In this document: in pieces, positions 1-64,000 of the stretch
Layout of the letters: each line of letters opens with the position of its first letter
How positions within the stretch are numbered: position 1 is the first letter of the stretch
The notes under the pieces: model-generated
Told to the model about the DNA's origin: nothing
The model's input: the letters and a program-made list of their open reading frames with translations, nothing else
The model's database searches: none
Assembly: GCF_014873875.1 (NCBI RefSeq)
Contig: NZ_JADBEM010000001.1
Location: 9,052,001 to 9,116,000 of the forward strand
DNA length: 64,000 bases
Origin: Actinopolymorpha pittospori
Lineage (GTDB): Bacteria; Actinomycetota; Actinomycetes; Propionibacteriales; Actinopolymorphaceae
Direction: 5' to 3'
Position numbers and translations under genes: made by a program

Positions 1-1220
1 AGGTGCTCGCCGTCGACCTCGGGACCGGGGCGACCTCGGTGGTGCGCGAGCAGCGTGACGCCGCGTGGGTGGAGATCGTCCCGGGTACGCCGAGGTGGCT
101 GCCCGACGGTCGGCTCGTGACCACCGTCGATGAGGACGGGACCCGGCGGCTCGCGTTCGACGGGAAGCCCGTGACGCCGCCCGGGCTGCAGGTCGGTGCC
201 GTCCTGGACCTCGACGAGACCGGCGTCCTCGTCTCGGCGACCGCCGAACCCACCGAGCAGCACGTCGTCCAAGTCGGCCTGGACGGCACGGTCACGGCGC
301 TCACCAGCAAGCCCGGCCTGCACAGCGGTCGGGCCGCCGGGGGTGTCCGGCTGCTCCTGTCCCAGTCGCTCGCGCACCACGGTCTCGAGGTGCGGGTGAT
401 CCGCGACGGTGTGGAGAACGGCCGGATCGTGTCGCGCCAGGAGACCCCGCCGTTCGTGCCCGAGGTCAGCCTGCTCCGGCTCGGCCCCCGGGAGCTGCGC
501 ACGGCGGTTCTCTTCCCGCGCGGGCACCAGCCGGGTTCGGCCCGGCTGCCCCTCCTGCTCGACCCGTACGGCGGCCCACACGCGCAGCGGGTCCGGTCCT
601 CGCGGGCCGGCTATCTCGCCAGCCAGTGGCTCGCCGACCAGGGCTTCTGCGTCGCCGTCGCCGACGGGCGCGGCACGCCCAACCGCGGGCCGGAGTGGGA
701 ACGGCAGGTCCACAACGACTTCGTGAGCACCCTCGACGACCAGGTCGAGGTCGTCGAGGAGATCGCGAAGCGCTACCCCGACGACGTCGACACCGACCGG
801 GTGGCGATCCGGGGCTGGTCCTACGGCGGCTATCTGTCCGCCCTCGCGGTGATCGCCCGCCCCGACGTCTTCCACGCGGCGGTCGCCGGCGCGCCCGTCA
901 CCGACTGGCGCCTCTACGACACCTGCTACACCGAGCGGTACCTCGGCCACCCCGACGAGCAGCCCGAGGTCTACGCCCGCAACAGCCTGCTGGACGCCGC
1001 CGCGGGTCTGCGCCGTCCGCTGCTGCTCATCCACGGGCTCGCCGACGACAACGTGGTGGCGGCCCACACCCTGCGGCTGTCGTCGGCGCTGCTCGCCGCC
1101 GGCCGCCAGCACACGGTCCTGCCGCTGACCGGGGTCACGCACATGACACCGCAGGAGGTCGTGGCCGAGAACCTCATGTTGCTCGAACTCGACTTCCTCC
1201 GGAACGCGCTCGGCGACTGA
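1..1220 (+). CDS. S9 family prolyl oligopeptidase / dipeptidyl peptidase, 3' part
   Basis: C-terminal part of a serine peptidase of the prolyl oligopeptidase (S9) family. The reading frame is open to the left edge, so the true start and most of the N-terminal beta-propeller lie outside the window. The alpha/beta-hydrolase domain covers about the last 240 residues seen here. It shows the nucleophile elbow GWSYGGY (Ser about 273 of the visible part), the acid in HGLADDN (about 345-350) and the catalytic His in GVTHM (about 380). DPYGGPHAQ at about 187-195 is the usual oxyanion-side segment. The arrangement resembles DPP IV or acyl-aminoacyl peptidases that cleave short peptides. No signal peptide can be judged. 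The gene ends just before a strong hairpin and faces the next gene tail to tail. Confidence 0.9.
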   Translation, partial: VLAVDLGTGATSVVREQRDAAWVEIVPGTPRWLPDGRLVTTVDEDGTRRLAFDGKPVTPPGLQVGAVLDLDETGVLVSATAEPTEQHVVQVGLDGTVTALTSKPGLHSGRAAGGVRLLLSQSLAHHGLEVRVIRDGVENGRIVSRQETPPFVPEVSLLRLGPRELRTAVLFPRGHQPGSARLPLLLDPYGGPHAQRVRSSRAGYLASQWLADQGFCVAVADGRGTPNRGPEWERQVHNDFVSTLDDQVEVVEEIAKRYPDDVDTDRVAIRGWSYGGYLSALAVIARPDVFHAAVAGAPVTDWRLYDTCYTERYLGHPDEQPEVYARNSLLDAAAGLRRPLLLIHGLADDNVVAAHTLRLSSALLAAGRQHTVLPLTGVTHMTPQEVVAENLMLLELDFLRNALGD

Positions 1221-1233
1221 CCAGGCCGCCATA

Positions 1234-1264
1234 GGGCGGCTGGTCGGTGACCGACCAGCCGCCC
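1234..1264. terminator. Perfect 15-bp hairpin between convergent genes
   Basis: Two perfectly complementary 15-nt arms (1234-1248 and 1250-1264) are separated by one base, so the RNA would form a very stable stem with a tiny loop. It lies 13 nt after the stop of the peptidase gene and 13 nt from the stop of the gene on the other strand. It can act as a bidirectional terminator. There is no clear U-tract, as is common in high-GC actinobacteria. Confidence 0.75.
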
Positions 1265-1277
1265 TCCGGCGGGTCGC

Positions 1278-3368
1278 TCAGTCGATGCCCTTCGCCTGCC
1301 GGAGCAGGTCGAAGAAGTGGTCGCCCCGCACGGCGGTCACGTGGTCGCCGACCTGGGCGCGCACCTGGTCCAGGACCCACACCAGGTCGCCGGGGTGCAG
1401 GTCCCAGGCCGGAACGCCGACCGCGACGAACACCGGCTCACTGCCGTCGAAGTCGCCGGCGTTGGCCACGATGCGTTCGACCATGACGGTCCGGTCGCTG
1501 ATCGCGAGCTGGGTCGAGACGGGCAGGTTGCCGTCCATCACCGTCGTGTCGCTGCGAACGAACCACATGTTGTAGAAGACGCCCCGCAGGTCGAGCTGTT
1601 CGTTGTACGCCGCCGCGCTCTCGGGGGTCAGCGCGTCCCGGTCGTCCAGCGCGTACAACACGTCCAGGCCGGGCCGGTCGAGGTAGGAGCGGGTGTCGGC
1701 CAGGAACCGCGGCAGGTGGTCGGCGGGCCACAGCGACGGGAAGAAGTAGCCGGCCCCGGTGGGCCCCGCGACCACCGTGTCGACCGGGCTCGCGGTCCGC
1801 AGGTAGTGGCTCAGCATCAGCGGCGCGACGTCCAGGAGGAGCGGGCTGACCGACCAGTTCAGCGGTACCTTGCCGCGGTCGGGGTGGTCCCACAGCTGCC
1901 GCATGCGGTGCTGGTCGTACTGCAGGTTGTCGCCCTCGCTGAAGGTGAACGTGAGATAGACCTTGTTCGCCAGCGCGGGCGGCGCGGGCGCGCGTTGGGG
2001 CCGGACCGGTTCCCGGACCCCGCCGAACACCGTGGCGTTCTCGAGGAAGTCCGCCGCGAGGGTGTAGACGCCGTGCCGGGACGCGAGCCGGACGCCGTTG
2101 AACTCGTCGGTGAACCAGCCGAGGTACGGCGTCCCCTTCTCGACCGCCGCGAAGATTCGTTCCAGCAGCGCGGTCTCCTCCGGGGAGTCGTTGGAGGCGA
2201 GCCAGAACGGCATCGCCTTCGTGGCGACCGCGTAGTCGCGCAGCTGCTGGGAGGCCGGCCTGCGATCGTCGGAGGAGACTGCGGGGGCGGTGCCCGAGGC
2301 CGAGACGAGGTACTGGTTCCACATGTCGACCGAGACGATGAGCGTCTGCGTCCCCGCCGGAACGGCAAGCTGGTAGACGAAGTAGCCACCGCCGTCGGCG
2401 AACCGGTGCGCGTCGTTGGTGCCGGCCTGCGGCTTCAACGTCGAGTTGCCCTTGTCGAACAGCACGGCCCGCTCGGCGTCCGTGCCGGCCGTCAGGTCGG
2501 CGACGACCTCCCCGTCGGCGCGCACGGTGACCCGGTGCACGGCGGGTCCCCAGCCGTCGGCGGGCTGGGAGTCCTGGAAGCGCAGGTACACGTTCTCGCC
2601 GCCGAGGAAGTCGGCCATGTCGTAGGCGTGCACGTCCCGGTTGGAGGAGTCCCGGATGGGGCGCTCCTCCCGCGCGAGCTCCTGGAAGTCCTTCCAGTTG
2701 TCCGGCGGGACGGGCACGCTCTGGCCGGGGTTGATGCCGAAGAGCACCCGGTGGCTCGTCTGGGGCCAGAGGTTCTCGAACGCCCAGGTTGTCGCCTGCA
2801 GGCTGGTCTCGAACCGGTCCCGGAAGTCGTCCAGGACCGGGAGGTCGTACGGCGCCGCGGAGAGCCGTTCGACCAGCTCCGGGCTCGCGATCACCCCGTC
2901 CCGGAGCGAGGCGACGGTCGTGGCGACGTTGATGGTCTCGACCACCTCCGGGTCGTAGACCACGAGGCCCTTGGCGCGGTGGAGGTGGCGCTCGAGCAGC
3001 TGCCACGGGTCGGTGAGGAGCCGGTACGGGACGCGGGTGTCCTCGAGCCAGGTCTCCTTGCCCTCCGTGGTGTTTCCGCGGACGACGTAGATCTCCGGCC
3101 GGGCCCGGTTGACGAGGCCCTGCAGCGTCGTCACCAACAGCTGGACGTCGACGGCCGTGTCGTCGCTCATCATCAGCGCGTCGAGGTGCCGGGGGCGGGT
3201 GAAGGTCGGCAGCTCCTGCCGGCCGGGCCAGGAGATTCCCATCGGGCTGGGCTCGGCGTGGGCCGGGACGGGCGCACCGACGACGCTCCAGACCCCCGCG
3301 GCGAGGCCTCCCGCGAGGAGAGTCCTTCGGGACGTGGCGAGTGGCGTGGTGATCCGAGCTGGTCTCAT
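1278..3368 (-). CDS. Secreted GxGYxYP-domain protein (putative carbohydrate-active)
   Basis: A 696-residue exported protein. The N-terminus carries a twin-arginine-like signal (TSRRTLLAGGLAAGVWS) followed by an AHA-type cleavage region near residue 38. The body matches the layout of GxGYxYP proteins: an N-terminal domain with DALMMSDDTAVDVQLLVTTL and a C-terminal domain with NKVYLTFTFSEGDNLQYDQ and the name-giving motif, here GAGYFFP at about 537-543. Members are found near polysaccharide-degradation genes and have been proposed to act on carbohydrates, but I know of no assigned reaction. The motif has Phe where the consensus has the second Tyr. The gene stands alone, convergent with the peptidase gene and divergent from sdhCAB. 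The start is the ATG directly before the Tat signal. Confidence 0.75.
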   Translation of the reverse strand: MRPARITTPLATSRRTLLAGGLAAGVWSVVGAPVPAHAEPSPMGISWPGRQELPTFTRPRHLDALMMSDDTAVDVQLLVTTLQGLVNRARPEIYVVRGNTTEGKETWLEDTRVPYRLLTDPWQLLERHLHRAKGLVVYDPEVVETINVATTVASLRDGVIASPELVERLSAAPYDLPVLDDFRDRFETSLQATTWAFENLWPQTSHRVLFGINPGQSVPVPPDNWKDFQELAREERPIRDSSNRDVHAYDMADFLGGENVYLRFQDSQPADGWGPAVHRVTVRADGEVVADLTAGTDAERAVLFDKGNSTLKPQAGTNDAHRFADGGGYFVYQLAVPAGTQTLIVSVDMWNQYLVSASGTAPAVSSDDRRPASQQLRDYAVATKAMPFWLASNDSPEETALLERIFAAVEKGTPYLGWFTDEFNGVRLASRHGVYTLAADFLENATVFGGVREPVRPQRAPAPPALANKVYLTFTFSEGDNLQYDQHRMRQLWDHPDRGKVPLNWSVSPLLLDVAPLMLSHYLRTASPVDTVVAGPTGAGYFFPSLWPADHLPRFLADTRSYLDRPGLDVLYALDDRDALTPESAAAYNEQLDLRGVFYNMWFVRSDTTVMDGNLPVSTQLAISDRTVMVERIVANAGDFDGSEPVFVAVGVPAWDLHPGDLVWVLDQVRAQVGDHVTAVRGDHFFDLLRQAKGID

Positions 3369-3821
3369 CGCATGTCACTCCATCGAGGAGGGCGGCTGGC
3401 GCCGGCACGGGACGGACATGGTTCCAGACGGTGACCGGACCCTACCTGCGCGCATGCGCCGCACCGCTCGAATGGCCGCTTTCCGCCACCGGCGGGCCGC
3501 CGCCTCGCCGGACGGCCCCCGGAAGGCCGCGTCGGGGACCTCTGGCGAGGAAAGTGTGTCCGATCACACACCCGAAGGTGGCCACGGCGCCCACCACGGA
3601 CCCTTCGAAGGGTGCACGATGCGTTGCGAAGCTGCCGCACGTGTGTGATCCGCCCCGCAGCGTCGCCATCCGCCCGACCTGGGCGGCTGGGATCCCCGGG
3701 TGTGCGGCAGACTCTCCCCACCCGCCTGCCGGGAATCGTGCACCGAGGAGCACACTCGGTGACGACGGCCCGGTTTCGACATGGCACGGCATCGGACTGG
3801 TACGCGAGAGGATTGTGCGAG
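3369..3821. promoter_or_regulatory. Divergent intergenic region with CRP/GlxR-like palindrome, upstream of sdhCAB
   Basis: This 453-bp region holds no supported gene; longer frames run through it only as extensions of sdhC. It contains an inverted repeat GTGTGT-N6-ACACAC at 3554-3571, which includes TGTG-N8-CACA and is one mismatch per half-site from the CRP/GlxR consensus. A second TGTGA half-site is at about 3644-3648. There is also a perfect 14-bp palindrome, ACCCTTCGAAGGGT, at 3600-3613. CRP-family control of sdh operons is known in other actinobacteria; binding here is inferred from the motif only. Confidence 0.5.
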
Positions 3822-4616
3822 ATGGCTACGGGAGTGTTGGGGCCCGAACGCGCGCAGATCGACAAACGGACTCTGCGCCAAGACCGCTGGTGGATCTATC
3901 CCCTCGTCACCTTCATCGTCTTTCTGGCGTTCGTCGTCTACTCGTCCTGGAGAGCGTTCTCCGGCCGTGACTACTACGCCTCGCCGTACCTCTCGCCGTT
4001 CTTCTCGCCGTGCATCAGCACGTCGTGTGTGGCGGGCTCGAGCGACTTCGGACAGCCGGTCGACTTCCTGCCGGCGTGGTTCTCCCCCGCCCTGCTGATC
4101 CTGATCTTCCCGCTGGGCTTCCGGCTCACCTGCTACTACTACCGGAAGGCCTACTACCGCTCCTTCTGGCTTTCGCCGGCCGCCTGCGCGGTCGCCGAAC
4201 CCCACAAGAAGTACACCGGAGAGCGTCGTTTCCCGCTGATCCTGCAGAACATCCACCGCTGGTTCTTCTACGCGGCGGTCATCATCGCGATCATCCTCAC
4301 CTACGACGTGGTCATCGCCTTCCGCGACGAGGACCACCGGTGGGGCCACATGGGCCTCGGCACCCTGATCCTGCTGGTCAACGTCGTGCTGATCTGGCTC
4401 TACACGCTGTCGTGCCACTCCTGCCGGCACATCACCGGCGGCCGGTTGCGCAACTTCTCCAAGCACCCCGTCCGCTACCGCTTCTGGACGTTCGTGTCGA
4501 AGCTGAACGCCCACCATCCCCGCTACGCCTGGGCATCGCTGATCTCCGTCGCGCTCGCCGACTTCTACATCTACCTGTTGGCGACCAACGTGATCTCCGA
4601 CGTCCGGTTCTTCTGA
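3822..4616 (+). CDS. sdhC: Succinate dehydrogenase membrane anchor, Sdh1 type
   Basis: A 264-residue membrane subunit that anchors SdhA and SdhB and passes electrons to menaquinone. I count about five hydrophobic helices, at about 24-42, 74-96, 132-155, 165-190 and 235-258. Its length and position before a flavoprotein and an iron-sulfur gene match the Sdh1 class of mycobacteria (Rv0249c-like) rather than the small haem-b SdhC/SdhD pair. The sequence has Cys64 and Cys69 (SPCISTSC) and a Cys198-His199-x-Cys201-x-His203 cluster (CHSCRH). Such residues could ligate an Fe-S centre, as reported for mycobacterial Sdh1. I chose the ATG of MATGVLG because the upstream extension is not membrane-like and has no ribosome binding site of its own. 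sdhA follows after 21 nt. Confidence 0.85.
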   Translation: MATGVLGPERAQIDKRTLRQDRWWIYPLVTFIVFLAFVVYSSWRAFSGRDYYASPYLSPFFSPCISTSCVAGSSDFGQPVDFLPAWFSPALLILIFPLGFRLTCYYYRKAYYRSFWLSPAACAVAEPHKKYTGERRFPLILQNIHRWFFYAAVIIAIILTYDVVIAFRDEDHRWGHMGLGTLILLVNVVLIWLYTLSCHSCRHITGGRLRNFSKHPVRYRFWTFVSKLNAHHPRYAWASLISVALADFYIYLLATNVISDVRFF

Positions 4617-4637
4617 CATGACCGAGGTGTACTCCGC

Positions 4638-6449
4638 ATGAGCACAGTCGACTCCGCCAATCTGGGCGAACGTCACTCCTACGACGTCGTGGTCGTGGGC
4701 GCGGGCGGTGCCGGTCTGCGGGCCGCTATCGCCGCACACGACGCGGGGGCGCGCACCGCCATCGTCTGCAAGTCCCTGCTCGGCAAGGCCCACACAGTGA
4801 TGGCCGAGGGCGGGATCGCCGCCGCCATGGGAAACCTGTGGCCCGACGACAACTGGAAGGTGCACTTCCGCGACACCATGCGTGGCGGGAAGATGCTCAA
4901 CCACTGGCGGATGGCCCAGCTGCACGCGCAGGAGGCGCCGGACCGCGTTCTCGAACTCGAGGAGTGGGGCGCCCTCTTCGACCGCACCGACGACGGCCTG
5001 ATCTCCCAGCGCGACTTCGGTGGCCACCGTTATGCCCGGCTCGCCCACGTCGGTGACCGCACCGGCCTGGAGATGATCCGCACTCTGCAGCAGCGCGCCG
5101 TCGCCCTCGGGATCGACGTGTTCATGGAGTGCACGATCACCGAGATCCTCCGGGACGGTGACCGCGTCGCCGGCGCGTTCGGCTACTGGCGCGAGAGCGG
5201 CCGCTTCATCACCTTCGAGGCGCCTTCCGTCATCCTCGCGACCGGTGGGGTCGGCAAGTCGTTCAAGGTCACCTCCAACTCCTGGGAGTACACCGGCGAC
5301 GGCCACGCGCTGGCCGTCCGGGCCGGCGCGACCCTGGTCAACATGGAGTTCGTGCAGTTCCACCCGACCGGCATGGTCTGGCCGCCCTCGGTGCGCGGCA
5401 TCCTCGTCACCGAGTCGGTCCGCGGCGACGGCGGAGTCCTGAAGAACTCCGAGGGCCGGCGCTTCATGTTCGACTACATCCCGGAGTTCTTCAAAGCGGA
5501 GACGGCCGACACCATCGAGGAGGCCGACCGCTGGTACACCGACAAGAAGAACAACCGCAGGCCACCTGAGCTGCTCCCCCGCGACGAGGTCGCCCGCGCC
5601 ATCAACGCCGAGGTCAAGGCCGGCCGCGGCACCCCGCACGGCGGTATCTACCTCGACATCGCCTCCCGTCGCGATCCTGAGTACATCCGGCGCCGGCTGC
5701 CGTCGATGTACCACCAGTTCAAGGAACTCGCCGACGTCGACATCACCAAGGAGCCGATGGAGATCGGCCCGACCTGCCACTACGTCATGGGCGGTGTCGA
5801 GGTCGACCCCGACACCGGCGCCTCGGTCGTCGCGGGCCTGTACGCCGCGGGCGAGGTCGCTGGCGGCATGCACGGCGCCAACCGACTCGGCGGCAACTCC
5901 CTGTCCGACCTGCTGGTCTTCGGACGACGCGCCGGCCTGAACGCCGCCTACTACGCGATCAGGACGAAGGACTCGCCCGTCCAGGTCGACGACGTCGCCG
6001 TCCGCGCGGCCGGCAACGCCGCGTTGGCACCGTTCACCGAGGAGGGCGGCGAGAACCCCTACGAGGTCCAGAAGGATCTCCAGGAGGTCATGCACAACCT
6101 GGTCGGCATCATCCGTACGGCGGAGGAACTCGAGCAGGCGCTCGGGCAGATCGAGAAGCTCGCCGAGCGGGCCGAGCACCTGACGGTCGAGGGCAACCGG
6201 CAGTACAACCCCGGCTGGCACCTCGCCATCGACCTGCAGAACATGCTCTGGGTCTCCGAGTGCATCGCCCGGGCGGCGCTGACCCGGACCGAGAGCCGGG
6301 GTGGCCACACCCGCGACGACTACCCGATGACGGATCCCGACTGGGGCACCAAGAACATCGTCCTCCGCGAGAAGGAGGGCGCGGTCGACCTGGTGATCCA
6401 GCCGCTTCCACAGATGCCCGCAGAGCTCAAGGCGCTGTTCGAGCAGTAG
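4638..6449 (+). CDS. sdhA: Succinate dehydrogenase flavoprotein subunit
   Basis: A 603-residue flavoprotein that oxidises succinate to fumarate in the TCA cycle and respiratory chain. The FAD-binding Rossmann motif GAGGAG is at residues 21-26. His52 in GKAHTVMAEGG is the expected attachment site for covalent FAD. Catalytic and substrate-binding segments are visible: HPTGM, TESVRGDGG, GPTCHYVMGGV and RLGGNSLSDLLVFGRRAG. Length is normal for the family. It sits between sdhC and sdhB with short gaps, so the three genes form one operon. A GAGGTG ribosome binding site precedes the start. Confidence 0.96.
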   Translation: MSTVDSANLGERHSYDVVVVGAGGAGLRAAIAAHDAGARTAIVCKSLLGKAHTVMAEGGIAAAMGNLWPDDNWKVHFRDTMRGGKMLNHWRMAQLHAQEAPDRVLELEEWGALFDRTDDGLISQRDFGGHRYARLAHVGDRTGLEMIRTLQQRAVALGIDVFMECTITEILRDGDRVAGAFGYWRESGRFITFEAPSVILATGGVGKSFKVTSNSWEYTGDGHALAVRAGATLVNMEFVQFHPTGMVWPPSVRGILVTESVRGDGGVLKNSEGRRFMFDYIPEFFKAETADTIEEADRWYTDKKNNRRPPELLPRDEVARAINAEVKAGRGTPHGGIYLDIASRRDPEYIRRRLPSMYHQFKELADVDITKEPMEIGPTCHYVMGGVEVDPDTGASVVAGLYAAGEVAGGMHGANRLGGNSLSDLLVFGRRAGLNAAYYAIRTKDSPVQVDDVAVRAAGNAALAPFTEEGGENPYEVQKDLQEVMHNLVGIIRTAEELEQALGQIEKLAERAEHLTVEGNRQYNPGWHLAIDLQNMLWVSECIARAALTRTESRGGHTRDDYPMTDPDWGTKNIVLREKEGAVDLVIQPLPQMPAELKALFEQ

Positions 6450-6496
6450 AGCTAGCCCGGGGAGCGGGCGACGTTCCCCGGAACCGAGGAGAACTG

Positions 6497-7261
6497 ATGG
6501 GATACGACCTGTCCATGCGGGTTTGGCGCGGCGACGCCGACGGCGGCGCGCTCGCCGACTTCACCGTGCCGGTCGAGGAGGGCGAGGTCGTCCTCGACGC
6601 CATCCATCGCCTCCAGGCGACCCAGGCCGGTGACCTGGCGGTCCGCTGGAACTGCAAGGCGGGCAAGTGCGGCTCGTGCAGCGCCGAGGTCAACGGGCGG
6701 CCGCGCCTCATGTGCATGACCCGGCTGTCGGAGTACGACCAGGGCGAGACGATCACCGTGACGCCGATGCGTGCGTTCCCCGTGATCAAGGACCTCGTCA
6801 CCAACGTCTCGTACAACTACGAGAAGGCGAAGGAACTCCCGGCGTTCGCGCCGACGCCGCCGGACGCCGACGGCAAGCGGCGGATGGCCCAGGCCGACGT
6901 CGAGCGCGGCCAGGAGTTCCGCAAGTGCATCGAGTGCTTCCTGTGTCAGGACACCTGCCACGTCATCCGCGACCACGAGGAGAACAAGCCGGCGTTCGCC
7001 GGACCGCGGTTCTTCCTGCGGTACGCCGAACTCGACATGCACCCGCTCGACACCAACGATCGGCGCCAACTCGCCCAGTCCGCGGCGGGTCTGAGCATGT
7101 GCAACATCACCAAGTGCTGCACCGAGGTGTGCCCTGAGCACATCAAGATCACCGACAACGCGATCATCCCGATGAAGGAACGCGTCGTCGACCGCAAGTA
7201 CGACCCGCTGGTCTGGCTCGGCTCGAAGATCTTCCGCCGCGACCAGCGCGAAGAGGTCTGA
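6497..7261 (+). CDS. sdhB: Succinate dehydrogenase iron-sulfur subunit
   Basis: A 254-residue protein that carries electrons from the SdhA flavin to the membrane subunit. The N-terminal plant-type ferredoxin domain holds the [2Fe-2S] ligands Cys53, Cys58, Cys61 and Cys73 (CKAGKCGSC...LMC). The C-terminal domain has CIECFLCQDTC and CNITKCCTEVCPEH, giving the ligands of the other two clusters. The start is the ATG at 6497 after a good GAGGAGAA ribosome binding site; an upstream extension of this frame overlaps sdhA and is rejected. A strong hairpin follows the stop. Confidence 0.95.
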   Translation: MGYDLSMRVWRGDADGGALADFTVPVEEGEVVLDAIHRLQATQAGDLAVRWNCKAGKCGSCSAEVNGRPRLMCMTRLSEYDQGETITVTPMRAFPVIKDLVTNVSYNYEKAKELPAFAPTPPDADGKRRMAQADVERGQEFRKCIECFLCQDTCHVIRDHEENKPAFAGPRFFLRYAELDMHPLDTNDRRQLAQSAAGLSMCNITKCCTEVCPEHIKITDNAIIPMKERVVDRKYDPLVWLGSKIFRRDQREEV

Positions 7262-7294
7262 GGCAGGGCATCAGGGCATCCGCCCCGGTCACAC

Positions 7295-7336
7295 CCGGCC
7301 CGTCCCCCGGCATCTCCAGCCGGGGAGACGGGCCGG
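7295..7336. terminator. GC-rich hairpin after sdhB
   Basis: Arms 7295-7311 and 7319-7336 pair almost perfectly (one bulged base) around a 7-nt loop. It lies 34 nt after the sdhB stop and 50 nt before the stop of the convergent YbaB-like gene, so it can end both transcripts. Confidence 0.7.
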
Positions 7337-7385
7337 ACCACGTTCCGGATGGGTCGTTCCGCGCCGAGGGTCCGTCTGGAGATTG

Positions 7386-7862
7386 TCAGCCAGCCCATCC
7401 CGGCGGCCGGCGACGGTGTAGTTCGGAGACGCGCTGGACCGCCGCCAGCGCGTCCCGCATTCCTTCTCCCGCCTCCTCCATCGCCCGTCGAGACGCGTCG
7501 GAGACCTCGTCCAACATGCGGGTGAGGTCCGGCAGCGGCGGGACGTCGGGTACTCCGGCGACAGCCTGGGCGTTGTGGGCTTCGATGGCCGCGTTGACGG
7601 CTTCTCGGATCGCGGCCGCCAGGTCCTCACTGGGCGCCCGCAACGCCCGCGGGTCCAGCGTCACGTCGCTCACCCGCCCCGCCGTCACCGTCACCTGCAC
7701 CCTGCCGTCGAGCGCGTGGCCCGTCGCCGCGGGTGGCTCGGGCCGGTCTGGACCCTGCGGACCGCGCTGCCTCGCGTCTCCATCCGTCGCCCGCCGTGCC
7801 TGCGCGAGTTCCTCCCGCACCCGGCCGACGACGTCTCCTGGAGCGCGCCATGGATCGGTCAT
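7386..7862 (-). CDS. YbaB/EbfC-like DNA-binding family protein
   Basis: A 158-residue soluble protein. The central part (DGRVQVTVTAGRVSDVTLDPRAL, then AAIREAVNAAIEAHN) has the short beta-hairpin plus helix layout of YbaB/EbfC nucleoid-associated proteins. Actinobacteria encode divergent copies beside WXG100 and polymorphic-toxin genes. The ATG at 7862 is preferred because AAGGGAC stands just upstream; the longer frame adds 23 unlikely residues. It lies downstream of the pentapeptide, toxin and WXG100-like genes on the same strand, separated by the immunity-gene remnant. Its role in secretion or regulation is unknown, and the family call rests on pattern only. Confidence 0.6.
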   Translation of the reverse strand: MTDPWRAPGDVVGRVREELAQARRATDGDARQRGPQGPDRPEPPAATGHALDGRVQVTVTAGRVSDVTLDPRALRAPSEDLAAAIREAVNAAIEAHNAQAVAGVPDVPPLPDLTRMLDEVSDASRRAMEEAGEGMRDALAAVQRVSELHRRRPPGWAG

Positions 7863-7953
7863 GCTCGTGTCCCTTCCCCCGTGTGTCCCCGTGGATCCCC
7901 GTAGATCCGCGTGTTGATCGTGCCTCGTCACCCTCGCTTCGGTTGGTACTCGC

Positions 7954-8100
7954 CTACCGTGGCCTGGCGGCGTTCACAGCGGCCACGGCGTCGACCGGCG
8001 GAGCCCCCGCCTCGACGACGGTCGCCCCTGGAGTGACGGCAGAGCGTCGAACCCCGACTGCGACAACGAGTCCACCATCGATGTGCTCGACCGGCCGTGC
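7954..8100 (-). pseudogene. Remnant of a second pentapeptide-protein gene tail
   Basis: A decayed partial copy of the 3' end of the neighbouring gene at 8101-8736. The 55 bp at 7966-8020 are identical to 8155-8209, and weaker similarity extends over 7942-8040 versus 8130-8231. In the same reading frame the remnant encodes TVVEAGAPPVDAVAAVNAA, as the intact gene does, then meets an early TAG at 7954-7956. The part corresponding to the pentapeptide repeats is missing or unrecognisable. This looks like a relic of tandem duplication or cassette replacement. Confidence 0.75.
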
Positions 8101-8736
8101 TCACTCATCAGGAACAGATCTCGGCACCGGTTGATACTCGCTCACCCGTGCCCCGGCGGCGTTCACAGCGGCCACGGCGTCGACCGGCGGAGCCCCCGCC
8201 TCGACGACGACGGTCCCTCCAGGAGTGACGGTGCCGGTGGTGCCGGTGAAGTCGGCATCCACCACCACGGTCTCGTCGAGCCCGGTGGCGTCCATCCGCG
8301 CGTCACGCACACGCGCACCACGCAGGTCCGCGCGCCACAGGAACGTCTTGGTGAGCTCCGTCCGGTCGAGGACGGCGCCCACCATGACCGTCTCGGCACA
8401 GTCGGTACGCAACAGCCGGGCGCCGGTGAGATCGGCCTCGGTGAGATCCGCGTTGTCGAGGATGGCCTTGTAGAGGTCGGCGCCGACCACGTGGGCACCG
8501 CGCAGGTTGGCGCCCGCAAGCGTGGCGCTCACGAGATCCGCGCCGCGCAGGTCACAGGCGGACAGGTCGACACCGGCGAGCACCGTTCCCGAGAGTGCGC
8601 GACCACGGAGGTCGAGGCCGCGCAGTGACCGTCCGGAAAGGTCGAGGCGACCGCCGGTCCCGCCACGTCGTTCGTACCAGCGCCGATGCTCCTCCAGGAG
8701 GGCATCGAACTCTTCCTGCGTCAAACCGTCGGCCAT
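8101..8736 (-). CDS. Pentapeptide-repeat protein, candidate immunity protein
   Basis: A 211-residue protein. After a short helical N-terminus (LTQEEFDALLEEHRRWYE), residues about 31-162 are pentapeptide repeats of A(D/N)LxG type (LDLSGRSLRGLDLRGRALSG and so on), which build a right-handed quadrilateral beta-helix. The C-terminal 45 residues are not repeats. The ATG at 8736 overlaps the stop of the upstream toxin-like gene as TGATG, so translation is probably coupled. A GTG-less longer frame (8763) would overlap more and is not favoured. Position directly after a putative toxin suggests an immunity role; some pentapeptide proteins protect DNA-acting enzymes by mimicking DNA. That role is inference. 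Confidence 0.8.
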   Translation of the reverse strand: MADGLTQEEFDALLEEHRRWYERRGGTGGRLDLSGRSLRGLDLRGRALSGTVLAGVDLSACDLRGADLVSATLAGANLRGAHVVGADLYKAILDNADLTEADLTGARLLRTDCAETVMVGAVLDRTELTKTFLWRADLRGARVRDARMDATGLDETVVVDADFTGTTGTVTPGGTVVVEAGAPPVDAVAAVNAAGARVSEYQPVPRSVPDE

Positions 8737-9743
8737 CAGTAGATCACCACCTTGCCTCTCCACTCGGGATGGGAGGCGACCAGGTCCTTCAGGTCCTCGA
8801 AGTCGGCAGGAGACAAGCCGCGGGTGTCCAGGGCGACGTATTCGCCGTTTTGGATATCACGCAGGATCTTGTTCTCTGCTCTCGACCGAGTGTACGTACG
8901 ATTCGGATCCGAGTGCGTGAGGAACCCTTTCACGTCCCAGGGCTGACCTGTCGCGTCCACGAAGTCCGCCCTGGGGTCGGTGGAGTTCTGGACTGGTCCC
9001 TTGACGCTTCCTGTCGCCTCCAGTCCGAGAGCCACCTCGGCCTCTCGCTCAGTGTCTGGAGTGCTCCTCCCCTGCGCCGCGTCATACGCCAAGTCGTCCT
9101 TGCGGCGCTGATACTCGTCCTTCGCGTCGGCGCGTTCCTGGGGCGTGTCGAAGGAGTCGACTCCGTACTTCGACGAGTGGATGGGACGTCCGTCGAGGCG
9201 CTGAATCTCCTTGCTCAGGTGATCACGGGCCAGGTCGGAGAGCAGCGGACCGAGTTCGCGAATGAGGGCGATGGTCAGCTGGACCGACATCACGATCGTC
9301 CGGTTGATGGCGACCGCGGCCTCGGCCGCGGCGGCCAACGAGGCGCCGAGAGTGAAGAAGGCCGCCGCGATCGCGGCGGCGAGGATGATCGCGAAGGCGA
9401 TGAGCTGGACGATGACGAGGACCTTCAGGATCAGGACCAGTGCGGCCGCCGAGAAGAACGCGACGGCGACGGCGTTCGCCACGATCCGGGAATCGGCAAG
9501 GTAGCTGTCCTCGCCGGCCACCTTCTGCCAGTACTCGTCGAACGCCGTGATTCCCGGGCTGGTGTTTTCCTGGACCATCTTGTCGACCGCGGTCACGGCG
9601 AGTTTCGCATGCTTCTCGCTGGCCTCGCCGAAGGCCAGCCAGGCTGATCCGCAGTCGAAGAGAATGCTCTCGTCGGCCTCCGGCCAGGTGCACCCGACCC
9701 AGGAAAGCGCCTCGATGAGCTCCTGCGGAAGTTGCAGTCCCAT
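8736..9743 (-). CDS. Putative T7SS-linked polymorphic toxin with C-terminal nuclease-like domain
   Basis: A 335-residue protein. Residues 1-85 form a helical WXG100/PPE-like head. Residues about 90-146 are strongly hydrophobic and Ala-rich, with room for two membrane helices. Residues 150-235 form a charged linker. The C-terminal ~100 residues look like a separate domain: Asp263-x-x-Gly-x-x-Trp-Asp270-Val-Lys272 (DATGQPWDVKG), preceded by an acidic helix (EREAEVA). This is the layout of a PD-(D/E)xK-type nuclease, and it ends in LSPADFEDLKDLVASHPEWRGKVVIY as several contact-dependent toxin tips do. The start overlaps the WXG100-like gene as TGATG (a GTG 3 nt earlier is possible). G+C in 8761-8940 is 107 of 180 bases (59%), well below neighbours. 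The toxin function is inferred. Confidence 0.65.
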   Translation of the reverse strand: MGLQLPQELIEALSWVGCTWPEADESILFDCGSAWLAFGEASEKHAKLAVTAVDKMVQENTSPGITAFDEYWQKVAGEDSYLADSRIVANAVAVAFFSAAALVLILKVLVIVQLIAFAIILAAAIAAAFFTLGASLAAAAEAAVAINRTIVMSVQLTIALIRELGPLLSDLARDHLSKEIQRLDGRPIHSSKYGVDSFDTPQERADAKDEYQRRKDDLAYDAAQGRSTPDTEREAEVALGLEATGSVKGPVQNSTDPRADFVDATGQPWDVKGFLTHSDPNRTYTRSRAENKILRDIQNGEYVALDTRGLSPADFEDLKDLVASHPEWRGKVVIY

Positions 9744-10081
9744 CACGGATCACCGAGGCTGTCCACGATGCTTTGCACCTTGGCCGTCTGTGCGGTGTTG
9801 TCACGCTCGACGACGGTGTAGGCATCGGCCATCTGGTTCATCGCGATCGCTGTCTCGACGACACAGAATCCGGTCTCGGTGAAATACGTGAGGGCGGTCG
9901 GGCCGGCGGCCTGGTACATCTCCTTCAACGCCGCGCCGAGCTCGTCGCCACCGTAGCCGGAGTCGGCGTCCTTCATCGACGACGTGAGCTCCTCGACGGA
10001 CTCACCCCAGTCCTGGCCCGCGGTGTCCACGTCCTCGGCGGCCAGATGGATGTTTTCGGGTCGTACATGAACGTCGACCAT
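9743..10081 (-). CDS. WXG100-like small secreted-target protein
   Basis: A 112-residue protein predicted to be two helices with a central turn, the size and shape of WXG100/ESAT-6-like substrates of type VII secretion. The turn reads DSGYGGDELG, so the Trp-x-Gly signature is replaced by Tyr-Gly-Gly. It is the first gene of a three-gene coupled unit (toxin and pentapeptide protein follow with TGATG overlaps). A TACGGT -10 hexamer ends 6 nt before the ATG, pointing to a leaderless mRNA. It probably pairs with the helical N-terminus of the next protein, but no secretion ATPase is in the window. Confidence 0.65.
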   Translation of the reverse strand: MVDVHVRPENIHLAAEDVDTAGQDWGESVEELTSSMKDADSGYGGDELGAALKEMYQAAGPTALTYFTETGFCVVETAIAMNQMADAYTVVERDNTAQTAKVQSIVDSLGDP

Positions 10082-10087
10082 CCCAGG

Positions 10088-10093
10088 ACCGTA
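10088..10093 (-). promoter_or_regulatory. -10 hexamer for the toxin-immunity unit (leaderless)
   Basis: TACGGT on the minus strand fits the TANNNT -10 consensus. Six bases separate it from the ATG at 10081, so transcription would begin at or next to the start codon. No convincing -35 is seen. Confidence 0.5.
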
Positions 10094-10216
10094 CCAGGAC
10101 GACCAGCGGTCGACCCTTCGTCGAACGTCCGTCCTGTGGACAACCGACCGGGCCGAGACGACGCCGAGTGCGCGGCGTGCTTGACCTCATCGATCCGAGC
10201 CAGCAACGTGGCGCCC

Positions 10217-10516
10217 ATGACCGACCTGCTCACCGACGACCAGATCACCCACGCACTCCGCGACCTGCCCGGCTGGCAGCCCCGCCCCGGTTCCCTCGTA
10301 CGGGACGTGACCGCGCCCGACTTCCTCGCCGGCATCGCCCTCGTCGGCGACGTGGCGCAGGCCGCGGAGCAGATGAACCACCACCCCGACATCGACATCC
10401 GGTGGACGACCGTCACGTTCTCGCTCACCACCCACGCGCGGGGCGGCGTCACCGACAACGACGTGGAACTCGCACGCCGGATCTCCGAAATCGTCGACCA
10501 GCGGTTCGGGGACTGA
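10217..10516 (+). CDS. phhB: Pterin-4a-carbinolamine dehydratase
   Basis: A 99-residue protein of the PCD/DCoH family, which dehydrates 4a-hydroxytetrahydrobiopterin or related pterins during cofactor recycling. The family signature is clear: NHHPDIDIRWTTVTFSLTTH followed by GGVTDND, with the His-His-Pro active-site cluster. Length is typical. The start at ATG 10217 gives the usual LLTDDQITHALRDLPGW beginning. No aromatic amino-acid hydroxylase is nearby, so the pterin partner is unknown. An oxidoreductase gene follows 4 nt later, suggesting co-transcription. Confidence 0.9.
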   Translation: MTDLLTDDQITHALRDLPGWQPRPGSLVRDVTAPDFLAGIALVGDVAQAAEQMNHHPDIDIRWTTVTFSLTTHARGGVTDNDVELARRISEIVDQRFGD

Positions 10517-10520
10517 CGCG

Positions 10521-11441
10521 ATGAAGGCGGGCATCGACGTCGCGGTGTTCAACTGGCCGGGCGGCCCGGCGCGAATCGGGCCCATGCTGCTCGAGATCGG
10601 TCGGGTCACCGAGCAGGCGGGGATGGACTCGCTGACGCTGATGGACCACTACTTCCAGCTCGAGTCGTCGCTCGGCCGCACCGAGGACCCCATGCTGGAG
10701 GGCTACACGACGCTGGGCTTCCTCGCCGCCGCCACCTCCACGGTGCGGCTGCACCTGTTGGTCACCGGCACGACGTATCGCCACCCCGGGTTGCTCGCGA
10801 AGATCGTGTCGACGCTGGACGTCCTCTCCGGCGGGCGGGCCGTGCTCGGGATCGGCGCCGGATGGTACGAACGCGAGCACCGCGCGCTCGGCGTCCCCTT
10901 CCCACCGACGGCCGAGCGCCTGGAACGCCTGGAGGAGACGCTGCGCATCGTGCTCCAGATGTGGAGCGACGACAACGGGCCGTTCCAGGGACGCCACTAC
11001 CAGCTCGCCGAGACGATCAACTCGCCACAACCCCTGCACCGACCACACCCGCCCATCATGATCGGTGGTGGCGGGGAGCGCCGGACCCTCCGCCTGGTGG
11101 CGAAGTACGCCGACTGCTGGAACCACTTCGACCCCGAGGGCAGCCTCGACACGCTCCGACACAAACTCGGGGTGCTCCGCGAGCACTGCGAGCGCGAAGG
11201 ACGGGACTTCGACGCCATCGAGAAGTCCGTCGTCTGGACCGGCGAGCTCCCGGTCGGCCACGCACGAGTCCGGGAGTTCCTTGCCACGATGCGGTCCTAC
11301 GTCGACCTCGGCATCACCGACGTCCGCTTCGTGCCCCGCGGGCCCGACCCGGCCGCCGACATCGCGACCATGGGCGAGGAGCTGATGCCCGAACTCGCGG
11401 AGCTGAACCCGGCGAGCTCGCCACCGCGGCTCAACCCTTGA
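10521..11441 (+). CDS. LLM-class F420-dependent oxidoreductase
   Basis: A 306-residue luciferase-like TIM-barrel protein. Motifs typical of the F420-dependent branch are visible: SLTLMDHYFQ near residue 37, VSTLDVLSGGRAVLGIGAGWYEREH near 95-118, PPIMIGGGGERRTLRLVAKYADCWN near 175-200. Such enzymes use F420 to reduce or oxidise varied small molecules; the substrate cannot be told. The gene lies 4 nt after phhB. Its last 11 nt overlap the stop region of the convergent permease gene. Confidence 0.85.
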   Translation: MKAGIDVAVFNWPGGPARIGPMLLEIGRVTEQAGMDSLTLMDHYFQLESSLGRTEDPMLEGYTTLGFLAAATSTVRLHLLVTGTTYRHPGLLAKIVSTLDVLSGGRAVLGIGAGWYEREHRALGVPFPPTAERLERLEETLRIVLQMWSDDNGPFQGRHYQLAETINSPQPLHRPHPPIMIGGGGERRTLRLVAKYADCWNHFDPEGSLDTLRHKLGVLREHCEREGRDFDAIEKSVVWTGELPVGHARVREFLATMRSYVDLGITDVRFVPRGPDPAADIATMGEELMPELAELNPASSPPRLNP

Positions 11442-12267
11442 GCGCGCCGGCGGTCAGGCCGGCCATGAACTGCCTGGCGGCCAGCAGGAACGCCACGAAG
11501 ATGGGCAGCACACTGATCACGCTGCCGAGCATGACCGCGGCGGTGTCCTGCCCGTACAGCGTGTTGAGGTTGGCGAGGGCCAGCGGCAGGGTGAACTTCT
11601 CCTGGGAGTTCAGCACGATCAGCGGGATCTGGAACGCCGTCCAGGTCGCCATGAAGGTCCACACCCCGAGGGCACCAAGGCCGGGACGGATCAGGGGCAG
11701 GACGATCGTCCAGTAGGTCCGCCAGTCCGAGGCTCCGTCGATGCGGGCCGCGTCGTAGAGGTCCGTCGGGATCGTCTGGGTGATGATCTGACGCATCCAG
11801 AAGACCGCGAAACCGTTGGCCGCGCCCGGGATGATGAGCGGCCAGAGCGTGTCGATCCAGCCGAGCCGGGCGATCAGCACGTACCACGGGATCAGCCCCA
11901 CCAGGCCGGGGATGAAGATCGTGGCGAGGAGTACGCGCCACATCCAGCGGGAGCCCGGCGCCTGCCGGAACCTCGCGAAGCCGTAGCCGACCAGCGACGC
12001 GAGCAGCAGGACCAGCAGCGTGTGGGCGACGGCGACCAGGATGCTGTTGGCCATCGCGCGTACCACCGAGACGACCTCGACCAGACGCGACCAGTTCTCC
12101 GCCAGGTCGTCACCGGGCAGCAGGGGCGGCGGGAAGTGGTAGATGGAACCGTTGTCGTGCGTGGCGAGCACGATCATCCAGTAGAACGGCAGGACGAACA
12201 GCAGGACGACGAGGTAGATCCACACCGTGACGATCCGGCGGGTCATCGGCGATCCGGTTCCGTTCAT
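11431..12267 (-). CDS. Carbohydrate ABC transporter permease (MalG-like)
   Basis: A 278-residue inner-membrane permease of the CUT1 family with about six helices. The EAA loop that docks the ATPase reads YDAARIDGASDWRTYWTIVLPLIRP at about residues 168-192. The first residues (RRIVTVWIYLVVLLFVLPFYWMIVLA) are the usual first helix. It is the last gene of a binding protein-permease-permease operon. A GAGAGGTGG ribosome binding site precedes the ATG. No ATPase gene accompanies this operon. Confidence 0.9.
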   Translation of the reverse strand: MNGTGSPMTRRIVTVWIYLVVLLFVLPFYWMIVLATHDNGSIYHFPPPLLPGDDLAENWSRLVEVVSVVRAMANSILVAVAHTLLVLLLASLVGYGFARFRQAPGSRWMWRVLLATIFIPGLVGLIPWYVLIARLGWIDTLWPLIIPGAANGFAVFWMRQIITQTIPTDLYDAARIDGASDWRTYWTIVLPLIRPGLGALGVWTFMATWTAFQIPLIVLNSQEKFTLPLALANLNTLYGQDTAAVMLGSVISVLPIFVAFLLAARQFMAGLTAGALKG

Positions 12268-12340
12268 GGCGCCACCTCTCGGGTCCGCGGCGTTCGCGCG
12301 CCGACGTCCGCCGCCACGCCGCCGGCCGCTGCCACGCCGT

Positions 12341-13288
12341 TCACACCCGCACCCGAAGCAAGCGGCTGTTGACGATGGTGAAGATGGCGATCAGCGCGAA
12401 CATCACCCACGACAGCGCCGAGGCCATTCCGAAGCGGAAGTCGGTGAACGCCGTGCGGTAGAGCATCGTGCCCAGCACCTCGGCCGCCTGGTCGGTGCCG
12501 CCGGTGCCGTTGGTCAGCACGTAGGGCTCGTCGAAGAGCTGGAAGGCACCGACGGTGGAGGAGGTGGCGCTGAAGAAGATGATCGGCAGCATCAGCGGGA
12601 ACGTCACCCGGGCGAACACCTGCCAACCCCCCGCACCGTCGACCCGCGCGGCGTCGTACAGCTCGCGGGGAATCGACTGCAGCCCCGCGACGAACAACAG
12701 CATGTGGAAGCCGAGGAACCGCCAGGCGATCATCACGATGATGATGGGCTTGATCCAGCCGGTGGAGGCGAGCCACTCATAGGTCACCCGGTCACCGGTC
12801 ACCGCCGACAGGAAGGCGTTGACCAGACCGGCGTTCGTGGAGAACAGGACGCTCATGATGATCGCGATGACCGCGGGCGCGGCGAGCAGCGGCAGCAGGA
12901 ACACCATCCGCAGGAAGCTGCGACCGAACACGACGTACTCGTTGATGAGATAGGCGAGGACGAACGCCGCGCCGACCGTGAGCAGGGTCGAGCCGAGCCA
13001 GATGTAGACGGTGTTGAAGACCGCCTTGCCGAACGCCGGGTCGGTGACGATGGCGACGTAGTTGTCCAGTCCGACGAAGCGGGCGGGGTTCAGCCCGTCC
13101 CAGTCGGTGAACCCGATCCAGAACGCCGCGACGATCGGTATGAGCCCGAAGAGCGCGAACAGCACGAAGAACGGCGACACCATGAGATAGAAGGTCCGGT
13201 GCGCACTGATGCGGGCCCCGAGTCCGCTCGCACCGGCCGAGCCGCTCCCGGCGCGCCGGCCCTGGTCGAGGAGGGTCGTCCCGCTCAC
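12341..13288 (-). CDS. Carbohydrate ABC transporter permease (MalF/UgpA-like)
   Basis: A 315-residue permease with a cytoplasmic N-terminal tail and about six membrane helices. The EAA loop is LYDAARVDGAGGWQVFARVTFPLMLP. NYVAIVTDPAFGKAVFNTVYIW is the typical MalF/UgpA entry segment. The GTG start overlaps the stop of the binding-protein gene as GTGA, so the two are translationally coupled. It pairs with the MalG-like permease 73 nt downstream. Confidence 0.9.
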   Translation of the reverse strand: MSGTTLLDQGRRAGSGSAGASGLGARISAHRTFYLMVSPFFVLFALFGLIPIVAAFWIGFTDWDGLNPARFVGLDNYVAIVTDPAFGKAVFNTVYIWLGSTLLTVGAAFVLAYLINEYVVFGRSFLRMVFLLPLLAAPAVIAIIMSVLFSTNAGLVNAFLSAVTGDRVTYEWLASTGWIKPIIIVMIAWRFLGFHMLLFVAGLQSIPRELYDAARVDGAGGWQVFARVTFPLMLPIIFFSATSSTVGAFQLFDEPYVLTNGTGGTDQAAEVLGTMLYRTAFTDFRFGMASALSWVMFALIAIFTIVNSRLLRVRV

Positions 13289-14571
13289 GCGACCTTGTCC
13301 TCGACCTCGGCCTGGGCACGTCGGAGCGCGGATCTGATCGAGCGGACGCCGTGCACGACGTCGTTGACCGCGCTCGACAGGGCGGTGTTGGCGATGGCGT
13401 CGTTGGGATTCGTCACCGGCGGCTTCATGGTGGCAGACACCTCACTGAAGACGGTGTTGACGTTCTGGTTGGCGTAGAACGGGTCCGGCTTGTTGATCCA
13501 GGCGCTGTCCCAGGCTGGTTTCCAGGCGGGGTAGAGGTCGCGGGCGTACATCGCCGACAGGCTCGCGGGGTCCTGGGTGACCCACTTGACGAACTCCCAG
13601 GCGGCAAGCTGGTTGGTGCTCGCCCGCAGGACGCCGATGAAGTCGCCGCCGTAGTTGAAGGCGCTCACGCCGTCGGTCGCGGGTGCCAGCGCGACGCCCC
13701 ACCTGCCCGCGCTGTCGGGCGCGTACTGCGCCTTGATCAGGCCACCGAACCAGTTGCCGGAGAAGAACGTCGCGATCTTGCCCTCGTTGATGGCCGCGCC
13801 GCGTTCCTGGGAGGACATGTCGGGGGCCATCAGCCCGCTCTTCTGCAACTCGATGGCGAACTCCAGTGCCCCCACCACGATGTCGTCGTCGAGCTGCGGG
13901 GTCCCTGACTCGTCGAAGTAGGACAGCCCGGCCTGGTTGCGCAGGACCGCGACGAGCTGGCCGGGATCATCGACCAGCCAGCGCTCGCCCTTGACCGCGA
14001 CCTTCCTGCCGGCCGCCACGAACGCGGGCCAGTCGCGCATGCTTTCCTGGACGTCCGCTGGCTCCGTCGGCAGGTCGGCCGCCTGGAACAGGTCGCGGCG
14101 GTAGAACATCCCACCGGGACCGGTGTTCTTCGGCAGTGCGAAGACGCGCCCGCTGTCGCCGCCGGTGACATACTTCCAGGAGAAGTCGGCGTACTTCCCG
14201 GCCACCGCTTCGGCGCCGAAGGGCTTCTGGGCGAGGTCGACGAACCCCGGCTTGTTCTGGAAGTTGGAGACGTTGGTGATCTCGACCATGGCGACGTCAG
14301 GCCCCGTGCCCGAGACGAGCGCCCCCAGCAGCTTGCTGTTGAAGTTGCCGCTGAAGCCCTGAACCCGCACCTTGATGTCGGGGAAACGGCGTTCGAACGA
14401 AGGGATGGTTTGGAGGAACGTCCGGTCGTTGTCCGGCCACGTCCAGACTGTGATCCGACCTGTGCCGTCGCCCAGTGCGCCGTCGCGGGAGAGTCCGCAA
14501 CCGGTCGCCAGTGCGGCGGTTCCGGCGGCCACGCCCAGCAGTCGCCGGCGCGTCATGCGGTCACTTCCCAT
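13285..14571 (-). CDS. Sugar ABC transporter substrate-binding lipoprotein
   Basis: A 428-residue extracellular binding protein of the CUT1 type. The N-terminus MTRRRLLGVAAGTAALATGC holds three arginines and a lipobox ending in Cys at about residue 25, so it is a membrane-anchored lipoprotein, possibly Tat-exported. The mature part starts ITVWTWPDNDRTFLQTIPSFERRFP and includes GTGPDVAMVE and KWVTQDPAS, typical of family 1 sugar-binding proteins. The sugar cannot be deduced. An AGGAGAG ribosome binding site is present, and a TACTAT -10 element lies about 50 nt upstream. Confidence 0.88.
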   Translation of the reverse strand: MGSDRMTRRRLLGVAAGTAALATGCGLSRDGALGDGTGRITVWTWPDNDRTFLQTIPSFERRFPDIKVRVQGFSGNFNSKLLGALVSGTGPDVAMVEITNVSNFQNKPGFVDLAQKPFGAEAVAGKYADFSWKYVTGGDSGRVFALPKNTGPGGMFYRRDLFQAADLPTEPADVQESMRDWPAFVAAGRKVAVKGERWLVDDPGQLVAVLRNQAGLSYFDESGTPQLDDDIVVGALEFAIELQKSGLMAPDMSSQERGAAINEGKIATFFSGNWFGGLIKAQYAPDSAGRWGVALAPATDGVSAFNYGGDFIGVLRASTNQLAAWEFVKWVTQDPASLSAMYARDLYPAWKPAWDSAWINKPDPFYANQNVNTVFSEVSATMKPPVTNPNDAIANTALSSAVNDVVHGVRSIRSALRRAQAEVEDKVA

Positions 14572-14868
14572 GTCTCTCCTGGCAGGAGTGATGGCGAAGG
14601 GTCCGATCTGGAGCGCCGATAGTAGTGGATGTCGATCAGGTGACGACAGTCCGTGGCCGGAGTGGACGGCAGGTCGGCGATTTCCTGTCAGCGACCCCTC
14701 GCACCGAAAGTTTTCCTAGAAGAAGGCGCTGTTCAGCATCTCTTACGCAAAATCTGTTGACTGACGGGCTTGCGGCCGGAGATCCTTGAGGCGCAAGGCG
14801 GAAGACAACGGTCCCGGTTCCCGATGGTGCGCGCCGCAACCGACACCGCGAACCCAAGGGGGTTCATC
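14572..14868. promoter_or_regulatory. Divergent promoter region of the first sugar importer
   Basis: No gene is supported here. On the minus strand TACTAT (14619-14624) is a good -10 element for the importer operon. Further upstream GAAAGTTTTC (14706-14715) is a short GAAA-N2-TTTC palindrome of the kind bound by LacI-family sugar repressors. The latter is weak evidence because no regulator gene is adjacent. Confidence 0.35.
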
Positions 14869-15428
14869 ATGAGGGAGCGTTATACGAGATCGCGACGAGC
14901 GCCCAGAACGGTCGGTGGACGCCGGCCGTCATTCACACCAACACCTTCAGCAGGGATCCGGAGTCGATCGCCCGGGGCCTGCTCGAGCAGTGGATCATCG
15001 ACCACGCCGGTCGCCTCACCGGCGGCCGGGTCATCGTCTACACCAACGCGACGCGAGCCGAGTCCGCTCGGTTGCTGGCCACCGTGCGGGTCCGGGTCTA
15101 CAAGGCCGAAGCGGGCGACGGGGCCGCACCAGTCGCCGTCGCCTACCTCGGCGAGTTCGACCGGAGCCGCAGGTCCCGCGACCTGGGTCGCGGGCCGCAC
15201 CAGGCCTCGACACCACACCAGCGGCGGCGCGACCGCATGCGCGCCAGGCTACGGCTGCCACGGCCACGCCCTCACGTCGCGCTGACGCGGCCTGAGAGCA
15301 CCACCAGCGGGACCTCCCCGCACACCCCATCCCGCTCCGCACAGACAAGGGCTGAGCCCGATCGGGCTCAGCCCACCGACGTGTGTCGGCCCCTGCTGAC
15401 CGGTCGCGCTTCATGGAACACGCCCTAA
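14869..15428 (+). pseudogene. Frameshifted paralogue of the gene at 15477
   Basis: The ATG and first codons (MRERYT) match the start of the downstream gene (MKERYT), then the frame breaks. Four bases are missing relative to the paralogue, and the homology continues in another frame as YEIATSAQNGRWTP, LLEQWIIDHAGRLTGGRVIVY and VRVRVYKAEAGD up to the TAA at 15426-15428. The second frame has no usable start codon near its beginning. The C-terminal half is Arg/Pro-rich and lacks the membrane helix of the intact copy. This is a tandem duplicate that has decayed, unless the deletion is a sequencing error. Confidence 0.7.
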
Positions 15429-15476
15429 GCTGGCCATCGGCGGTGTCGCCGATCATCGCGCGCCACGAGGGGGACC

Positions 15477-16007
15477 ATGAAAGAGCGCTACACCTACGAG
15501 ATCGCGACCAACGAGCAGGGCGACGGCTGGCAGCGGACCGTCCTTCGTGACGACGAGTTCAGTCGCCCGCCCGCCTCCGTCGTCAGGTCGCTGCTCGAGA
15601 GCTGGATCATCGACCATCCCGGCCAGTTGACCGGCGGCGAACGCGTCCACGTCTACGACCTCGCCACCCGCACTCCCCTCGCCCACGACGGCGGCCGGGT
15701 GCGGGTGCTGCTCTACCGCGGTCGGGTCAAGGACCACCAGACCACACCCGCCGCGACCGGCTACCTCGCCCTGGACGAGCGCGACTTCCCGACCGTCGAC
15801 CCCCACGATCCCGGCGAGCGGTGGCGGCGGATGCGCGCCTCGGCCCGCCGAGCCGCCACCGACCGCCGGGTCGGCGCCGGCGCGGCCGCACTGCTCACTC
15901 TCACCCTCGGCTACGTCGCCAGCCGGAAGCTCCGCACCCGTCGCGGCGGGCTCGCCGACACCCTGCTGACCAAGGCCCCAGGCCGACGTTCGTCACGGCG
16001 ACGTTGA
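15477..16007 (+). CDS. Uncharacterised actinobacterial protein with C-terminal membrane segment
   Basis: A 176-residue protein I do not recognise. The first 110 residues look like a compact mixed alpha/beta domain (MKERYTYEIATNEQ..., LLESWIIDHPGQLTGGERVHVYDL, VRVLLYRGRV). Residues about 130-155 include one weak membrane helix (AAALLTLTLGYVASRKL) followed by a basic tail, so it may be tail-anchored. A GAGGGGGA ribosome binding site precedes the ATG, and TAAGCT about 48 nt upstream could be the -10 element. A frameshifted paralogue lies directly upstream. Confidence 0.6.
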   Translation: MKERYTYEIATNEQGDGWQRTVLRDDEFSRPPASVVRSLLESWIIDHPGQLTGGERVHVYDLATRTPLAHDGGRVRVLLYRGRVKDHQTTPAATGYLALDERDFPTVDPHDPGERWRRMRASARRAATDRRVGAGAAALLTLTLGYVASRKLRTRRGGLADTLLTKAPGRRSSRRR

Positions 16008-16047
16008 CGACAGCCCTCCACCACGTCGCCGGCCCGGGCCCGCGCTG

Positions 16048-16608
16048 ATGCCACACCTGCTCTTCGTCGTGACCGCGGCCGGAGGCCTGGACGACGTGGC
16101 CGACGTCGCCGTCGCGCCGTTGGTCGCTCGCGGCTGGACGGTCCAGGTGGTTCCGACGCCGAACGCGCAGACCTGGCTGCGCTCGACCGGCTCGATGGAC
16201 CGGCTGGCCGAACTCACCGACCTTCCGGTGACCGCCGGATCGGACTATCCGCCGTACCGCACGGCGACCGAGGCGCGTCCGGACGCCGCGGTCGTCGCGC
16301 CGGCGTCGTTCGGCACCCTCAACAAGCTGGCCGCCGGGATCGGCGACAACCGCGCCACGACGAAGCTGAACGAGCTGTTCGGGATCCGTCCGGCCCGGCG
16401 GGTGGTGATCCTGCCGAACGTCAACGCCGCCCACGTCCGTCATCCGGCGTGGGAACGCAGCAGGGCCGCACTGCTCGCCGTTCCCGGCCTGAGGTTGCTA
16501 CTCGACCCGGACGTCGCCGAACTCAACGAACCCGGCGAGCCGCACCCGCCCCTGCGCTGGGACCTGCTCCTCGACGCCGTCGGCGATCCGTCGGTCTCGC
16601 CCGGGTGA
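16048..16608 (+). CDS. Flavoprotein of the phosphopantothenoylcysteine decarboxylase-like fold
   Basis: A 186-residue protein with the HFCD flavoprotein pattern: an N-terminal strand-loop LLFVVTAAGGLDDV, then APASFGTLNKLAAGIGDN (residues about 91-108), the FMN-binding PASxxTxxKxAxGxxDN signature. It is much shorter than bifunctional CoaBC and lacks a CoaB domain, so it is probably a stand-alone flavoprotein rather than the coenzyme A enzyme. Its substrate is unknown. It lies 40 nt after the unknown gene and ends 26 nt before the convergent ychF gene. Confidence 0.75.
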   Translation: MPHLLFVVTAAGGLDDVADVAVAPLVARGWTVQVVPTPNAQTWLRSTGSMDRLAELTDLPVTAGSDYPPYRTATEARPDAAVVAPASFGTLNKLAAGIGDNRATTKLNELFGIRPARRVVILPNVNAAHVRHPAWERSRAALLAVPGLRLLLDPDVAELNEPGEPHPPLRWDLLLDAVGDPSVSPG

Positions 16609-16634
16609 GCGGAAGGGCGCGGTGAGGTCGTGTC

Positions 16635-17708
16635 CTAGACGTTGAACTTGAACTCCACGACGTCGCCGTCGGCCATCACGTAGTCCTTGCCCTCGAGCCG
16701 GACCTTGCCGCGGGAACGCGCCTCGACGATGGCACCCGCGTCGACGAGATCGTCGTACGACACGATCTCGGCCTTGATGAACCCACGCTGGAAGTCGGTG
16801 TGGATCGCCCCGGCCGCCTCCGGCGCGGTGGATCCCTTCCGGATCGTCCAGGCGCGCGACTCCTTGGGCCCGGCGGTGAGGAACGTCTGCAGGCCGAGGG
16901 TGTCGAACCCGACGCGCGCGAGCATCTTCAGGCCCGACTCCTCCTGCCCGGTCGACTCCAGGAGTTCGGTCCGCTCCTCCGGTGGCAGCTCCAGCAGCTC
17001 GGACTCGATCTTGGCGTCCAGGAAGATCGCCTGGGCCGGCGCCACCAGAGCGGACAGCTCCGCGCGCAGATCGTCGCTGGTGAGCTCGTCCTCGTCGCAG
17101 TTGAAGACGTAGATGAACGGCTTGGCCGTGAGCAGGTTGAGCTCGCGCAGGGTCGCGAGGTCGAGGCCGGTCGCGTAGACGGTCTCGCCCTTCTCCAGCG
17201 CCTCCTGGGCCTGGCGCACGACCGCGACGGTCTCGGCGACGTCCTTCTTCTGCCGGGCCTCCTTCTCCAGCCTCGGCAGTGCCTTCTCGATCGTCTGCAG
17301 GTCGGCGAGGATCAGCTCGGTCGTGATCGTGCCGATGTCGCCAGACGGTGAGACCTTGCCGTCGACGTGGACGACGTTGGGGTCGCGGAACGCCCGGGTG
17401 ACCTGGCAGATCGCGTCGGTCTCGCGGATGTGGGCGAGGAACTGGTTGCCGAGACCCTCCCCCTCCGACGCGCCCCGGACGAGGCCGGCGATGTCGACGA
17501 ACTGCACCGTCGCCGGGACGACCTTCGCCGAGTCGAACATCTCGCCGAGGACGTCGAGCCGGGGATCGGGCACGCCGACGACGCCGACGTTCGGCTCGAG
17601 CGTCGCGAACGGGTAGTTGGCCGCGAGCACGTCGTTCGCGGTGAGCGCGTTGAAAAGTGTCGACTTCCCCGCGTTGGGAAGCCCGACGATTCCGATCGAC
17701 AAGGCCAC
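16635..17708 (-). CDS. ychF: Redox-regulated ATPase YchF (Ola1/Obg family)
   Basis: A 357-residue ribosome-associated P-loop NTPase that prefers ATP. The Walker A motif GLPNAGKST is near the N-terminus, followed by FVDIAGLV (G3). The G4 region reads FNCDEDE, lacking the NKxD that confers GTP specificity, as usual for YchF. The C-terminal TGS-like domain ends GKVRLEGKDYVMADGDVVEFKFNV. I place the start at GTG 17708 (VALSIGIVGLPNAGKST), because an upstream TTG adds only three residues. It is a single gene. Confidence 0.95.
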   Translation of the reverse strand: MALSIGIVGLPNAGKSTLFNALTANDVLAANYPFATLEPNVGVVGVPDPRLDVLGEMFDSAKVVPATVQFVDIAGLVRGASEGEGLGNQFLAHIRETDAICQVTRAFRDPNVVHVDGKVSPSGDIGTITTELILADLQTIEKALPRLEKEARQKKDVAETVAVVRQAQEALEKGETVYATGLDLATLRELNLLTAKPFIYVFNCDEDELTSDDLRAELSALVAPAQAIFLDAKIESELLELPPEERTELLESTGQEESGLKMLARVGFDTLGLQTFLTAGPKESRAWTIRKGSTAPEAAGAIHTDFQRGFIKAEIVSYDDLVDAGAIVEARSRGKVRLEGKDYVMADGDVVEFKFNV

Positions 17709-17852
17709 GGGCCGCAAGCCTACGCGGACCCGCGCCTCGAAGCGGAGCCGGCCGCGTGGCGGGTCCCACCAGGGAGGAACCAGGCAGGCGGCAAAGAGGC
17801 AGCCGGGAGGAGGAGGCGCCGCGGCGCGCCGGTTCGGAGAGGTTGACGAGCT

Positions 17853-19127
17853 ATGTCGGTGCTCACCGACAAAGTGGTCACCATGAACGGAACGATCTTC
17901 CTCGCGTTCCTCGTCGGCCTGGCCCTCGGCGTGGCGATCGGCGCCCTGCTCGTGTGGGCCCGGATCGCCGAGGCGCTCGCCCGGGCGAGTGCCGAACGTG
18001 ACGCGGCAGAGGGCCGGCTCGCCGAGCTGACCGCCGACCGCCGGTCGCTCGCGGAGCAGTTCAAGTCGCTGTCGTCCGACGCCCTCGCCCAGTCCAGCCG
18101 GCAGCTGCTCGACCTCACCGACGCCCGGGTGCGGGCAGCGGAGACCGTCGTCGCGCCGGTCAAGGAGAGCCTCGACCGGTTCGACGTCCGGCTGCGTGAG
18201 CTGGAGGAGTCCCGGGTGGCGCTGCAGTCCTCACTGCGGGAGCAGGTCGACGCCGTACGCCTGACCGGCGAGGCGCTCCGCAAGGAGACGGGCGCCCTCG
18301 CGACCGCCCTGCGCAAGCCCCAGGTGCGCGGCCGCTGGGGTGAGTTGCACCTCGCCCGCGCCACGGAGCTGGCCGGGCTGGTCGAACACTGCGACGTGAG
18401 CTTCCAGCACAGCGCCGCCAACACCGACGGCGACACCGACGCCGTGCACCGACCGGACATGGTCGTTCATCTGGCCGGCGGGAAGCACGTGGTTGTCGAC
18501 GCCAAGGTCCCCTTGCAGGCGTTCCTCGACGCCGCGGAGGCGAGCGACGACCGGGCCCGCGCCCAGGGCCTCGCCGGACACGCGCGGCAGGTGCGCCACC
18601 ATGTCGACTCCCTCGCCGGCAAGGGCTACTGGCGCCGGCTTCCCGCGACTCCGGAGTTCGTGGTGCTGTTCATGCCGGGCGAGGCGTTTCTGTCCCACGC
18701 CCTCGAGGCCGACCCCACGCTGCTGGAGTACGCCGCCGAACGCCGGGTGATCCTCGCCACCCCCACCACGTTGATCGCCCTCCTTCGCACCGTGGCCTAC
18801 GCCTGGACCGAACAGGCACTCACCCAGAACGCCCGCGAGGTCTTCGAGTTGGGCCGCGAGCTCTACCAGCGGCTGGGCCGTCTCGGTAAGCACCTCGACC
18901 GGCTCGGTCGCTCGCTGAGCGGCGCCGTCGGCTCCTACAACGAGGCGGTGGGTTCCCTCGAGACCCGCGTACTCGTCACCGCACGGCGGCTGCACGACCT
19001 CAAGGTCACCGGCGAGGAGCTGGACAGCCCGGAGCCCGTCGACCAGGCCGTGCGTCCACTCGCGGCCGCCGAACTCGTCGCCTCCGCCGCCGAAGCCCGA
19101 ACTATCCGGAGGGTCGGCGAGGGGTGA
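17853..19127 (+). CDS. rmuC: DNA recombination protein RmuC
   Basis: A 424-residue RmuC-family protein, thought to limit inversions between short repeats. An N-terminal membrane helix (about 11-38) is followed by a coiled-coil region (about 40-130). The core has RGRWGELHL, RPDMVVHLAGGKHVVVDAKVPLQAFLDA and LATPTTLIALLRTVAYAW, the family hallmarks of a predicted PD-(D/E)xK-like nuclease fold. Length is typical. The start at 17853 has GGAGAG upstream; an in-frame ATG at 17883 would remove the first ten residues. Confidence 0.92.
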   Translation: MSVLTDKVVTMNGTIFLAFLVGLALGVAIGALLVWARIAEALARASAERDAAEGRLAELTADRRSLAEQFKSLSSDALAQSSRQLLDLTDARVRAAETVVAPVKESLDRFDVRLRELEESRVALQSSLREQVDAVRLTGEALRKETGALATALRKPQVRGRWGELHLARATELAGLVEHCDVSFQHSAANTDGDTDAVHRPDMVVHLAGGKHVVVDAKVPLQAFLDAAEASDDRARAQGLAGHARQVRHHVDSLAGKGYWRRLPATPEFVVLFMPGEAFLSHALEADPTLLEYAAERRVILATPTTLIALLRTVAYAWTEQALTQNAREVFELGRELYQRLGRLGKHLDRLGRSLSGAVGSYNEAVGSLETRVLVTARRLHDLKVTGEELDSPEPVDQAVRPLAAAELVASAAEARTIRRVGEG

Positions 19128-19167
19128 CGGTACGCATCCGCCGGCTACGTACTGTGCGGTAATTCTC

Positions 19168-21582
19168 ATGATCTCTTCCCGGGGGCTCGTGACGCGGCAC
19201 AGATCGGGGCAATATCGTTCTGGGGTGCGGGACTCGGGTAGCGAAGCGGCGTCGTCACCGATGCGCGGCTCCGAGGACTCCTACGCCGACGCTCCCGGAC
19301 CAGCTGATTCGTTCGACCGTCCGGGCCCCCGATCCGGTGACTCGTCCCGACGGGGAGACTCGCCCAGGCGTCCCGACTCCTCAGGTTCCTACCCCTCCAG
19401 CGCCTACCCCTCCGGTGCCGCCCAGCGCGCCGGCCGGCGGCCCGCTGGTGCCGGTGGTCGCTCCACGTCGTCGACTTCGACGGGTCGACCCATCCCCTTC
19501 TCCAACGTCGCGTCGGGTCCCGGCGCCGCTGGCACTGGCGCGACTGGCACCGCCGGTGCGAACGACCCCACCGAAGGTCGGACCCCCGAGCGCGTGATCG
19601 GCCGACGGATGGCGACCGGGCCCCGGCCCGAGGAGCGCCCGTCCGACGACCCGCAGCCCGGACTCCACCGCACCGGTGAGCACCGCCTCGGCGACCTCCA
19701 GCCCGAAGAGCGCCGGAACGATGGGCACCGCAACGATGGGCACCGCAACGAAGGGCATCGGCCCAGCGAACCTCCCACCGACGCCTCCGGCCCAGCCGCA
19801 CCCAGCCGAGGCCGGCGGGCTGCGACTCCTTCCGCCGAGCCGCCGGCGTCGCCGGTACGCCCGCTCGGTGGACGTCGGGCGGCCTTTCCGCTCCCGGAAC
19901 CGACAGCGCAGGGACCGACGCAGGAACCGACAGCGCAGATACCGACGCGGCAGGGTCCCGGCTCGGACGCGGGTGCTCCACTCGGGCGCCGCGCGCGCTT
20001 CGTCCCGCCGTCGCCCTCGACCGACCAGGTGCCGGACGAGCCCGACGAGGACGACTTCCCGCCCCGGCTGACCGGACGAGCGCGCGGCACCCGCCGTCCA
20101 CTGGCTGGCGACGTGCCGGTCGAGTCCGGGCCGGCCGCACATCCGGCCGCACCCCCGGCCGGGTGGAGCCCGCCGGCACCCGCCGGACCCGACGACACCC
20201 GTGCACGCGGCCGGCGGCGGCGCGCCGTCGAGCCGTCCACATCGCCGGCGCCGAGCACGCCGTCCGCACCGTCCGCTCCCCTGGACGCCCCAGACGCCGT
20301 GGGCTCCCCGGCCACTGCCGCCGACGCCACCGCCGGGTCGAGCCGGCACGCGCCGGCACCGCCCGGGCACCGGGGCGAACTCTTCGAGACGTCGGGTGAG
20401 TCCCGTACCCGGTCGGCACGCGCCGGCCAGGAGGTCGCGCCCGAGCCCAGCGGACCCGACCCGTTCGCCGACTTCCCGCGGCTGCCGGGCTACGCGGACC
20501 TGCCCGGCCCGGACTGGTCGCCCGCCGGCACACCCGACACCGGCACACCCGACACCGGCACACCCGACACCGGCACACCCGACACCGGCACGCGCGCCGG
20601 CTGGGACGACCTGGCCGACCCGCTGGGCGCGCCCGGCCCCCTGGCGGGCCAGGACACCCCCGACTCGCACCCACCAACCGTCAACTGGCCGGGCCTCGAC
20701 ATCCCCGGCGAGACCACGGCGGCCCATCGCGGAATCGACCCCGAGCCCACCGTCTCCGGCCTCCGTCCCGACCTCGACGTACGGACGTTCCAGGACCCAC
20801 TCGCGGACCCGCCCTCGCCCCGCCAGGAAGCCTTGGTCACCACAGCGGCGGGCGTGACACCCGAGCGGTCGGGCATCGGCGAAGTGGCTCCCGACGAACC
20901 GGTACCCACACCGGGCCGGCCCGCCCGGGCGGGCGACGAGGAGAACGCCGACTACCCCGACGACCTGCGACCGCGCCGCGGCCGCCGCGGCGCCGACGGC
21001 ACGTCCGCCGAACCGCGCGCCGACCGGACCCGGCGGCCTGACCAGGCCGGCAGCCGGCCGGAGCGGGCGGACGCCGACCCGGCCGAGCGCGCACGAACGA
21101 CCAAACGTCGGGACCGGCGCCCACGACAGTCGGGCATGCCCCCTCTGGTCGGGGTGCTCGTGGGGATCGGCGGCAGCGCGGCCGGTGCGGCCCTCGACCT
21201 CGTGGTGACCGGCGGACTCGGCGTGCTGTTCAGCCTGTGCTTCGTCCTGACGGCCTTCGGTGTGGCGGCGGGCATCCGGCGTTCGGACGTCTTCACCGCG
21301 GGGGTGCTGCCACCGCTGTCCGCGCTCGCGACCTTCGTCGGCGTCGGCGCGTTGGCACCGGAACGGCTGGGTGGAACGTCGTCGCCCCTCGGCGCCGTAC
21401 TCGCCGGGCTCGCCGCGGAGTCGTGGACGCTCGTCGCGGCCTGCGCGCTCGCTCTCGGCACCATCGGGCTCCGCGTCGCCCTCGGCGAAGCCCCGCCGGA
21501 GGTCAGTGCTGAGGAGCCGCTCGAAGACCCTTCCGAAGCTCCGGGGGCAGCGCGAAGATCAGGCTTTCCTCGGCGGTCCTGA
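19168..21582 (+). CDS. DUF6542 membrane protein with long disordered N-terminal region
   Basis: About 650 residues of Pro/Gly/Asp/Arg-rich low-complexity sequence precede a C-terminal membrane domain (about 655-775) with about four helices, beginning [21 protein letters not shown]. This domain and the position beside ispH fit the actinobacterial DUF6542 family, of unknown function. The disordered part includes two runs of 15-bp tandem repeats. The start is uncertain: ATG 19168, GTG 19189 and later starts are all in frame, and no good ribosome binding site decides. Its 3' end overlaps ispH tail to tail by 80 nt. Confidence 0.7.
19714..19758 (+). repeat. 3 x 15-bp in-frame tandem repeat
   Basis: Unit CGCAACGATGGGCAC, three copies with one to three differences each, encoding RNDGH-type pentapeptides in the disordered part of the DUF6542 protein. 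Confidence 0.85.
20527..20586 (+). repeat. 4 x 15-bp in-frame tandem repeat
   Basis: Four identical copies of GGCACACCCGACACC encode (GTPDT)4. Perfect identity suggests recent expansion, so the locus may vary in length between strains. Confidence 0.95.
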
Positions 21583-22468
21583 CCTCTTCGGCGGGCGGGA
21601 AACCGCGCTCGGTGAGCAGGTCGAGTACGCCCTCCACCAGCGAGTCGGGCACCGAAGCACCGCTCGTGACCCCGACGACGGAGACCCCGTCGAGCCAGGC
21701 GCCCTCGACCTCGCTCGCGTTGTCGACCCGGTAGGCCGCCGTGGCGCCCGCCTCCAGCGCGACCTCGACGAGGCGGACGGAGTTGGAGGAGTTGGCCGAG
21801 CCGACCACGATCATCAGGTCGGCTTGGTGGGCGATCTCCTTCACCGCGATCTGGCGGTTCTGGGTGGCGTAGCAGATGTCGTCGCTCGGCGGGTCCATCA
21901 GCTGCGGGAACTTCTCCCGGAGGCGTTCCACCGTCTGCATCGTCTCGTCGACCGACAGGGTGGTCTGGGAGAGCCAGGCGACGTTGGAGGGGTCGCGGAC
22001 CTCGATCCGGTCGACGTCCTCGGGGCCCTGGACCAGCTGGATGTGGTCGGGCGCCTCCCCCGCGGTTCCCTCCACCTCCTCATGACCCGCGTGGCCGATG
22101 AGCAGGATGTCGCGGCCGTTGGCGGCGAACCGCCTGGCCTCGTTGTGCACCTTCGTCACCAGGGGGCAGGTCGCGTCGATCGTCCGCAGTGACCGGTCGC
22201 GTGCCTGCTCGTGCACGTACGGCGCGACCCCGTGGGCGGAGAAGACCACCATCGCGCCCTCGGGTACCTCGTCGAGTTCGCCGACGAAGATCGCGCCGCG
22301 CTCCTCCAGGCTGCTGACGACGTGCTTGTTGTGCACGATCTGCTTGCGGACGTAGACCGGAGGGCCGTAGAGGTCGAGGGCCTTCTCGACGGTGACCACC
22401 GCGCGGTCGACACCGGCGCAGTAACCCCGGGGGGCGGCGAGCAGGACACGGCGTTCGGTCGACGTCAT
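21503..22468 (-). CDS. ispH: 4-hydroxy-3-methylbut-2-enyl diphosphate reductase
   Basis: A 321-residue [4Fe-4S] enzyme, the last step of the MEP pathway producing IPP and DMAPP. The three cluster cysteines are seen in [18 protein letters not shown] and CYATQNRQ. Conserved [14 protein letters not shown] and [10 protein letters not shown] segments are present. The start is ATG 22468 (MTSTERRV); an ATG three codons upstream is possible. The far longer open frame upstream is spurious. It is divergent from xseA and overlaps the DUF6542 gene at its 3' end. Confidence 0.96.
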
Positions 22469-22662
22469 GCCCCTCATCGTAAGTGGCTCGTCCGGTGCCT
22501 GTGCCCGCCCGCCACGGGCATGGACGACCGGCGAGCGCCCGTTGGTGTGGAAGGACGCCCCACCGCTGCCCGCGATGTGGCGATTGTCACCTTCCACGCG
22601 CAGCGGAGGAAACCCGACGCAACCCCGCGTACGGTCTCCATCCGGACCCCTAAGCTGCGCCC

Positions 22663-23880
22663 ATGCCCCTGCAGACCTCACCGGAGAGCCCGGCACCCGT
22701 CCGCCAGATCGCCAATCTCATCGGCCAGTGGATCGGGCGGCTCGGCGCGGTGTGGGTCGAGGGCCAGGTGGCCCAGCTGACCAGACGGCCGGGCACGTCC
22801 ACGGTGTTCCTGACCCTGCGCGACCCGGTCGCCGACATCTCGGTGCAGGTCACCTGTCCGCGGCGGGTCTTCGACATCGTCGATCCACCGGTCGTGGAGG
22901 GTGCCCGGGTCCTGGTACACGCCCGGCCGACCTACTACGCGCCGCGGGGCACGCTCTCCCTCGCCGCGGCCGACATCCGTCCGGTCGGGCTCGGCGACCT
23001 GCTGGCCCGGATCGAACGCCTGAAGCGACTGCTCGCCGCCGAGGGCCTCTTCGCCCGGGAGCGCAAGCGTCCGCTGCCGTTCCTGCCCACGGTGATCGGG
23101 CTCGTCTGCGGGCGCGGTTCGGCGGCCGAGCACGACGTCCTCGAGAACACCCGGCGGCGGTGGGCGGCGGCTCGGTTCCGGGTGGAGAACGTCGCCGTCC
23201 AGGGCCCACAGGCGGCCGGCCAGGTGATGGAGGCGCTGCGTCGGCTGGACGCCGACGCGGAGGTCGAGGTGATCGTGCTCGCCCGCGGTGGCGGCTCGGT
23301 GGAGGACCTCCTGCCGTTCTCCGACGAGGGCCTGATCCGCGCGGTCGCACAGTGCCGTACACCGGTGGTGAGCGCGATCGGGCACGAGCAGGACACACCC
23401 CTTCTCGACCTGGTGGCCGACTTCCGTGCCTCCACCCCGACCGACGCCGCCCGCCGGATCGTGCCCGACGTCGGTGAGGAGACCGCCCGGATCGAGGCGC
23501 TGCGCACCCGGGGCCGGCAGATCCTCGGCGGCTGGCTCGACCGGGAGCTGACCGCGCTGCACACGCTGCGGGCACGTTCCGCTCTCGGCGACCCTGAACG
23601 CGACCTCGGCCGGCGGGCCGAACAGGTCGACGCCCTGCGCGACCGAGCCCACCGGTGCGTGACCCAACTACTGGACCGGGCCGACGACAACCTCCACCAT
23701 CAACTGGCGCGGGTACGCGCGTTGTCCCCGAAGGCGACCCTCGAACGCGGCTACGCCGTGCTGCAGAAGGCGGACGGCCGGGCCGTGCGGGACCCCGGTG
23801 AGGTCGAGGCGGGCGAGTCCCTTGCCGCGCGGGTCGCGGGCGGCCAGTTCGGCGTCCGGGTCGACGGCGAGCCTACCTAG
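22663..23880 (+). CDS. xseA: Exodeoxyribonuclease VII large subunit
   Basis: A 405-residue protein. With XseB it degrades single-stranded DNA to oligonucleotides. An N-terminal OB-fold (about 1-100; [25 protein letters not shown]) precedes the catalytic domain with [36 protein letters not shown] and [27 protein letters not shown], then a coiled coil. TAAGCT (22651-22656) ends 6 nt before the ATG, so the mRNA is probably leaderless, which supports this start. Confidence 0.95.
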
Positions 23881-24009
23881 GCGCCGTCTCGCGGATCAGG
23901 GTCCAACCGACCGTCATCCGCCGCGCAAGACCCCGGGCAGACCTGGACACTTCGGGGCGTTTCCGACCGGGCCCGCCGCGTGGGGAACCCCGTCGATAGG
24001 GTCGGACCT

Positions 24010-24246
24010 GTGAGCGAGACCGAGACCGCACCGTCATACGAGCAGGCGCGTGACGAACTCGTCGACGTCGTCCGCAAGCTCGAGGCGGGTGGCACCACCC
24101 TCGAGGAGTCCCTGCGCCTGTGGGAACGCGGCGAGGAGCTGGCCAGGATCTGCCAGGGCTGGCTGGACGGTGCCCGGGCCCGACTCGAGGCGGCCCGTGC
24201 CGCGGCGGGCGCCGTCGAGGTCGAGAACCTCGACAAGGACGGTTGA
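24010..24246 (+). CDS. xseB: Exodeoxyribonuclease VII small subunit
   Basis: A 78-residue helical protein with the family pattern [36 protein letters not shown]. It binds XseA in several copies. The GTG at 24010 is 7 nt after the -10 element TAGGGT (23997-24002), giving a leaderless start and a normal length; the longer ATG frame at 23980 is rejected. It lies 129 nt after xseA. Confidence 0.94.
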
Positions 24247-24286
24247 GCGAACCGGACAGCGAACCGGACTGCGAAGGAGACACCCC

Positions 24287-25342
24287 ATGGCCAGCCCCAG
24301 CACCAGCGCCGCTGCCGCGAGCGTGCCTCCCCCGCTTCGTACCGGGGAGGACGCACCCGACCGCAACCTCGCGCTCGAGCTCGTCCGGGTGACCGAGGCG
24401 GCGGCCATGGCGGGTGGCCGCTGGGTCGGCCGGGGCGACAAGAACGGCGCCGACCAGGCCGCCGTCAACGCGATGCGCACCCTGATCGCCTCGGTCGGGA
24501 TGCACGGTGTCGTCGTCATCGGCGAGGGCGAGAAGGACAACGCCCCGATGCTCTTCAACGGTGAGGAGGTCGGCTCCGGCGAGGGACCAGAGTGCGACGT
24601 CGCCGTCGACCCGATCGACGGGACGACGCTCACGGCCAAGGGCATGAGCAACGCGGTGTCGGTGCTCGCGGTCGCGCCGCGCGGGGCGATGTACGACCCG
24701 TCGGCCGTGTTCTACATGGAGAAGCTCGTCACCGGGCCCGAGGCCGCCGACGCGATCGACATCACCGCGCCCGTCACCGAGAACATCAAGCGGGTCGCCC
24801 GCGCCAAGCGCGGCTCACCCGAGGACGTCACCGTCGTCATCCTCGACCGTCCACGGCACGAGGGGCTGGTGCGCGAGATCCGGGAGGCCGGCGCCCGGAT
24901 CAAGTTCATCACCGACGGCGACGTGGCCGGCGCCATCATGGCGGCCCGCCCCGACACCGGCGTCGACCTGCTGGTCGGTATCGGCGGGACGCCCGAGGGC
25001 ATCATCGCGGCCTGCGCGATGAAGTGCATCGGCGGGATGATCCAGGGTCGGTTGTGGCCACGCGACGACGACGAACGCCAGAAGGCGATCGACGCCGGGC
25101 ACGACATCGGCAAGGTGCTGATGACCGACGACCTGGTCTCCGGGGACGATGTCTTCTTCGTCGCGACCGGGATCACCGACGGCGAACTGCTCCGCGGTGT
25201 CCGCTACCGCGGCGACGGCGCCACCACACACTCCCTGGTGATGCGTTCGCGCAGCGGCACCATCCGTTCGATCATGTCCGAGCACGCGCTGAGCAAGCTG
25301 CGCGCCTACTCCACGATCAACTTCGGCCGAGTCGAGGGCTGA
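24287..25342 (+). CDS. glpX: Class II fructose-1,6-bisphosphatase
   Basis: A 351-residue metal-dependent phosphatase of gluconeogenesis, removing the C1 phosphate of fructose 1,6-bisphosphate. GlpX motifs are clear: [51 protein letters not shown] (metal-binding DPIDGTT), [21 protein letters not shown] good AAGGAGA ribosome binding site precedes the ATG. It lies 40 nt after xseB and ends at a hairpin shared with the convergent gene. Confidence 0.96.
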
Positions 25343-25344
25343 CG

Positions 25345-25380
25345 GACCGGCCGGCGGCTGCCCGCCCAGGCCCGCCGGTC
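25345..25380. terminator. GC-rich hairpin between convergent genes
   Basis: Arms at about 25345-25357 and 25372-25380 pair with one bulge around a C-rich loop. It starts 2 nt after glpX and reaches the stop codon of the DUF1707 gene on the other strand. Confidence 0.5.
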
Positions 25381-26020
25381 AGGACGTCGAGCCGTCCTTG
25401 CCCCACTTGAACCAGTTCCGACGGCGGGGCGGCCGGGCCACCAGCTCGCCGAGGATGACCGTGCCGCGGACCCGGATCACCGGGGTGCCCGGCGCGTGCG
25501 TGCCGCGGGTCTTGTTGTCCTTGCTCGCGAGGACGGTGGTGCCGGCGTCCATGTCGACGGCGATGTCGTCGGGCACGATCAGCGTGATCTGGCCGAGCCC
25601 GATCTGGACGTCGAGCACGACCTCGTGCGGGAGCGCGGCGTCGGTGAAGTCGATCGTCACCGAGCCGAGAATCGACCGGGCGGTCATCTGCCGCGGCGCG
25701 AGCCAGCGCCCGGCCACCTTCTGCTCGCTCAGGAGCGCGTTGACCTCGTGCGGCCCCTGTCTGGGAGCGCCTACGTCACCGACCGCACCGGACGTGCCGG
25801 CCCGGCCCGCACCAGCGGCCTCGGGCAGGTCGGCGGTCAGCGGGACCAGTTCGGCGTAGGTCTTGGCGTTGAAGGTCTGCTCGAGGCGAGTCTCCAACTC
25901 GGTGAGGTCGAGGCGCCCGGCGGCAGCAGCGTCGCGAAGCACCTCGGCGGTCCGGTCGCGGTCGGAGTCGGAGGCGCGAAGATCGCCCGATCCGCCGGCC
26001 GACCACGGGGCGTTGCTCAT
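25379..26020 (-). CDS. DUF1707 / LiaF-like C-terminal domain protein
   Basis: A 213-residue soluble protein. Residues about 13-67 form a DUF1707 domain (LRASDSDRDRTAEVLRDAAAAGRLDLTELETRLEQTFNAKT). Residues about 108-195 resemble the C-terminal domain of LiaF-type cell-envelope stress proteins (ARSILGSVTIDFTDAALP, IGLGQITLIVPDDIAVDMDAGT), a predicted beta-helical fold. No membrane helix is present between them. It may act in envelope stress signalling, which is inference. An AGGGAG ribosome binding site precedes the ATG. Confidence 0.82.
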   Translation of the reverse strand: MSNAPWSAGGSGDLRASDSDRDRTAEVLRDAAAAGRLDLTELETRLEQTFNAKTYAELVPLTADLPEAAGAGRAGTSGAVGDVGAPRQGPHEVNALLSEQKVAGRWLAPRQMTARSILGSVTIDFTDAALPHEVVLDVQIGLGQITLIVPDDIAVDMDAGTTVLASKDNKTRGTHAPGTPVIRVRGTVILGELVARPPRRRNWFKWGKDGSTS

Positions 26021-26178
26021 GGTGGGCTCCCTGGTGTGTCACTGGTCGCGACACCTGAGGCTAGTCCTTTCCGCCCGCCCGAGGTCTCCTCCCGCCGGAG
26101 GAAGCCCGCCGGACCGTCCCCGGAGGACGAGCGTCCGGGGCACCCTGGCTCCGAACGGGCCTGTCCTAGGGTGTGGAG

Positions 26179-26892
26179 GTGGTGCGAAGCGAGATTCCGG
26201 CTCCCGACGCCTCGCGACCGGTCACGCTGGCCGTGGACGAGTCCGCGCGCGGATCGGTCGCCCTGCGGCGCAGGCTCACCGACGAGGGCGCCGAGGTCTT
26301 CGAGTTGATCACGAACGGCACCTTCGTCATGGACACCCTGGAGACCACGACCGAACGCCTGCTCGCGCGGGCGGCGCTGGCCCACCCGCCGGCGACCGGC
26401 ACGTGGTCGGTGACCGTCGGTGGGCTCGGGCTGGGCTTCACCGTGCGAGAGCTCCTCGCCGACCCGCGGATCACCCACGTCGACGTCGTCGAACTCGAGC
26501 CGGCCGTCGTGGCGTGGGTGCGGGAGGGCCTGGTCCCCGACACCGCTGGGGTGCTCGACGACCCGCGGGTGCGTGCCCACGTCGACGACGTACGCCGGTG
26601 GCTCCCGGAACGACCGGACGCGAGCACCGACGCGATCCTGCTCGACGTCGACAACGGCCCGGACTTCCTGGTGCACATGGCCAACACCGAGGTCTACGAA
26701 CCACCGTTCCTCGCCGTCGTCAAGCGGGCCCTGCGTCCCGGCGGCGTGGTCGCCGTCTGGTCCGCGACGCGTTCGACCTCCCTGCGCAGGCGACTGGAGC
26801 GGACCTTCGCCGGGTGCGAGGAGGTCCATCGCGTCGTCGAGCGCGAGGGCCGGGACCTCGACTACTACCTCTACGTCGCGCGACGGAGCTGA
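26179..26892 (+). CDS. Spermidine synthase-like methyltransferase-fold protein
   Basis: A 237-residue Rossmann-fold protein. VGGLGLGFTVRELL matches the glycine-rich AdoMet/dcAdoMet loop, VDVVELEPAVVAWVRE is the acidic second strand, and DAILLDVDNGPDFLVH holds the catalytic-loop Asp of the spermidine synthase family. The N-terminal domain is short, as in many actinobacterial members whose substrate is unknown. GTG 26179 is chosen because TAGGGT (26167-26172) ends 6 nt before it (leaderless start); in-frame GTGs at 26173 and 26182 are alternatives. Confidence 0.8.
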   Translation: MVRSEIPAPDASRPVTLAVDESARGSVALRRRLTDEGAEVFELITNGTFVMDTLETTTERLLARAALAHPPATGTWSVTVGGLGLGFTVRELLADPRITHVDVVELEPAVVAWVREGLVPDTAGVLDDPRVRAHVDDVRRWLPERPDASTDAILLDVDNGPDFLVHMANTEVYEPPFLAVVKRALRPGGVVAVWSATRSTSLRRRLERTFAGCEEVHRVVEREGRDLDYYLYVARRS

Positions 26893-26960
26893 ACCTCCGC
26901 GGAAGCGTCCGTGAGACGCGTCACCTTCCTGACCCGTGCCCCGCTCACCCTGTATTTATC

Positions 26961-27050
26961 TTGATCCAATCAACGTTGACAACATATCTGCCCGCGACGG
27001 ACTCTCCTCTCGTCGTACGAATCTCGTCGTACGAATCTCGTCGTACGCAC
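26961..27050 (+). promoter_or_regulatory. Promoter and triple TCGTACGA array upstream of citrate synthase
   Basis: The region is unusually AT-rich for this DNA. A palindrome TTGATCCAATCAA lies at 26961-26973, whose TTGATC could serve as -35 with ATATCT at 26984-26989 as -10 (17-nt spacer). Downstream, a 14-bp unit CTCGTCGTACGAAT is repeated three times (27009-27050, the last copy diverged at its final four bases). Each unit carries the palindromic core TCGTAC(GA). The spacing and position suggest a repressor array between promoter and ribosome binding site. Confidence 0.55.
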
Positions 27051-27063
27051 GAGGGAGGTCGCG

Positions 27064-28242
27064 ATGCCGTCCACTGTCGTCCCGCCACGCCCCCAGCCAG
27101 GTCCGGGCCCGATCGTCGTTCCCGCAGGTCTCGCCGGCGTCGCGGTCACCGAGACCACGATCGGCCACGTACTGGGGGTGGAGGGCTTCTACCACTACCG
27201 CCAGTACTCCGCGGTCGACCTCGCACAGGCGCGTCCGGTCGAGGACGTGTGGCACCTGCTCTTCACCGGTGACCTCCCCGACCGGGCCCGGCACGAGGAG
27301 TTCACCGCGCGGGTCGCCGCACTGCGGCAGATCCCCGACGACGTCCTCGCCGCCCTTCCGGCCATCGCCGCGGCCGCGCCGGCACCACTCGACGGACTCC
27401 GCACCGCGCTCTCCCTCGCCGGCGCCGCCCAGGGCCTGCGTCCCCTGTGGGACCTCGACGAACCGGCCCGGCTGCGCGACGCGCTGCTGGTCTGCGCACA
27501 GGTACCCACGCTGCTCACCGCGTTGTACCGGCTCGGACAGGGCCTCGAGCCGATCCCGCCACGCGACGATCTGTCCTACGCTGCGAACTACCTCTTCATG
27601 CTCACCGGTGCCGAGCCCCGTCCCGAGCACGCGCGCGCGATCGAGCGTTACCTCGTCTCCACCATCGACCACGGCTTCAACGCCTCGACCTTCACCGCCC
27701 GGGTGATCGCGTCGACCGGCGCCGACGTCGCGGCCTGTGTGGTGGGTGGGATCGGCGCGCTCTCCGGCCCGCTGCACGGAGGCGCACCCAGCCGCGCACT
27801 GGACGCCCTGGACGCGATCGGCACTCCGGACCGGATCGACGCCTGGGTGCGGGATCGGATCGAACATGGCGACCGCATCATGGGTTTCGGGCACCCCGTC
27901 TACCGCACCGAGGACCCGCGTTCGCGGATGCTCCGCGCGACGGCGGAGGAACTCGGCGGCGACCTGGTGGCCTTCGCCGTCCAGGTCGAACGCCGGGTGC
28001 TCGACCTGCTCGCGGAACTCAAACCCGGGCGTGAGCTCCACACCAACGTCGAGTTCTACGCCGGGGTGGTGATGGAACTCGTCGGGCTGCCGCGGGCGAT
28101 GTTCACACCGACGTTCGCCTCCAGCCGGGTCATCGGATGGTGCGCGCACGTCCTCGAGCAGGCACGCGACCGGAAAATCATCCGTCCCGACGCGACGTAC
28201 GTCGGTCCTCCGCCGCCGCAGCCGGTTCCCCCGCTCGGGTAG
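27064..28242 (+). CDS. Citrate synthase (actinobacterial citrate synthase 2-like)
   Basis: A 392-residue enzyme that condenses acetyl-CoA and oxaloacetate. The full fold is present without the N-terminal beta domain of E. coli GltA. Active-site histidines are seen as His203 (DHGFNAS) and His277 (GFGHPVYR), with His238 in PLHGG. The catalytic acid position, Asp in the NVDFYSG motif of GltA, is Glu330 here (NVEFYAG). I recall Glu at this place in some actinobacterial citrate synthase 2 proteins, so this may be a subfamily trait. A GGGAGG ribosome binding site precedes the ATG. A second, HTH-fused homologue lies 1.8 kb away on the other strand. Confidence 0.9.
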   Translation: MPSTVVPPRPQPGPGPIVVPAGLAGVAVTETTIGHVLGVEGFYHYRQYSAVDLAQARPVEDVWHLLFTGDLPDRARHEEFTARVAALRQIPDDVLAALPAIAAAAPAPLDGLRTALSLAGAAQGLRPLWDLDEPARLRDALLVCAQVPTLLTALYRLGQGLEPIPPRDDLSYAANYLFMLTGAEPRPEHARAIERYLVSTIDHGFNASTFTARVIASTGADVAACVVGGIGALSGPLHGGAPSRALDALDAIGTPDRIDAWVRDRIEHGDRIMGFGHPVYRTEDPRSRMLRATAEELGGDLVAFAVQVERRVLDLLAELKPGRELHTNVEFYAGVVMELVGLPRAMFTPTFASSRVIGWCAHVLEQARDRKIIRPDATYVGPPPPQPVPPLG

Positions 28243-28421
28243 GCGTCCGGCACGCGATCAGAGGTCCAGGGGCGAAGGTCCCGCACCGCTCGCCCCAACC
28301 GGGCCTGTTCGTGCCCACCCCCGGGCCCAAAGTCCAGCTTGGGTCGCTGGACGGCAGCCGAGTATCGAGGTATCGCCCTCGAACTCCGAGCCTCGCCCCC
28401 GACCCTCGCCTGGATGGACCC

Positions 28422-30188
28422 GTGACCGGATGGACCACCGAACTCGCCGTCGCCGGCGCCCTCGGTTGCCTGGTCGCGCTGCGCGGCCTGCTACTCGGCC
28501 GGCCGGTGCGCCGGTGGTACCCGGCTCTCGTCGGCGTCCTCCTGCTCACCGGTGCGGGTAGCGCGCTGGCCAGGAGTCCGTGGCCCTTCGCGGCCGGGCT
28601 GGTCGCCGTCGGCGCCCTGCTGGTGTGGCCCCCGCGCCCGGAACCGCTCGCCGATCCCGCGGTCCGGGCGCGGGTGCGCCGGCTGGTCGACCGCAGCGAG
28701 ACCGATCCGGTCGCGGCGTTCGCGCAACGCACGGACCTGGCGTACGCGTTCAGCCCCGACCGGCGAGCGGCGCTCGCGTACCAGGTGCGTTTCGGCACCG
28801 CGATCGCGACCGGTGACCCCATCGGCGCCGCCGGCTCGATGACCGCCGCGGTGACGGCGTTCCGCCACGAAGCCGCGCGTAACGGCTGGCGGACGGCGGT
28901 GCTGGGTGCCTCCGCACGCCGGCTGGACCTGTGGGTCGGCGCCGAACTGCGGGCGGTCCCGATCGGGCGCGACGTCGTCGTCGACCCGTCGACGTTCTCC
29001 CTGCACGGGCGCCGGTTCCGCAACCTCCGGCAGGCCGTACGGCGCACGTACAACGCGGGGGTCACCACGCGGATCGTCTCCGAACGCGCGGTCGAACCGT
29101 CCCTGCGCGGTGAGCTCACCGAACTGCTCCGCCGCTGCGATCGCCGTCCCGCGTCCGGCTTCTCGAGGAACCTCGACCATCCCCTCGACGGGCTGCACGC
29201 CGGTGTCGTCCTCGCGGTGGCGCGGGACCGGTCCGGCCGGGTCGCGGGTCTCGCCCGGTGGGCCAGCTCCGACCACGGCCGCGAGCTCTCCCTGGACACG
29301 ACGTGGCGCCTTCCGGACGCGCCGAACGGTGTCAACGAACGCCTGACACTCGACATGCTCGCCTGGGCGCGCACCCACGGCGCGGACCGCCTCTGCCTGT
29401 CGTTCGCGGCGTTCCCGGAGGTCCTCGACCGGCCCCGCCCCCGGACGCCGGGCGCACTCGGTCTCGCGGCGGGACTGCGCTGCCTGCGGGTCCTGGTTCG
29501 GGTGGAGTCGGTCAACCGTTACCTGCGCAAGTTCCACGCCCTCGGCGAACGACGCTACGTGCTGGCCCGCTACCGCGACCTCGCCCGGGTGGCGGCGGCG
29601 ACGCTGGTGCTGGAGTTCTTCCCGAGGCGTACGTCGTTCCGGCGACCGGTGAGGCTACCGCGGCAGGCGCAGGCACCACGCCCGCTGGTGCGAGTCCCGC
29701 GACAGGCGGAGGAGCCGCGAGCTGTCGTGGGGGTCCCGCGGCAGGTAGGGCGGCACGCGGCCGGACCGCTCGTCCCGCGGCAGGTGGGGCGGCCCGCCGC
29801 CGGTCCGCTCGGCGAGTCGGCCGCACGGCACGGATCGCCGGAAGGAGCACGGATCCCGGTCCAGCGCTCCACGCCCCCGAACCTGGCGGGCGGCCCGAGG
29901 CACAAGGCCGGTGGGGAGCACACCACCGGCGGAACCGAGCAGCCCGTCCGTCGGGTCGGCCGCCACACCGGTGGCGACGCCGGTGCCGGGAGCGGTCCGA
30001 GCCAGAGCCGGCCGCCCTGCGGCGGCCTCCCGAGTACGCCTAGGCGCCGGGGGCTGATCCCGTATAGAGCGCACGCGGGCGGAACCGGAGCCGGTGGGCG
30101 TACTCCTCCAGCGCATGAGCGACCACCCCTGCCATCCGCCCCAGCAGGAAGATCACCTCTCCAGAACCGTCCGCCAAGCCGGCCTTGA
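28422..30188 (+). CDS. DUF2156 (MprF/LysX-type catalytic domain) membrane protein
   Basis: A 588-residue protein from the GTG at 28422. Three hydrophobic helices (about 5-28, 33-52, 56-72) precede a GNAT-like DUF2156 domain, as in the catalytic half of phosphatidylglycerol lysyltransferases: DLAYAFSPDRRAALAYQVRFGTAIATGDPIG and FSLHGRRFRNLRQAVRRTYNAGV. FHALGERRYVLARYRDL closes the domain near residue 390. The last ~190 residues are Pro/Arg/Gly-rich, possibly disordered. The final 149 nt overlap the convergent citrate synthase gene, so the C-terminus may be a non-functional run-on. The aminoacyl donor, if any, is unknown. Confidence 0.75.
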   Translation: MTGWTTELAVAGALGCLVALRGLLLGRPVRRWYPALVGVLLLTGAGSALARSPWPFAAGLVAVGALLVWPPRPEPLADPAVRARVRRLVDRSETDPVAAFAQRTDLAYAFSPDRRAALAYQVRFGTAIATGDPIGAAGSMTAAVTAFRHEAARNGWRTAVLGASARRLDLWVGAELRAVPIGRDVVVDPSTFSLHGRRFRNLRQAVRRTYNAGVTTRIVSERAVEPSLRGELTELLRRCDRRPASGFSRNLDHPLDGLHAGVVLAVARDRSGRVAGLARWASSDHGRELSLDTTWRLPDAPNGVNERLTLDMLAWARTHGADRLCLSFAAFPEVLDRPRPRTPGALGLAAGLRCLRVLVRVESVNRYLRKFHALGERRYVLARYRDLARVAAATLVLEFFPRRTSFRRPVRLPRQAQAPRPLVRVPRQAEEPRAVVGVPRQVGRHAAGPLVPRQVGRPAAGPLGESAARHGSPEGARIPVQRSTPPNLAGGPRHKAGGEHTTGGTEQPVRRVGRHTGGDAGAGSGPSQSRPPCGGLPSTPRRRGLIPYRAHAGGTGAGGRTPPAHERPPLPSAPAGRSPLQNRPPSRP

Positions 30189-31329
30189 CGGCGAGCGCAC
30201 CGAGTGCGAGGTCGACGTTGGGTCGTGGCCCGCCGTGCCGGCCCACGACCCGGATCAGCTCCCCGACCGTCTCGTCAACCTGACCTTGCGTACCGGACCG
30301 GGCGACCAGGTCGAGCAGTGCCTCCGCGCGCGGGTCCGGTCCGGTGTAGACGGCATGGCCGAATCCAGGCAGCCGCTCCCCCTGACGGAGCCGGTCTCCT
30401 ACCAGCCGGGGCACGTCGCCCGACTCCGCCGCCTCGCGCAGGAATCCCTCGACCGCCGAAGCGCTCGCCCCGTGCAGCACCCCGCCGCCCGCGCTCAACG
30501 CGGTCAGCACCACGAGGTAGGGGTCGGCCCACACCGAAGCGGCGATCCGGGCGGCGAAGGTGGAGGCGGCCAACTCGTGGTCGGCGAGCAGGATCAGGGC
30601 CGCGTCCAGGGCCCGGATCTCACCCGTGCCCGGCGGTCGGTCGGCGAGGCGTGACCACAACCGCTCGGCGATCGAGCTTCCCGGCACCGGCGTCCGGACG
30701 GGCAGGCAGTCGACGACCCCGGCCACCAGGGCTCTCGCCGTCGCGGTGACCGCCGCCGGCCGCCGGTCGTCCCGCATCGGGTCCGCCGCGGCGAGCGTGG
30801 CCACCGCCACCCGAACCCGGTCGATCGGCCGGGTGGAGGCGGGCAACGCCTCCTGGGCCCGCCGCCCTACCAACACGGCGGCGTCGCCGGCCCGCCACGC
30901 GCCGCCGCGATCCGATCCAGCCGACCCAGAACCAGCCGACCCGGAACCGGCCGACCCGGAACCGGCCGCTCCAGAACCGGCCGCTCCAGAACCGGCCGAC
31001 CCTGACCAGAGCAGCTCGGCGACGTCCTCGAAGCTCGCCGTCCGGGCGAGTTCGATCGCGTCCCGGCCGCGGTAGTAGAGCGCGCCCTCGGGGTCCAGCA
31101 GGGTCAGCTCGGTGTCGATCACGACCTCCAGTGCACCCGCCCGGCCGCCGCGGCGGTTGCGCTTGGCGAGGCGTTCGACCTCGATCCGGTCGAATCGGGA
31201 CGAACGCCGGTCAGCGCCCCGGTGCCGGGACAGCACTCCCCTGCTCACGTAGGCGTACACCGTCTCAGGTTTCACCCCGAGCAGTTCGGCGGCCTGGGCG
31301 GTGGTCATCCACCGGGTGGAGTCGCTCAC
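30040..31329 (-). CDS. Citrate synthase with N-terminal MerR/excisionase-type HTH domain
   Basis: A 429-residue protein. Residues about 7-60 form a helix-turn-helix of excisionase/MerR type (MTTAQAAELLGVKPETVYAYVSRGVLSRHR). The rest is citrate synthase-like with His in DHELAAST, His in GFGHAVYTG and Asp in PRPNVDLALG, so all three catalytic positions survive. Between the HTH and the large domain lies a Gly-Ser-Ala linker built from 15-bp repeats. Actinobacteria often encode such an HTH-fused paralogue near a plain citrate synthase. It may be enzyme, regulator or both. The GTG start is 51 nt from the divergent fumarase gene. Confidence 0.85.
   Translation of the reverse strand: MSDSTRWMTTAQAAELLGVKPETVYAYVSRGVLSRHRGADRRSSRFDRIEVERLAKRNRRGGRAGALEVVIDTELTLLDPEGALYYRGRDAIELARTASFEDVAELLWSGSAGSGAAGSGAAGSGSAGSGSAGSGSAGSDRGGAWRAGDAAVLVGRRAQEALPASTRPIDRVRVAVATLAAADPMRDDRRPAAVTATARALVAGVVDCLPVRTPVPGSSIAERLWSRLADRPPGTGEIRALDAALILLADHELAASTFAARIAASVWADPYLVVLTALSAGGGVLHGASASAVEGFLREAAESGDVPRLVGDRLRQGERLPGFGHAVYTGPDPRAEALLDLVARSGTQGQVDETVGELIRVVGRHGGPRPNVDLALGALAVKAGLADGSGEVIFLLGRMAGVVAHALEEYAHRLRFRPRALYTGSAPGA
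30923..30997 (-). repeat. 5 x 15-bp in-frame tandem repeat in the HTH-citrate synthase gene
   Basis: Five units of GACCCGGAACCGGCC type (plus-strand reading), with first-copy and last-two-copy variants. On the coding strand they give GS(A)GS/GAAGS-type linker residues. The run sits inside the citrate synthase part, after LLWSGSAG. Confidence 0.9.
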
Positions 31330-31380
31330 ATCGGCAACCTCATCACACCCTGCGTGGGCAGGGGGTCATAGAGTCTCCGC

Positions 31381-32781
31381 ATGGCGAAGGAGCGAGAGAG
31401 CGACTACCGGATCGAGCACGACACCATGGGCGAGGTGCGGGTTCCCGCCCACGCCAAATGGAGGGCCCAGACCCAGCGTGCCGTGGAGAACTTCCCCATC
31501 TCCGGCTCGACGCTGGAAAGCCAGCACATCCGGGCGCTCGCGCTGATCAAGGGCGCCGCCGCGAAGGTCAACGCCGAGCTGGGCGTGATCGACGACGATC
31601 TCGCGAAGGCGATCCAGGAGGCGGCCGCCCAGGTAGCCGCCGGGTCCTACGACGACCACTTCCCGATCGACGTCTACCAGACGGGGTCGGGCACGTCGAG
31701 CAACATGAACGCCAACGAGGTCGTCGCGACGCTCGCCACCGAGGCGCTCGGCCGGGCGGTCCACCCCAACGACCACGTCAACGCCTCCCAGTCCAGCAAC
31801 GACGTCTTCCCCTCCTCGATCCACATCGCCGCGACCAACGCCGTCCTGCACGACCTGGTGCCGGCGCTCTCCCACCTGGCCGAGGCGCTCGAGGCGAAGG
31901 CCGCGGAGTTCGCCGACGTCGTGAAGTCCGGCCGTACGCACCTCATGGATGCCACACCGGTCACGCTGGGCCAGGAGTTCGGTGGCTACGCCGCGCAGAT
32001 CCGCTACGGCATCGAGCGCGTCGAGGCCTCCCTTCCCCGCGTCGGTGAGCTGCCCCTCGGCGGCACCGCCGTCGGCACCGGCATCAACACCCCGCCGGGG
32101 TTCGCGGCGAAGGTGATCGCCGAGCTCGTCGCCGCCACCGGCCTCCCGCTGCGCGAGGCACGCAACCACTTCGAGGCGCAGGGCGCACGCGATGGCCTCG
32201 TGGAGCTCTCCGGCCAGCTCCGTACCATCGCGGTCGGCCTCTACAAGGCCGCCAACGACATCCGCTGGATGGGATCGGGCCCGCGCACCGGCCTGGGTGA
32301 GATCGCGCTCCCCGACCTTCAGCCGGGGTCGAGCATCATGCCGGGCAAGGTCAACCCGGTCATCCCGGAGGCGGCCCGCCAGGTCGTCGCGCAGGTCGTC
32401 GGCAACGACGCTGCCGTGGCCTTCGCCGGCTCCCAGGGCGACTTCGAGCTCAACGTCATGCTGCCGGTGATCGCCAAGAACCTCCTCGAGTCGATCCGGC
32501 TGCTCTCCAACGTGAGCGTGCTGTTCGCCGACCGGTTGGTCGCTGGCATCACCGCCAACGCCGAACGCTGCCGGGAGTACGCCGAGTCCTCGCCGTCGGT
32601 CGTCACCCCCCTCAACCGCTACATCGGCTACGAGAACGCCGCCAAGGTCGCCAAGACGGCGCTCGCGGAGCGCAAGACGATCCGTCAGGTCGTGCTGGAG
32701 CAGGGCTACGTCGAACGCGGTGACCTCACCGAGGAGCAGCTCGACCAGGCGCTGGACGTTCTCTCCATGACCCACCCCTAG
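31381..32781 (+). CDS. fumC: Fumarate hydratase, class II
   Basis: A 466-residue iron-independent fumarase converting fumarate to L-malate. The family signature [11 protein letters not shown] is intact. [32 protein letters not shown] and [21 protein letters not shown] are the other conserved regions of the fumarase/aspartase superfamily. TAGAGT (31369-31374) ends 6 nt before the ATG, so the mRNA is probably leaderless. It is divergent from the HTH-citrate synthase gene with only 51 nt between them, so regulation could be shared. Confidence 0.96.
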
Positions 32782-32859
32782 GGCATGACGAGGCCGGTGT
32801 GTGCCGGGGAGTGATCGACTCGTCCCACCGGGTTGATCTCGGCGAGTAGTCTCGCGCGG

Positions 32860-33597
32860 GTGAACCTTTCTTCCAGTACGACACCCGACCCCGGCAGGCA
32901 GCGCCCGAGCGGGGCTCCCGGGCGCCCCTCGGGCAGCCCGCCGTACTGGCAGCCGGGCACTCCCATCTGGTGGCGTTACCGACAGCGCGCCCAGACCAAC
33001 GGGCGCCCGGAGACCGCGCGACCGGAGACTGTGCGACCGATGACGGTCGTCCGTGACGACGCCGACGCGCTCGTGGCCTGGCTCGCGCCTGGCACCCCCG
33101 TGCTCCGGCCGGTGCTCACCGACGGCCGCGACCTGCGTACGGCGCCGCTCGCCGAGTGGTTCGCGGCCGGTTCCCGCCACGCGCTCAAGCGTGACGTCTG
33201 GCACGGAGCCGGCATCCTCAAGGTCGCGCCGACCGGCGTTCCCTGGTCGGTGTGGTTGTTCTGGCAGCCGGACGGCACGTTCCGCAACTGGTACGTCAAC
33301 CTCGAGGACGTCCACGTCCGTGACGACTCCAGCATCCTCACCCAGGACCACGTGCTCGACGTCGTGGTACATCCCGACCGCACCGTGCGGTGGAAGGACG
33401 AGGACGAGCTCGCGGCGGCCGTCCAGTGGGGACGCTTCTCCGTCGAGGACGCGGCGAGGTTCGAGCAGGACGCCCGTGACGTCGAACGCGTCGTCGCCCG
33501 CTGGGATCCGCCGTTCTGCGACGACTGGCAGTCGTTCCGGCCCGACCCCTCCTGGCCCCTTCCCGCCCTGCCGGCCGGTATCCGGGCCGACTTCTGA
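32860..33597 (+). CDS. DUF402 domain protein (FomD-like hydrolase family)
   Basis: A 245-residue protein. After a variable Pro-rich N-terminus, the sequence YWQPGTPIWWRY opens a DUF402 domain containing HGAGILKVAPTGVPWSVWLFW and FRNWYVNLEDVHVRDD, with DHVLDVVVHPDRTVRWKDEDEL toward the end. Related proteins hydrolyse nucleoside phosphates or cytidylyl conjugates with divalent metals. The GTG at 32860 is 7 nt after TAGTCT (32847-32852), a leaderless arrangement that supports this start over the TTG at 32833. Confidence 0.82.
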   Translation: MNLSSSTTPDPGRQRPSGAPGRPSGSPPYWQPGTPIWWRYRQRAQTNGRPETARPETVRPMTVVRDDADALVAWLAPGTPVLRPVLTDGRDLRTAPLAEWFAAGSRHALKRDVWHGAGILKVAPTGVPWSVWLFWQPDGTFRNWYVNLEDVHVRDDSSILTQDHVLDVVVHPDRTVRWKDEDELAAAVQWGRFSVEDAARFEQDARDVERVVARWDPPFCDDWQSFRPDPSWPLPALPAGIRADF

Positions 33598-33611
33598 CCA
33601 CGGAGGCGTCC

Positions 33612-34670
33612 GTGCCGGATCCAGCCGCGTCGGCTGATCCTTTCGCGTCGGCTGATCCTTTCGCGTCGGCTGATCCTTTCGCGTCGGTTGGTGCAGCCGC
33701 GCTCCTCGCGCACTGGGGGCTACCCGCGCCGGACGCCGTGCACCACCCGGGCGAGGGCACCAACAACTCACTCGTCGTCGTCGAGGTCGCCGGCGCCAGC
33801 TACGTCCTGCGCGGCTACCAGAACGCCGCCATCGCCCGCGTCGCCGCGGAGCACCGGTTCCTGGCCGCCCTCGCGGCGGCCGGGCTGCCCTTCGCGGTTC
33901 CCAGCCCGATCCCCACACCGGACGGGCGAACCTGCGTGCCGACGCCGAACGGCCCGGCCGCGCTCTTCCACTATCTGCCCGGACGGCCACCGAGGCGCGA
34001 CGCGGGGACACTCGTCGTCGCCGGTCGGATGCTCGGCGACCTCGACCGGGCCCTCGCGGCACTCCCGAACGCCGTCTCGCCCTACGACTGGCGCCATCCG
34101 CTGTCGGAGGTCCATCCGGCTGTCCCCGACCTGGCCGAACTCGCCGCCGCACTCGCGACCGCGCTGCCCACCACGGCCGGCGAAGACCCGGGCTGGCTCC
34201 CCGCCGCGGCCGAGCGGGCGGACGTGGCGTACTTCCGGTTGTGGGAAACCCTGCCGGTGCAGATCGTCCACGGCGACTTCGCACTGTCCAACACACTCGT
34301 CCACGACGACGGCAGCCCCAGCGCGGTGCTCGACTTCGAGGTCGCCGGGCTCGGCCTGCGGGTCACCGACCTCGTGGTGGCGGTGTCCCTGTGCACCGAC
34401 GGCTGGTGGACGCCGGGCGCCGCCGCCGCCGCCGACCTGCTCTGCCGGGCCTACGCCGAGCGGGTGACGCTCACCAGCGCCGAGTGGGCGGCCTTTCCCG
34501 ACCTGCTCCGAATCCGCGCGCTGGAGTCACTGGTCTGGCGCTGCGGTCGCTGGCGGCTGGGGCAAGCCTCCCTTGACGAGGTACGCGACCGCTTCGACAC
34601 GGCGCGCCGGATCGAACGCTGGCTCGACACGCACGGCCCTACGCTCGTCGACGACCTGCTCCACCGCTGA
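33612..34670 (+). CDS. Aminoglycoside phosphotransferase-like kinase
   Basis: A 352-residue protein-kinase-like phosphotransferase. An N-lobe with EGTNNSLVVVEVAGASYVLRGYQN is followed by the catalytic Brenner motif IVHGDFALSNTLV (about residues 218-230) and the metal-binding LDFEVAGLG. Such enzymes phosphorylate hydroxyls of sugars, amino alcohols or homoserine; the substrate is unknown. The first ~20 residues contain three copies of ASADPF from an 18-bp repeat. GGAGG lies 5 nt before the GTG start. It lies 14 nt after the DUF402 gene, so the two may be co-transcribed. Confidence 0.8.
   Translation: MPDPAASADPFASADPFASADPFASVGAAALLAHWGLPAPDAVHHPGEGTNNSLVVVEVAGASYVLRGYQNAAIARVAAEHRFLAALAAAGLPFAVPSPIPTPDGRTCVPTPNGPAALFHYLPGRPPRRDAGTLVVAGRMLGDLDRALAALPNAVSPYDWRHPLSEVHPAVPDLAELAAALATALPTTAGEDPGWLPAAAERADVAYFRLWETLPVQIVHGDFALSNTLVHDDGSPSAVLDFEVAGLGLRVTDLVVAVSLCTDGWWTPGAAAAADLLCRAYAERVTLTSAEWAAFPDLLRIRALESLVWRCGRWRLGQASLDEVRDRFDTARRIERWLDTHGPTLVDDLLHR
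33627..33680 (+). repeat. 3 x 18-bp in-frame tandem repeat at the kinase N-terminus
   Basis: Three identical copies of GCGTCGGCTGATCCTTTC encode (ASADPF)3, followed by a partial fourth copy. The unit includes lower-GC codons such as TTT that are rare in this genome. Confidence 0.95.
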
Positions 34671-34801
34671 GCTACGCCAGCCGGAGTAGGCGCGTTGCCG
34701 CCTGACGACGGACGCGTACGCGCACCCCGCTCGGCCACGCTGGAGTCCGCGAACGGCCGCGGAACGGCCGCGGACATCCCAAGTGTGGAGAGGCATCTGT
34801 C

Positions 34802-35263
34802 ATGGCACACGGCGCGTCGGCGCAACCATCGGCCGCGACCAGGCGACCGGGCGAAGGGCACGACACCAGACCGGTCCCCGGTCGGGGCTGGACCTTTTCC
34901 ACGTTCCGGGTGATGGTCGGACTCCAGGTCCTCGCGATCTTCGTCCAGGCGATCACCGCCGGCCTGGTGGTCGCCGGCCGCCCGGGCGCGAAACCGCTGC
35001 ACGGCACCACGGCCACCGTCGCACTGCTCGTCGGGCTGCTGACCCTGGTCGCCGCGATCCTCGTGTGGAAGCCAGGCGGTGGCTCCGCCCGATTCACCGT
35101 CCCGAGCGGCGTTCTGCTCGTACTGCTCGTCGTCCAGAGCATCCTCGGCGGCAACCACGTGAAGGCCGTACACGTCCCGCTCGGTGTCGCGTTGTTCGGC
35201 GGCGTCGTCGTGGTGGCGGTGCAGGCGTGGTCGGGGCCACGCGCGCGCTCGGTCCGGTCGTGA
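34802..35263 (+). CDS. Four-helix membrane protein coupled to multicopper oxidase
   Basis: A 153-residue integral membrane protein with four helices (about 35-58, 68-88, 100-115, 125-143). Histidines sit at helix ends (LHGTTATVALLVG and GNHVKAVHVPLG), as in small DUF6220-like or haem-handling membrane proteins; this is a pattern resemblance only. A GGAGAG ribosome binding site precedes the ATG. Its TGA overlaps the GTG start of the oxidase gene (GTGA), so the two are translationally coupled and may act together, for example as an electron donor or anchor. Confidence 0.65.
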   Translation: MAHGASAQPSAATRRPGEGHDTRPVPGRGWTFSTFRVMVGLQVLAIFVQAITAGLVVAGRPGAKPLHGTTATVALLVGLLTLVAAILVWKPGGGSARFTVPSGVLLVLLVVQSILGGNHVKAVHVPLGVALFGGVVVVAVQAWSGPRARSVRS

Positions 35264-36822
35264 CGCTCTCCCGCCGGGACGCGCTTCGACTGCTCGGTGC
35301 GGGGGCGCTCGGAACGTTCGCCGCGGCGGCCACGACATCGGCGTCGGGGTGCTCACTGCTCGGCTCCGGCAGCCCCGAACCCCGGCTGCTGGAGAGCGAG
35401 GGGCCGCTGCCCGCGCCGTTTCGGGTCCCGCTGCCCGTGCCTGCGGTCGCGAAACCCGTCCGCACGGACGCCACCACGGACTACTACGACCTGTCTCCCC
35501 GGGTCGCCGAGCAGGAGATCCTGCCCGGGCTGCGGACGCGGATCTGGGGGTACGCCGGCGCCTTCCCCGGTCCGACCCTCGAGGCGCGCAGCGGGCGACG
35601 GGTCGTCGTCCACCAGACGAACCAACTGCCCGTCCCGGTCGTGACGCACCTGCACGGCGGCCGGACGCCGGCGGCGAGCGACGGTTATCCCACCGACCTG
35701 CTGCTGCCCTCCCACGGTGACTTTCCCGGCCGGATGGGAGATCCCCGGGCCAACGTCGCGCGAGGCAGTCGAGGCTATGACTTCCCGATGGACCAGCGCG
35801 CCGCCGCGCTCTGGTACCACGACCACCGGATGGACTTCACCGCGCCGCAGGTGTGGCGGGGCCTGGCCGGCATGTGTTTCGTCCGGGACGACGACGAGGA
35901 CGCCCTCCCGTTGCCCCGGGGCGAGCAGGAGGTCCCGCTGCTGATCTGCGACCGTGCCTTCGACGCCGACGGCACCCTGCGCTACCCAGCGCTGGACCCG
36001 GAGCTACGGGCCGAGCCGGGCGTACGGGAGGCCTACGCCGGTGGCGTCCTCGGCGACGTCATCCTCGTCAACGGCGCGCCCTGGCCGTCGCTGGACGTCT
36101 CCACGAGGCGGTATCGGTTCCGGATCCTGAACGCCTCCAACGCCCGGCGCTACGAGTTGTCCCTCGATCCGGTTCCGCACGGGAGTCCGGTGTTCGTCCA
36201 GATCGGCGGCGACGGGGGCCTGCTGGAACGCCCGTTGGCCCGGTCCACGCTGACGCTGGCGCCTGCCGAACGCCTCGACGTGGTCGTCGATTTCACGGGA
36301 TCTCCGGTGGGTACGACCGTGCTGCTCCGCAACTCCGCGGCAGAGGGGCCGGCGGGACGGGTGATGCGGTTTCGGGTCGTCCGCAAGGAGCGGGACGAGA
36401 CGTCGGTGCCGCCGCGGCTGTCCCGGATCGAACGGCTCGACCCGGCTCGGGCCGTGGCCACCCGGGACCTGTCCTTCGAGTCCGGGGACGTGCACGGCCA
36501 CAGCGGCTGGACGATCAACGGGGACCCCTTCGACCCGATCAGGGCGACCGCCCGGCCGCGGTTCGGCAGCACCGAGGTGTGGCGGCTCACCAGCGACGTC
36601 GCGCATCCGGTGCACCTGCACCTGGTGCACTTCCAGGTCCTCACCATCGACGGGGAACGCCCCGCCGCGGACCTCGGCTGGAAGGACACCATCGACCTGC
36701 GCCCCGCGCAGACGGTGGAGATCATCGCGCGCTTCGACGGCTACCGCGGCCGCTACGCCTTCCACTGCCACAACCTCGAGCACGAGGACATGGCGATGAT
36801 GGGCAACTTCGAGGTCGTCTGA
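35260..36822 (+). CDS. Multicopper oxidase (CotA/CueO-like)
   Basis: A 520-residue exported oxidase. The N-terminus has a twin-arginine motif (SRRDALRLLG) and a lipobox-like SGCS near residue 30, so it may be a Tat-exported lipoprotein. All four copper-ligand clusters are visible in order: THLHGG, WYHDHRMD, HPVHLHLVHF and HCHNLEHEDMAMM, the last giving the type 1 Cys, two His and a Met. It likely oxidises phenols, bilirubin-like compounds or metals with reduction of O2 to water. It is not adjacent to the copper operon at 53 kb. The start overlaps the preceding stop as GTGA. Confidence 0.92.
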   Translation: MTLSRRDALRLLGAGALGTFAAAATTSASGCSLLGSGSPEPRLLESEGPLPAPFRVPLPVPAVAKPVRTDATTDYYDLSPRVAEQEILPGLRTRIWGYAGAFPGPTLEARSGRRVVVHQTNQLPVPVVTHLHGGRTPAASDGYPTDLLLPSHGDFPGRMGDPRANVARGSRGYDFPMDQRAAALWYHDHRMDFTAPQVWRGLAGMCFVRDDDEDALPLPRGEQEVPLLICDRAFDADGTLRYPALDPELRAEPGVREAYAGGVLGDVILVNGAPWPSLDVSTRRYRFRILNASNARRYELSLDPVPHGSPVFVQIGGDGGLLERPLARSTLTLAPAERLDVVVDFTGSPVGTTVLLRNSAAEGPAGRVMRFRVVRKERDETSVPPRLSRIERLDPARAVATRDLSFESGDVHGHSGWTINGDPFDPIRATARPRFGSTEVWRLTSDVAHPVHLHLVHFQVLTIDGERPAADLGWKDTIDLRPAQTVEIIARFDGYRGRYAFHCHNLEHEDMAMMGNFEVV

Positions 36823-36873
36823 CGTCACGGTCGTCGGGCCTCGAAGTCGCCCATCGTCATCAACGTCCTGCTG

Positions 36874-38064
<1,191 letters not shown>

Positions 38065-38070
38065 GGCGCA

Positions 38071-38892
38071 TCAACCCTTCACCGCGCCGGACGTCAACCC
38101 GGCGACGATCTTGCGCTGGAAGAAGAGAACGAGCACGATCACCGGGATCGTGACGATGACCGCGGCCGCCGCGATCGCGGCCGTGGGTTGTTCGAAGAAG
38201 GACTCCCCTGTGAAGAACGCGAGTGCGGCCGGGACCGGACGGGCCGCGTCGGAGGCGGTGAGGGAGATGCCGAACACGAAGTCGTTCCAGGCGAAGAAGA
38301 ACGTCAGGATCGCGGCCGTGAAGACTCCGGGAGCCGCGAGCGGGACGATCACCTTGCGGAACGCCTGCCACGGCGTCGCACCGTCGACCTGCGCCGCCTG
38401 CTCCATCTCCCAGGGAATCTCCCGGAAGAACGCCGAGAGCGTCCAGATCGACAGAGGCAGCGTGAACGACATGTAGGGGATGATCAGACCCGCCCACGTG
38501 TCGTAGAGACCGAGACTGCGCCACATGTCGAACAGCGGCGGCACCAGGGAGATGGTCGGGAACATCGCGATCGCCAGCGCCATCGACAACACGAGCTTCT
38601 TGCCGCTGAACTCCAGCCGCGCGATCGCGTAGGCCGCCAGCGTGGCGAGGATCACCGACAACACGGTCGAGATCAGCGAGATGCCGAGGGAGTTGCGAAG
38701 AGCGCTGGTGAAGAGATCGGAGCTGAAGACGGTCCGGTAGTTGTCCCAGGTCCAGTCCTTGGGGAAGAACCCCGTGGTGCTGGTGTCGGCCTTGAAGGAC
38801 AGGGAGAGGATCCAGGCCACCGGGAAGAGCGTGTAGACGATGACCGCCAGACCGGCGAGTCCCCACAACGCCTTGCGTCGACGTCCGTTCAT
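38071..38892 (-). CDS. sugB: Sugar ABC transporter permease (SugB/MalG-like)
   Basis: A 273-residue inner-membrane permease with about six helices. The EAA loop reads [28 protein letters not shown] at about residues 177-204. The end TSGAVKG is the usual MalG-type C-terminus. Start and preceding stop overlap as TGATG, so translation is coupled to sugA. The name follows the lpqY-sugABC gene order, not a measured substrate. Confidence 0.85.
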
Positions 38893-39821
38893 CAGCGATC
38901 ACCTCGCACCTGGGACAGGTCGGTCCGGAAGAGTTTGATGAACACGAAGGCGATGAGCAGCACGGTCAGGAACAACAGCACCGACACCGCCGAACCGAGT
39001 CCGACCGCCGTTCTGGTGATCATCTGGCGGTAGGCGAGGAAGGACACGGTCTCGGTGCCCTGCGCGCCGTTGGTCATCACGAACACGTTGTCGAAGATGC
39101 GGTAGGCGTCCAGGGTCCGGAACAGCACCGCGACCATGATGGCCGCGCGCATGTTGGGGATCGTGACCTTCCACAGCCGCTGCCACCAGGTGGCACCGTC
39201 GACCTTTGCGGCCTCCTGCAACTCCTCCGGAACCTGCGCGAGACCCGCGAGAAGCAGCAACGACATGAAAGGTGTCGTCTTCCAGATCTCCGACAGGGAG
39301 ATCGCCGCGATCGAGGATCCGAACTGCGCGAAGAAGTCGTAGTTCTCCAGCCCGAACCAGGTGTTGACGAATCCCGAGTCGGGCGCGAACGCGAACTTCC
39401 AGGCGAACGCCGAGACCACCGTGATGATGCCGTAGGGCACCAGGATCGCCGTGCGGACGATGCCGCGTCCGAAGAGGATCCGGTGCATCACCATCGCGAG
39501 CGCGAACCCGATGATGAGCTCGACCACGACGGTGATGACCGTGATCAGGACGGTCACTCCGACGTCACGCCACCACAGTCCGTCGGACAGGACCATCGCG
39601 TAGTTGTCGAACCACACGAACTCCCGGGACTCCGGGTCGGTGATCCGGTAGCTCTGCAGCGAGAGCCAGACGGCCTGCAGCATCGGGTAGGCCGTGACCG
39701 CGAGCATCACCACGAACGCCGGTAGGCACAGGTACCAGCCGAGTCGTTGTTCGTGGCGGGCCCGGTCGGACACCCGCGCCGGGGCGGTCGAGGGAGGAGT
39801 CGTCGTTTCCATTGTCGTCAT
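38892..39821 (-). CDS. sugA: Sugar ABC transporter permease (SugA/MalF-like)
   Basis: A 309-residue permease with about six helices. The EAA loop is [51 protein letters not shown] is the typical MalF entry region. A GGAGGA ribosome binding site precedes the ATG. It lies 17 nt after the binding-protein gene. Confidence 0.85.
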
Positions 39822-39838
39822 GGTTTCCTCCTTCCGCC

Positions 39839-41278
39839 TCAGATCAGCTCGTCGTCATGGAGGACCGCGACGATGAGCGTCGCCGTCGCGGCCGGCGTCG
39901 TCGGACCGACCGCGCGCGCCGGGTGCCACATGCGCTGCACGGCCGCGGTGATGTCGGGGTAGTAGGGCGTGATGGGTCGCGGCGCCCCGTCGTCGACCGA
40001 CTTGCGGAGCAGGTCGGACATCGGGAACGCCTTCCTGATCTCCGGATCGGAGTACACCGACTCGACCGTCGGCAGCAGACCCTCGCCCAGCATGTAGGTC
40101 TTCTGGCTCTCCGGGGAGGTGATGCAGCGCACCGCGTCGACGCTTTCCGCCGGATGTTTGGTGAACGCGCCGATCGCCAGGTCGATGCCACCCAGGGGCG
40201 GGGCGCTCGGCCTGCCGTTGACAACCGCGGGCCACCGCGTCCAACCGAAGTCGTCAACCCGGGCCTGCTGCTCCTTGATCTGCTTGTCGAGTTCGGCGCG
40301 CTGGCTCTGCGACTTCGCCGCCTCGCGCTGCTGGCGCAGATCGGTGAGCGTTCCGGTCTCTGCTGTGTAGACGAAGGGCCAGTTGGTCATGAAGCCGCCG
40401 TTGTCGGCGAGGAAGCCGGCCTGCGAGGTTCCCTCGTCGGAGTTGCTGATGTCGGCGGAGGCGGCCTTCGACCGACCCAACGTACGAAGGACATCCGCCG
40501 CCGCACGACCGGCCGCGGAGTCGATCGCGGGTGTGACGTCCTTGCCCGCTTCGGGATTCTTCAGGATCTGACCACCGGCCGAGGCGACCAGTGAGTTGAT
40601 GAGGGCGGAGTAGCCCTCGTAGCGGGACGCCTGCACCTGCACCGTCGTTCCGGTCCGCTCGGCCGCGGCGATGACCTGCTTCCAGGTGAGGTTGGTGTTG
40701 GGCCCGACGTCCAGCCCGGCCTTGCGCGCCACCGACTTGTGGTACCACAACAGCTGGGTGTTGGTGTTGAACGGAACGGCGTACAGCTGGTCCTTCCAGC
40801 GCGCCGCTTCCAGCGGTCCCTGCAACATGTCCTTGGTGAGCTCGGACTGCTCCTGGGAACTGAACTCACGCAGGAATCCCGCGTTGGCGAACTCCGCGAG
40901 ATAGGGCAGGTCGAGGCTCATCAGGTCGATGCCGGAGTCTCCGGCCGCGAGTCGGCGGACGAGCTGCTCGCGTTGGGCGGTCGAGTCACGGGGCAGCAAC
41001 GCGGTCGTGATTCGGTAACGACCGTTGGCCTCCTGCGTGCACGTCTCCGCCAGCTTCTGCTGGGTACCGTTGTCGGGGTTGATGTACCACGTCAGCGTCG
41101 GCGGACCGGAGTCACTGGAGCAGCCGGCCAGGGCCGCTCCTGCCACCAACGCCGCGGCGGCGAGGAACGCCGTTCGGCGACGCGTTGGGCTCGATGATGA
41201 CTGAGGACCCGACCGACTCGCGGTCGCTGTCTTCGCTGGCTGCGTTCTCCGGCCCTTGTGGCCGGCTGCGTTACGCAC
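39839..41278 (-). CDS. lpqY: LpqY-like trehalose-binding lipoprotein
   Basis: A 479-residue extracellular binding protein. A lipobox LAGC follows a helix TRRRTAFLAAAALVAGAALAGC. I recognise LpqY features: LPRDSTAQREQLVRRLAAGDSGIDLMSLDL, TNTQLLWYHKS, EEGTSQAGFLADNGGFMTNWPFVY, GGIDLAIGAFTKHPAESVDAVRCI and EGLLPTVESVYSDPEI. Together with two permeases and an ATPase this matches LpqY-SugABC, which recycles trehalose in mycobacteria. The GTG at 41278 is chosen because GGAGG stands 4 nt upstream; an in-frame ATG at 41350 would add 24 residues. A Gln/Lys/Glu-rich helical stretch near residues 335-360 is an unusual insertion. Confidence 0.78.
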   Translation of the reverse strand: MRNAAGHKGRRTQPAKTATASRSGPQSSSSPTRRRTAFLAAAALVAGAALAGCSSDSGPPTLTWYINPDNGTQQKLAETCTQEANGRYRITTALLPRDSTAQREQLVRRLAAGDSGIDLMSLDLPYLAEFANAGFLREFSSQEQSELTKDMLQGPLEAARWKDQLYAVPFNTNTQLLWYHKSVARKAGLDVGPNTNLTWKQVIAAAERTGTTVQVQASRYEGYSALINSLVASAGGQILKNPEAGKDVTPAIDSAAGRAAADVLRTLGRSKAASADISNSDEGTSQAGFLADNGGFMTNWPFVYTAETGTLTDLRQQREAAKSQSQRAELDKQIKEQQARVDDFGWTRWPAVVNGRPSAPPLGGIDLAIGAFTKHPAESVDAVRCITSPESQKTYMLGEGLLPTVESVYSDPEIRKAFPMSDLLRKSVDDGAPRPITPYYPDITAAVQRMWHPARAVGPTTPAATATLIVAVLHDDELI

Positions 41279-41669
41279 TGCGCCTCCACGTCGACTTGTC
41301 TGCACGCACCGTATGGGCAGATGGCTGCGCGAATTTCGCCTTGGTTTCATCCTGTCTGTCTGGGGCGAATCCGCAAGCCACCACGCACAGTGGCACGTTG
41401 TGACCGGTCTCGTGGCGCGACACGGATCCGTCGGGCTCCCGCCGGTGGGATGGCAGGCGCTTTCACGTTCACGACGTCGGCATGACGAAGCCCAGCGACA
41501 CTATCAGCCGATACGGACAGGGACGACTCGATAACGACTCGACGTCACGTGGGAGGAGGCGCTGCACGCGCTGTCGTGGCAGGACTCAGCAGCACGAGTG
41601 GTGCGCGACCGGTCCGGCGTCACGCCGCGGCCGGCGCCACGCTGGCGCGTGTCCTGGTGTGCTGGTGTC
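41279..41669. promoter_or_regulatory. Intergenic region upstream of lpqY
   Basis: This 391-bp region has no convincing gene and a somewhat lower GC content. It contains a direct repeat ACGACTCG-ATA-ACGACTCG at 41523-41541 that could be a regulator site. The lpqY promoter should lie here, but I cannot place -35 and -10 elements with confidence. Confidence 0.3.
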
Positions 41670-42836
41670 CTAGTAGTAGTTGTGGCTCTGCCAGAAGGAC
41701 CAGGCACCGCAGGGCGTGCTGTAGCGCGACTCGATGTAGGAGAGGCCCCACTTGATCTGGGTCGTGGGGTTGGTCCGCCAGTCCGAGCCGGCCGAGGCCA
41801 TCTTGCTGCCGGGCAGCGCCTGCGGGATGCCGTAGGCACCCGAGCTGGGGTTGGTGGCGCGGTAGTCCCAGCTGCTCTCGTGGTTCCAGATGGTCACCAG
41901 GCAGTCGAACTGGGTGTCGCTCCACCCGCGTGCGGCCACCAGCCGGGCGGCGACCTCCTTCGGCGAGCCAAGCTCGAGCCGGGCCCGGTTACGGGAGGCG
42001 CGTTCCTGGGCGCGCTCCCGCTCGACGGCGGTCCGGTCGAGGACGTCGGCGCCGGTCGCCGGGACGGGGGTCTCGGTCGCGGTGGGCGTGGAGGTCGGCG
42101 TGGCCGTCGGCGTCGCCGTCACCGTACGGGTGGTGAAGCGCGGCGTCGCCGAGGAACTGGGCTTGAGCGTCGCCACCCGCTTCGCGGTCAGGGCGCCGCG
42201 GACGTTGAGGTCGGACAGGACCAGCGTGTTGGTGGCGTCCGGGTGGCTGTTGGAGAGGACCACGCCCGCGCCGACGGCACCCGTGACACCGATGCTCGCG
42301 GCCGTGACCGCCGCGAACGCGGGACTGAGCCGGAAGCCTCTCCCCTCGGTCGTCTCGGCGTCCGCGGTGAGGCCGGCAGTGAGACCGGCGGTGAGGTCAG
42401 CGGCGAGGTTCGCGCCCGGCTCCACCGGTGCGGAGGTCACGGTCGCGGAGGTCACGGTCGCGGAGGTCAGGGTCGCGGAGGTCGCGGTCGTGGGGGCCAC
42501 GTCGACGTTGGGCGCGCCTACCGTGGTCGCGGCGCCGGTGGACGGCTTCGCGACGGCGCTCACCTCCACCGCGTCCAACGTGACGGCGTCCAGCTCGACG
42601 TCGCGGACCACGACCGGTTGGAGGACGGGAGCGGAGTACGAGGGGGACGGCGGGGGCACCGGAGCCGGCGCGGTCGAGGAGAACGAGACCGGCGCGGGTC
42701 GGGCCGCGCGCTTTCCACCCGCGGGCGCGACGACATCCGACGCCGTCGTCTCCTGCGGTGGCCGGCCGAGGAACGCCGCGCGACCGCGCGACTTGTGCTT
42801 GGCCGGTGCCCGGTGCTTACCCGCGTAGCTCGTCAC
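41670..42836 (-). CDS. Lytic transglycosylase-like secreted protein
   Basis: A 388-residue protein. The C-terminal ~85 residues form a lysozyme-like transglycosylase domain: RGWSDTQFDCLVTIWNHESSWDYRATNPSSGAYGIPQALPGSKM, with the catalytic Glu in NHESSW, ending GAWSFWQSHNYY. Before it lie a coiled segment, a Thr/Pro/Ala-rich linker, a hydrophobic stretch around residues 185-210 (AFAAVTAASIGVTGAVGAGVVL) acting as membrane anchor or internal signal, and a long low-complexity N-terminus with 15-bp repeats. It likely acts on peptidoglycan. The GTG at 42836 has GGAGG 5 nt upstream, preferable to the longer frame from 42896. Confidence 0.82.
   Translation of the reverse strand: MTSYAGKHRAPAKHKSRGRAAFLGRPPQETTASDVVAPAGGKRAARPAPVSFSSTAPAPVPPPSPSYSAPVLQPVVVRDVELDAVTLDAVEVSAVAKPSTGAATTVGAPNVDVAPTTATSATLTSATVTSATVTSAPVEPGANLAADLTAGLTAGLTADAETTEGRGFRLSPAFAAVTAASIGVTGAVGAGVVLSNSHPDATNTLVLSDLNVRGALTAKRVATLKPSSSATPRFTTRTVTATPTATPTSTPTATETPVPATGADVLDRTAVERERAQERASRNRARLELGSPKEVAARLVAARGWSDTQFDCLVTIWNHESSWDYRATNPSSGAYGIPQALPGSKMASAGSDWRTNPTTQIKWGLSYIESRYSTPCGAWSFWQSHNYY
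42431..42490 (-). repeat. 4 x 15-bp in-frame tandem repeat in the transglycosylase gene
   Basis: Four units of CGGAGGTCACGGTCG type (plus-strand reading), the last two with one substitution each. They encode TSATV-type pentapeptides in the linker. Confidence 0.93.
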
Positions 42837-42940
42837 ACATGCCTCCAGACGTCCCTCGCGGATGGCAGCAGCGCCCCACGCGAGACCGAGTTGCATACGG
42901 AAAGCCGCGAAGCGACGACGCTCCGCAAGCTGACGGAGGT

Positions 42941-42972
42941 GCCGGGGTCGCCGCGAGTGCGACGACCCCGGC
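42941..42972. terminator. Strong hairpin after the PhoH gene
   Basis: A perfect 10-bp stem (42941-42950 with 63-72) is extended by a mismatch and three more pairs around a GAGT loop. It lies 5 nt past the PhoH stop and before the transglycosylase gene on the same strand. Confidence 0.7.
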
Positions 42973-42977
42973 CGTGC

Positions 42978-44321
42978 TCACAGTGAGATGTCCTCGAGCA
43001 TTTCGGTCACCAGGGCAGCGATCGGCGACCGCTCAGAGCGGGTCAGCGTCACGTGCGCGAACAACGGGTGCCCCTTGAGTTTCTCGATCACAGCCACTAC
43101 TCCGTCATGGCGTCCGACCCGCAGGTTGTCGCGCTGCCCCACATCGTGGGTGAGCACGACCCGGGAGCCGGAACCAATCCGTGACAATACCGTGAGCAAG
43201 ACGTTGCGTTCCAGAGACTGTGCCTCATCGACCACGACGAACGCGTCGTGGAGCGAGCGGCCCCGGATGTGGGTGAGCGGCAGGACCTCGAGCATGCCCC
43301 GGTCGATGACCTCCTCGACGACGTCCGCGTTCGCGACCGCGCCGAGGGTATCGAAGACCGCCTGCGCCCACGGCATCATCTTCTCCGCCTCGCTGCCGGG
43401 CAGGTAGCCGAGATCCTGTCCACCGACGGCGTACAGCGGCCGGAACACCACCACCTTGCGGTGCTGTCGGCGTTCCATCACCGACTCCAGGCCCGCGCAC
43501 AGCGCCAACGCGGACTTGCCGGTTCCGGCCCGCCCGCCCAGGCTCACGATCCCGATCTCCGGGTCGAGCAGCAGTTCCAGGGCGACCCGCTGCTCGGCCG
43601 ACCGGCCGTGCAGACCGAACGCCTCGCGGTCACCGCGGACCAGGCGCACCCGCTTGTCCGCGGTGACCCGGCCGAGCCCGCTGCCGCGTTCGGAGAGCAG
43701 GACGAGCCCGGTGTGGCAGGGGAGGTCGCGCGCGGCTTCGAGCTCGATCGACCCTTCGGCGTACAGCGTGTCCAGCTCGGTGGAGGGCAGGTCGACCTCG
43801 ACCATGCCGGTCCAACCGGTCTCCACCGGCATCTCCGCGCGGTACTCCTCGGCCACCAGGCCGACCGCCGAGGCCTTGACCCGAAGCGGCAGGTCCTTCG
43901 AGACGAGAATGACGTCCCGGCCCTCCGCCGCGAGGTTGCGGGCCACCGCGAGGATCCGGGTGTCGTTGTCGCCGAGCCGGAACCCGGGCGGCAGCAGCTC
44001 TGGATCGGTGTGGTTGAGCTCCACTCGCAGACTGCCTCCGGCCGTACCAATCGGGACCGGTTCGTCGAGCCGGCCGTGTTGGACGCGGAGTTCGTCGAGC
44101 AGGCGAAGCGCGGTCCGGGCGAAGTAGCCGAGTTCGGGGTGGTGGCGCTTGCCCTCGAGTTCGGTCACGACGACCACCGGCACCACGATCTCGTGCTCCT
44201 CGAAGCGCCGGAGCGCCTGGGGATCAGCGAGCAGAACGCTGGTGTCGATGACGTACGTGCGCTTCAGGTGACCTGGAGAGGAGTCCACAACCGCAGTCGC
44301 GTTCGGCTCCGATGCAGCCAC
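42978..44321 (-). CDS. PhoH family ATPase with N-terminal PIN domain
   Basis: A 447-residue protein. Residues about 20-150 form a PIN ribonuclease-like domain ([53 protein letters not shown] with conserved Asp residues). Residues about 240-447 form the PhoH ATPase: Walker [14 protein letters not shown], Walker [39 protein letters not shown]-PhoH proteins are reported as RNA helicase/RNases. The GTG at 44321 follows an AAGGGGA ribosome binding site; the longer open frame upstream is low-complexity and rejected. Confidence 0.88.
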
Positions 44322-44649
44322 GTTCGGTCCCCTTCGGACCGGACGACGCGCACCCAGCGCCCCGGTCCTGGCTGAGAGCTGACTGGACCGGGACCGGCCC
44401 AACGGGCCGGGTGCCGGCCCGCCTGGCGGTCGGGGTCTACTGACCCCGGCGCGCGTTCCTCGTGCGTGGCCTGCCTCGCCTGACGGCGAGAGGAAGACGT
44501 CGTCGCACGCATCGATAGGCCTCCCGAACGGCCGGGGCTCTCCGACCGTCACAATCGAAGGTACGTGCCCGGGGGCCGGCCGAACAGAGGGACACGAAAG
44601 CCTTTCGGTTAAGGAGAGGTTCCCGAGCGCTTAACGAAACGAACTCGCG
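44322..44649 (-). other. Long leader region of the PhoH gene with several hairpins
   Basis: This 328-nt stretch between uppS and the PhoH gene has no supported gene. It contains inverted repeats: CGAAAG/CTTTCG near 44595-44607, GTTAAG/CTTAAC flanking a 16-nt spacer near 44608-44635, and a 7-bp hairpin CGGGGTC-TACT-GACCCCG near 44433-44450. It could be a promoter plus structured 5' UTR. I could not match it to a known riboswitch by eye. Confidence 0.35.
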
Positions 44650-45411
44650 TCAAAGTCCGTAGCGGCGGTTTCGCGCGGCGAAGGCCCGGATCGCCCGGAG
44701 AAAGTCGACCTTTCGGAAATCCGGCCAGAGTGCCTCACAGAAATAGAACTCGCTGTGCGCGCTCTGCCACAACAGAAATCCGGACAGACGTTGCTCTCCG
44801 GACGTACGGATCACAAGGTCAGGATCGGGTTGCCCCTTGGTGTAGAGGTGTTCGGCGATGTGTTCGACGTCGAGCAGCTCGGCGAGCTCCTCGATCGTCG
44901 TTCCGCGACTGGCCTGCTCATGGAGCAGGGACCGGACCGCGTCGGCGAGTTCCTGCCGGCCGCCGTATCCCACCGCGACGTTGACGACCAGGCCGGAAAC
45001 GGCCGCCGTGCGCCCAACGGCGTCCTTCAGATGGGTGGCGAGGGACGGCGGCAACACGTCGGAGGAACCCACCAGGTTGATCCGCCAGCGACCGCTCGCG
45101 GCCAGGTCGGCGACCGTCTCCTCGATGATCGCGAGGAGAGTCTCCAACTCCTCGGGCGGGCGGGAGAGGTTGTCGGTGGAGAGCATGTAGATCGTCACGA
45201 CGTCGACGCCGAGGTCCTCACACCAGCCGAGGAACTCCGGAATCTTGTCGGCGCCGGCCCGGTGCCCCTTCGAGACGGTGCTCCCGGCCGCCCGCGCCCA
45301 CCTGCGGTTGCCGTCCATCACGACTGCCACGTGTCGCGGCACCCGCTCGGGCGGGATCGACGCCAGGAGTCGCCGCTGGTAGATGCGGTACAACAGGCCG
45401 GGCAGGGCCAT
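44650..45411 (-). CDS. uppS: Short-chain Z-isoprenyl diphosphate synthase / undecaprenyl diphosphate synthase family
   Basis: A 253-residue cis-prenyltransferase. The catalytic segment is HVAVVMDGNRRWARAAG with the essential Asp and Arg; the C-terminal region has DPDLVIRTSGEQRLSGFLLWQSAHSEFYF and WPDFRKVDFLRAI. Length and features resemble mycobacterial Rv1086, a Z,E-farnesyl diphosphate synthase, as much as UppS, so product chain length is uncertain. It uses IPP from the MEP pathway (ispH at 21.5 kb). Confidence 0.9.
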   Translation of the reverse strand: MALPGLLYRIYQRRLLASIPPERVPRHVAVVMDGNRRWARAAGSTVSKGHRAGADKIPEFLGWCEDLGVDVVTIYMLSTDNLSRPPEELETLLAIIEETVADLAASGRWRINLVGSSDVLPPSLATHLKDAVGRTAAVSGLVVNVAVGYGGRQELADAVRSLLHEQASRGTTIEELAELLDVEHIAEHLYTKGQPDPDLVIRTSGEQRLSGFLLWQSAHSEFYFCEALWPDFRKVDFLRAIRAFAARNRRYGL

Positions 45412-45547
45412 GTGATCCTCACCTCCGAAACGGCTCGCCCTGAGGCTACCGCCGCCGCCTCGGCTTCGGTCAGTGACTCACGTTCCACGTGGCGAGGACC
45501 GTTCGCTTCACCGGTTCGACCGGGACGGACGCCCTAGACTCGGCCCC

Positions 45548-46168
45548 ATGCGCGTCGTGAAGTTCACCCATGCCCTGGTCCGGCTGGAGAAGGACGACCG
45601 GGCGCTCGTGATCGATCCCGGCACGTTCAGCGAGGAGGAGCCCCTGGACGGCGCCGAGGCGGTACTGATCACCCACGAGCACACCGACCACCTCGACACG
45701 GACAAGCTCGACCGGCATCCGGATCTCCAGATCTGGACCAACGCCGCGGTCGCCGCGCTGTTGACCAACGTCGATCCCGACCGGGTGCACGTCGTCGCGC
45801 GCGGAGACCGGTTCAGCGCCGCGGGGTTCGAGGTGGGCGTCTACGGCGAGGAACACGAGGTGATCCACCCCGATCTGCCCATCGTGCCGAACATCGGGTT
45901 CTTCGTCGACGACAGCTTCTTCCACCCCGGCGACGCGTTCACCGTGCCCGACCGGCCGGTCGACACCCTGATGGTGCCCACCTCGGCGCCGTGGCTGCGG
46001 GTCGCCGACTCGATCGACTACGTCCGCGTCGTCCAGCCACGCCTCGCGCTCTCGGTCCACGACGGGCTGATGAACGACATCGGACTCGGGCTGGTCGACA
46101 ACCTCCTCGGCGGGCTGTCCGGCGCGGATTACCGCCGGCTGACCTCGGGCAGCTCGGTCGACATCTGA
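45548..46168 (+). CDS. MBL-fold metal-dependent hydrolase
   Basis: A 206-residue metallo-beta-lactamase-fold protein of the UlaG-like branch. MRVVKFTHALVRLEKDDRALVIDPG is the usual beginning and VLITHEHTDHLD is the metal-binding HxHxDH motif. Later ligands are likely in FFHPGDAF and SVHDGLMND. The substrate is unknown. TAGACT (45535-45540) ends 7 nt before the ATG, giving a leaderless start. Confidence 0.88.
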   Translation: MRVVKFTHALVRLEKDDRALVIDPGTFSEEEPLDGAEAVLITHEHTDHLDTDKLDRHPDLQIWTNAAVAALLTNVDPDRVHVVARGDRFSAAGFEVGVYGEEHEVIHPDLPIVPNIGFFVDDSFFHPGDAFTVPDRPVDTLMVPTSAPWLRVADSIDYVRVVQPRLALSVHDGLMNDIGLGLVDNLLGGLSGADYRRLTSGSSVDI

Positions 46169-46220
46169 CCTGCCTCCAGCCGGGCTCGCCGCCGCGCGGG
46201 CGACCTGCGATCGTGGTGCC

Positions 46221-47300
46221 ATGCCGCGTTACGCACTGCTCGTCCTGCCCGCGACGAACCGGGTCTACGCCGAGGCCTCGGTAGGCCTCACCCGGGCCGA
46301 GCTGGGCGTCGTCGCCGAGCGCGCGCTGGACGGCCGGCTGCACGACGTCGAGGAGACGGTCATCGGCGGTGTTCCGTACGTCGGGTTCTCCACCGACACC
46401 CCGCTCGCCGCGGCGGAGATCGGCCACCTCTCCCAGCTGTCTTCGATGTACGCGCTGTTCGAGATCGCGGGTGAGCCGGCGGGCGGGCCCGAGGGCGCGG
46501 CGACCCCGCTGCTGCGTCCGGTCGGGTTGACGCCGCTGGACCAGTTCGACGACGACCTGCTCACGATCCAGAAGTACGCCGGCAAGACGAACGAGCTCTT
46601 CACGAAGCTGCTGCTCAACGTCACCGTGCTGGCGTCGGCCTCCGCACCGGACATGCTGACCCGCAAGCTGCGGATCCTCGACCCGCTCTGCGGCCGGGGT
46701 ACGACCCTCAACCAGGCGCTGATGTACGGCTACGACGTCGCGGGCATGGAGATCGACGGCAAGGACGTCGAGGCCTACTCGGGCTTCTTGCGGACCTGGC
46801 TCAAGCGCAAGCGGATCAAGCACCAGGCGGAGTTCACGCCCATCCGGCGCGAACGCAAGATCATCGGGCGCCGCCTGCACGTGACCCTCGCGGCGGACAA
46901 GGCGGCCTACAAGTCCGGGGAGACCCTCGACCTCACCGTCGTGAACGCCGACACCGTGCGGGCGCGGGACTTCTTCCGGCCGCGGACCTTCGACGCGATC
47001 GTGACCGACGCCCCCTACGGCGTCCAGCACGGGAGCCACGACGCGGGCAAGCTCTCCCGCGGGCCGCTCGACCTCCTCCGCGCCGCCGTGCCCGGCTGGG
47101 TCGAACTGCTCCGGCCGGGCGGGGCGCTGGGAATGTCCTGGAACACCTACGTCGCCCGGCGGGAGGACGCCGAGGAGGTGCTCGCCGGCGCGGGCCTGCG
47201 GGTCTGCGACTCGCCGCCGTTCCTGGGCTTCCGGCACCGCGTCGACCAGGCGATCAACCGGGACGTCGTGGTCGCGACCAAGCCCGAGCCGCAGGGCTGA
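46221..47300 (+). CDS. Trm11/UPF0020-type AdoMet methyltransferase
   Basis: A 359-residue Rossmann-fold methyltransferase. The AdoMet loop is LDPLCGRGTTLNQALMYGYDVAGMEID (about 153-180) and the catalytic motif is DAPYGVQHG (about 255-263), a D-A-P-Y form of the D/N-P-P-Y motif of N-methyltransferases. This resembles Trm11-type tRNA guanine-N2 methyltransferases; an RNA substrate is more likely than DNA. The N-terminal ~140 residues replace the THUMP domain with a region I do not recognise. Confidence 0.75.
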   Translation: MPRYALLVLPATNRVYAEASVGLTRAELGVVAERALDGRLHDVEETVIGGVPYVGFSTDTPLAAAEIGHLSQLSSMYALFEIAGEPAGGPEGAATPLLRPVGLTPLDQFDDDLLTIQKYAGKTNELFTKLLLNVTVLASASAPDMLTRKLRILDPLCGRGTTLNQALMYGYDVAGMEIDGKDVEAYSGFLRTWLKRKRIKHQAEFTPIRRERKIIGRRLHVTLAADKAAYKSGETLDLTVVNADTVRARDFFRPRTFDAIVTDAPYGVQHGSHDAGKLSRGPLDLLRAAVPGWVELLRPGGALGMSWNTYVARREDAEEVLAGAGLRVCDSPPFLGFRHRVDQAINRDVVVATKPEPQG

Positions 47301-47315
47301 CGTGCCGACGCGGCT

Positions 47316-47335
47316 CGGACCTGCCTGCCGGTCCG
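47316..47335. terminator. Short hairpin between convergent genes
   Basis: CGGACC and GGTCCG pair perfectly around an 8-nt loop, just before the stop of the gene on the other strand. It may end both transcripts. Confidence 0.4.
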
Positions 47336-47336
47336 T

Positions 47337-47918
47337 TCAGGAGGCACCGGCAGCCGTCTTGGGCCCCTCGTCCGGCTCACCCAGGTTGTCGGCCACCTCG
47401 CCGGCGTCGGGCCCTTCCGCCCGAACGCGCTCGACGTGGGCCATCGCGGCACGCAGCTCGCCGAGCCAGCTCTCGGCGTTGCGCCCGACGAGCTTCACGC
47501 ACCAGGCCAGCGCCTCGGAGCGGGTGCGGGCGACTCCGGAGTCGACCAGCGTGTCGAGCACCCGGCGCTCGGACTGCCGCAGCCTCGTCATGACCGGCAC
47601 CGAGAGGGTGGTGAAGGTCTCCCGGCTCTCGCCACAGCAGGCGCCCCAGGCGACCTTCTGACCGGTCGCGTGCTCGAGTTCGCGGGCGATCCGGATCCGG
47701 TCGTCGCGGGTCCGCTCGCGGAACTCCTTGATCCGTCCCGCCTCGGCGGCGGCTCGCTCGACGGCCGAGGCCTCGTCCTCCAGCTTCGGCGCGGCGAGGC
47801 GCCCGATGACGGTGATCTCCTCCCGGTCGGTCGTGAGCTCGACGAGGTCGAACCACTCCTCCGGGAGCCGGCCGGAGAGCCAGCCGCGGATGCGTTGCTC
47901 ACGTTCTTGCCGTGTCAT
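47337..47918 (-). CDS. Conserved-looking protein of unknown function
   Basis: A 193-residue soluble protein I do not recognise. It begins MTRQEREQRIRGWLSGRLPEEWFDLVELTTDREEITVIGRL, followed by a charged helix (about 45-85). It contains a Cys-Cys pair in WGACCGES and a C-terminal helical segment SGVARTRSEALAWCVKLVGRNAESWLGELRAAM, reminiscent of a ribbon-helix-helix or small regulatory domain. The last 25 residues are acidic. The ATG lies 7 nt after a TAATCA stretch, possibly a leaderless start. Codon use is like that of its neighbours. Confidence 0.6.
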   Translation of the reverse strand: MTRQEREQRIRGWLSGRLPEEWFDLVELTTDREEITVIGRLAAPKLEDEASAVERAAAEAGRIKEFRERTRDDRIRIARELEHATGQKVAWGACCGESRETFTTLSVPVMTRLRQSERRVLDTLVDSGVARTRSEALAWCVKLVGRNAESWLGELRAAMAHVERVRAEGPDAGEVADNLGEPDEGPKTAAGAS

Positions 47919-48006
47919 GTAAGGATGATTACACCGTTACGGCGGTACGACAAGAGCCGACGACCCGCCGGCACCGATGGGTGGGCCCGCCGGTGCCGGG
48001 GGCGAG

Positions 48007-48069
48007 CTGTCAGAGCCGGTGGGACAGCTGTCAGAGCCGGTGGGACAGCCGTCAGAGCCGGTGGGACAG
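48007..48069 (-). repeat. 3 x 21-bp tandem repeat across a stop codon
   Basis: Three copies of a 21-bp unit beginning CTGTCAGAGCCGGTGGGACA. The rightmost copy contains the stop codon and last codons of the DUF5808 gene; the other two lie beyond it. Loss or change of the stop could add copies to the protein C-terminus (LSHRL). Confidence 0.93.
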
Positions 48070-48393
48070 ATGGCCGTTCGACTGGGCGTCCGGGCTGACC
48101 CGCTGCCTGGCCAGGCGCGCGACCCGGCCGAGGTTGAGGTCCCAGCCGAGCCCGTAGGCGGTCGGCACGAAGAGCCGCTCGTCCTCCGGCGCCCACCAGG
48201 TGGAACGCAACCGCTCGACGGTTGGCGGGCGGTAGTCGTAGGGAACTCCGACGACCCGGCCCTGCCAGGTCCGTTCGGCCGGCGGGCGGCGCAACTCCCG
48301 TGCCACCGAGGTCGCGACGAGCGCGCCAGCGGCGCCCCACATCAGCGCCTCGAGCCGGCCGACCTTCTTCTTCAACTTCCGCTTCTTGCCCAT
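48052..48393 (-). CDS. DUF5808 domain protein
   Basis: A 113-residue small protein with a very basic start (MGKKRKLKKKVGRLEAL), one weak hydrophobic helix (about 15-30) and a C-terminal motif WAPEDERLFVPTAYGLGWDLNLGRVARL, which fits the DUF5808 pattern (DERLFVPxxxGxGWxLN). Its function is unknown. A GTGAGG ribosome binding site precedes the ATG. The stop lies within a 21-bp tandem repeat. Confidence 0.75.
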   Translation of the reverse strand: MGKKRKLKKKVGRLEALMWGAAGALVATSVARELRRPPAERTWQGRVVGVPYDYRPPTVERLRSTWWAPEDERLFVPTAYGLGWDLNLGRVARLARQRVSPDAQSNGHLSHRL

Positions 48394-48403
48394 CGGACCT
48401 CAC

Positions 48404-50476
<2,073 letters not shown>

Positions 50477-50632
50477 CCCATTCACCGTAGCCCACAATTC
50501 CGACGGAACCCGTCGTCGCCGTGCCGTTCCGCGGCGACACCTCCGCACCCGTGCGGCCCGGAGCCACCGCCCCCGCGACCGGGGCGGAGTGCCGATGACG
50601 CGCTGTCCCCGGTCCCGACTAGCCTGCGGTGC

Positions 50633-51820
50633 GTGGGTGGTCAGGGTAGGACACGCGGCACGGGTCAACGTCGAGCACGCGACCAGCGCGGCTCGAACCA
50701 GCAGTCGGTCCGAGACCGCGGCCGGAGGGCCCACGGCGCCGAGTCCGTCGACGTGCCGCCATACGAACTCCACACCGGCGACGTGGCGAAGGCCTACCCG
50801 CGCTGGCCCACACCGGTGACGATCATCAGTGACGGCGCCTACGGCGTCCGCGGCTTCCACGGCGACACCACCGGACCCGACGGACTCCTCGAGTGGTACC
50901 GCCCCCACGTCGAGGCCTGGTCGGAGGCGGCGCATCCGGCGACCACGTTGTGGGTGTGGAACACCGAGGTGGGCTGGGCCACCATCCACCCGCTGCTGGT
51001 CCAGCACGGCTGGGACTACGTTCAGACCATCACCTGGGACAAGGGCATCGCCCACATCGCGGGCAACGTCAACGGCAAGACGATCCGCCGCTTCCCGGTC
51101 GTCTCCGAGGTCTGCGTCCTCTACCAGCGCAGGTTCGCCGTCGACACACCCGGCGGTCCGCTCCCGGTGCGGCAGTGGCTGCGGCACGAGTGGCAGCGCA
51201 GCGGCCTGCCGCTCTACCGTGCCAACGAAGCGTGTGGGGTCAAGAACGCCGCGACCCGGAAGTACCTCACCCAGGACTGGCTGTGGTACTGGCCGCCCGG
51301 TGAGATGTTCGAGAAGCTCGCGACGTACGCCAACGAGCACGGCGAGCGCACCGGCTGGCCCTACTTCAGCCTCGACGGCACCTCCGTCGTCACCGCGAAG
51401 GAGTGGGACGGCCTGCGCTACCGCTGGAACCACCAGCACGGCATCACCAACGTCTGGCACCGCGGCCCGCTGCACGACGACGAGCGGCTCAAGGGCACGC
51501 TCCGCCGCGCGGCGCCACGCGTCTACAAGCCGACCGCCGGCAGTTCGGCCCATCTGAACCAGAAGCCGCTCGAGTACATGGAACGCCTGGTGCGCGCCGT
51601 GACCGAGCCCGGCGACGTGGTCTGGGAGCCCTTCGGCGGCCTCGCCTCCGGCTCCGTCGCGGCGGTCGCCCTCGGGCGGCGGGCCTACGTCGCCGAACTC
51701 GACAAGAACTTCGCCAAGCTGGCCTGCGAACGCCTGGAGGTCGCGAGCGCCTCCGCCGATCCGGCCGCAGAGGAGGCCGCCGTTCCCGCCGACCGGCGGG
51801 GCGGCGAGGAGACCTCGTGA
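50633..51820 (+). CDS. DNA methyltransferase of a restriction-modification system
   Basis: A 395-residue protein with motif order of beta-class N-methyltransferases: motif IV near the N-terminus ([13 protein letters not shown], about 66-78), C-terminal [16 protein letters not shown] and motif [32 protein letters not shown] (about 328-358). Motif IV reads Asp-Gly-Ala-Tyr rather than D/S-P-P-Y. The cognate endonuclease gene follows with a GTGA overlap. TAGCCT (50620-50625) ends 7 nt before GTG 50633, a leaderless start; GTG 50753 would remove a basic 40-residue extension. Target sequence and the modified base (N4-cytosine or N6-adenine) are unknown. Confidence 0.8.
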
Positions 51821-52794
51821 CGGCCGAGACCGACGACCAGACCGAGGGACTCTTCGACGCGACCGAGGCCGCGCCGCTCGGTCCGGACGCGCCCATCGAG
51901 CCCGTCCTCGACCCGGCAGATCCGCGGACGACGCTGCAGGCCAGGCTGCGCACGCTGCTGCTCGGCCTGCCGGCCTACTTCGAGTTCAGCAACCACGTCG
52001 CCGGCGTCAACGCCACCGACCTGCACAGCCTCAACACCCTGTTGGGCACCTCGATCGAGGGCCAGGTCGTCAGGGCCCTCAACCAGCAGCGCGCGCTCTG
52101 GGATCCCGACGACCAGTGGCTCGGCTACACCTTCGAACGCCAGTCGCAGCGGTTTCCCGACGTGCGCCTCGTCCGCAAGGGACACGCCCGCGGACCGGAG
52201 ATCGCGCTCGGCATCGAGCTCAAGGGCTGGTTCCTGCTCGCCAAGGAGGGCGAGCCCAGCTTCCGGTTCACGACGACCGCGGCCGCCTGCGCCGAGCACG
52301 ACCTGCTGGTCGTGGTGCCGTGGTACCTCGACAACGTGCTCTCCGGGTCACCGGTCGCCGCCGAACCCTATGTCGCCTCCGCCCGCTGGGCCGCCGACTA
52401 CCGCACCTACTACTGGCAGCATGCGCGAGACGCCGCGAAGGGGACGGACCGGAGTATCCAGACACCTCCGGGCGCCACGCCCTATCCGGGCAAGGACACA
52501 CAGATCGCCGACGTCCCGGCCTACGACGGAGGCAAGAACTTCGGTCGGGTCGCCCGCGTACGTGGGTTGATGGACGACTTCATCAAGGCCTCCCACGAGC
52601 TCGAGGTCCTCGGGATCCGGATCCTCGACTGGTACCGCTTCCTGCGGATCCACAGCGACCAGGCCGACCCCGACCAGGTCTCCGAGCAGCTCGAGCGAGA
52701 ACTCCGCCGCACGGCGCGGTCCCGCTCGGCCCGCGACGCCGGGGACGCCCTGCGGGCGGCCCGGACGCTCGGCGACCTGCTCGGACCCCGCTGA
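51817..52794 (+). CDS. Type II restriction endonuclease candidate (PD-(D/E)xK)
   Basis: A 325-residue protein directly coupled to the methyltransferase gene (GTGA overlap). The nuclease core is readable: a helix with Glu82 in [15 protein letters not shown], then Pro114-Asp115 (RFPDVRL) and Glu134-Leu-Lys136 (GIELKGW), the PD...ExK catalytic triad with normal spacing. [27 protein letters not shown] continues the core. I do not recognise a close named enzyme, so the recognition sequence is unknown. GAGGAG provides a ribosome binding site. Confidence 0.8.
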
Positions 52795-52880
52795 GCCTCG
52801 CGGCGCGTCGGCGCCCCCACCCACCGCCCCTCCCCGCCCGGCCTCCTCAGCCGCCCGGGTGTCTCCAGGCACGTGCACAC

Positions 52881-52932
52881 ATACCGCCTTGGGGTATGGT
52901 GGGGAGCGTTGGGACGATACCCCTTGGGGGTA
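52881..52932 (+). promoter_or_regulatory. Two CsoR-type copper operators
   Basis: Two inverted repeats of the TACC(C)-N-GGGTA kind lie just upstream of csoR: ATACCGCCTTGGGGTAT at 52881-52897 and ATACCCCTTGGGGGTA at 52917-52932. They match known CsoR operators with runs of C and G flanked by AT. Their position fits autorepression of the csoR-copZ-copA operon. Confidence 0.75.
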
Positions 52933-52946
52933 GCAGGGAGATGGAC

Positions 52947-53282
52947 ATGGCCACCACACCGGCCGACTCGGGCGCCGGAAGCGCGACGCCCGGGCACAAG
53001 CCACCGGGTTACCTCCACCAAAAGGACGCCCACCTCAAGCGGCTCCGCCGGATCGAGGGTCAGGTCCGCGGCCTGCAGCGCCTGGTGGAGTCCGACACGT
53101 ACTGCATCGACGTCCTCACCCAGGTCTCCGCGGCCACCCGGGCACTGGAGTCGTTCGCGCTCGGTCTGCTGGACGAACACCTTGCCCACTGCGTGAGCGA
53201 GGCGGTCGCGAACGGCGACCAGGACGCGCAGGAGAAGGTCAAGGAAGCCTCCGCGGCGATCGCACGCCTCGTGCGTTCCTGA
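52947..53282 (+). CDS. csoR: Copper-sensing transcriptional repressor
   Basis: A 111-residue all-helical repressor that leaves DNA when it binds Cu(I). Metal ligands are Cys53 (TYCIDVL), His78 and Cys82 (DEHLAHC), in the Cys-His-x3-Cys arrangement of CsoR. KDAHLKRLRRIEGQVRGLQRLVE is the family hallmark. ATG 52947 has AGGGAG at good spacing; the ATG two codons earlier is too close to it. It is the first gene of the copper operon. Confidence 0.95.
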   Translation: MATTPADSGAGSATPGHKPPGYLHQKDAHLKRLRRIEGQVRGLQRLVESDTYCIDVLTQVSAATRALESFALGLLDEHLAHCVSEAVANGDQDAQEKVKEASAAIARLVRS

Positions 53283-53378
53283 GCAAGACACCGGGGCTCT
53301 GCAAGGTCATCTTGAAAGCTGCCTGACTCTCCGCACCACCCCTCACTTCGCACCACCCAGACTTCGAGGAGACCCCCC

Positions 53379-53603
53379 ATGGCGATCACCACCACCTACA
53401 CCGTGTCCGGCATGACCTGCGGCCACTGCGCCGCCGCGGTCAAGGGCGAACTCGAAGCGCTGAACTCGGTCTCGGCCGTCGATGTCGACCTGGTGGCAGG
53501 CGGCGACTCCACCGTCACCGTGACCAGCGCCGAACCGCTCTCCCGCGACGCGGTCGCCGCCGCGGTGGACGAGGCCGGCGACTACCGCCTGGTCACACCG
53601 TGA
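53379..53603 (+). CDS. copZ: Copper chaperone CopZ (HMA domain)
   Basis: A 74-residue heavy-metal-associated domain protein with the Cu(I)-binding motif [10 protein letters not shown] at about residues 12-21. It delivers copper to CopA. GAGGAG lies upstream of the ATG. Its stop overlaps the copA start (GTGA), so expression is coupled. Confidence 0.95.
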
Positions 53604-55924
53604 GTCCCGCGGCGACTCCCAAGGCCCCGGCAACCGCCCCGGCGGGTTCCGGGGCCGGGACCCTGCAGCCGGACCGTACGGTCGAGCTGACCATCGGCGG
53701 GATGACCTGTTCCTCCTGCGCGGCCCGCGTGGAGAAGAAGCTCAACAAGCTCGACGGTGTGGTGGCCACGGTCAACTACGCGACGGAGAAGGCGAAGGTC
53801 AGCTTCCCCACGACCGTCAGCACCGACGACCTCGTCGCCACCGTCGAGGCCACCGGCTACACCGCGACGCTGCCGGCTCCCCCGGCTGACAGCGCCGGGT
53901 TCACCGCGACTGCCCCCGCGACCGACCCGGAGGGTGAGCACACCCGCGCGCTCGGGCGCCGCCTGCTCGTGAGCGCGATCCTCGCCCTGCCGGTGGTGGT
54001 TCTCGGAATGGTGCCGCCGCTGCAGTTCACCAACTGGCAGTGGCTGGCGCTCGCGCTCGCCTCGCCGGTGGCGGTGTGGGGTGCGTTGCCCTTCCACCGC
54101 GCGGCCTGGACGAACGCCCGGCACGGTGCCGCCACCATGGACACGCTGATCTCGGTCGGCGTGATCGCGGCGTACCTGTGGTCCCTCTACGCGCTGTTCT
54201 TCGGCGAGGCCGGGACGCCGGGTATGCGGATGGAGTTCACCCTGCTGCCGGCGCGCGTGTCCGGCGCGAGCGAGATCTACCTCGAGGTCGTCGCGGCGGT
54301 GACGACGTTCATCCTGGCCGGACGGTACGCCGAGGCGCGGGCCAAACGGCGTTCCGGTGCAGCGATCCGCGCGCTGCTGGAGATGGGCGCGCGCGACGTC
54401 GCCGTGGTCCGCGACGGTGTCGAGGTCCGCGTGCCGATCGAGCGACTGCGGGTGGACGACACGTTCGTGGTGCGACCCGGTGAGAAGGTCGCGACGGACG
54501 GCGTGGTGGTCGAGGGTAGGTCCGCCGTGGACGCCTCGATGCTCACCGGCGAGTCCGTCCCCGTGGACGTCGGGCCGGGCGACCCCGTCGTCGGCGCCAC
54601 TGTCAACACGGCGGGACGCCTGCTGGTTCGAGCCACCCGGGTCGGGTCGGACACCCAACTGTCCCAGCTCGCCCGACTGGTCGAGGACGCGCAGAACGGC
54701 AAGGCGGAGGTCCAACGACTCGCCGACCGGGTTTCCGGGGTGTTCGTCCCGGTCGTGCTCATGCTCGCGGTGGCGACGTTCGGGCTCTGGCTCGGCCTCG
54801 GCGGTACGGTCACCACGGCGTTCACCACCGCGGTCGCGGTGCTCATCATCGCCTGCCCCTGTGCCCTCGGGCTGGCCACACCGACGGCGCTGATGGTCGG
54901 CACCGGTCGGGGCGCGCAACTCGGCATCGTCATCAAGGGACCGCAGGTGCTCGAGTCCACCCGTCGCGTCGACACCGTGGTGCTGGACAAGACCGGGACG
55001 GTGACGACCGGGCAGATGCGCCTCGTCGACGTCGTGCCGGCCGATCCCGACGGCGCGCCGGACGTGTTGCGTCTCGCCGCCGCGGTCGAGCACGCGTCGG
55101 AGCATCCGATCGCCCGTGCCGTGGTCGCGGGCGCACGGCTCGGCGACGACTCTCCGCCGGTCGCGGTGACGGAGTTCGTGAACGCCGAGGGCCGTGGTGT
55201 CAGCGGCGTCGTGGAGGGGCACCTGGTCCGCACCGGGCGGCTGTCCTGGCTCCTCGCCGAGGGCGTCCCCGACCCGGGGGCCTCGTTGCGGGAGGCGGCC
55301 GAGCGCGCCGAGGAGGCGGGCCGGACACCGGTGTGGGTCGCGGTGGACGGCACGGCGCGCGGCGTCCTGGTGGTCGCCGACACGGTCAAGCCGACCTCGG
55401 CGGAGGCGGTCGCGGGCTTCCGTCGCCTCGGGCTGCGGCCGGTGCTTCTCACCGGCGACAACGCGCGGGCCGCGCGGACGGTCGCCGCCGAGGTGGGAAT
55501 CGGTCCGGACGACGTACGCGCGGAGGTCCTGCCGGCGGAGAAGGTCGACGCCGTGCGCGCCCTGCAGGACGAGGGTGCCGTGGTCGCGATGGTCGGCGAC
55601 GGTGTCAACGACGCCGCGGCACTGGCGCAGGCCGACCTCGGCATCGCGATGGGTACCGGCAGCGACGTCGCCATCGAGGCGTCCGATCTCACCCTCTCCC
55701 GCGGCGACCTGCGTGCGGCGGTGGACGCGATCCGGTTGTCCCGGTCGACGCTGCGCATCATCAAGGGCAACCTGTTCTGGGCCTTCGCCTACAACGTCGC
55801 CGCGATTCCACTGGCCGCGCTCGGTTTCCTCAACCCGCTCATCGCGGGCGCGGCGATGGCGTTCAGTTCGGTCTTCGTCGTCACCAACAGCCTGCGGCTG
55901 CGCCGCTTCGCGCCCCAGTCGTAA
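53600..55924 (+). CDS. copA: Copper-exporting P1B-type ATPase
   Basis: A 774-residue membrane ATPase that exports Cu(I). The N-terminal HMA domain has Cys37-x2-Cys40 ([11 protein letters not shown]). About eight membrane helices are expected. Key motifs: LTGESVPV, the transmembrane [10 protein letters not shown] site, phosphorylated Asp463 in [17 protein letters not shown] and [24 protein letters not shown]. The C-terminal YN (AYNVAAIP) and MAFSS residues fit the Cu(I)-specific subgroup. GTG start overlapping the copZ stop. Confidence 0.96.
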
Positions 55925-55946
55925 CGGCGACCCGGACACCGGCGAT

Positions 55947-55979
55947 GCGCCGGTCGGCACCAACATTGCCGACCGGCGC
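55947..55979. terminator. Perfect 13-bp hairpin between copA and hxlR
   Basis: Arms 55947-55959 and 55967-55979 pair without mismatch around a 7-nt loop, between two convergent genes. A strong bidirectional terminator candidate. Confidence 0.8.
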
Positions 55980-55989
55980 GCCGGCAGAT

Positions 55990-56466
55990 CTACGCGTTGT
56001 CGATCGCGTAGCTTCCCGCGACGATCGACTCGTCACAGTGCCGGCAGCGCAGATCCACCTCGAGCTCATGCCGGCACGCGTGGCGGAGGACGGCCTCGGG
56101 TGCGTTCTGGGTCCGGGCCCATCGCAGGCCCCACTGGGCGAGAGTCAGCAGGACCGGGCGGAGCTCGTCTCCCGCCGCCGTGAGGTGGTACTCGTAGCGA
56201 GGCGGATGCTCTGAGTACTGTCGCCTGCTGATGACGCCGGCGCTTTCGAGTCCGCGGAGTCGGGCAGCCAGGATGTCGCGGCTGGCGCCGGTGTTGGCGA
56301 CGATCTGCTCGAACCGATGGACGCCGTAGTTGATCTCGCGGACCGCCAGAAGCGTCCACCGTTCACCGATGATCTGCAGCGCGTCTGCGATCGGACAGTC
56401 CCGGGGGACCGGCTGCGGAGCCGTCGCCTGGCGCGTCACGGACCTGGTCACCTTCTGCGGGCTCAT
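55990..56466 (-). CDS. HxlR family transcriptional regulator
   Basis: A 158-residue winged-helix regulator. The pattern CPIADALQIIGERWTLLAVREINYGVHRFEQIVANTGASRDILAARLRGLESAGVI and the wing RYEYHLTAAGDELRPVLLTLAQWGLRW identify HxlR. The conserved Cys after the N-terminal arm is a known redox or aldehyde sensor in several family members. A Cys-rich C-terminal end (LRCRHCDESI) may bind metal. ATG 56466 is the likely start; the longer frame overlaps the neighbour. It is divergent from a SnoaL-like gene, its probable target. Confidence 0.9.
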   Translation of the reverse strand: MSPQKVTRSVTRQATAPQPVPRDCPIADALQIIGERWTLLAVREINYGVHRFEQIVANTGASRDILAARLRGLESAGVISRRQYSEHPPRYEYHLTAAGDELRPVLLTLAQWGLRWARTQNAPEAVLRHACRHELEVDLRCRHCDESIVAGSYAIDNA

Positions 56467-56477
56467 GACCCGATCAT

Positions 56478-56502
56478 AGTCCGTTGTGTTTTCCAACTGA
56501 CT
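56478..56502. promoter_or_regulatory. Inverted repeat between hxlR and the SnoaL-like gene
   Basis: AGTCCGTTG-N7-CAACTGACT: nine-base arms with one mismatch, centred in the 54-bp divergent intergenic region. A plausible HxlR operator. Confidence 0.5.
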
Positions 56503-56520
56503 GTGGTTGACTCCACGGAC

Positions 56521-56993
56521 ATGACGACCAGCACCCAGGATTACGTCGACGTGGTGAACGTGGTCCACCAGCACTTCCAGTTCTCCGACGCCAAGGACTT
56601 TTCCGGGGCTCGATCCCTGTGGGCCGACGAGCTGACTGTTGACCTTGGCGGTGTCAATCCAGCCGTGGGGGAACGGTCGCTGCCGACACCCTGAAGGAAG
56701 CCTGGACACGTCTGCTGGGTCCGATGGAGCTCACCCAGCACATGCTCACCAGCCACGTGGTGAGCGTTCACGACGACGAGGCCACCGTGACCTTTCACCT
56801 TCAGGCGCTGCATTATCACTCGGCGCTCGGCGAGGGCCCGGAGGTCAACACCTGGACCCTCTACGGCCGGGGTACATTCCGACTACGCCGCACATCCGGA
56901 CGCTGGAAGATTTGCTCCACGCGGCTGATCGGTCTGCACAGCACCGGAAACGTGAACATGGTCGCCGACCTGACGAGACGCGCCCCGGCGTGA
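56521..56993 (+). pseudogene. SnoaL/NTF2-like protein gene with a -1 frameshift
   Basis: The gene starts MTTSTQDYVDVVNVVHQHFQFSDAKDFSGARSLWADELTVDLGGVNPAVG, then the frame runs to a stop at 56692-56694. Homologous sequence continues in the next frame as VAADTLKEAWTRLLGPMELTQHMLTSHVVSVHDDEATVTFHLQALHY and ends at 56993. Adding one G to the five-G run at 56667-56671 restores a single 157-residue SnoaL-like/NTF2-fold protein (polyketide-cyclase or ketosteroid-isomerase type). It is either a recent loss or a homopolymer sequencing error. Confidence 0.75.
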
Positions 56994-57006
56994 CGCCCGA
57001 ATGTGC

Positions 57007-57031
57007 CGTGTCCTTGACTGTCTAGGACACG
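57007..57031. terminator. 8-bp hairpin between convergent genes
   Basis: CGTGTCCT and AGGACACG pair perfectly around a 9-nt loop, directly before the stop codon of the hydrolase gene on the minus strand and after the SnoaL-like gene. Confidence 0.6.
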
Positions 57032-57033
57032 AC

Positions 57034-57972
57034 CTAGTTCCGGGCGAGCGAGGAGAGGGCGATCCGCAACCGTACGTCGAAGTCGTCGGGGTAGGTGTGT
57101 CCGAGGCCTGGTACGACGTCCAGCCGGCAGGCAAGCCCGGCTTGACGCAGACTCTCGTACGTCGCCTGGGCACCCTCCCCCACGTCGTCGTCCTTCTCCC
57201 CGAGCAGGATCACGCCGGGCACGCCGCGGTCCGCACCGGCACGCACCAGGGCGGGGTCGAGGTCCGTCGGGAACACCGCCGGCGCCACCGCGACGAAGCC
57301 CACGGGGGTTCCGGGCGATCCGGCGAGTGCCCAGCGCATCGCCGGCCGGGCGCCCGCGGAGAAGCCGCCGGTCACGAGCGGAAGGTCCCGGTCCGCGGCG
57401 TCGAGGCCGGCGACGGCGGTCGCGATGTCGCGGGCGGCGACTTCGGGATCAGGCCACGAACGGTAGGTCGGGGTGTTGCGCTGGCTGGAGTCCACCGCGA
57501 GGAGAACACAACCGGCGTCGAGGGCCGCCGCCCACTCGGTGGCGGCGTCCTCCGCCTCCTCCCCCGCTCCGTGCAGGGTGACCAGCAGACCGTGCGGTTC
57601 CCCCTCCGGCCGGCGTAGGAGGGGCGGTCTCGTGGTGTCGGCCGCGGCGTCCGCACGGGCCTGGGACTCCCGGACGAAGTCCGCGAAACCCTCGATCCCG
57701 GCCAGGTCGGCGAGGTCGTCGTCCTCGAGCAGGATCCGGCGGTGCCACCACGCGCCGGCGGCGAAGGCCGCGCGCAGTTCCTCGTAGGCCTCCTCCGGCC
57801 GGCCACCGAGGGCCAGCAGGCAGGCGGCGAGGTGGGCGAGGTCCGCCCGCCAGGCCGGCAGGTCCGGCATCGCCGCACGAGCCAACGCGACGCCCTCGGT
57901 GTGGTCGCCCCGCAGGTAGGCCTCAGTGATCTCATCGGCGACCGTCTCGTAGCGGGCCCGTTCCTCACGCAC
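57034..57972 (-). CDS. Alpha/beta hydrolase with N-terminal TPR-like region
   Basis: A 312-residue protein. Residues 1-110 are helical and TPR-like (AYLRGDHTEGVALARAAMPDLPAWRADLAHLAACLLALGGRPEEAYEEL). The hydrolase domain has GLLVTLHGAGEEA, nucleophile elbow GGFSAGARPA (Ser about 200), the acid in LLGEKDDDV and the catalytic His in GLGHTYP. It resembles carboxylesterase/phospholipase-type hydrolases; the substrate is unknown. The start is GTG with GGAGAG upstream. Confidence 0.78.
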   Translation of the reverse strand: MREERARYETVADEITEAYLRGDHTEGVALARAAMPDLPAWRADLAHLAACLLALGGRPEEAYEELRAAFAAGAWWHRRILLEDDDLADLAGIEGFADFVRESQARADAAADTTRPPLLRRPEGEPHGLLVTLHGAGEEAEDAATEWAAALDAGCVLLAVDSSQRNTPTYRSWPDPEVAARDIATAVAGLDAADRDLPLVTGGFSAGARPAMRWALAGSPGTPVGFVAVAPAVFPTDLDPALVRAGADRGVPGVILLGEKDDDVGEGAQATYESLRQAGLACRLDVVPGLGHTYPDDFDVRLRIALSSLARN

Positions 57973-58091
57973 GCGTTCTGCTCACTCTCCTGTGACGTCC
58001 GGCTCGTCAGGGTGTCGAGTCGGCCCCGTCGAGTATCGAGCAGACCCACGATGGCGGCCGCCGCGGGACGCCACAACAGGTTTTCGCGTCG

Positions 58092-59207
58092 TCAGCCCAG
58101 AGCCTCGCGGGCCAGTCCCAGCAGGAAGACGGCGCAGGCGGCCCAGAACGGCGCCGCGTCCTCGACCGGGCGGCCGTTCATCATCGGCCGTCCCGCCGTC
58201 GCCGTCGTGAGGAACGCGGGCACCAGCCAGCCGTACTTCGCGGCCGCACCAGCGGCGACGGCGCGGCGCACGTCCGCCCGAGGCAGACCCCGCCCCGCCG
58301 CGGCGAGTCCGTCGGCGTACCCGGCCACGAGCGTCTCGAAGAGTTCGGGCAGCACCGTCGGAGGCAGGTGGAAGTCGGCCACCGCGTCGACGAGGAGGGT
58401 GCCGAGGTCCTCACCGAGCGCACCCACCCCGGCGAACGCCCAGTCGATCGCGACGGTGTCGCCGTCGACGTCGAAGAGGTTGCGCGGGTGGAAGTCCAAC
58501 TGGCACAGCGTTCGCGGATACCCCGCGAGGACGTCGAGCAGCCCGCCCCGCACGTCCCACAGCGCGGCGAACTCCGCGGCCCGCCGGACCGGGAGCACCG
58601 CCCGGACGAACGGATGCCGCCACGCGTCCACGTCGTCGAGGATCGCGGACACCCCGGCTCGGCGTTCGACGTAGAGGCGGAGCCAACCACGACTCAGCCA
58701 CGGCGTCAGCAGGTCCGGCGACTCCGCGAGGGCGCCCTGCATCCGGCCGAGATGCGCGGCCGCGAGTCGGTAGCGCGGGAGCGCCCAGCCCGATCCCGGG
58801 TCGCCCTCGACGTCCTCCATCCAGACGGCGACGCTGCCGTCCCGGCGTTCCTGGACGCCGTAGGGGCGCGGCGCCCGGAGGCCACCGCGCAGACTCGCGA
58901 GCAGTGGGTGTTCGAACGCGTCCGCCTCGCGCCGCCAGTAGAACGGGTGCACCGGGTCGCGGTCGGAGCCCCAGACCGCGCCGTCGTGGTCGGCGTGGCC
59001 GACCACCTTGACGACGCTGGACCAGTCGCTGCCGCGCTGCCGCCAGATGCCGACCGTGGCGAGGCCGGGCACGTTGGAGCGGGCAACCAACTCGACCTGC
59101 CCGCTCCGTACCTCCTCGACCCCACGGCCCAGCGCCGCCGCCACGCACTCCGGCACCTCCGCCGGGTGCGGATCGGACGCGTGCCAGGGACGACCCGTCG
59201 ACTCCAC
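58092..59207 (-). CDS. Phosphotransferase (aminoglycoside phosphotransferase-like)
   Basis: A 371-residue kinase-fold protein. The catalytic motif reads CQLDFHPRNLF (about 238-248), with Asp and Asn of the Brenner box but Leu in place of the usual first His, and the metal-binding AIDWAFAGVG follows. VAVWMEDVEGDPG is the hinge region. Substrate unknown. It lies 63 nt downstream of rhmD on the same strand, so it could belong to the rhamnose operon, though a weak -10-like CAGACT before its GTG start suggests its own promoter. Confidence 0.72.
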   Translation of the reverse strand: MESTGRPWHASDPHPAEVPECVAAALGRGVEEVRSGQVELVARSNVPGLATVGIWRQRGSDWSSVVKVVGHADHDGAVWGSDRDPVHPFYWRREADAFEHPLLASLRGGLRAPRPYGVQERRDGSVAVWMEDVEGDPGSGWALPRYRLAAAHLGRMQGALAESPDLLTPWLSRGWLRLYVERRAGVSAILDDVDAWRHPFVRAVLPVRRAAEFAALWDVRGGLLDVLAGYPRTLCQLDFHPRNLFDVDGDTVAIDWAFAGVGALGEDLGTLLVDAVADFHLPPTVLPELFETLVAGYADGLAAAGRGLPRADVRRAVAAGAAAKYGWLVPAFLTTATAGRPMMNGRPVEDAAPFWAACAVFLLGLAREALG

Positions 59208-59270
59208 GACGGACAGTCTGCCGCGTCCCCGACTCAGTGCGTGCCCAGTGTGTGGAGGGCCCGTGGGTGC

Positions 59271-60449
59271 TCAGTGTGTGTAGGGCCGGTGCAAGTCGCA
59301 CTCCGGGTTCAGCCGTACGCCGAAGCCGGGTGTCTCGGGCAACCGGAGCCGCCCGCCCTCCGGCACCGGCTCGTCCAGCAGCAGCGGATGGAACATCGGC
59401 ACGATCTCACTCGCCTGCGGATGCATCATCAGGAACTCCGAGAACGGGCTGTTCCGACGGGTGATCACGAAGTGGTAGGAGTACACGCTCGACCCGTGCG
59501 GGACCACCGGCACGCCGTGCGCGTCCGCGAGCGCCGCGATCTTGGTCAGCTCGGTGATGCCGCCACACCAGTTGACGTCCGGCTGGATCATGTCGGCGCA
59601 CCCCATCTCGAGGAGCAACCGGAAACCGAACCGGGTCCATTCGTGCTCTCCGGTGCTCACCCAGGTGCCGGTGGGTACGCGGCGCCGGAGTTCGGCGTAG
59701 CCCCAGTAGTCGTCGGGCGGGAGAGGCTCCTCGATCCACTTCAACCCGAACTCCGCCGAATCCCGCGCGAGCCGGGTGGCGTAGTCGAGATCGAGCGACA
59801 TCCAGCAGTCCCAGCTGAGGAAGAAGTCCTCGCTCACGCGTTCGCGCATCGAGGCGAGCTTGTCGAGATTGGCCCGCATCCCCTCAGGGCCCTCGGCCGG
59901 GCCGTGCTGCAGGGGCAGCTTGCCACCGATGAAGCCGAGCTTCTCGGCGAGGTCCGGGCGCGCACCGGTCGCGTAGAAGACCAACTCGTCCTGGACGGGA
60001 CCGCCGAGCAGGGCGTAGACCGGCTCCTGGCGGATCTTGCCGAGCAGGTCGTACAACGCGAGGTCGACCGCGCTCAGGCAGTTGACCACGAGGCCCTTGC
60101 GGCCATAGAAGAGGGTCGAGGAGTACATCTGGTCCCAGATCTTCTCGATCGAGGTGACCGGGGCGCCCTCGACGAACCTCGCCAGGTGCTTCTCCACGAT
60201 GTACGCGCCCGGCTCGCCTGCCGTCGTGGTGGCGAAGCCGACCGTCCCGTCCTCCGCCTCGATCTCGACCACCAGGGTGCCGAGCACGTTGAGGCCGAAC
60301 TTCTGCCGGCTCGCGCGGTACTCGGGGTAGCGCGCCATCGGGGTGGCGATGTGGTCGTCGATCCAGTGCTGCCCACCCTGGTCGTGATAGTCCGCGCCAC
60401 CACCACGGACGACGTACGCCCGCACCTCGCGAATCCTCGGCATCGCCAT
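59271..60449 (-). CDS. rhmD: L-rhamnonate dehydratase (enolase superfamily)
   Basis: A 392-residue enzyme that dehydrates L-rhamnonate to 2-keto-3-deoxy-L-rhamnonate in non-phosphorylated rhamnose breakdown. I recognise the RhmD pattern: HWIDDHIATPMARYPEYRASR near the N-terminus, TTTAGEPGAYIVEKHLARF, metal ligands in SWDCWM, WIEEPLPPDDYWGY and STGEHEWTRFGF, and the catalytic His region VVPHGSSVYSYHF. A GGAGGA ribosome binding site precedes the ATG, which overlaps the stop of the upstream rhamnosidase gene (TGATG). Confidence 0.92.
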   Translation of the reverse strand: MAMPRIREVRAYVVRGGGADYHDQGGQHWIDDHIATPMARYPEYRASRQKFGLNVLGTLVVEIEAEDGTVGFATTTAGEPGAYIVEKHLARFVEGAPVTSIEKIWDQMYSSTLFYGRKGLVVNCLSAVDLALYDLLGKIRQEPVYALLGGPVQDELVFYATGARPDLAEKLGFIGGKLPLQHGPAEGPEGMRANLDKLASMRERVSEDFFLSWDCWMSLDLDYATRLARDSAEFGLKWIEEPLPPDDYWGYAELRRRVPTGTWVSTGEHEWTRFGFRLLLEMGCADMIQPDVNWCGGITELTKIAALADAHGVPVVPHGSSVYSYHFVITRRNSPFSEFLMMHPQASEIVPMFHPLLLDEPVPEGGRLRLPETPGFGVRLNPECDLHRPYTH

Positions 60450-63400
60450 CAGGTCGGTCCTCCTCTTCGGTCGGGTCTTTCGGTCGGATGGTCTTGGACC
60501 GTCTCGTCCGGTCCTGGCACCTCGCGCTCGACGACCAGGCGGACCGGGCCGAACAGGCCGGAACGCCGCTGGCCGGCGAACACCGCCATCGTGGGCGAGG
60601 CGTCGTCGAGGTAGGGCGCGAGCGTGTTGAAGACGCTCACCTCGACGTCGTTGCGGCCGGCTCGCAGCAGACCGGTGAGGTCGAAGCGGTACGGCGACCA
60701 GATCCGCACCCCGGCCGGCGATCCGTTCACCGTCACCTCGGCGGTACCGCGCACCGAACCGAGGTCGAGGACGGCCCTACCGGGCACCTCGGCGCCGGTA
60801 CCGGTGTCAACCTCGACCTGACGCCGGTAACGCACGCCACCGGAGTGCGAACCCAGCCCGGCATCGGCCCACGGGCCGAGCGCGAGAGGTCCCTCGTCGC
60901 ACTCGAACACCAGGGGACCGTTCCACAACGCGCCCGCCACCCGGCCGTCGACGGGTTCGACCCGGACGGCGAGCACCCGCCGCCCGTCCGCCGGGTTCAC
61001 AGGCTCGTGGGCGGACGTGGTGCTCCTCGGATCTCCTGGTGGGAACACAATCCGGCCGTGCGTGACGGCGACCGGCACACCGTCAACCCACGCTTGCACC
61101 GCCCCGGTGGCGACGGGCAGGGACGCCGACGTCGCGCCCGGTGGAACGACGAGGCGGAACCACTCGGGTGGCTTCGACTGCCCAGGGCGCGCCTCCGGAA
61201 CGACGTCGAGCACGCCGCCACCGGCCGCGGCCGGCTCCAGCCAGGCCGCCGCGGACAACGGATGCGGCCGCGGCCGCAGCAGCGAGAACCGCGGATCGTA
61301 GGCGTGCGTGCGCCGCGGCGCGGCCGGCACCGGCACACCGTCTCTGGCGAACGTCCACGAAGCACCGGTGACGAAGGTCGTCGCCGTACCGTCGAAGTCC
61401 TCCACCAGCGCGTCGACGAGGACGGCAAGGGGCTTGCCGATGTCGGTGAACCGGACCTCGATGATGTTGTCGCCGGTCGCGAGGTGACGCGTCACGTCGT
61501 AGGGCAGCACCCGCGTCTGGCCGCCGTAGGGTTCGAAGGCACCCTGGGTCGCGACCTCCTGCCCGTTGACGACGAGTCGCGCCGGCCCGTCCGTACCGAG
61601 CTGGAGGAGGGCGCGCGCGGGGTCCCGCACCAACGGAAGGACGCCTCGTGCGAGAAGTTCGGTGCCACGCACCGAACCGTCCCCGGGGACCAGCCACTCC
61701 GGTCGCGCGAACGCCGGCGCGTCCGCCGTCAGTGCCCAGTACCCCCGCAAGGCGTCCTTGCGCTCGGCGGTCACCCGGACCTCGAGCAGGTTCGCGCCGG
61801 TCCGGGTGCGGACCGGCTCCAGGCGCAGGTAGCCGCCCCGGTCGGCGCCGAGTTCGACACCGTTCCACCACACCTGGGTGCGCCCGCCGGCGGCGATCGC
61901 CAGGGTGAGATCGCGTTCCTCGTGGGCGGGGAGGCTGGTCCGGAGTACGACGACCTGCCCGGGCTCCACACCGTCCACGTGCCAGAACTCCTCCGGCACC
62001 CGCCCCTTGGGGCCCAGCATCCGGGTCTGGAAGGGGTCCTTCTCGATGCCGTGGGACAGCGAGTAGCGCAGTGGATGCCAGCGGGTCCCCTCCAACGGCC
62101 CGTGCAAGGGTCGGGTCAGCGGTCCGGCATGGTCGGCGGGAAGGGGCTCCGGCACGTCGGCCGGCGCCAGCGGATCGGTCCGCCAGCCGAAGGTGCCCTG
62201 CCCCACCAGGACCTCCTCCCACGGCGCCTCGTCAAGGTCGACTTGCTCCCAGTGGTCCGCGGTGCCGTCCACGTCGACCCGGTGGCGCACCCGCCATTGC
62301 TGGACGGGGAACGCCCCCTCCGCCGCCGGCAGGGCGAAGTCGCCGTGTCGGTTGTTCATCGTGGGGAGCACCTGTGCCGTCCAGGGGCCGTCGAGCGTGA
62401 TCTCCCAGGTCCGCCGGTCGGGGTCCGGATCGCGGACGACTCCCGCCGGGTCTCCCGACCGGACCGGAGCGTCTCGCCACACCAGGATCGCGGCCGGGGC
62501 CTGGTCGAAGCGGACGGTGACCTCGGCCGTGCCGGCGTCGGCGCCCTCGCCGACCACCCGCACCGGCGCCGCCCGGGTCGTTCCGGTCAGCGGATCCCAC
62601 TGCTCCACGTCGCTGACCCGACCACCGTCGGCGATCCGTACGACGACCCGCGACCGGTACCGCGACGGGTCGAAGTCGTACCCCTTCTCCCGCGGCCCGG
62701 AGAACCAGTTGACCCCCTTGGCGAGCATCGGCTGCGCGGTCGCCCACCCCAGTGGCGCGGCGGGCACCAACAGGACGTTGCGGTCGCCGACCCGACGCAG
62801 CAACACGGGACCGTCCGCGTCGACGCCGCGACCGAGTGGTTCCAGCGCTGCCGGCAGGTCCTCGACGGTGGGGACGTACACCGCCGTCCCCTCCTCGACC
62901 AACGCGGCGAGCGTGCGTACGGCGGCCGCGCCCTCGGCGCTTCCCTCCGCGGCCCGCACCGGCCGGTCGCCCACGACGACCAGCAGCCCACCCTGGCCAC
63001 AGAAGTCCACCAGCTTCGCGGCGGTCGCCCCCTCCAGCACGCTGGCGCTCGGCACCACCACGGCCCGGTAGGACTCGCCGCGGGTGTGCAACGCACCGCC
63101 TCGGACCTCCGAGGTCGCCACCGTGTCGTCGTCGAGGACGTCGAAGTCGCGGTGCGCCCGGTCGAGCACGCCCGGGTGCGTGTCGAACCACACCATCCGA
63201 CCGACGATCTCGACGTACGTGCGACTCGCCCGCCGCGCCGGCTGCGAACGACTCGTCAACAGCGTGCCCGCCCGCACTGTCGCGGACGGGAACAGGACGC
63301 CGACGTCGCAGCGGTGCTCGCCCCGCGTCAGCAGCCAGCACAGCCGGCTCACCGTGTCGGCGAAGTACCTGTAGTGCGGCCAGTACGGCTGCCGCCAGCA

Positions 63401-64000
63401 GGTGCTCGGCGGCGCCCACTCCCACCAGCCACCGCGCGTCGAGTAGTAGACGGCGTGCGGGTTGTAGAGGGTGGCGCCGGCCAGCAGCCACGGCATCAGC
63501 CAGTCGAAGGTCTCCTCCAGCGTGCCGCCCCATCCGCTGCTGTGGAACGACTCGATCCAGGTACGCGGTCTGCCGTAGTGGTGGGCGAGCGAGCTGTGGA
63601 TCTTCGCCTCGCCGTGGTGGTCGCTGCCAGGGGCGCTGAACCACCGGTGCGTGCGGGGGTAGTCGGCGTACTGCCAGGTGGAGCCGAGTGGATCGCCGGC
63701 CCGCGACGGGCTCTGCTGGTCGACGCCGACGACCAGGCCGTGGCGTTCGTGCCAGGCGTGCAGCGGCCCGAAGAACGCCTCCTCGGCCAGCACCCCGCGG
63801 ACTCGCTGGTAGTCGGAGCGGACCCGCTCGGAGTCTGGCCCCCAGTCCTCCCACAGGGCCGCGATGCGGTCCTCGATCCGGTAGTCGTGCCGCTGCGCGA
63901 ACTCCGCCGCGAACCCCGGGCTCCACGTGGGCAGGTTGGGCAGCTCGTCCTGGAAGGATCCGGCGATCACCGAACCGAGGTAGGTTCCGAGCCGGTGCTC
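60449..64000 (-). CDS. Large glycoside hydrolase, GH106 alpha-L-rhamnosidase type (5' end outside window)
   Basis: At least 1183 residues; the frame is open to the right edge, so the N-terminus is missing. The visible start GSFQDELPNLPTWSPGFAAEFAQRHDY and WFSAPGSDHHGEAKIHSSLAHHYGRPRTWIESFHSSGWGG match the catalytic TIM-barrel of GH106-type hydrolases. Several beta-sandwich, carbohydrate-binding-like domains follow, the last ending with RSGLFGPVRLVVERE. It would release L-rhamnose from pectin (rhamnogalacturonan) or glycosides. The immediate coupling to rhmD supports a rhamnose role. No signal peptide can be judged. Confidence 0.82.
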   Translation of the reverse strand, partial: EHRLGTYLGSVIAGSFQDELPNLPTWSPGFAAEFAQRHDYRIEDRIAALWEDWGPDSERVRSDYQRVRGVLAEEAFFGPLHAWHERHGLVVGVDQQSPSRAGDPLGSTWQYADYPRTHRWFSAPGSDHHGEAKIHSSLAHHYGRPRTWIESFHSSGWGGTLEETFDWLMPWLLAGATLYNPHAVYYSTRGGWWEWAPPSTCWRQPYWPHYRYFADTVSRLCWLLTRGEHRCDVGVLFPSATVRAGTLLTSRSQPARRASRTYVEIVGRMVWFDTHPGVLDRAHRDFDVLDDDTVATSEVRGGALHTRGESYRAVVVPSASVLEGATAAKLVDFCGQGGLLVVVGDRPVRAAEGSAEGAAAVRTLAALVEEGTAVYVPTVEDLPAALEPLGRGVDADGPVLLRRVGDRNVLLVPAAPLGWATAQPMLAKGVNWFSGPREKGYDFDPSRYRSRVVVRIADGGRVSDVEQWDPLTGTTRAAPVRVVGEGADAGTAEVTVRFDQAPAAILVWRDAPVRSGDPAGVVRDPDPDRRTWEITLDGPWTAQVLPTMNNRHGDFALPAAEGAFPVQQWRVRHRVDVDGTADHWEQVDLDEAPWEEVLVGQGTFGWRTDPLAPADVPEPLPADHAGPLTRPLHGPLEGTRWHPLRYSLSHGIEKDPFQTRMLGPKGRVPEEFWHVDGVEPGQVVVLRTSLPAHEERDLTLAIAAGGRTQVWWNGVELGADRGGYLRLEPVRTRTGANLLEVRVTAERKDALRGYWALTADAPAFARPEWLVPGDGSVRGTELLARGVLPLVRDPARALLQLGTDGPARLVVNGQEVATQGAFEPYGGQTRVLPYDVTRHLATGDNIIEVRFTDIGKPLAVLVDALVEDFDGTATTFVTGASWTFARDGVPVPAAPRRTHAYDPRFSLLRPRPHPLSAAAWLEPAAAGGGVLDVVPEARPGQSKPPEWFRLVVPPGATSASLPVATGAVQAWVDGVPVAVTHGRIVFPPGDPRSTTSAHEPVNPADGRRVLAVRVEPVDGRVAGALWNGPLVFECDEGPLALGPWADAGLGSHSGGVRYRRQVEVDTGTGAEVPGRAVLDLGSVRGTAEVTVNGSPAGVRIWSPYRFDLTGLLRAGRNDVEVSVFNTLAPYLDDASPTMAVFAGQRRSGLFGPVRLVVEREVPGPDETVQDHPTERPDRRGGPT

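Follow-up and report, generated by a model that had tools for sequence, protein, structure and literature searches.

The citrate synthase locus

The window analysed here, a stretch of 64,000 nucleotides from the genome of Actinopolymorpha pittospori, carries a gene for citrate synthase (CS) and, further along, a gene for a protein termed HTH-citrate synthase (HTH-CS). In front of CS lie a dyad with an adjoining TTGACA box, an array of short tandem repeats and a ribosome binding site (Table 1). CS scores well above the PF00285 cut-off (373.5 bits versus 27). A lysyl-phosphatidylglycerol synthase-like gene (28137-30188) lies between CS and HTH-CS in the window.

Table 1. Features at the citrate synthase locus, in window positions.
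Feature	Position	Strand	Evidence and remarks
Conserved dyad, likely operator	26961-26973	+	TTGATCCAATCAA; sequence conservation, putative role
TTGACA, likely -35 box	26976-26981	+	Third conserved half-site, kept with the dyad; presumed promoter role
Leader RNA stretch, predicted stem pairing the ribosome binding site	26998-27066	+	Folding; z -1.71 to -3.0 depending on boundaries
Repeat unit 1	27009-27022	+	CTCGTCGTACGAAT; sequence and TRF; private to the A. pittospori genome
Repeat unit 2	27023-27036	+	CTCGTCGTACGAAT, same letters as unit 1; sequence and TRF
Repeat unit 3	27037-27050	+	CTCGTCGTACGCAC; 12/14 identity to units 1-2; palindrome lost
Ribosome binding site GGGAGG	27053-27058	+	5 nt 5' of the CS ATG at 27064
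Citrate synthase (CS), 392 aa	27064-28242	+	PF00285, E 1.3e-111; NF009005, 343.7 bits (cut-off 332)
HTH-citrate synthase (HTH-CS), 429 aa, likely regulator	30040-31329	-	PF12728, E 3.3e-10; PF00285, E 6.9e-60

By its matches to PF12728 and PF00285, together with an AF2 model, HTH-CS combines a DNA-binding domain with the fold of an enzyme. The model (mean pLDDT 82.0, pTM 0.75, 16 sequences) places a winged HTH at residues 7-59 and as a whole matches citrate and methylcitrate synthases in structure comparison. D373 is invariant in the 16 rows of the HTH-CS alignment, as are H286 and H325, the His residues of the HG and GFGH-type motifs. Since we take these three residues to be the catalytic positions of citrate synthase, HTH-CS may have retained enzyme activity. 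The window CS and the citrate synthase of B. subtilis (2c6x) share the Glu of an NVEF motif, a position at which the HTH-CS proteins have Asp. The coding sequence of HTH-CS also contains 5.5 copies of a 15-bp unit (30920-31002), which encodes a linker-like run of Gly, Ser and Ala.

The tandem array in the CS leader

A preliminary description of this DNA had counted three 14-bp units in front of CS and proposed that they form an operator array for a cooperative repressor. The array is real and its first two units are exact copies, but the third is degenerate: the palindromic core TCGTACGA is present in units 1 and 2 only, and unit 3 reads TCGTACGC in its place. TRF reports positions 27008-27047 as a repeat of period 14 with 2.9 copies and 100% match. 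Core-to-core spacing is 14 bp, or 1.33 turns, in agreement with the one and a third helical turns first described. By our own arithmetic, the per-position probability of a run of 26 straight matches at a lag of 14 is about 1e-14 at this base composition, and the tandem is no chance product. As a lone 8-mer, on the other hand, TCGTACGA is unremarkable and occurs at near its expected frequency. The 8-mer occurs 3 times in the window versus 0.76 expected, a count attained by 5 of 100 shuffles, and the genome total of 154 compares with roughly 125 expected from the window shuffle rate scaled up, on which ground TCGTACGA was rejected as a regulon signal. Fifteen of the 154 sites (L002-L016) were inspected and most overlap long open frames, by a coding test that is unreliable in that it called the array itself coding.

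The array lies 3' of the TTGACA box and 5' of the GGGAGG site. Its supposed location between a promoter and the ribosome binding site is borne out to that extent, although a scan of 26893-27070 with the sigma-70 consensus found no promoter. A search of the whole 10,562,590-base (10.56-Mb) genome located the tandem pair TCGTACGA-N6-TCGTACGA only once. When up to one mismatch was allowed, the 14-mer had seven sites, two of them in the array and the other five all isolated.

The regions upstream of 104 CS orthologues were compared, 24 from relatives (the window's own genome excluded) and 80 that are the best of at least 573 confirmed in a scan of named genomes; nearly all of these 80 loci are from Streptomyces and are therefore not independent. 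The arrangement CGTACG-N8-CGTACG was found upstream of none of the orthologues (0/7 in the same family, 0/17 in the rest of the order and 0/80 in the named genomes). Given this absence, and with no second copy in its own genome, the array was rejected as a conserved operator. Among the genomes examined it is private to the window's genome.

Relatives G001-G006 carry one short unrepeated stretch at the position of the array, for example CTCCTCTCATCCGCATTCACGGGAGG; the leader of G007 is shorter than theirs. With two of its units removed, the leader of the window can be aligned nearly gap-free with those of G001-G006, so that two extra units were probably gained on the lineage of the window. As these relatives have a single unrepeated stretch, the array is most plausibly a tandem duplication of part of the CS 5' leader, private to this lineage and most likely recent. 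Replication slippage makes short tandem repeats, which resemble the array in having head-to-tail, near-identical units that are missing from close relatives, and similar arrays are found elsewhere in the window's genome and in a related genome. Counted under one filter, the window has 4 near-perfect short tandems, a 400-kb sample of its genome 7 and a 400-kb sample of a congener 14; the period is not divisible by 3 in 1 of the 7 and in 2 of the 14. Besides the 15-bp repeat in HTH-CS, other near-perfect arrays of the window are at 20525-20591, 33626-33687 and 48005-48069. The CS array itself is ordinary and of little wider interest.

Two functional readings of the array were weighed against simple duplication. 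The cores could be a species-specific, recently gained operator, bound by a TetR-like repressor or by HTH-CS; they are palindromic and evenly spaced, with the promoter region on one side and the ribosome site on the other, and their non-conservation is compatible with a new site. We regard such an operator as very unlikely, as one of the three cores is broken, neighbouring cores fall on different faces of the helix at 14-bp spacing, the genome has no further array, TCGTACGA is about as frequent as expected, relatives have no such site and a conserved candidate site for HTH-CS is already present (see below). The other reading is at the level of RNA. If TTGACA is the -35 box, transcription would start near 27010 and the array would be leader RNA, in which extra units might lengthen a hairpin masking the ribosome binding site, with lowered or switched CS translation as the result. 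A 69-nt leader is predicted to fold at -31.3 kcal/mol (z -3.0, 2/200 shuffles), but z varies with the boundaries chosen (-3.0, -2.71 or -1.71) and is only -1.71 (12/200 shuffles) for a 74-nt version. A 64-nt leader folds at -25.9 with three units versus -12.5 with one, but by a pairing that differs from the 69-nt fold. Predicted folds of G000 and of G001-G006 have the ribosome site in paired form; however, the leader folds of the relatives are mostly near those of shuffles, with G006 alone clearly better. Moreover, stems arise from the repetition of any palindrome, and no compensatory changes were shown. An RNA element seems to us unlikely. If the array has any effect, it would most likely act on translation through the folding of RNA close to the ribosome binding site, where its self-complementary cores would extend the stem that pairs this site, and tuning of translation by the leader stem is possible.

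The dyad upstream of CS

The dyad and TTGACA of the window read TTGATCCAATCAACGTTGACA (26961-26981). The corresponding degenerate pattern, TTGAYNNNRTCAAYRTTGAC, is matched exactly in 98 of the 104 CS upstream regions and had 0 matches on either strand in the remaining 526 kb of the CS loci. Some of the six upstream regions that lack the exact pattern (L078, L081, L086, L103, L108 and L115) have spacing variants or a single mismatch. A stricter pattern, with A for R, is present once each in 24 of the 57 relatives' genomes. A CS orthologue of at least 62% identity is present in 25 genomes, which include all 24, and the twenty-fifth, G052, has GTCAA in place of ATCAA. The stricter pattern was also found in 8 of 396 genomes of the phylum, a sample in which the class is thinly represented. 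With R, the pattern occurs in 20 of 296 genomes of the class. As a control, the reversed pattern had 0 matches in every relative and class genome and one match each in six genomes of the phylum sample.

A search with the dyad TTGATNNNATCAA alone gave one additional site in the window's genome, which falls within a frame that encodes a transporter-like protein. Other families show a dyad with a 4-bp spacer or a different third half-site. The dyad and TTGACA are likely a conserved operator of CS, and together they cover what is presumably the -35 box. This operator occurs once per genome, except in G607, where a second copy precedes a second CS gene. The latter encodes an HTH-less paralogue, has no HTH-CS neighbour and possesses its own exact operator (L230:1501-1520).

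HTH-CS and the putative control of CS

All 20 class genomes with the pattern also carry a homologue of HTH-CS (E 1e-100 or better), and in these the dyad usually sits between divergent HTH-CS and CS genes. By our reading of the coordinates, 18 of the 20 have 16-88 bp between the site and the end of the HTH-CS match, and G608 has 471 bp between the site and a partial match. In every one of the 104 loci HTH-CS and CS are linked, divergently in 97 (L105 and 96 others) and convergently, with HTH-CS downstream, in 7 (L024, placed by coordinates, and 6 others). G087, a genome outside the class, likewise has CS and HTH-CS divergent around an operator site. At E 1e-40, HTH-CS was detected in 22 of the 57 relatives, G012, G030 and G048 falling below this threshold with the gene nevertheless present in their loci. 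The window's family has HTH-CS downstream of CS and convergent with it. The two genes are separated by under about 0.35 kb in G001-G006, whereas the gap is 1.3 kb in G007 and reaches 1.8 kb in the window. The dyad of the window is not adjacent to HTH-CS. That HTH-CS has moved downstream while the operator stays at CS points to CS as the target. By these sequence comparisons the dyad is conserved and linked to HTH-CS, and the module appears to be kept across several actinobacterial families, with at least one genome that is not of the class, G087, sharing it.

We think it probable that the array is a private leader duplication and that CS is controlled at the 26961-26981 dyad, likely by a dimer of HTH-CS. 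This reading draws on the absence of the array from 104/104 upstream regions, the presence of the operator in 98/104 and of HTH-CS in 20/20 pattern-bearing class genomes, the linkage of HTH-CS to CS in 104/104 loci, and the retention of CS, operator and HTH-CS together in G087. Transcription of CS would be controlled at the dyad and TTGACA, the winged HTH of the dimer would bind the TTGAY/RTCAA half-sites, and the citrate-synthase domain of HTH-CS would sense substrate or product. Binding by HTH-CS, repression of CS, the ligand and the -35 role of TTGACA are steps that we infer. The preliminary description had named HTH-CS as a candidate regulator acting through the repeats; its candidacy gains comparative support, but by way of the dyad and TTGAC box and not of the repeats.

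Several observations weigh against control of the dyad by HTH-CS. A dyad is seen in 28 of 31 loci compared; the class loci L195 and L202 carry HTH-CS without one, and none is present upstream of the window's own HTH-CS (L209). Linkage of HTH-CS to CS could also reflect a shared pathway rather than regulation. Other regulators, moreover, have been reported at these genes. In the literature consulted (PMC12323332, PMC9739823, PMC7324645, PMC8981147, PMC7411085), the Streptomyces pair, named sco5831-sco5832 and slnwt_1427-1428, is a citrate-synthase-like gene and a CS that share an intergenic region. MtrA binds this region in sco5831-sco5832, and both genes are more highly expressed at late times in an mtrA mutant; in S. 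albus, RspA1 binds the slnwt_1427-1428 promoters; and for Saccharopolyspora, GlnR and DasR have been reported at CS genes. The protein at the dyad might be not HTH-CS but an unlinked regulator, for instance MtrA, GlnR or RspA1. A global regulator should have many sites, however, whereas the operator is found once per genome save for the one with a second CS. In addition, the published MtrA consensus, GTAACCNNNNNGTAACC, is unlike the dyad, and the reported MtrA site, TTGACTTAACTGTCCA, falls on the -10 side of Streptomyces promoters, away from the dyad. We consider control by an unlinked regulator improbable.

The Streptomyces loci in our analysis have the same divergent pair as sco5831-sco5832 and slnwt_1427-1428, with the HTH and the operator, in contrast to the convergent, downstream HTH-CS of the window's family. 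From names and site positions we infer that sco5831 is the HTH member of its pair, S. coelicolor being absent from the loci analysed. Regulation of one member of the pair by the other is not treated in those portions of the literature on either pair that were available. A description of HTH-CS as a regulator was not found in the open-licence literature, from which most subscription papers are missing.

PutA, BirA and NadR are enzymes that double as transcription regulators. HTH-CS resembles them in joining an enzyme domain to a DNA-binding domain, and it has a conserved candidate operator at a gene for the same reaction; it differs in that its enzyme fold is that of citrate synthase and its DNA binding is predicted. 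The chances appear to us evenly balanced that in HTH-CS a citrate synthase has become a transcription factor, which as a dimer senses a metabolite and acts on its partner CS via one TTGAY-N3/4-RTCAA operator per genome, and which the literature has so far handled as a plain enzyme. The conserved module suggests that, in many actinobacteria, antibiotic producers included, a citrate-synthase-shaped regulator with a single target promoter tunes entry into the citric acid cycle. If true, a metabolic enzyme fold would serve as the sensor for its own reaction.

In three class genomes (loci L244, L245 and L246), HTH-CS lies near a frame that begins with (M)PQIHFLDVTNRDGVQTARTGLS-like residues, by resemblance possibly an HMGL or homocitrate-synthase-like enzyme, and a related, wider dyad is present between HTH-CS and this neighbouring frame.
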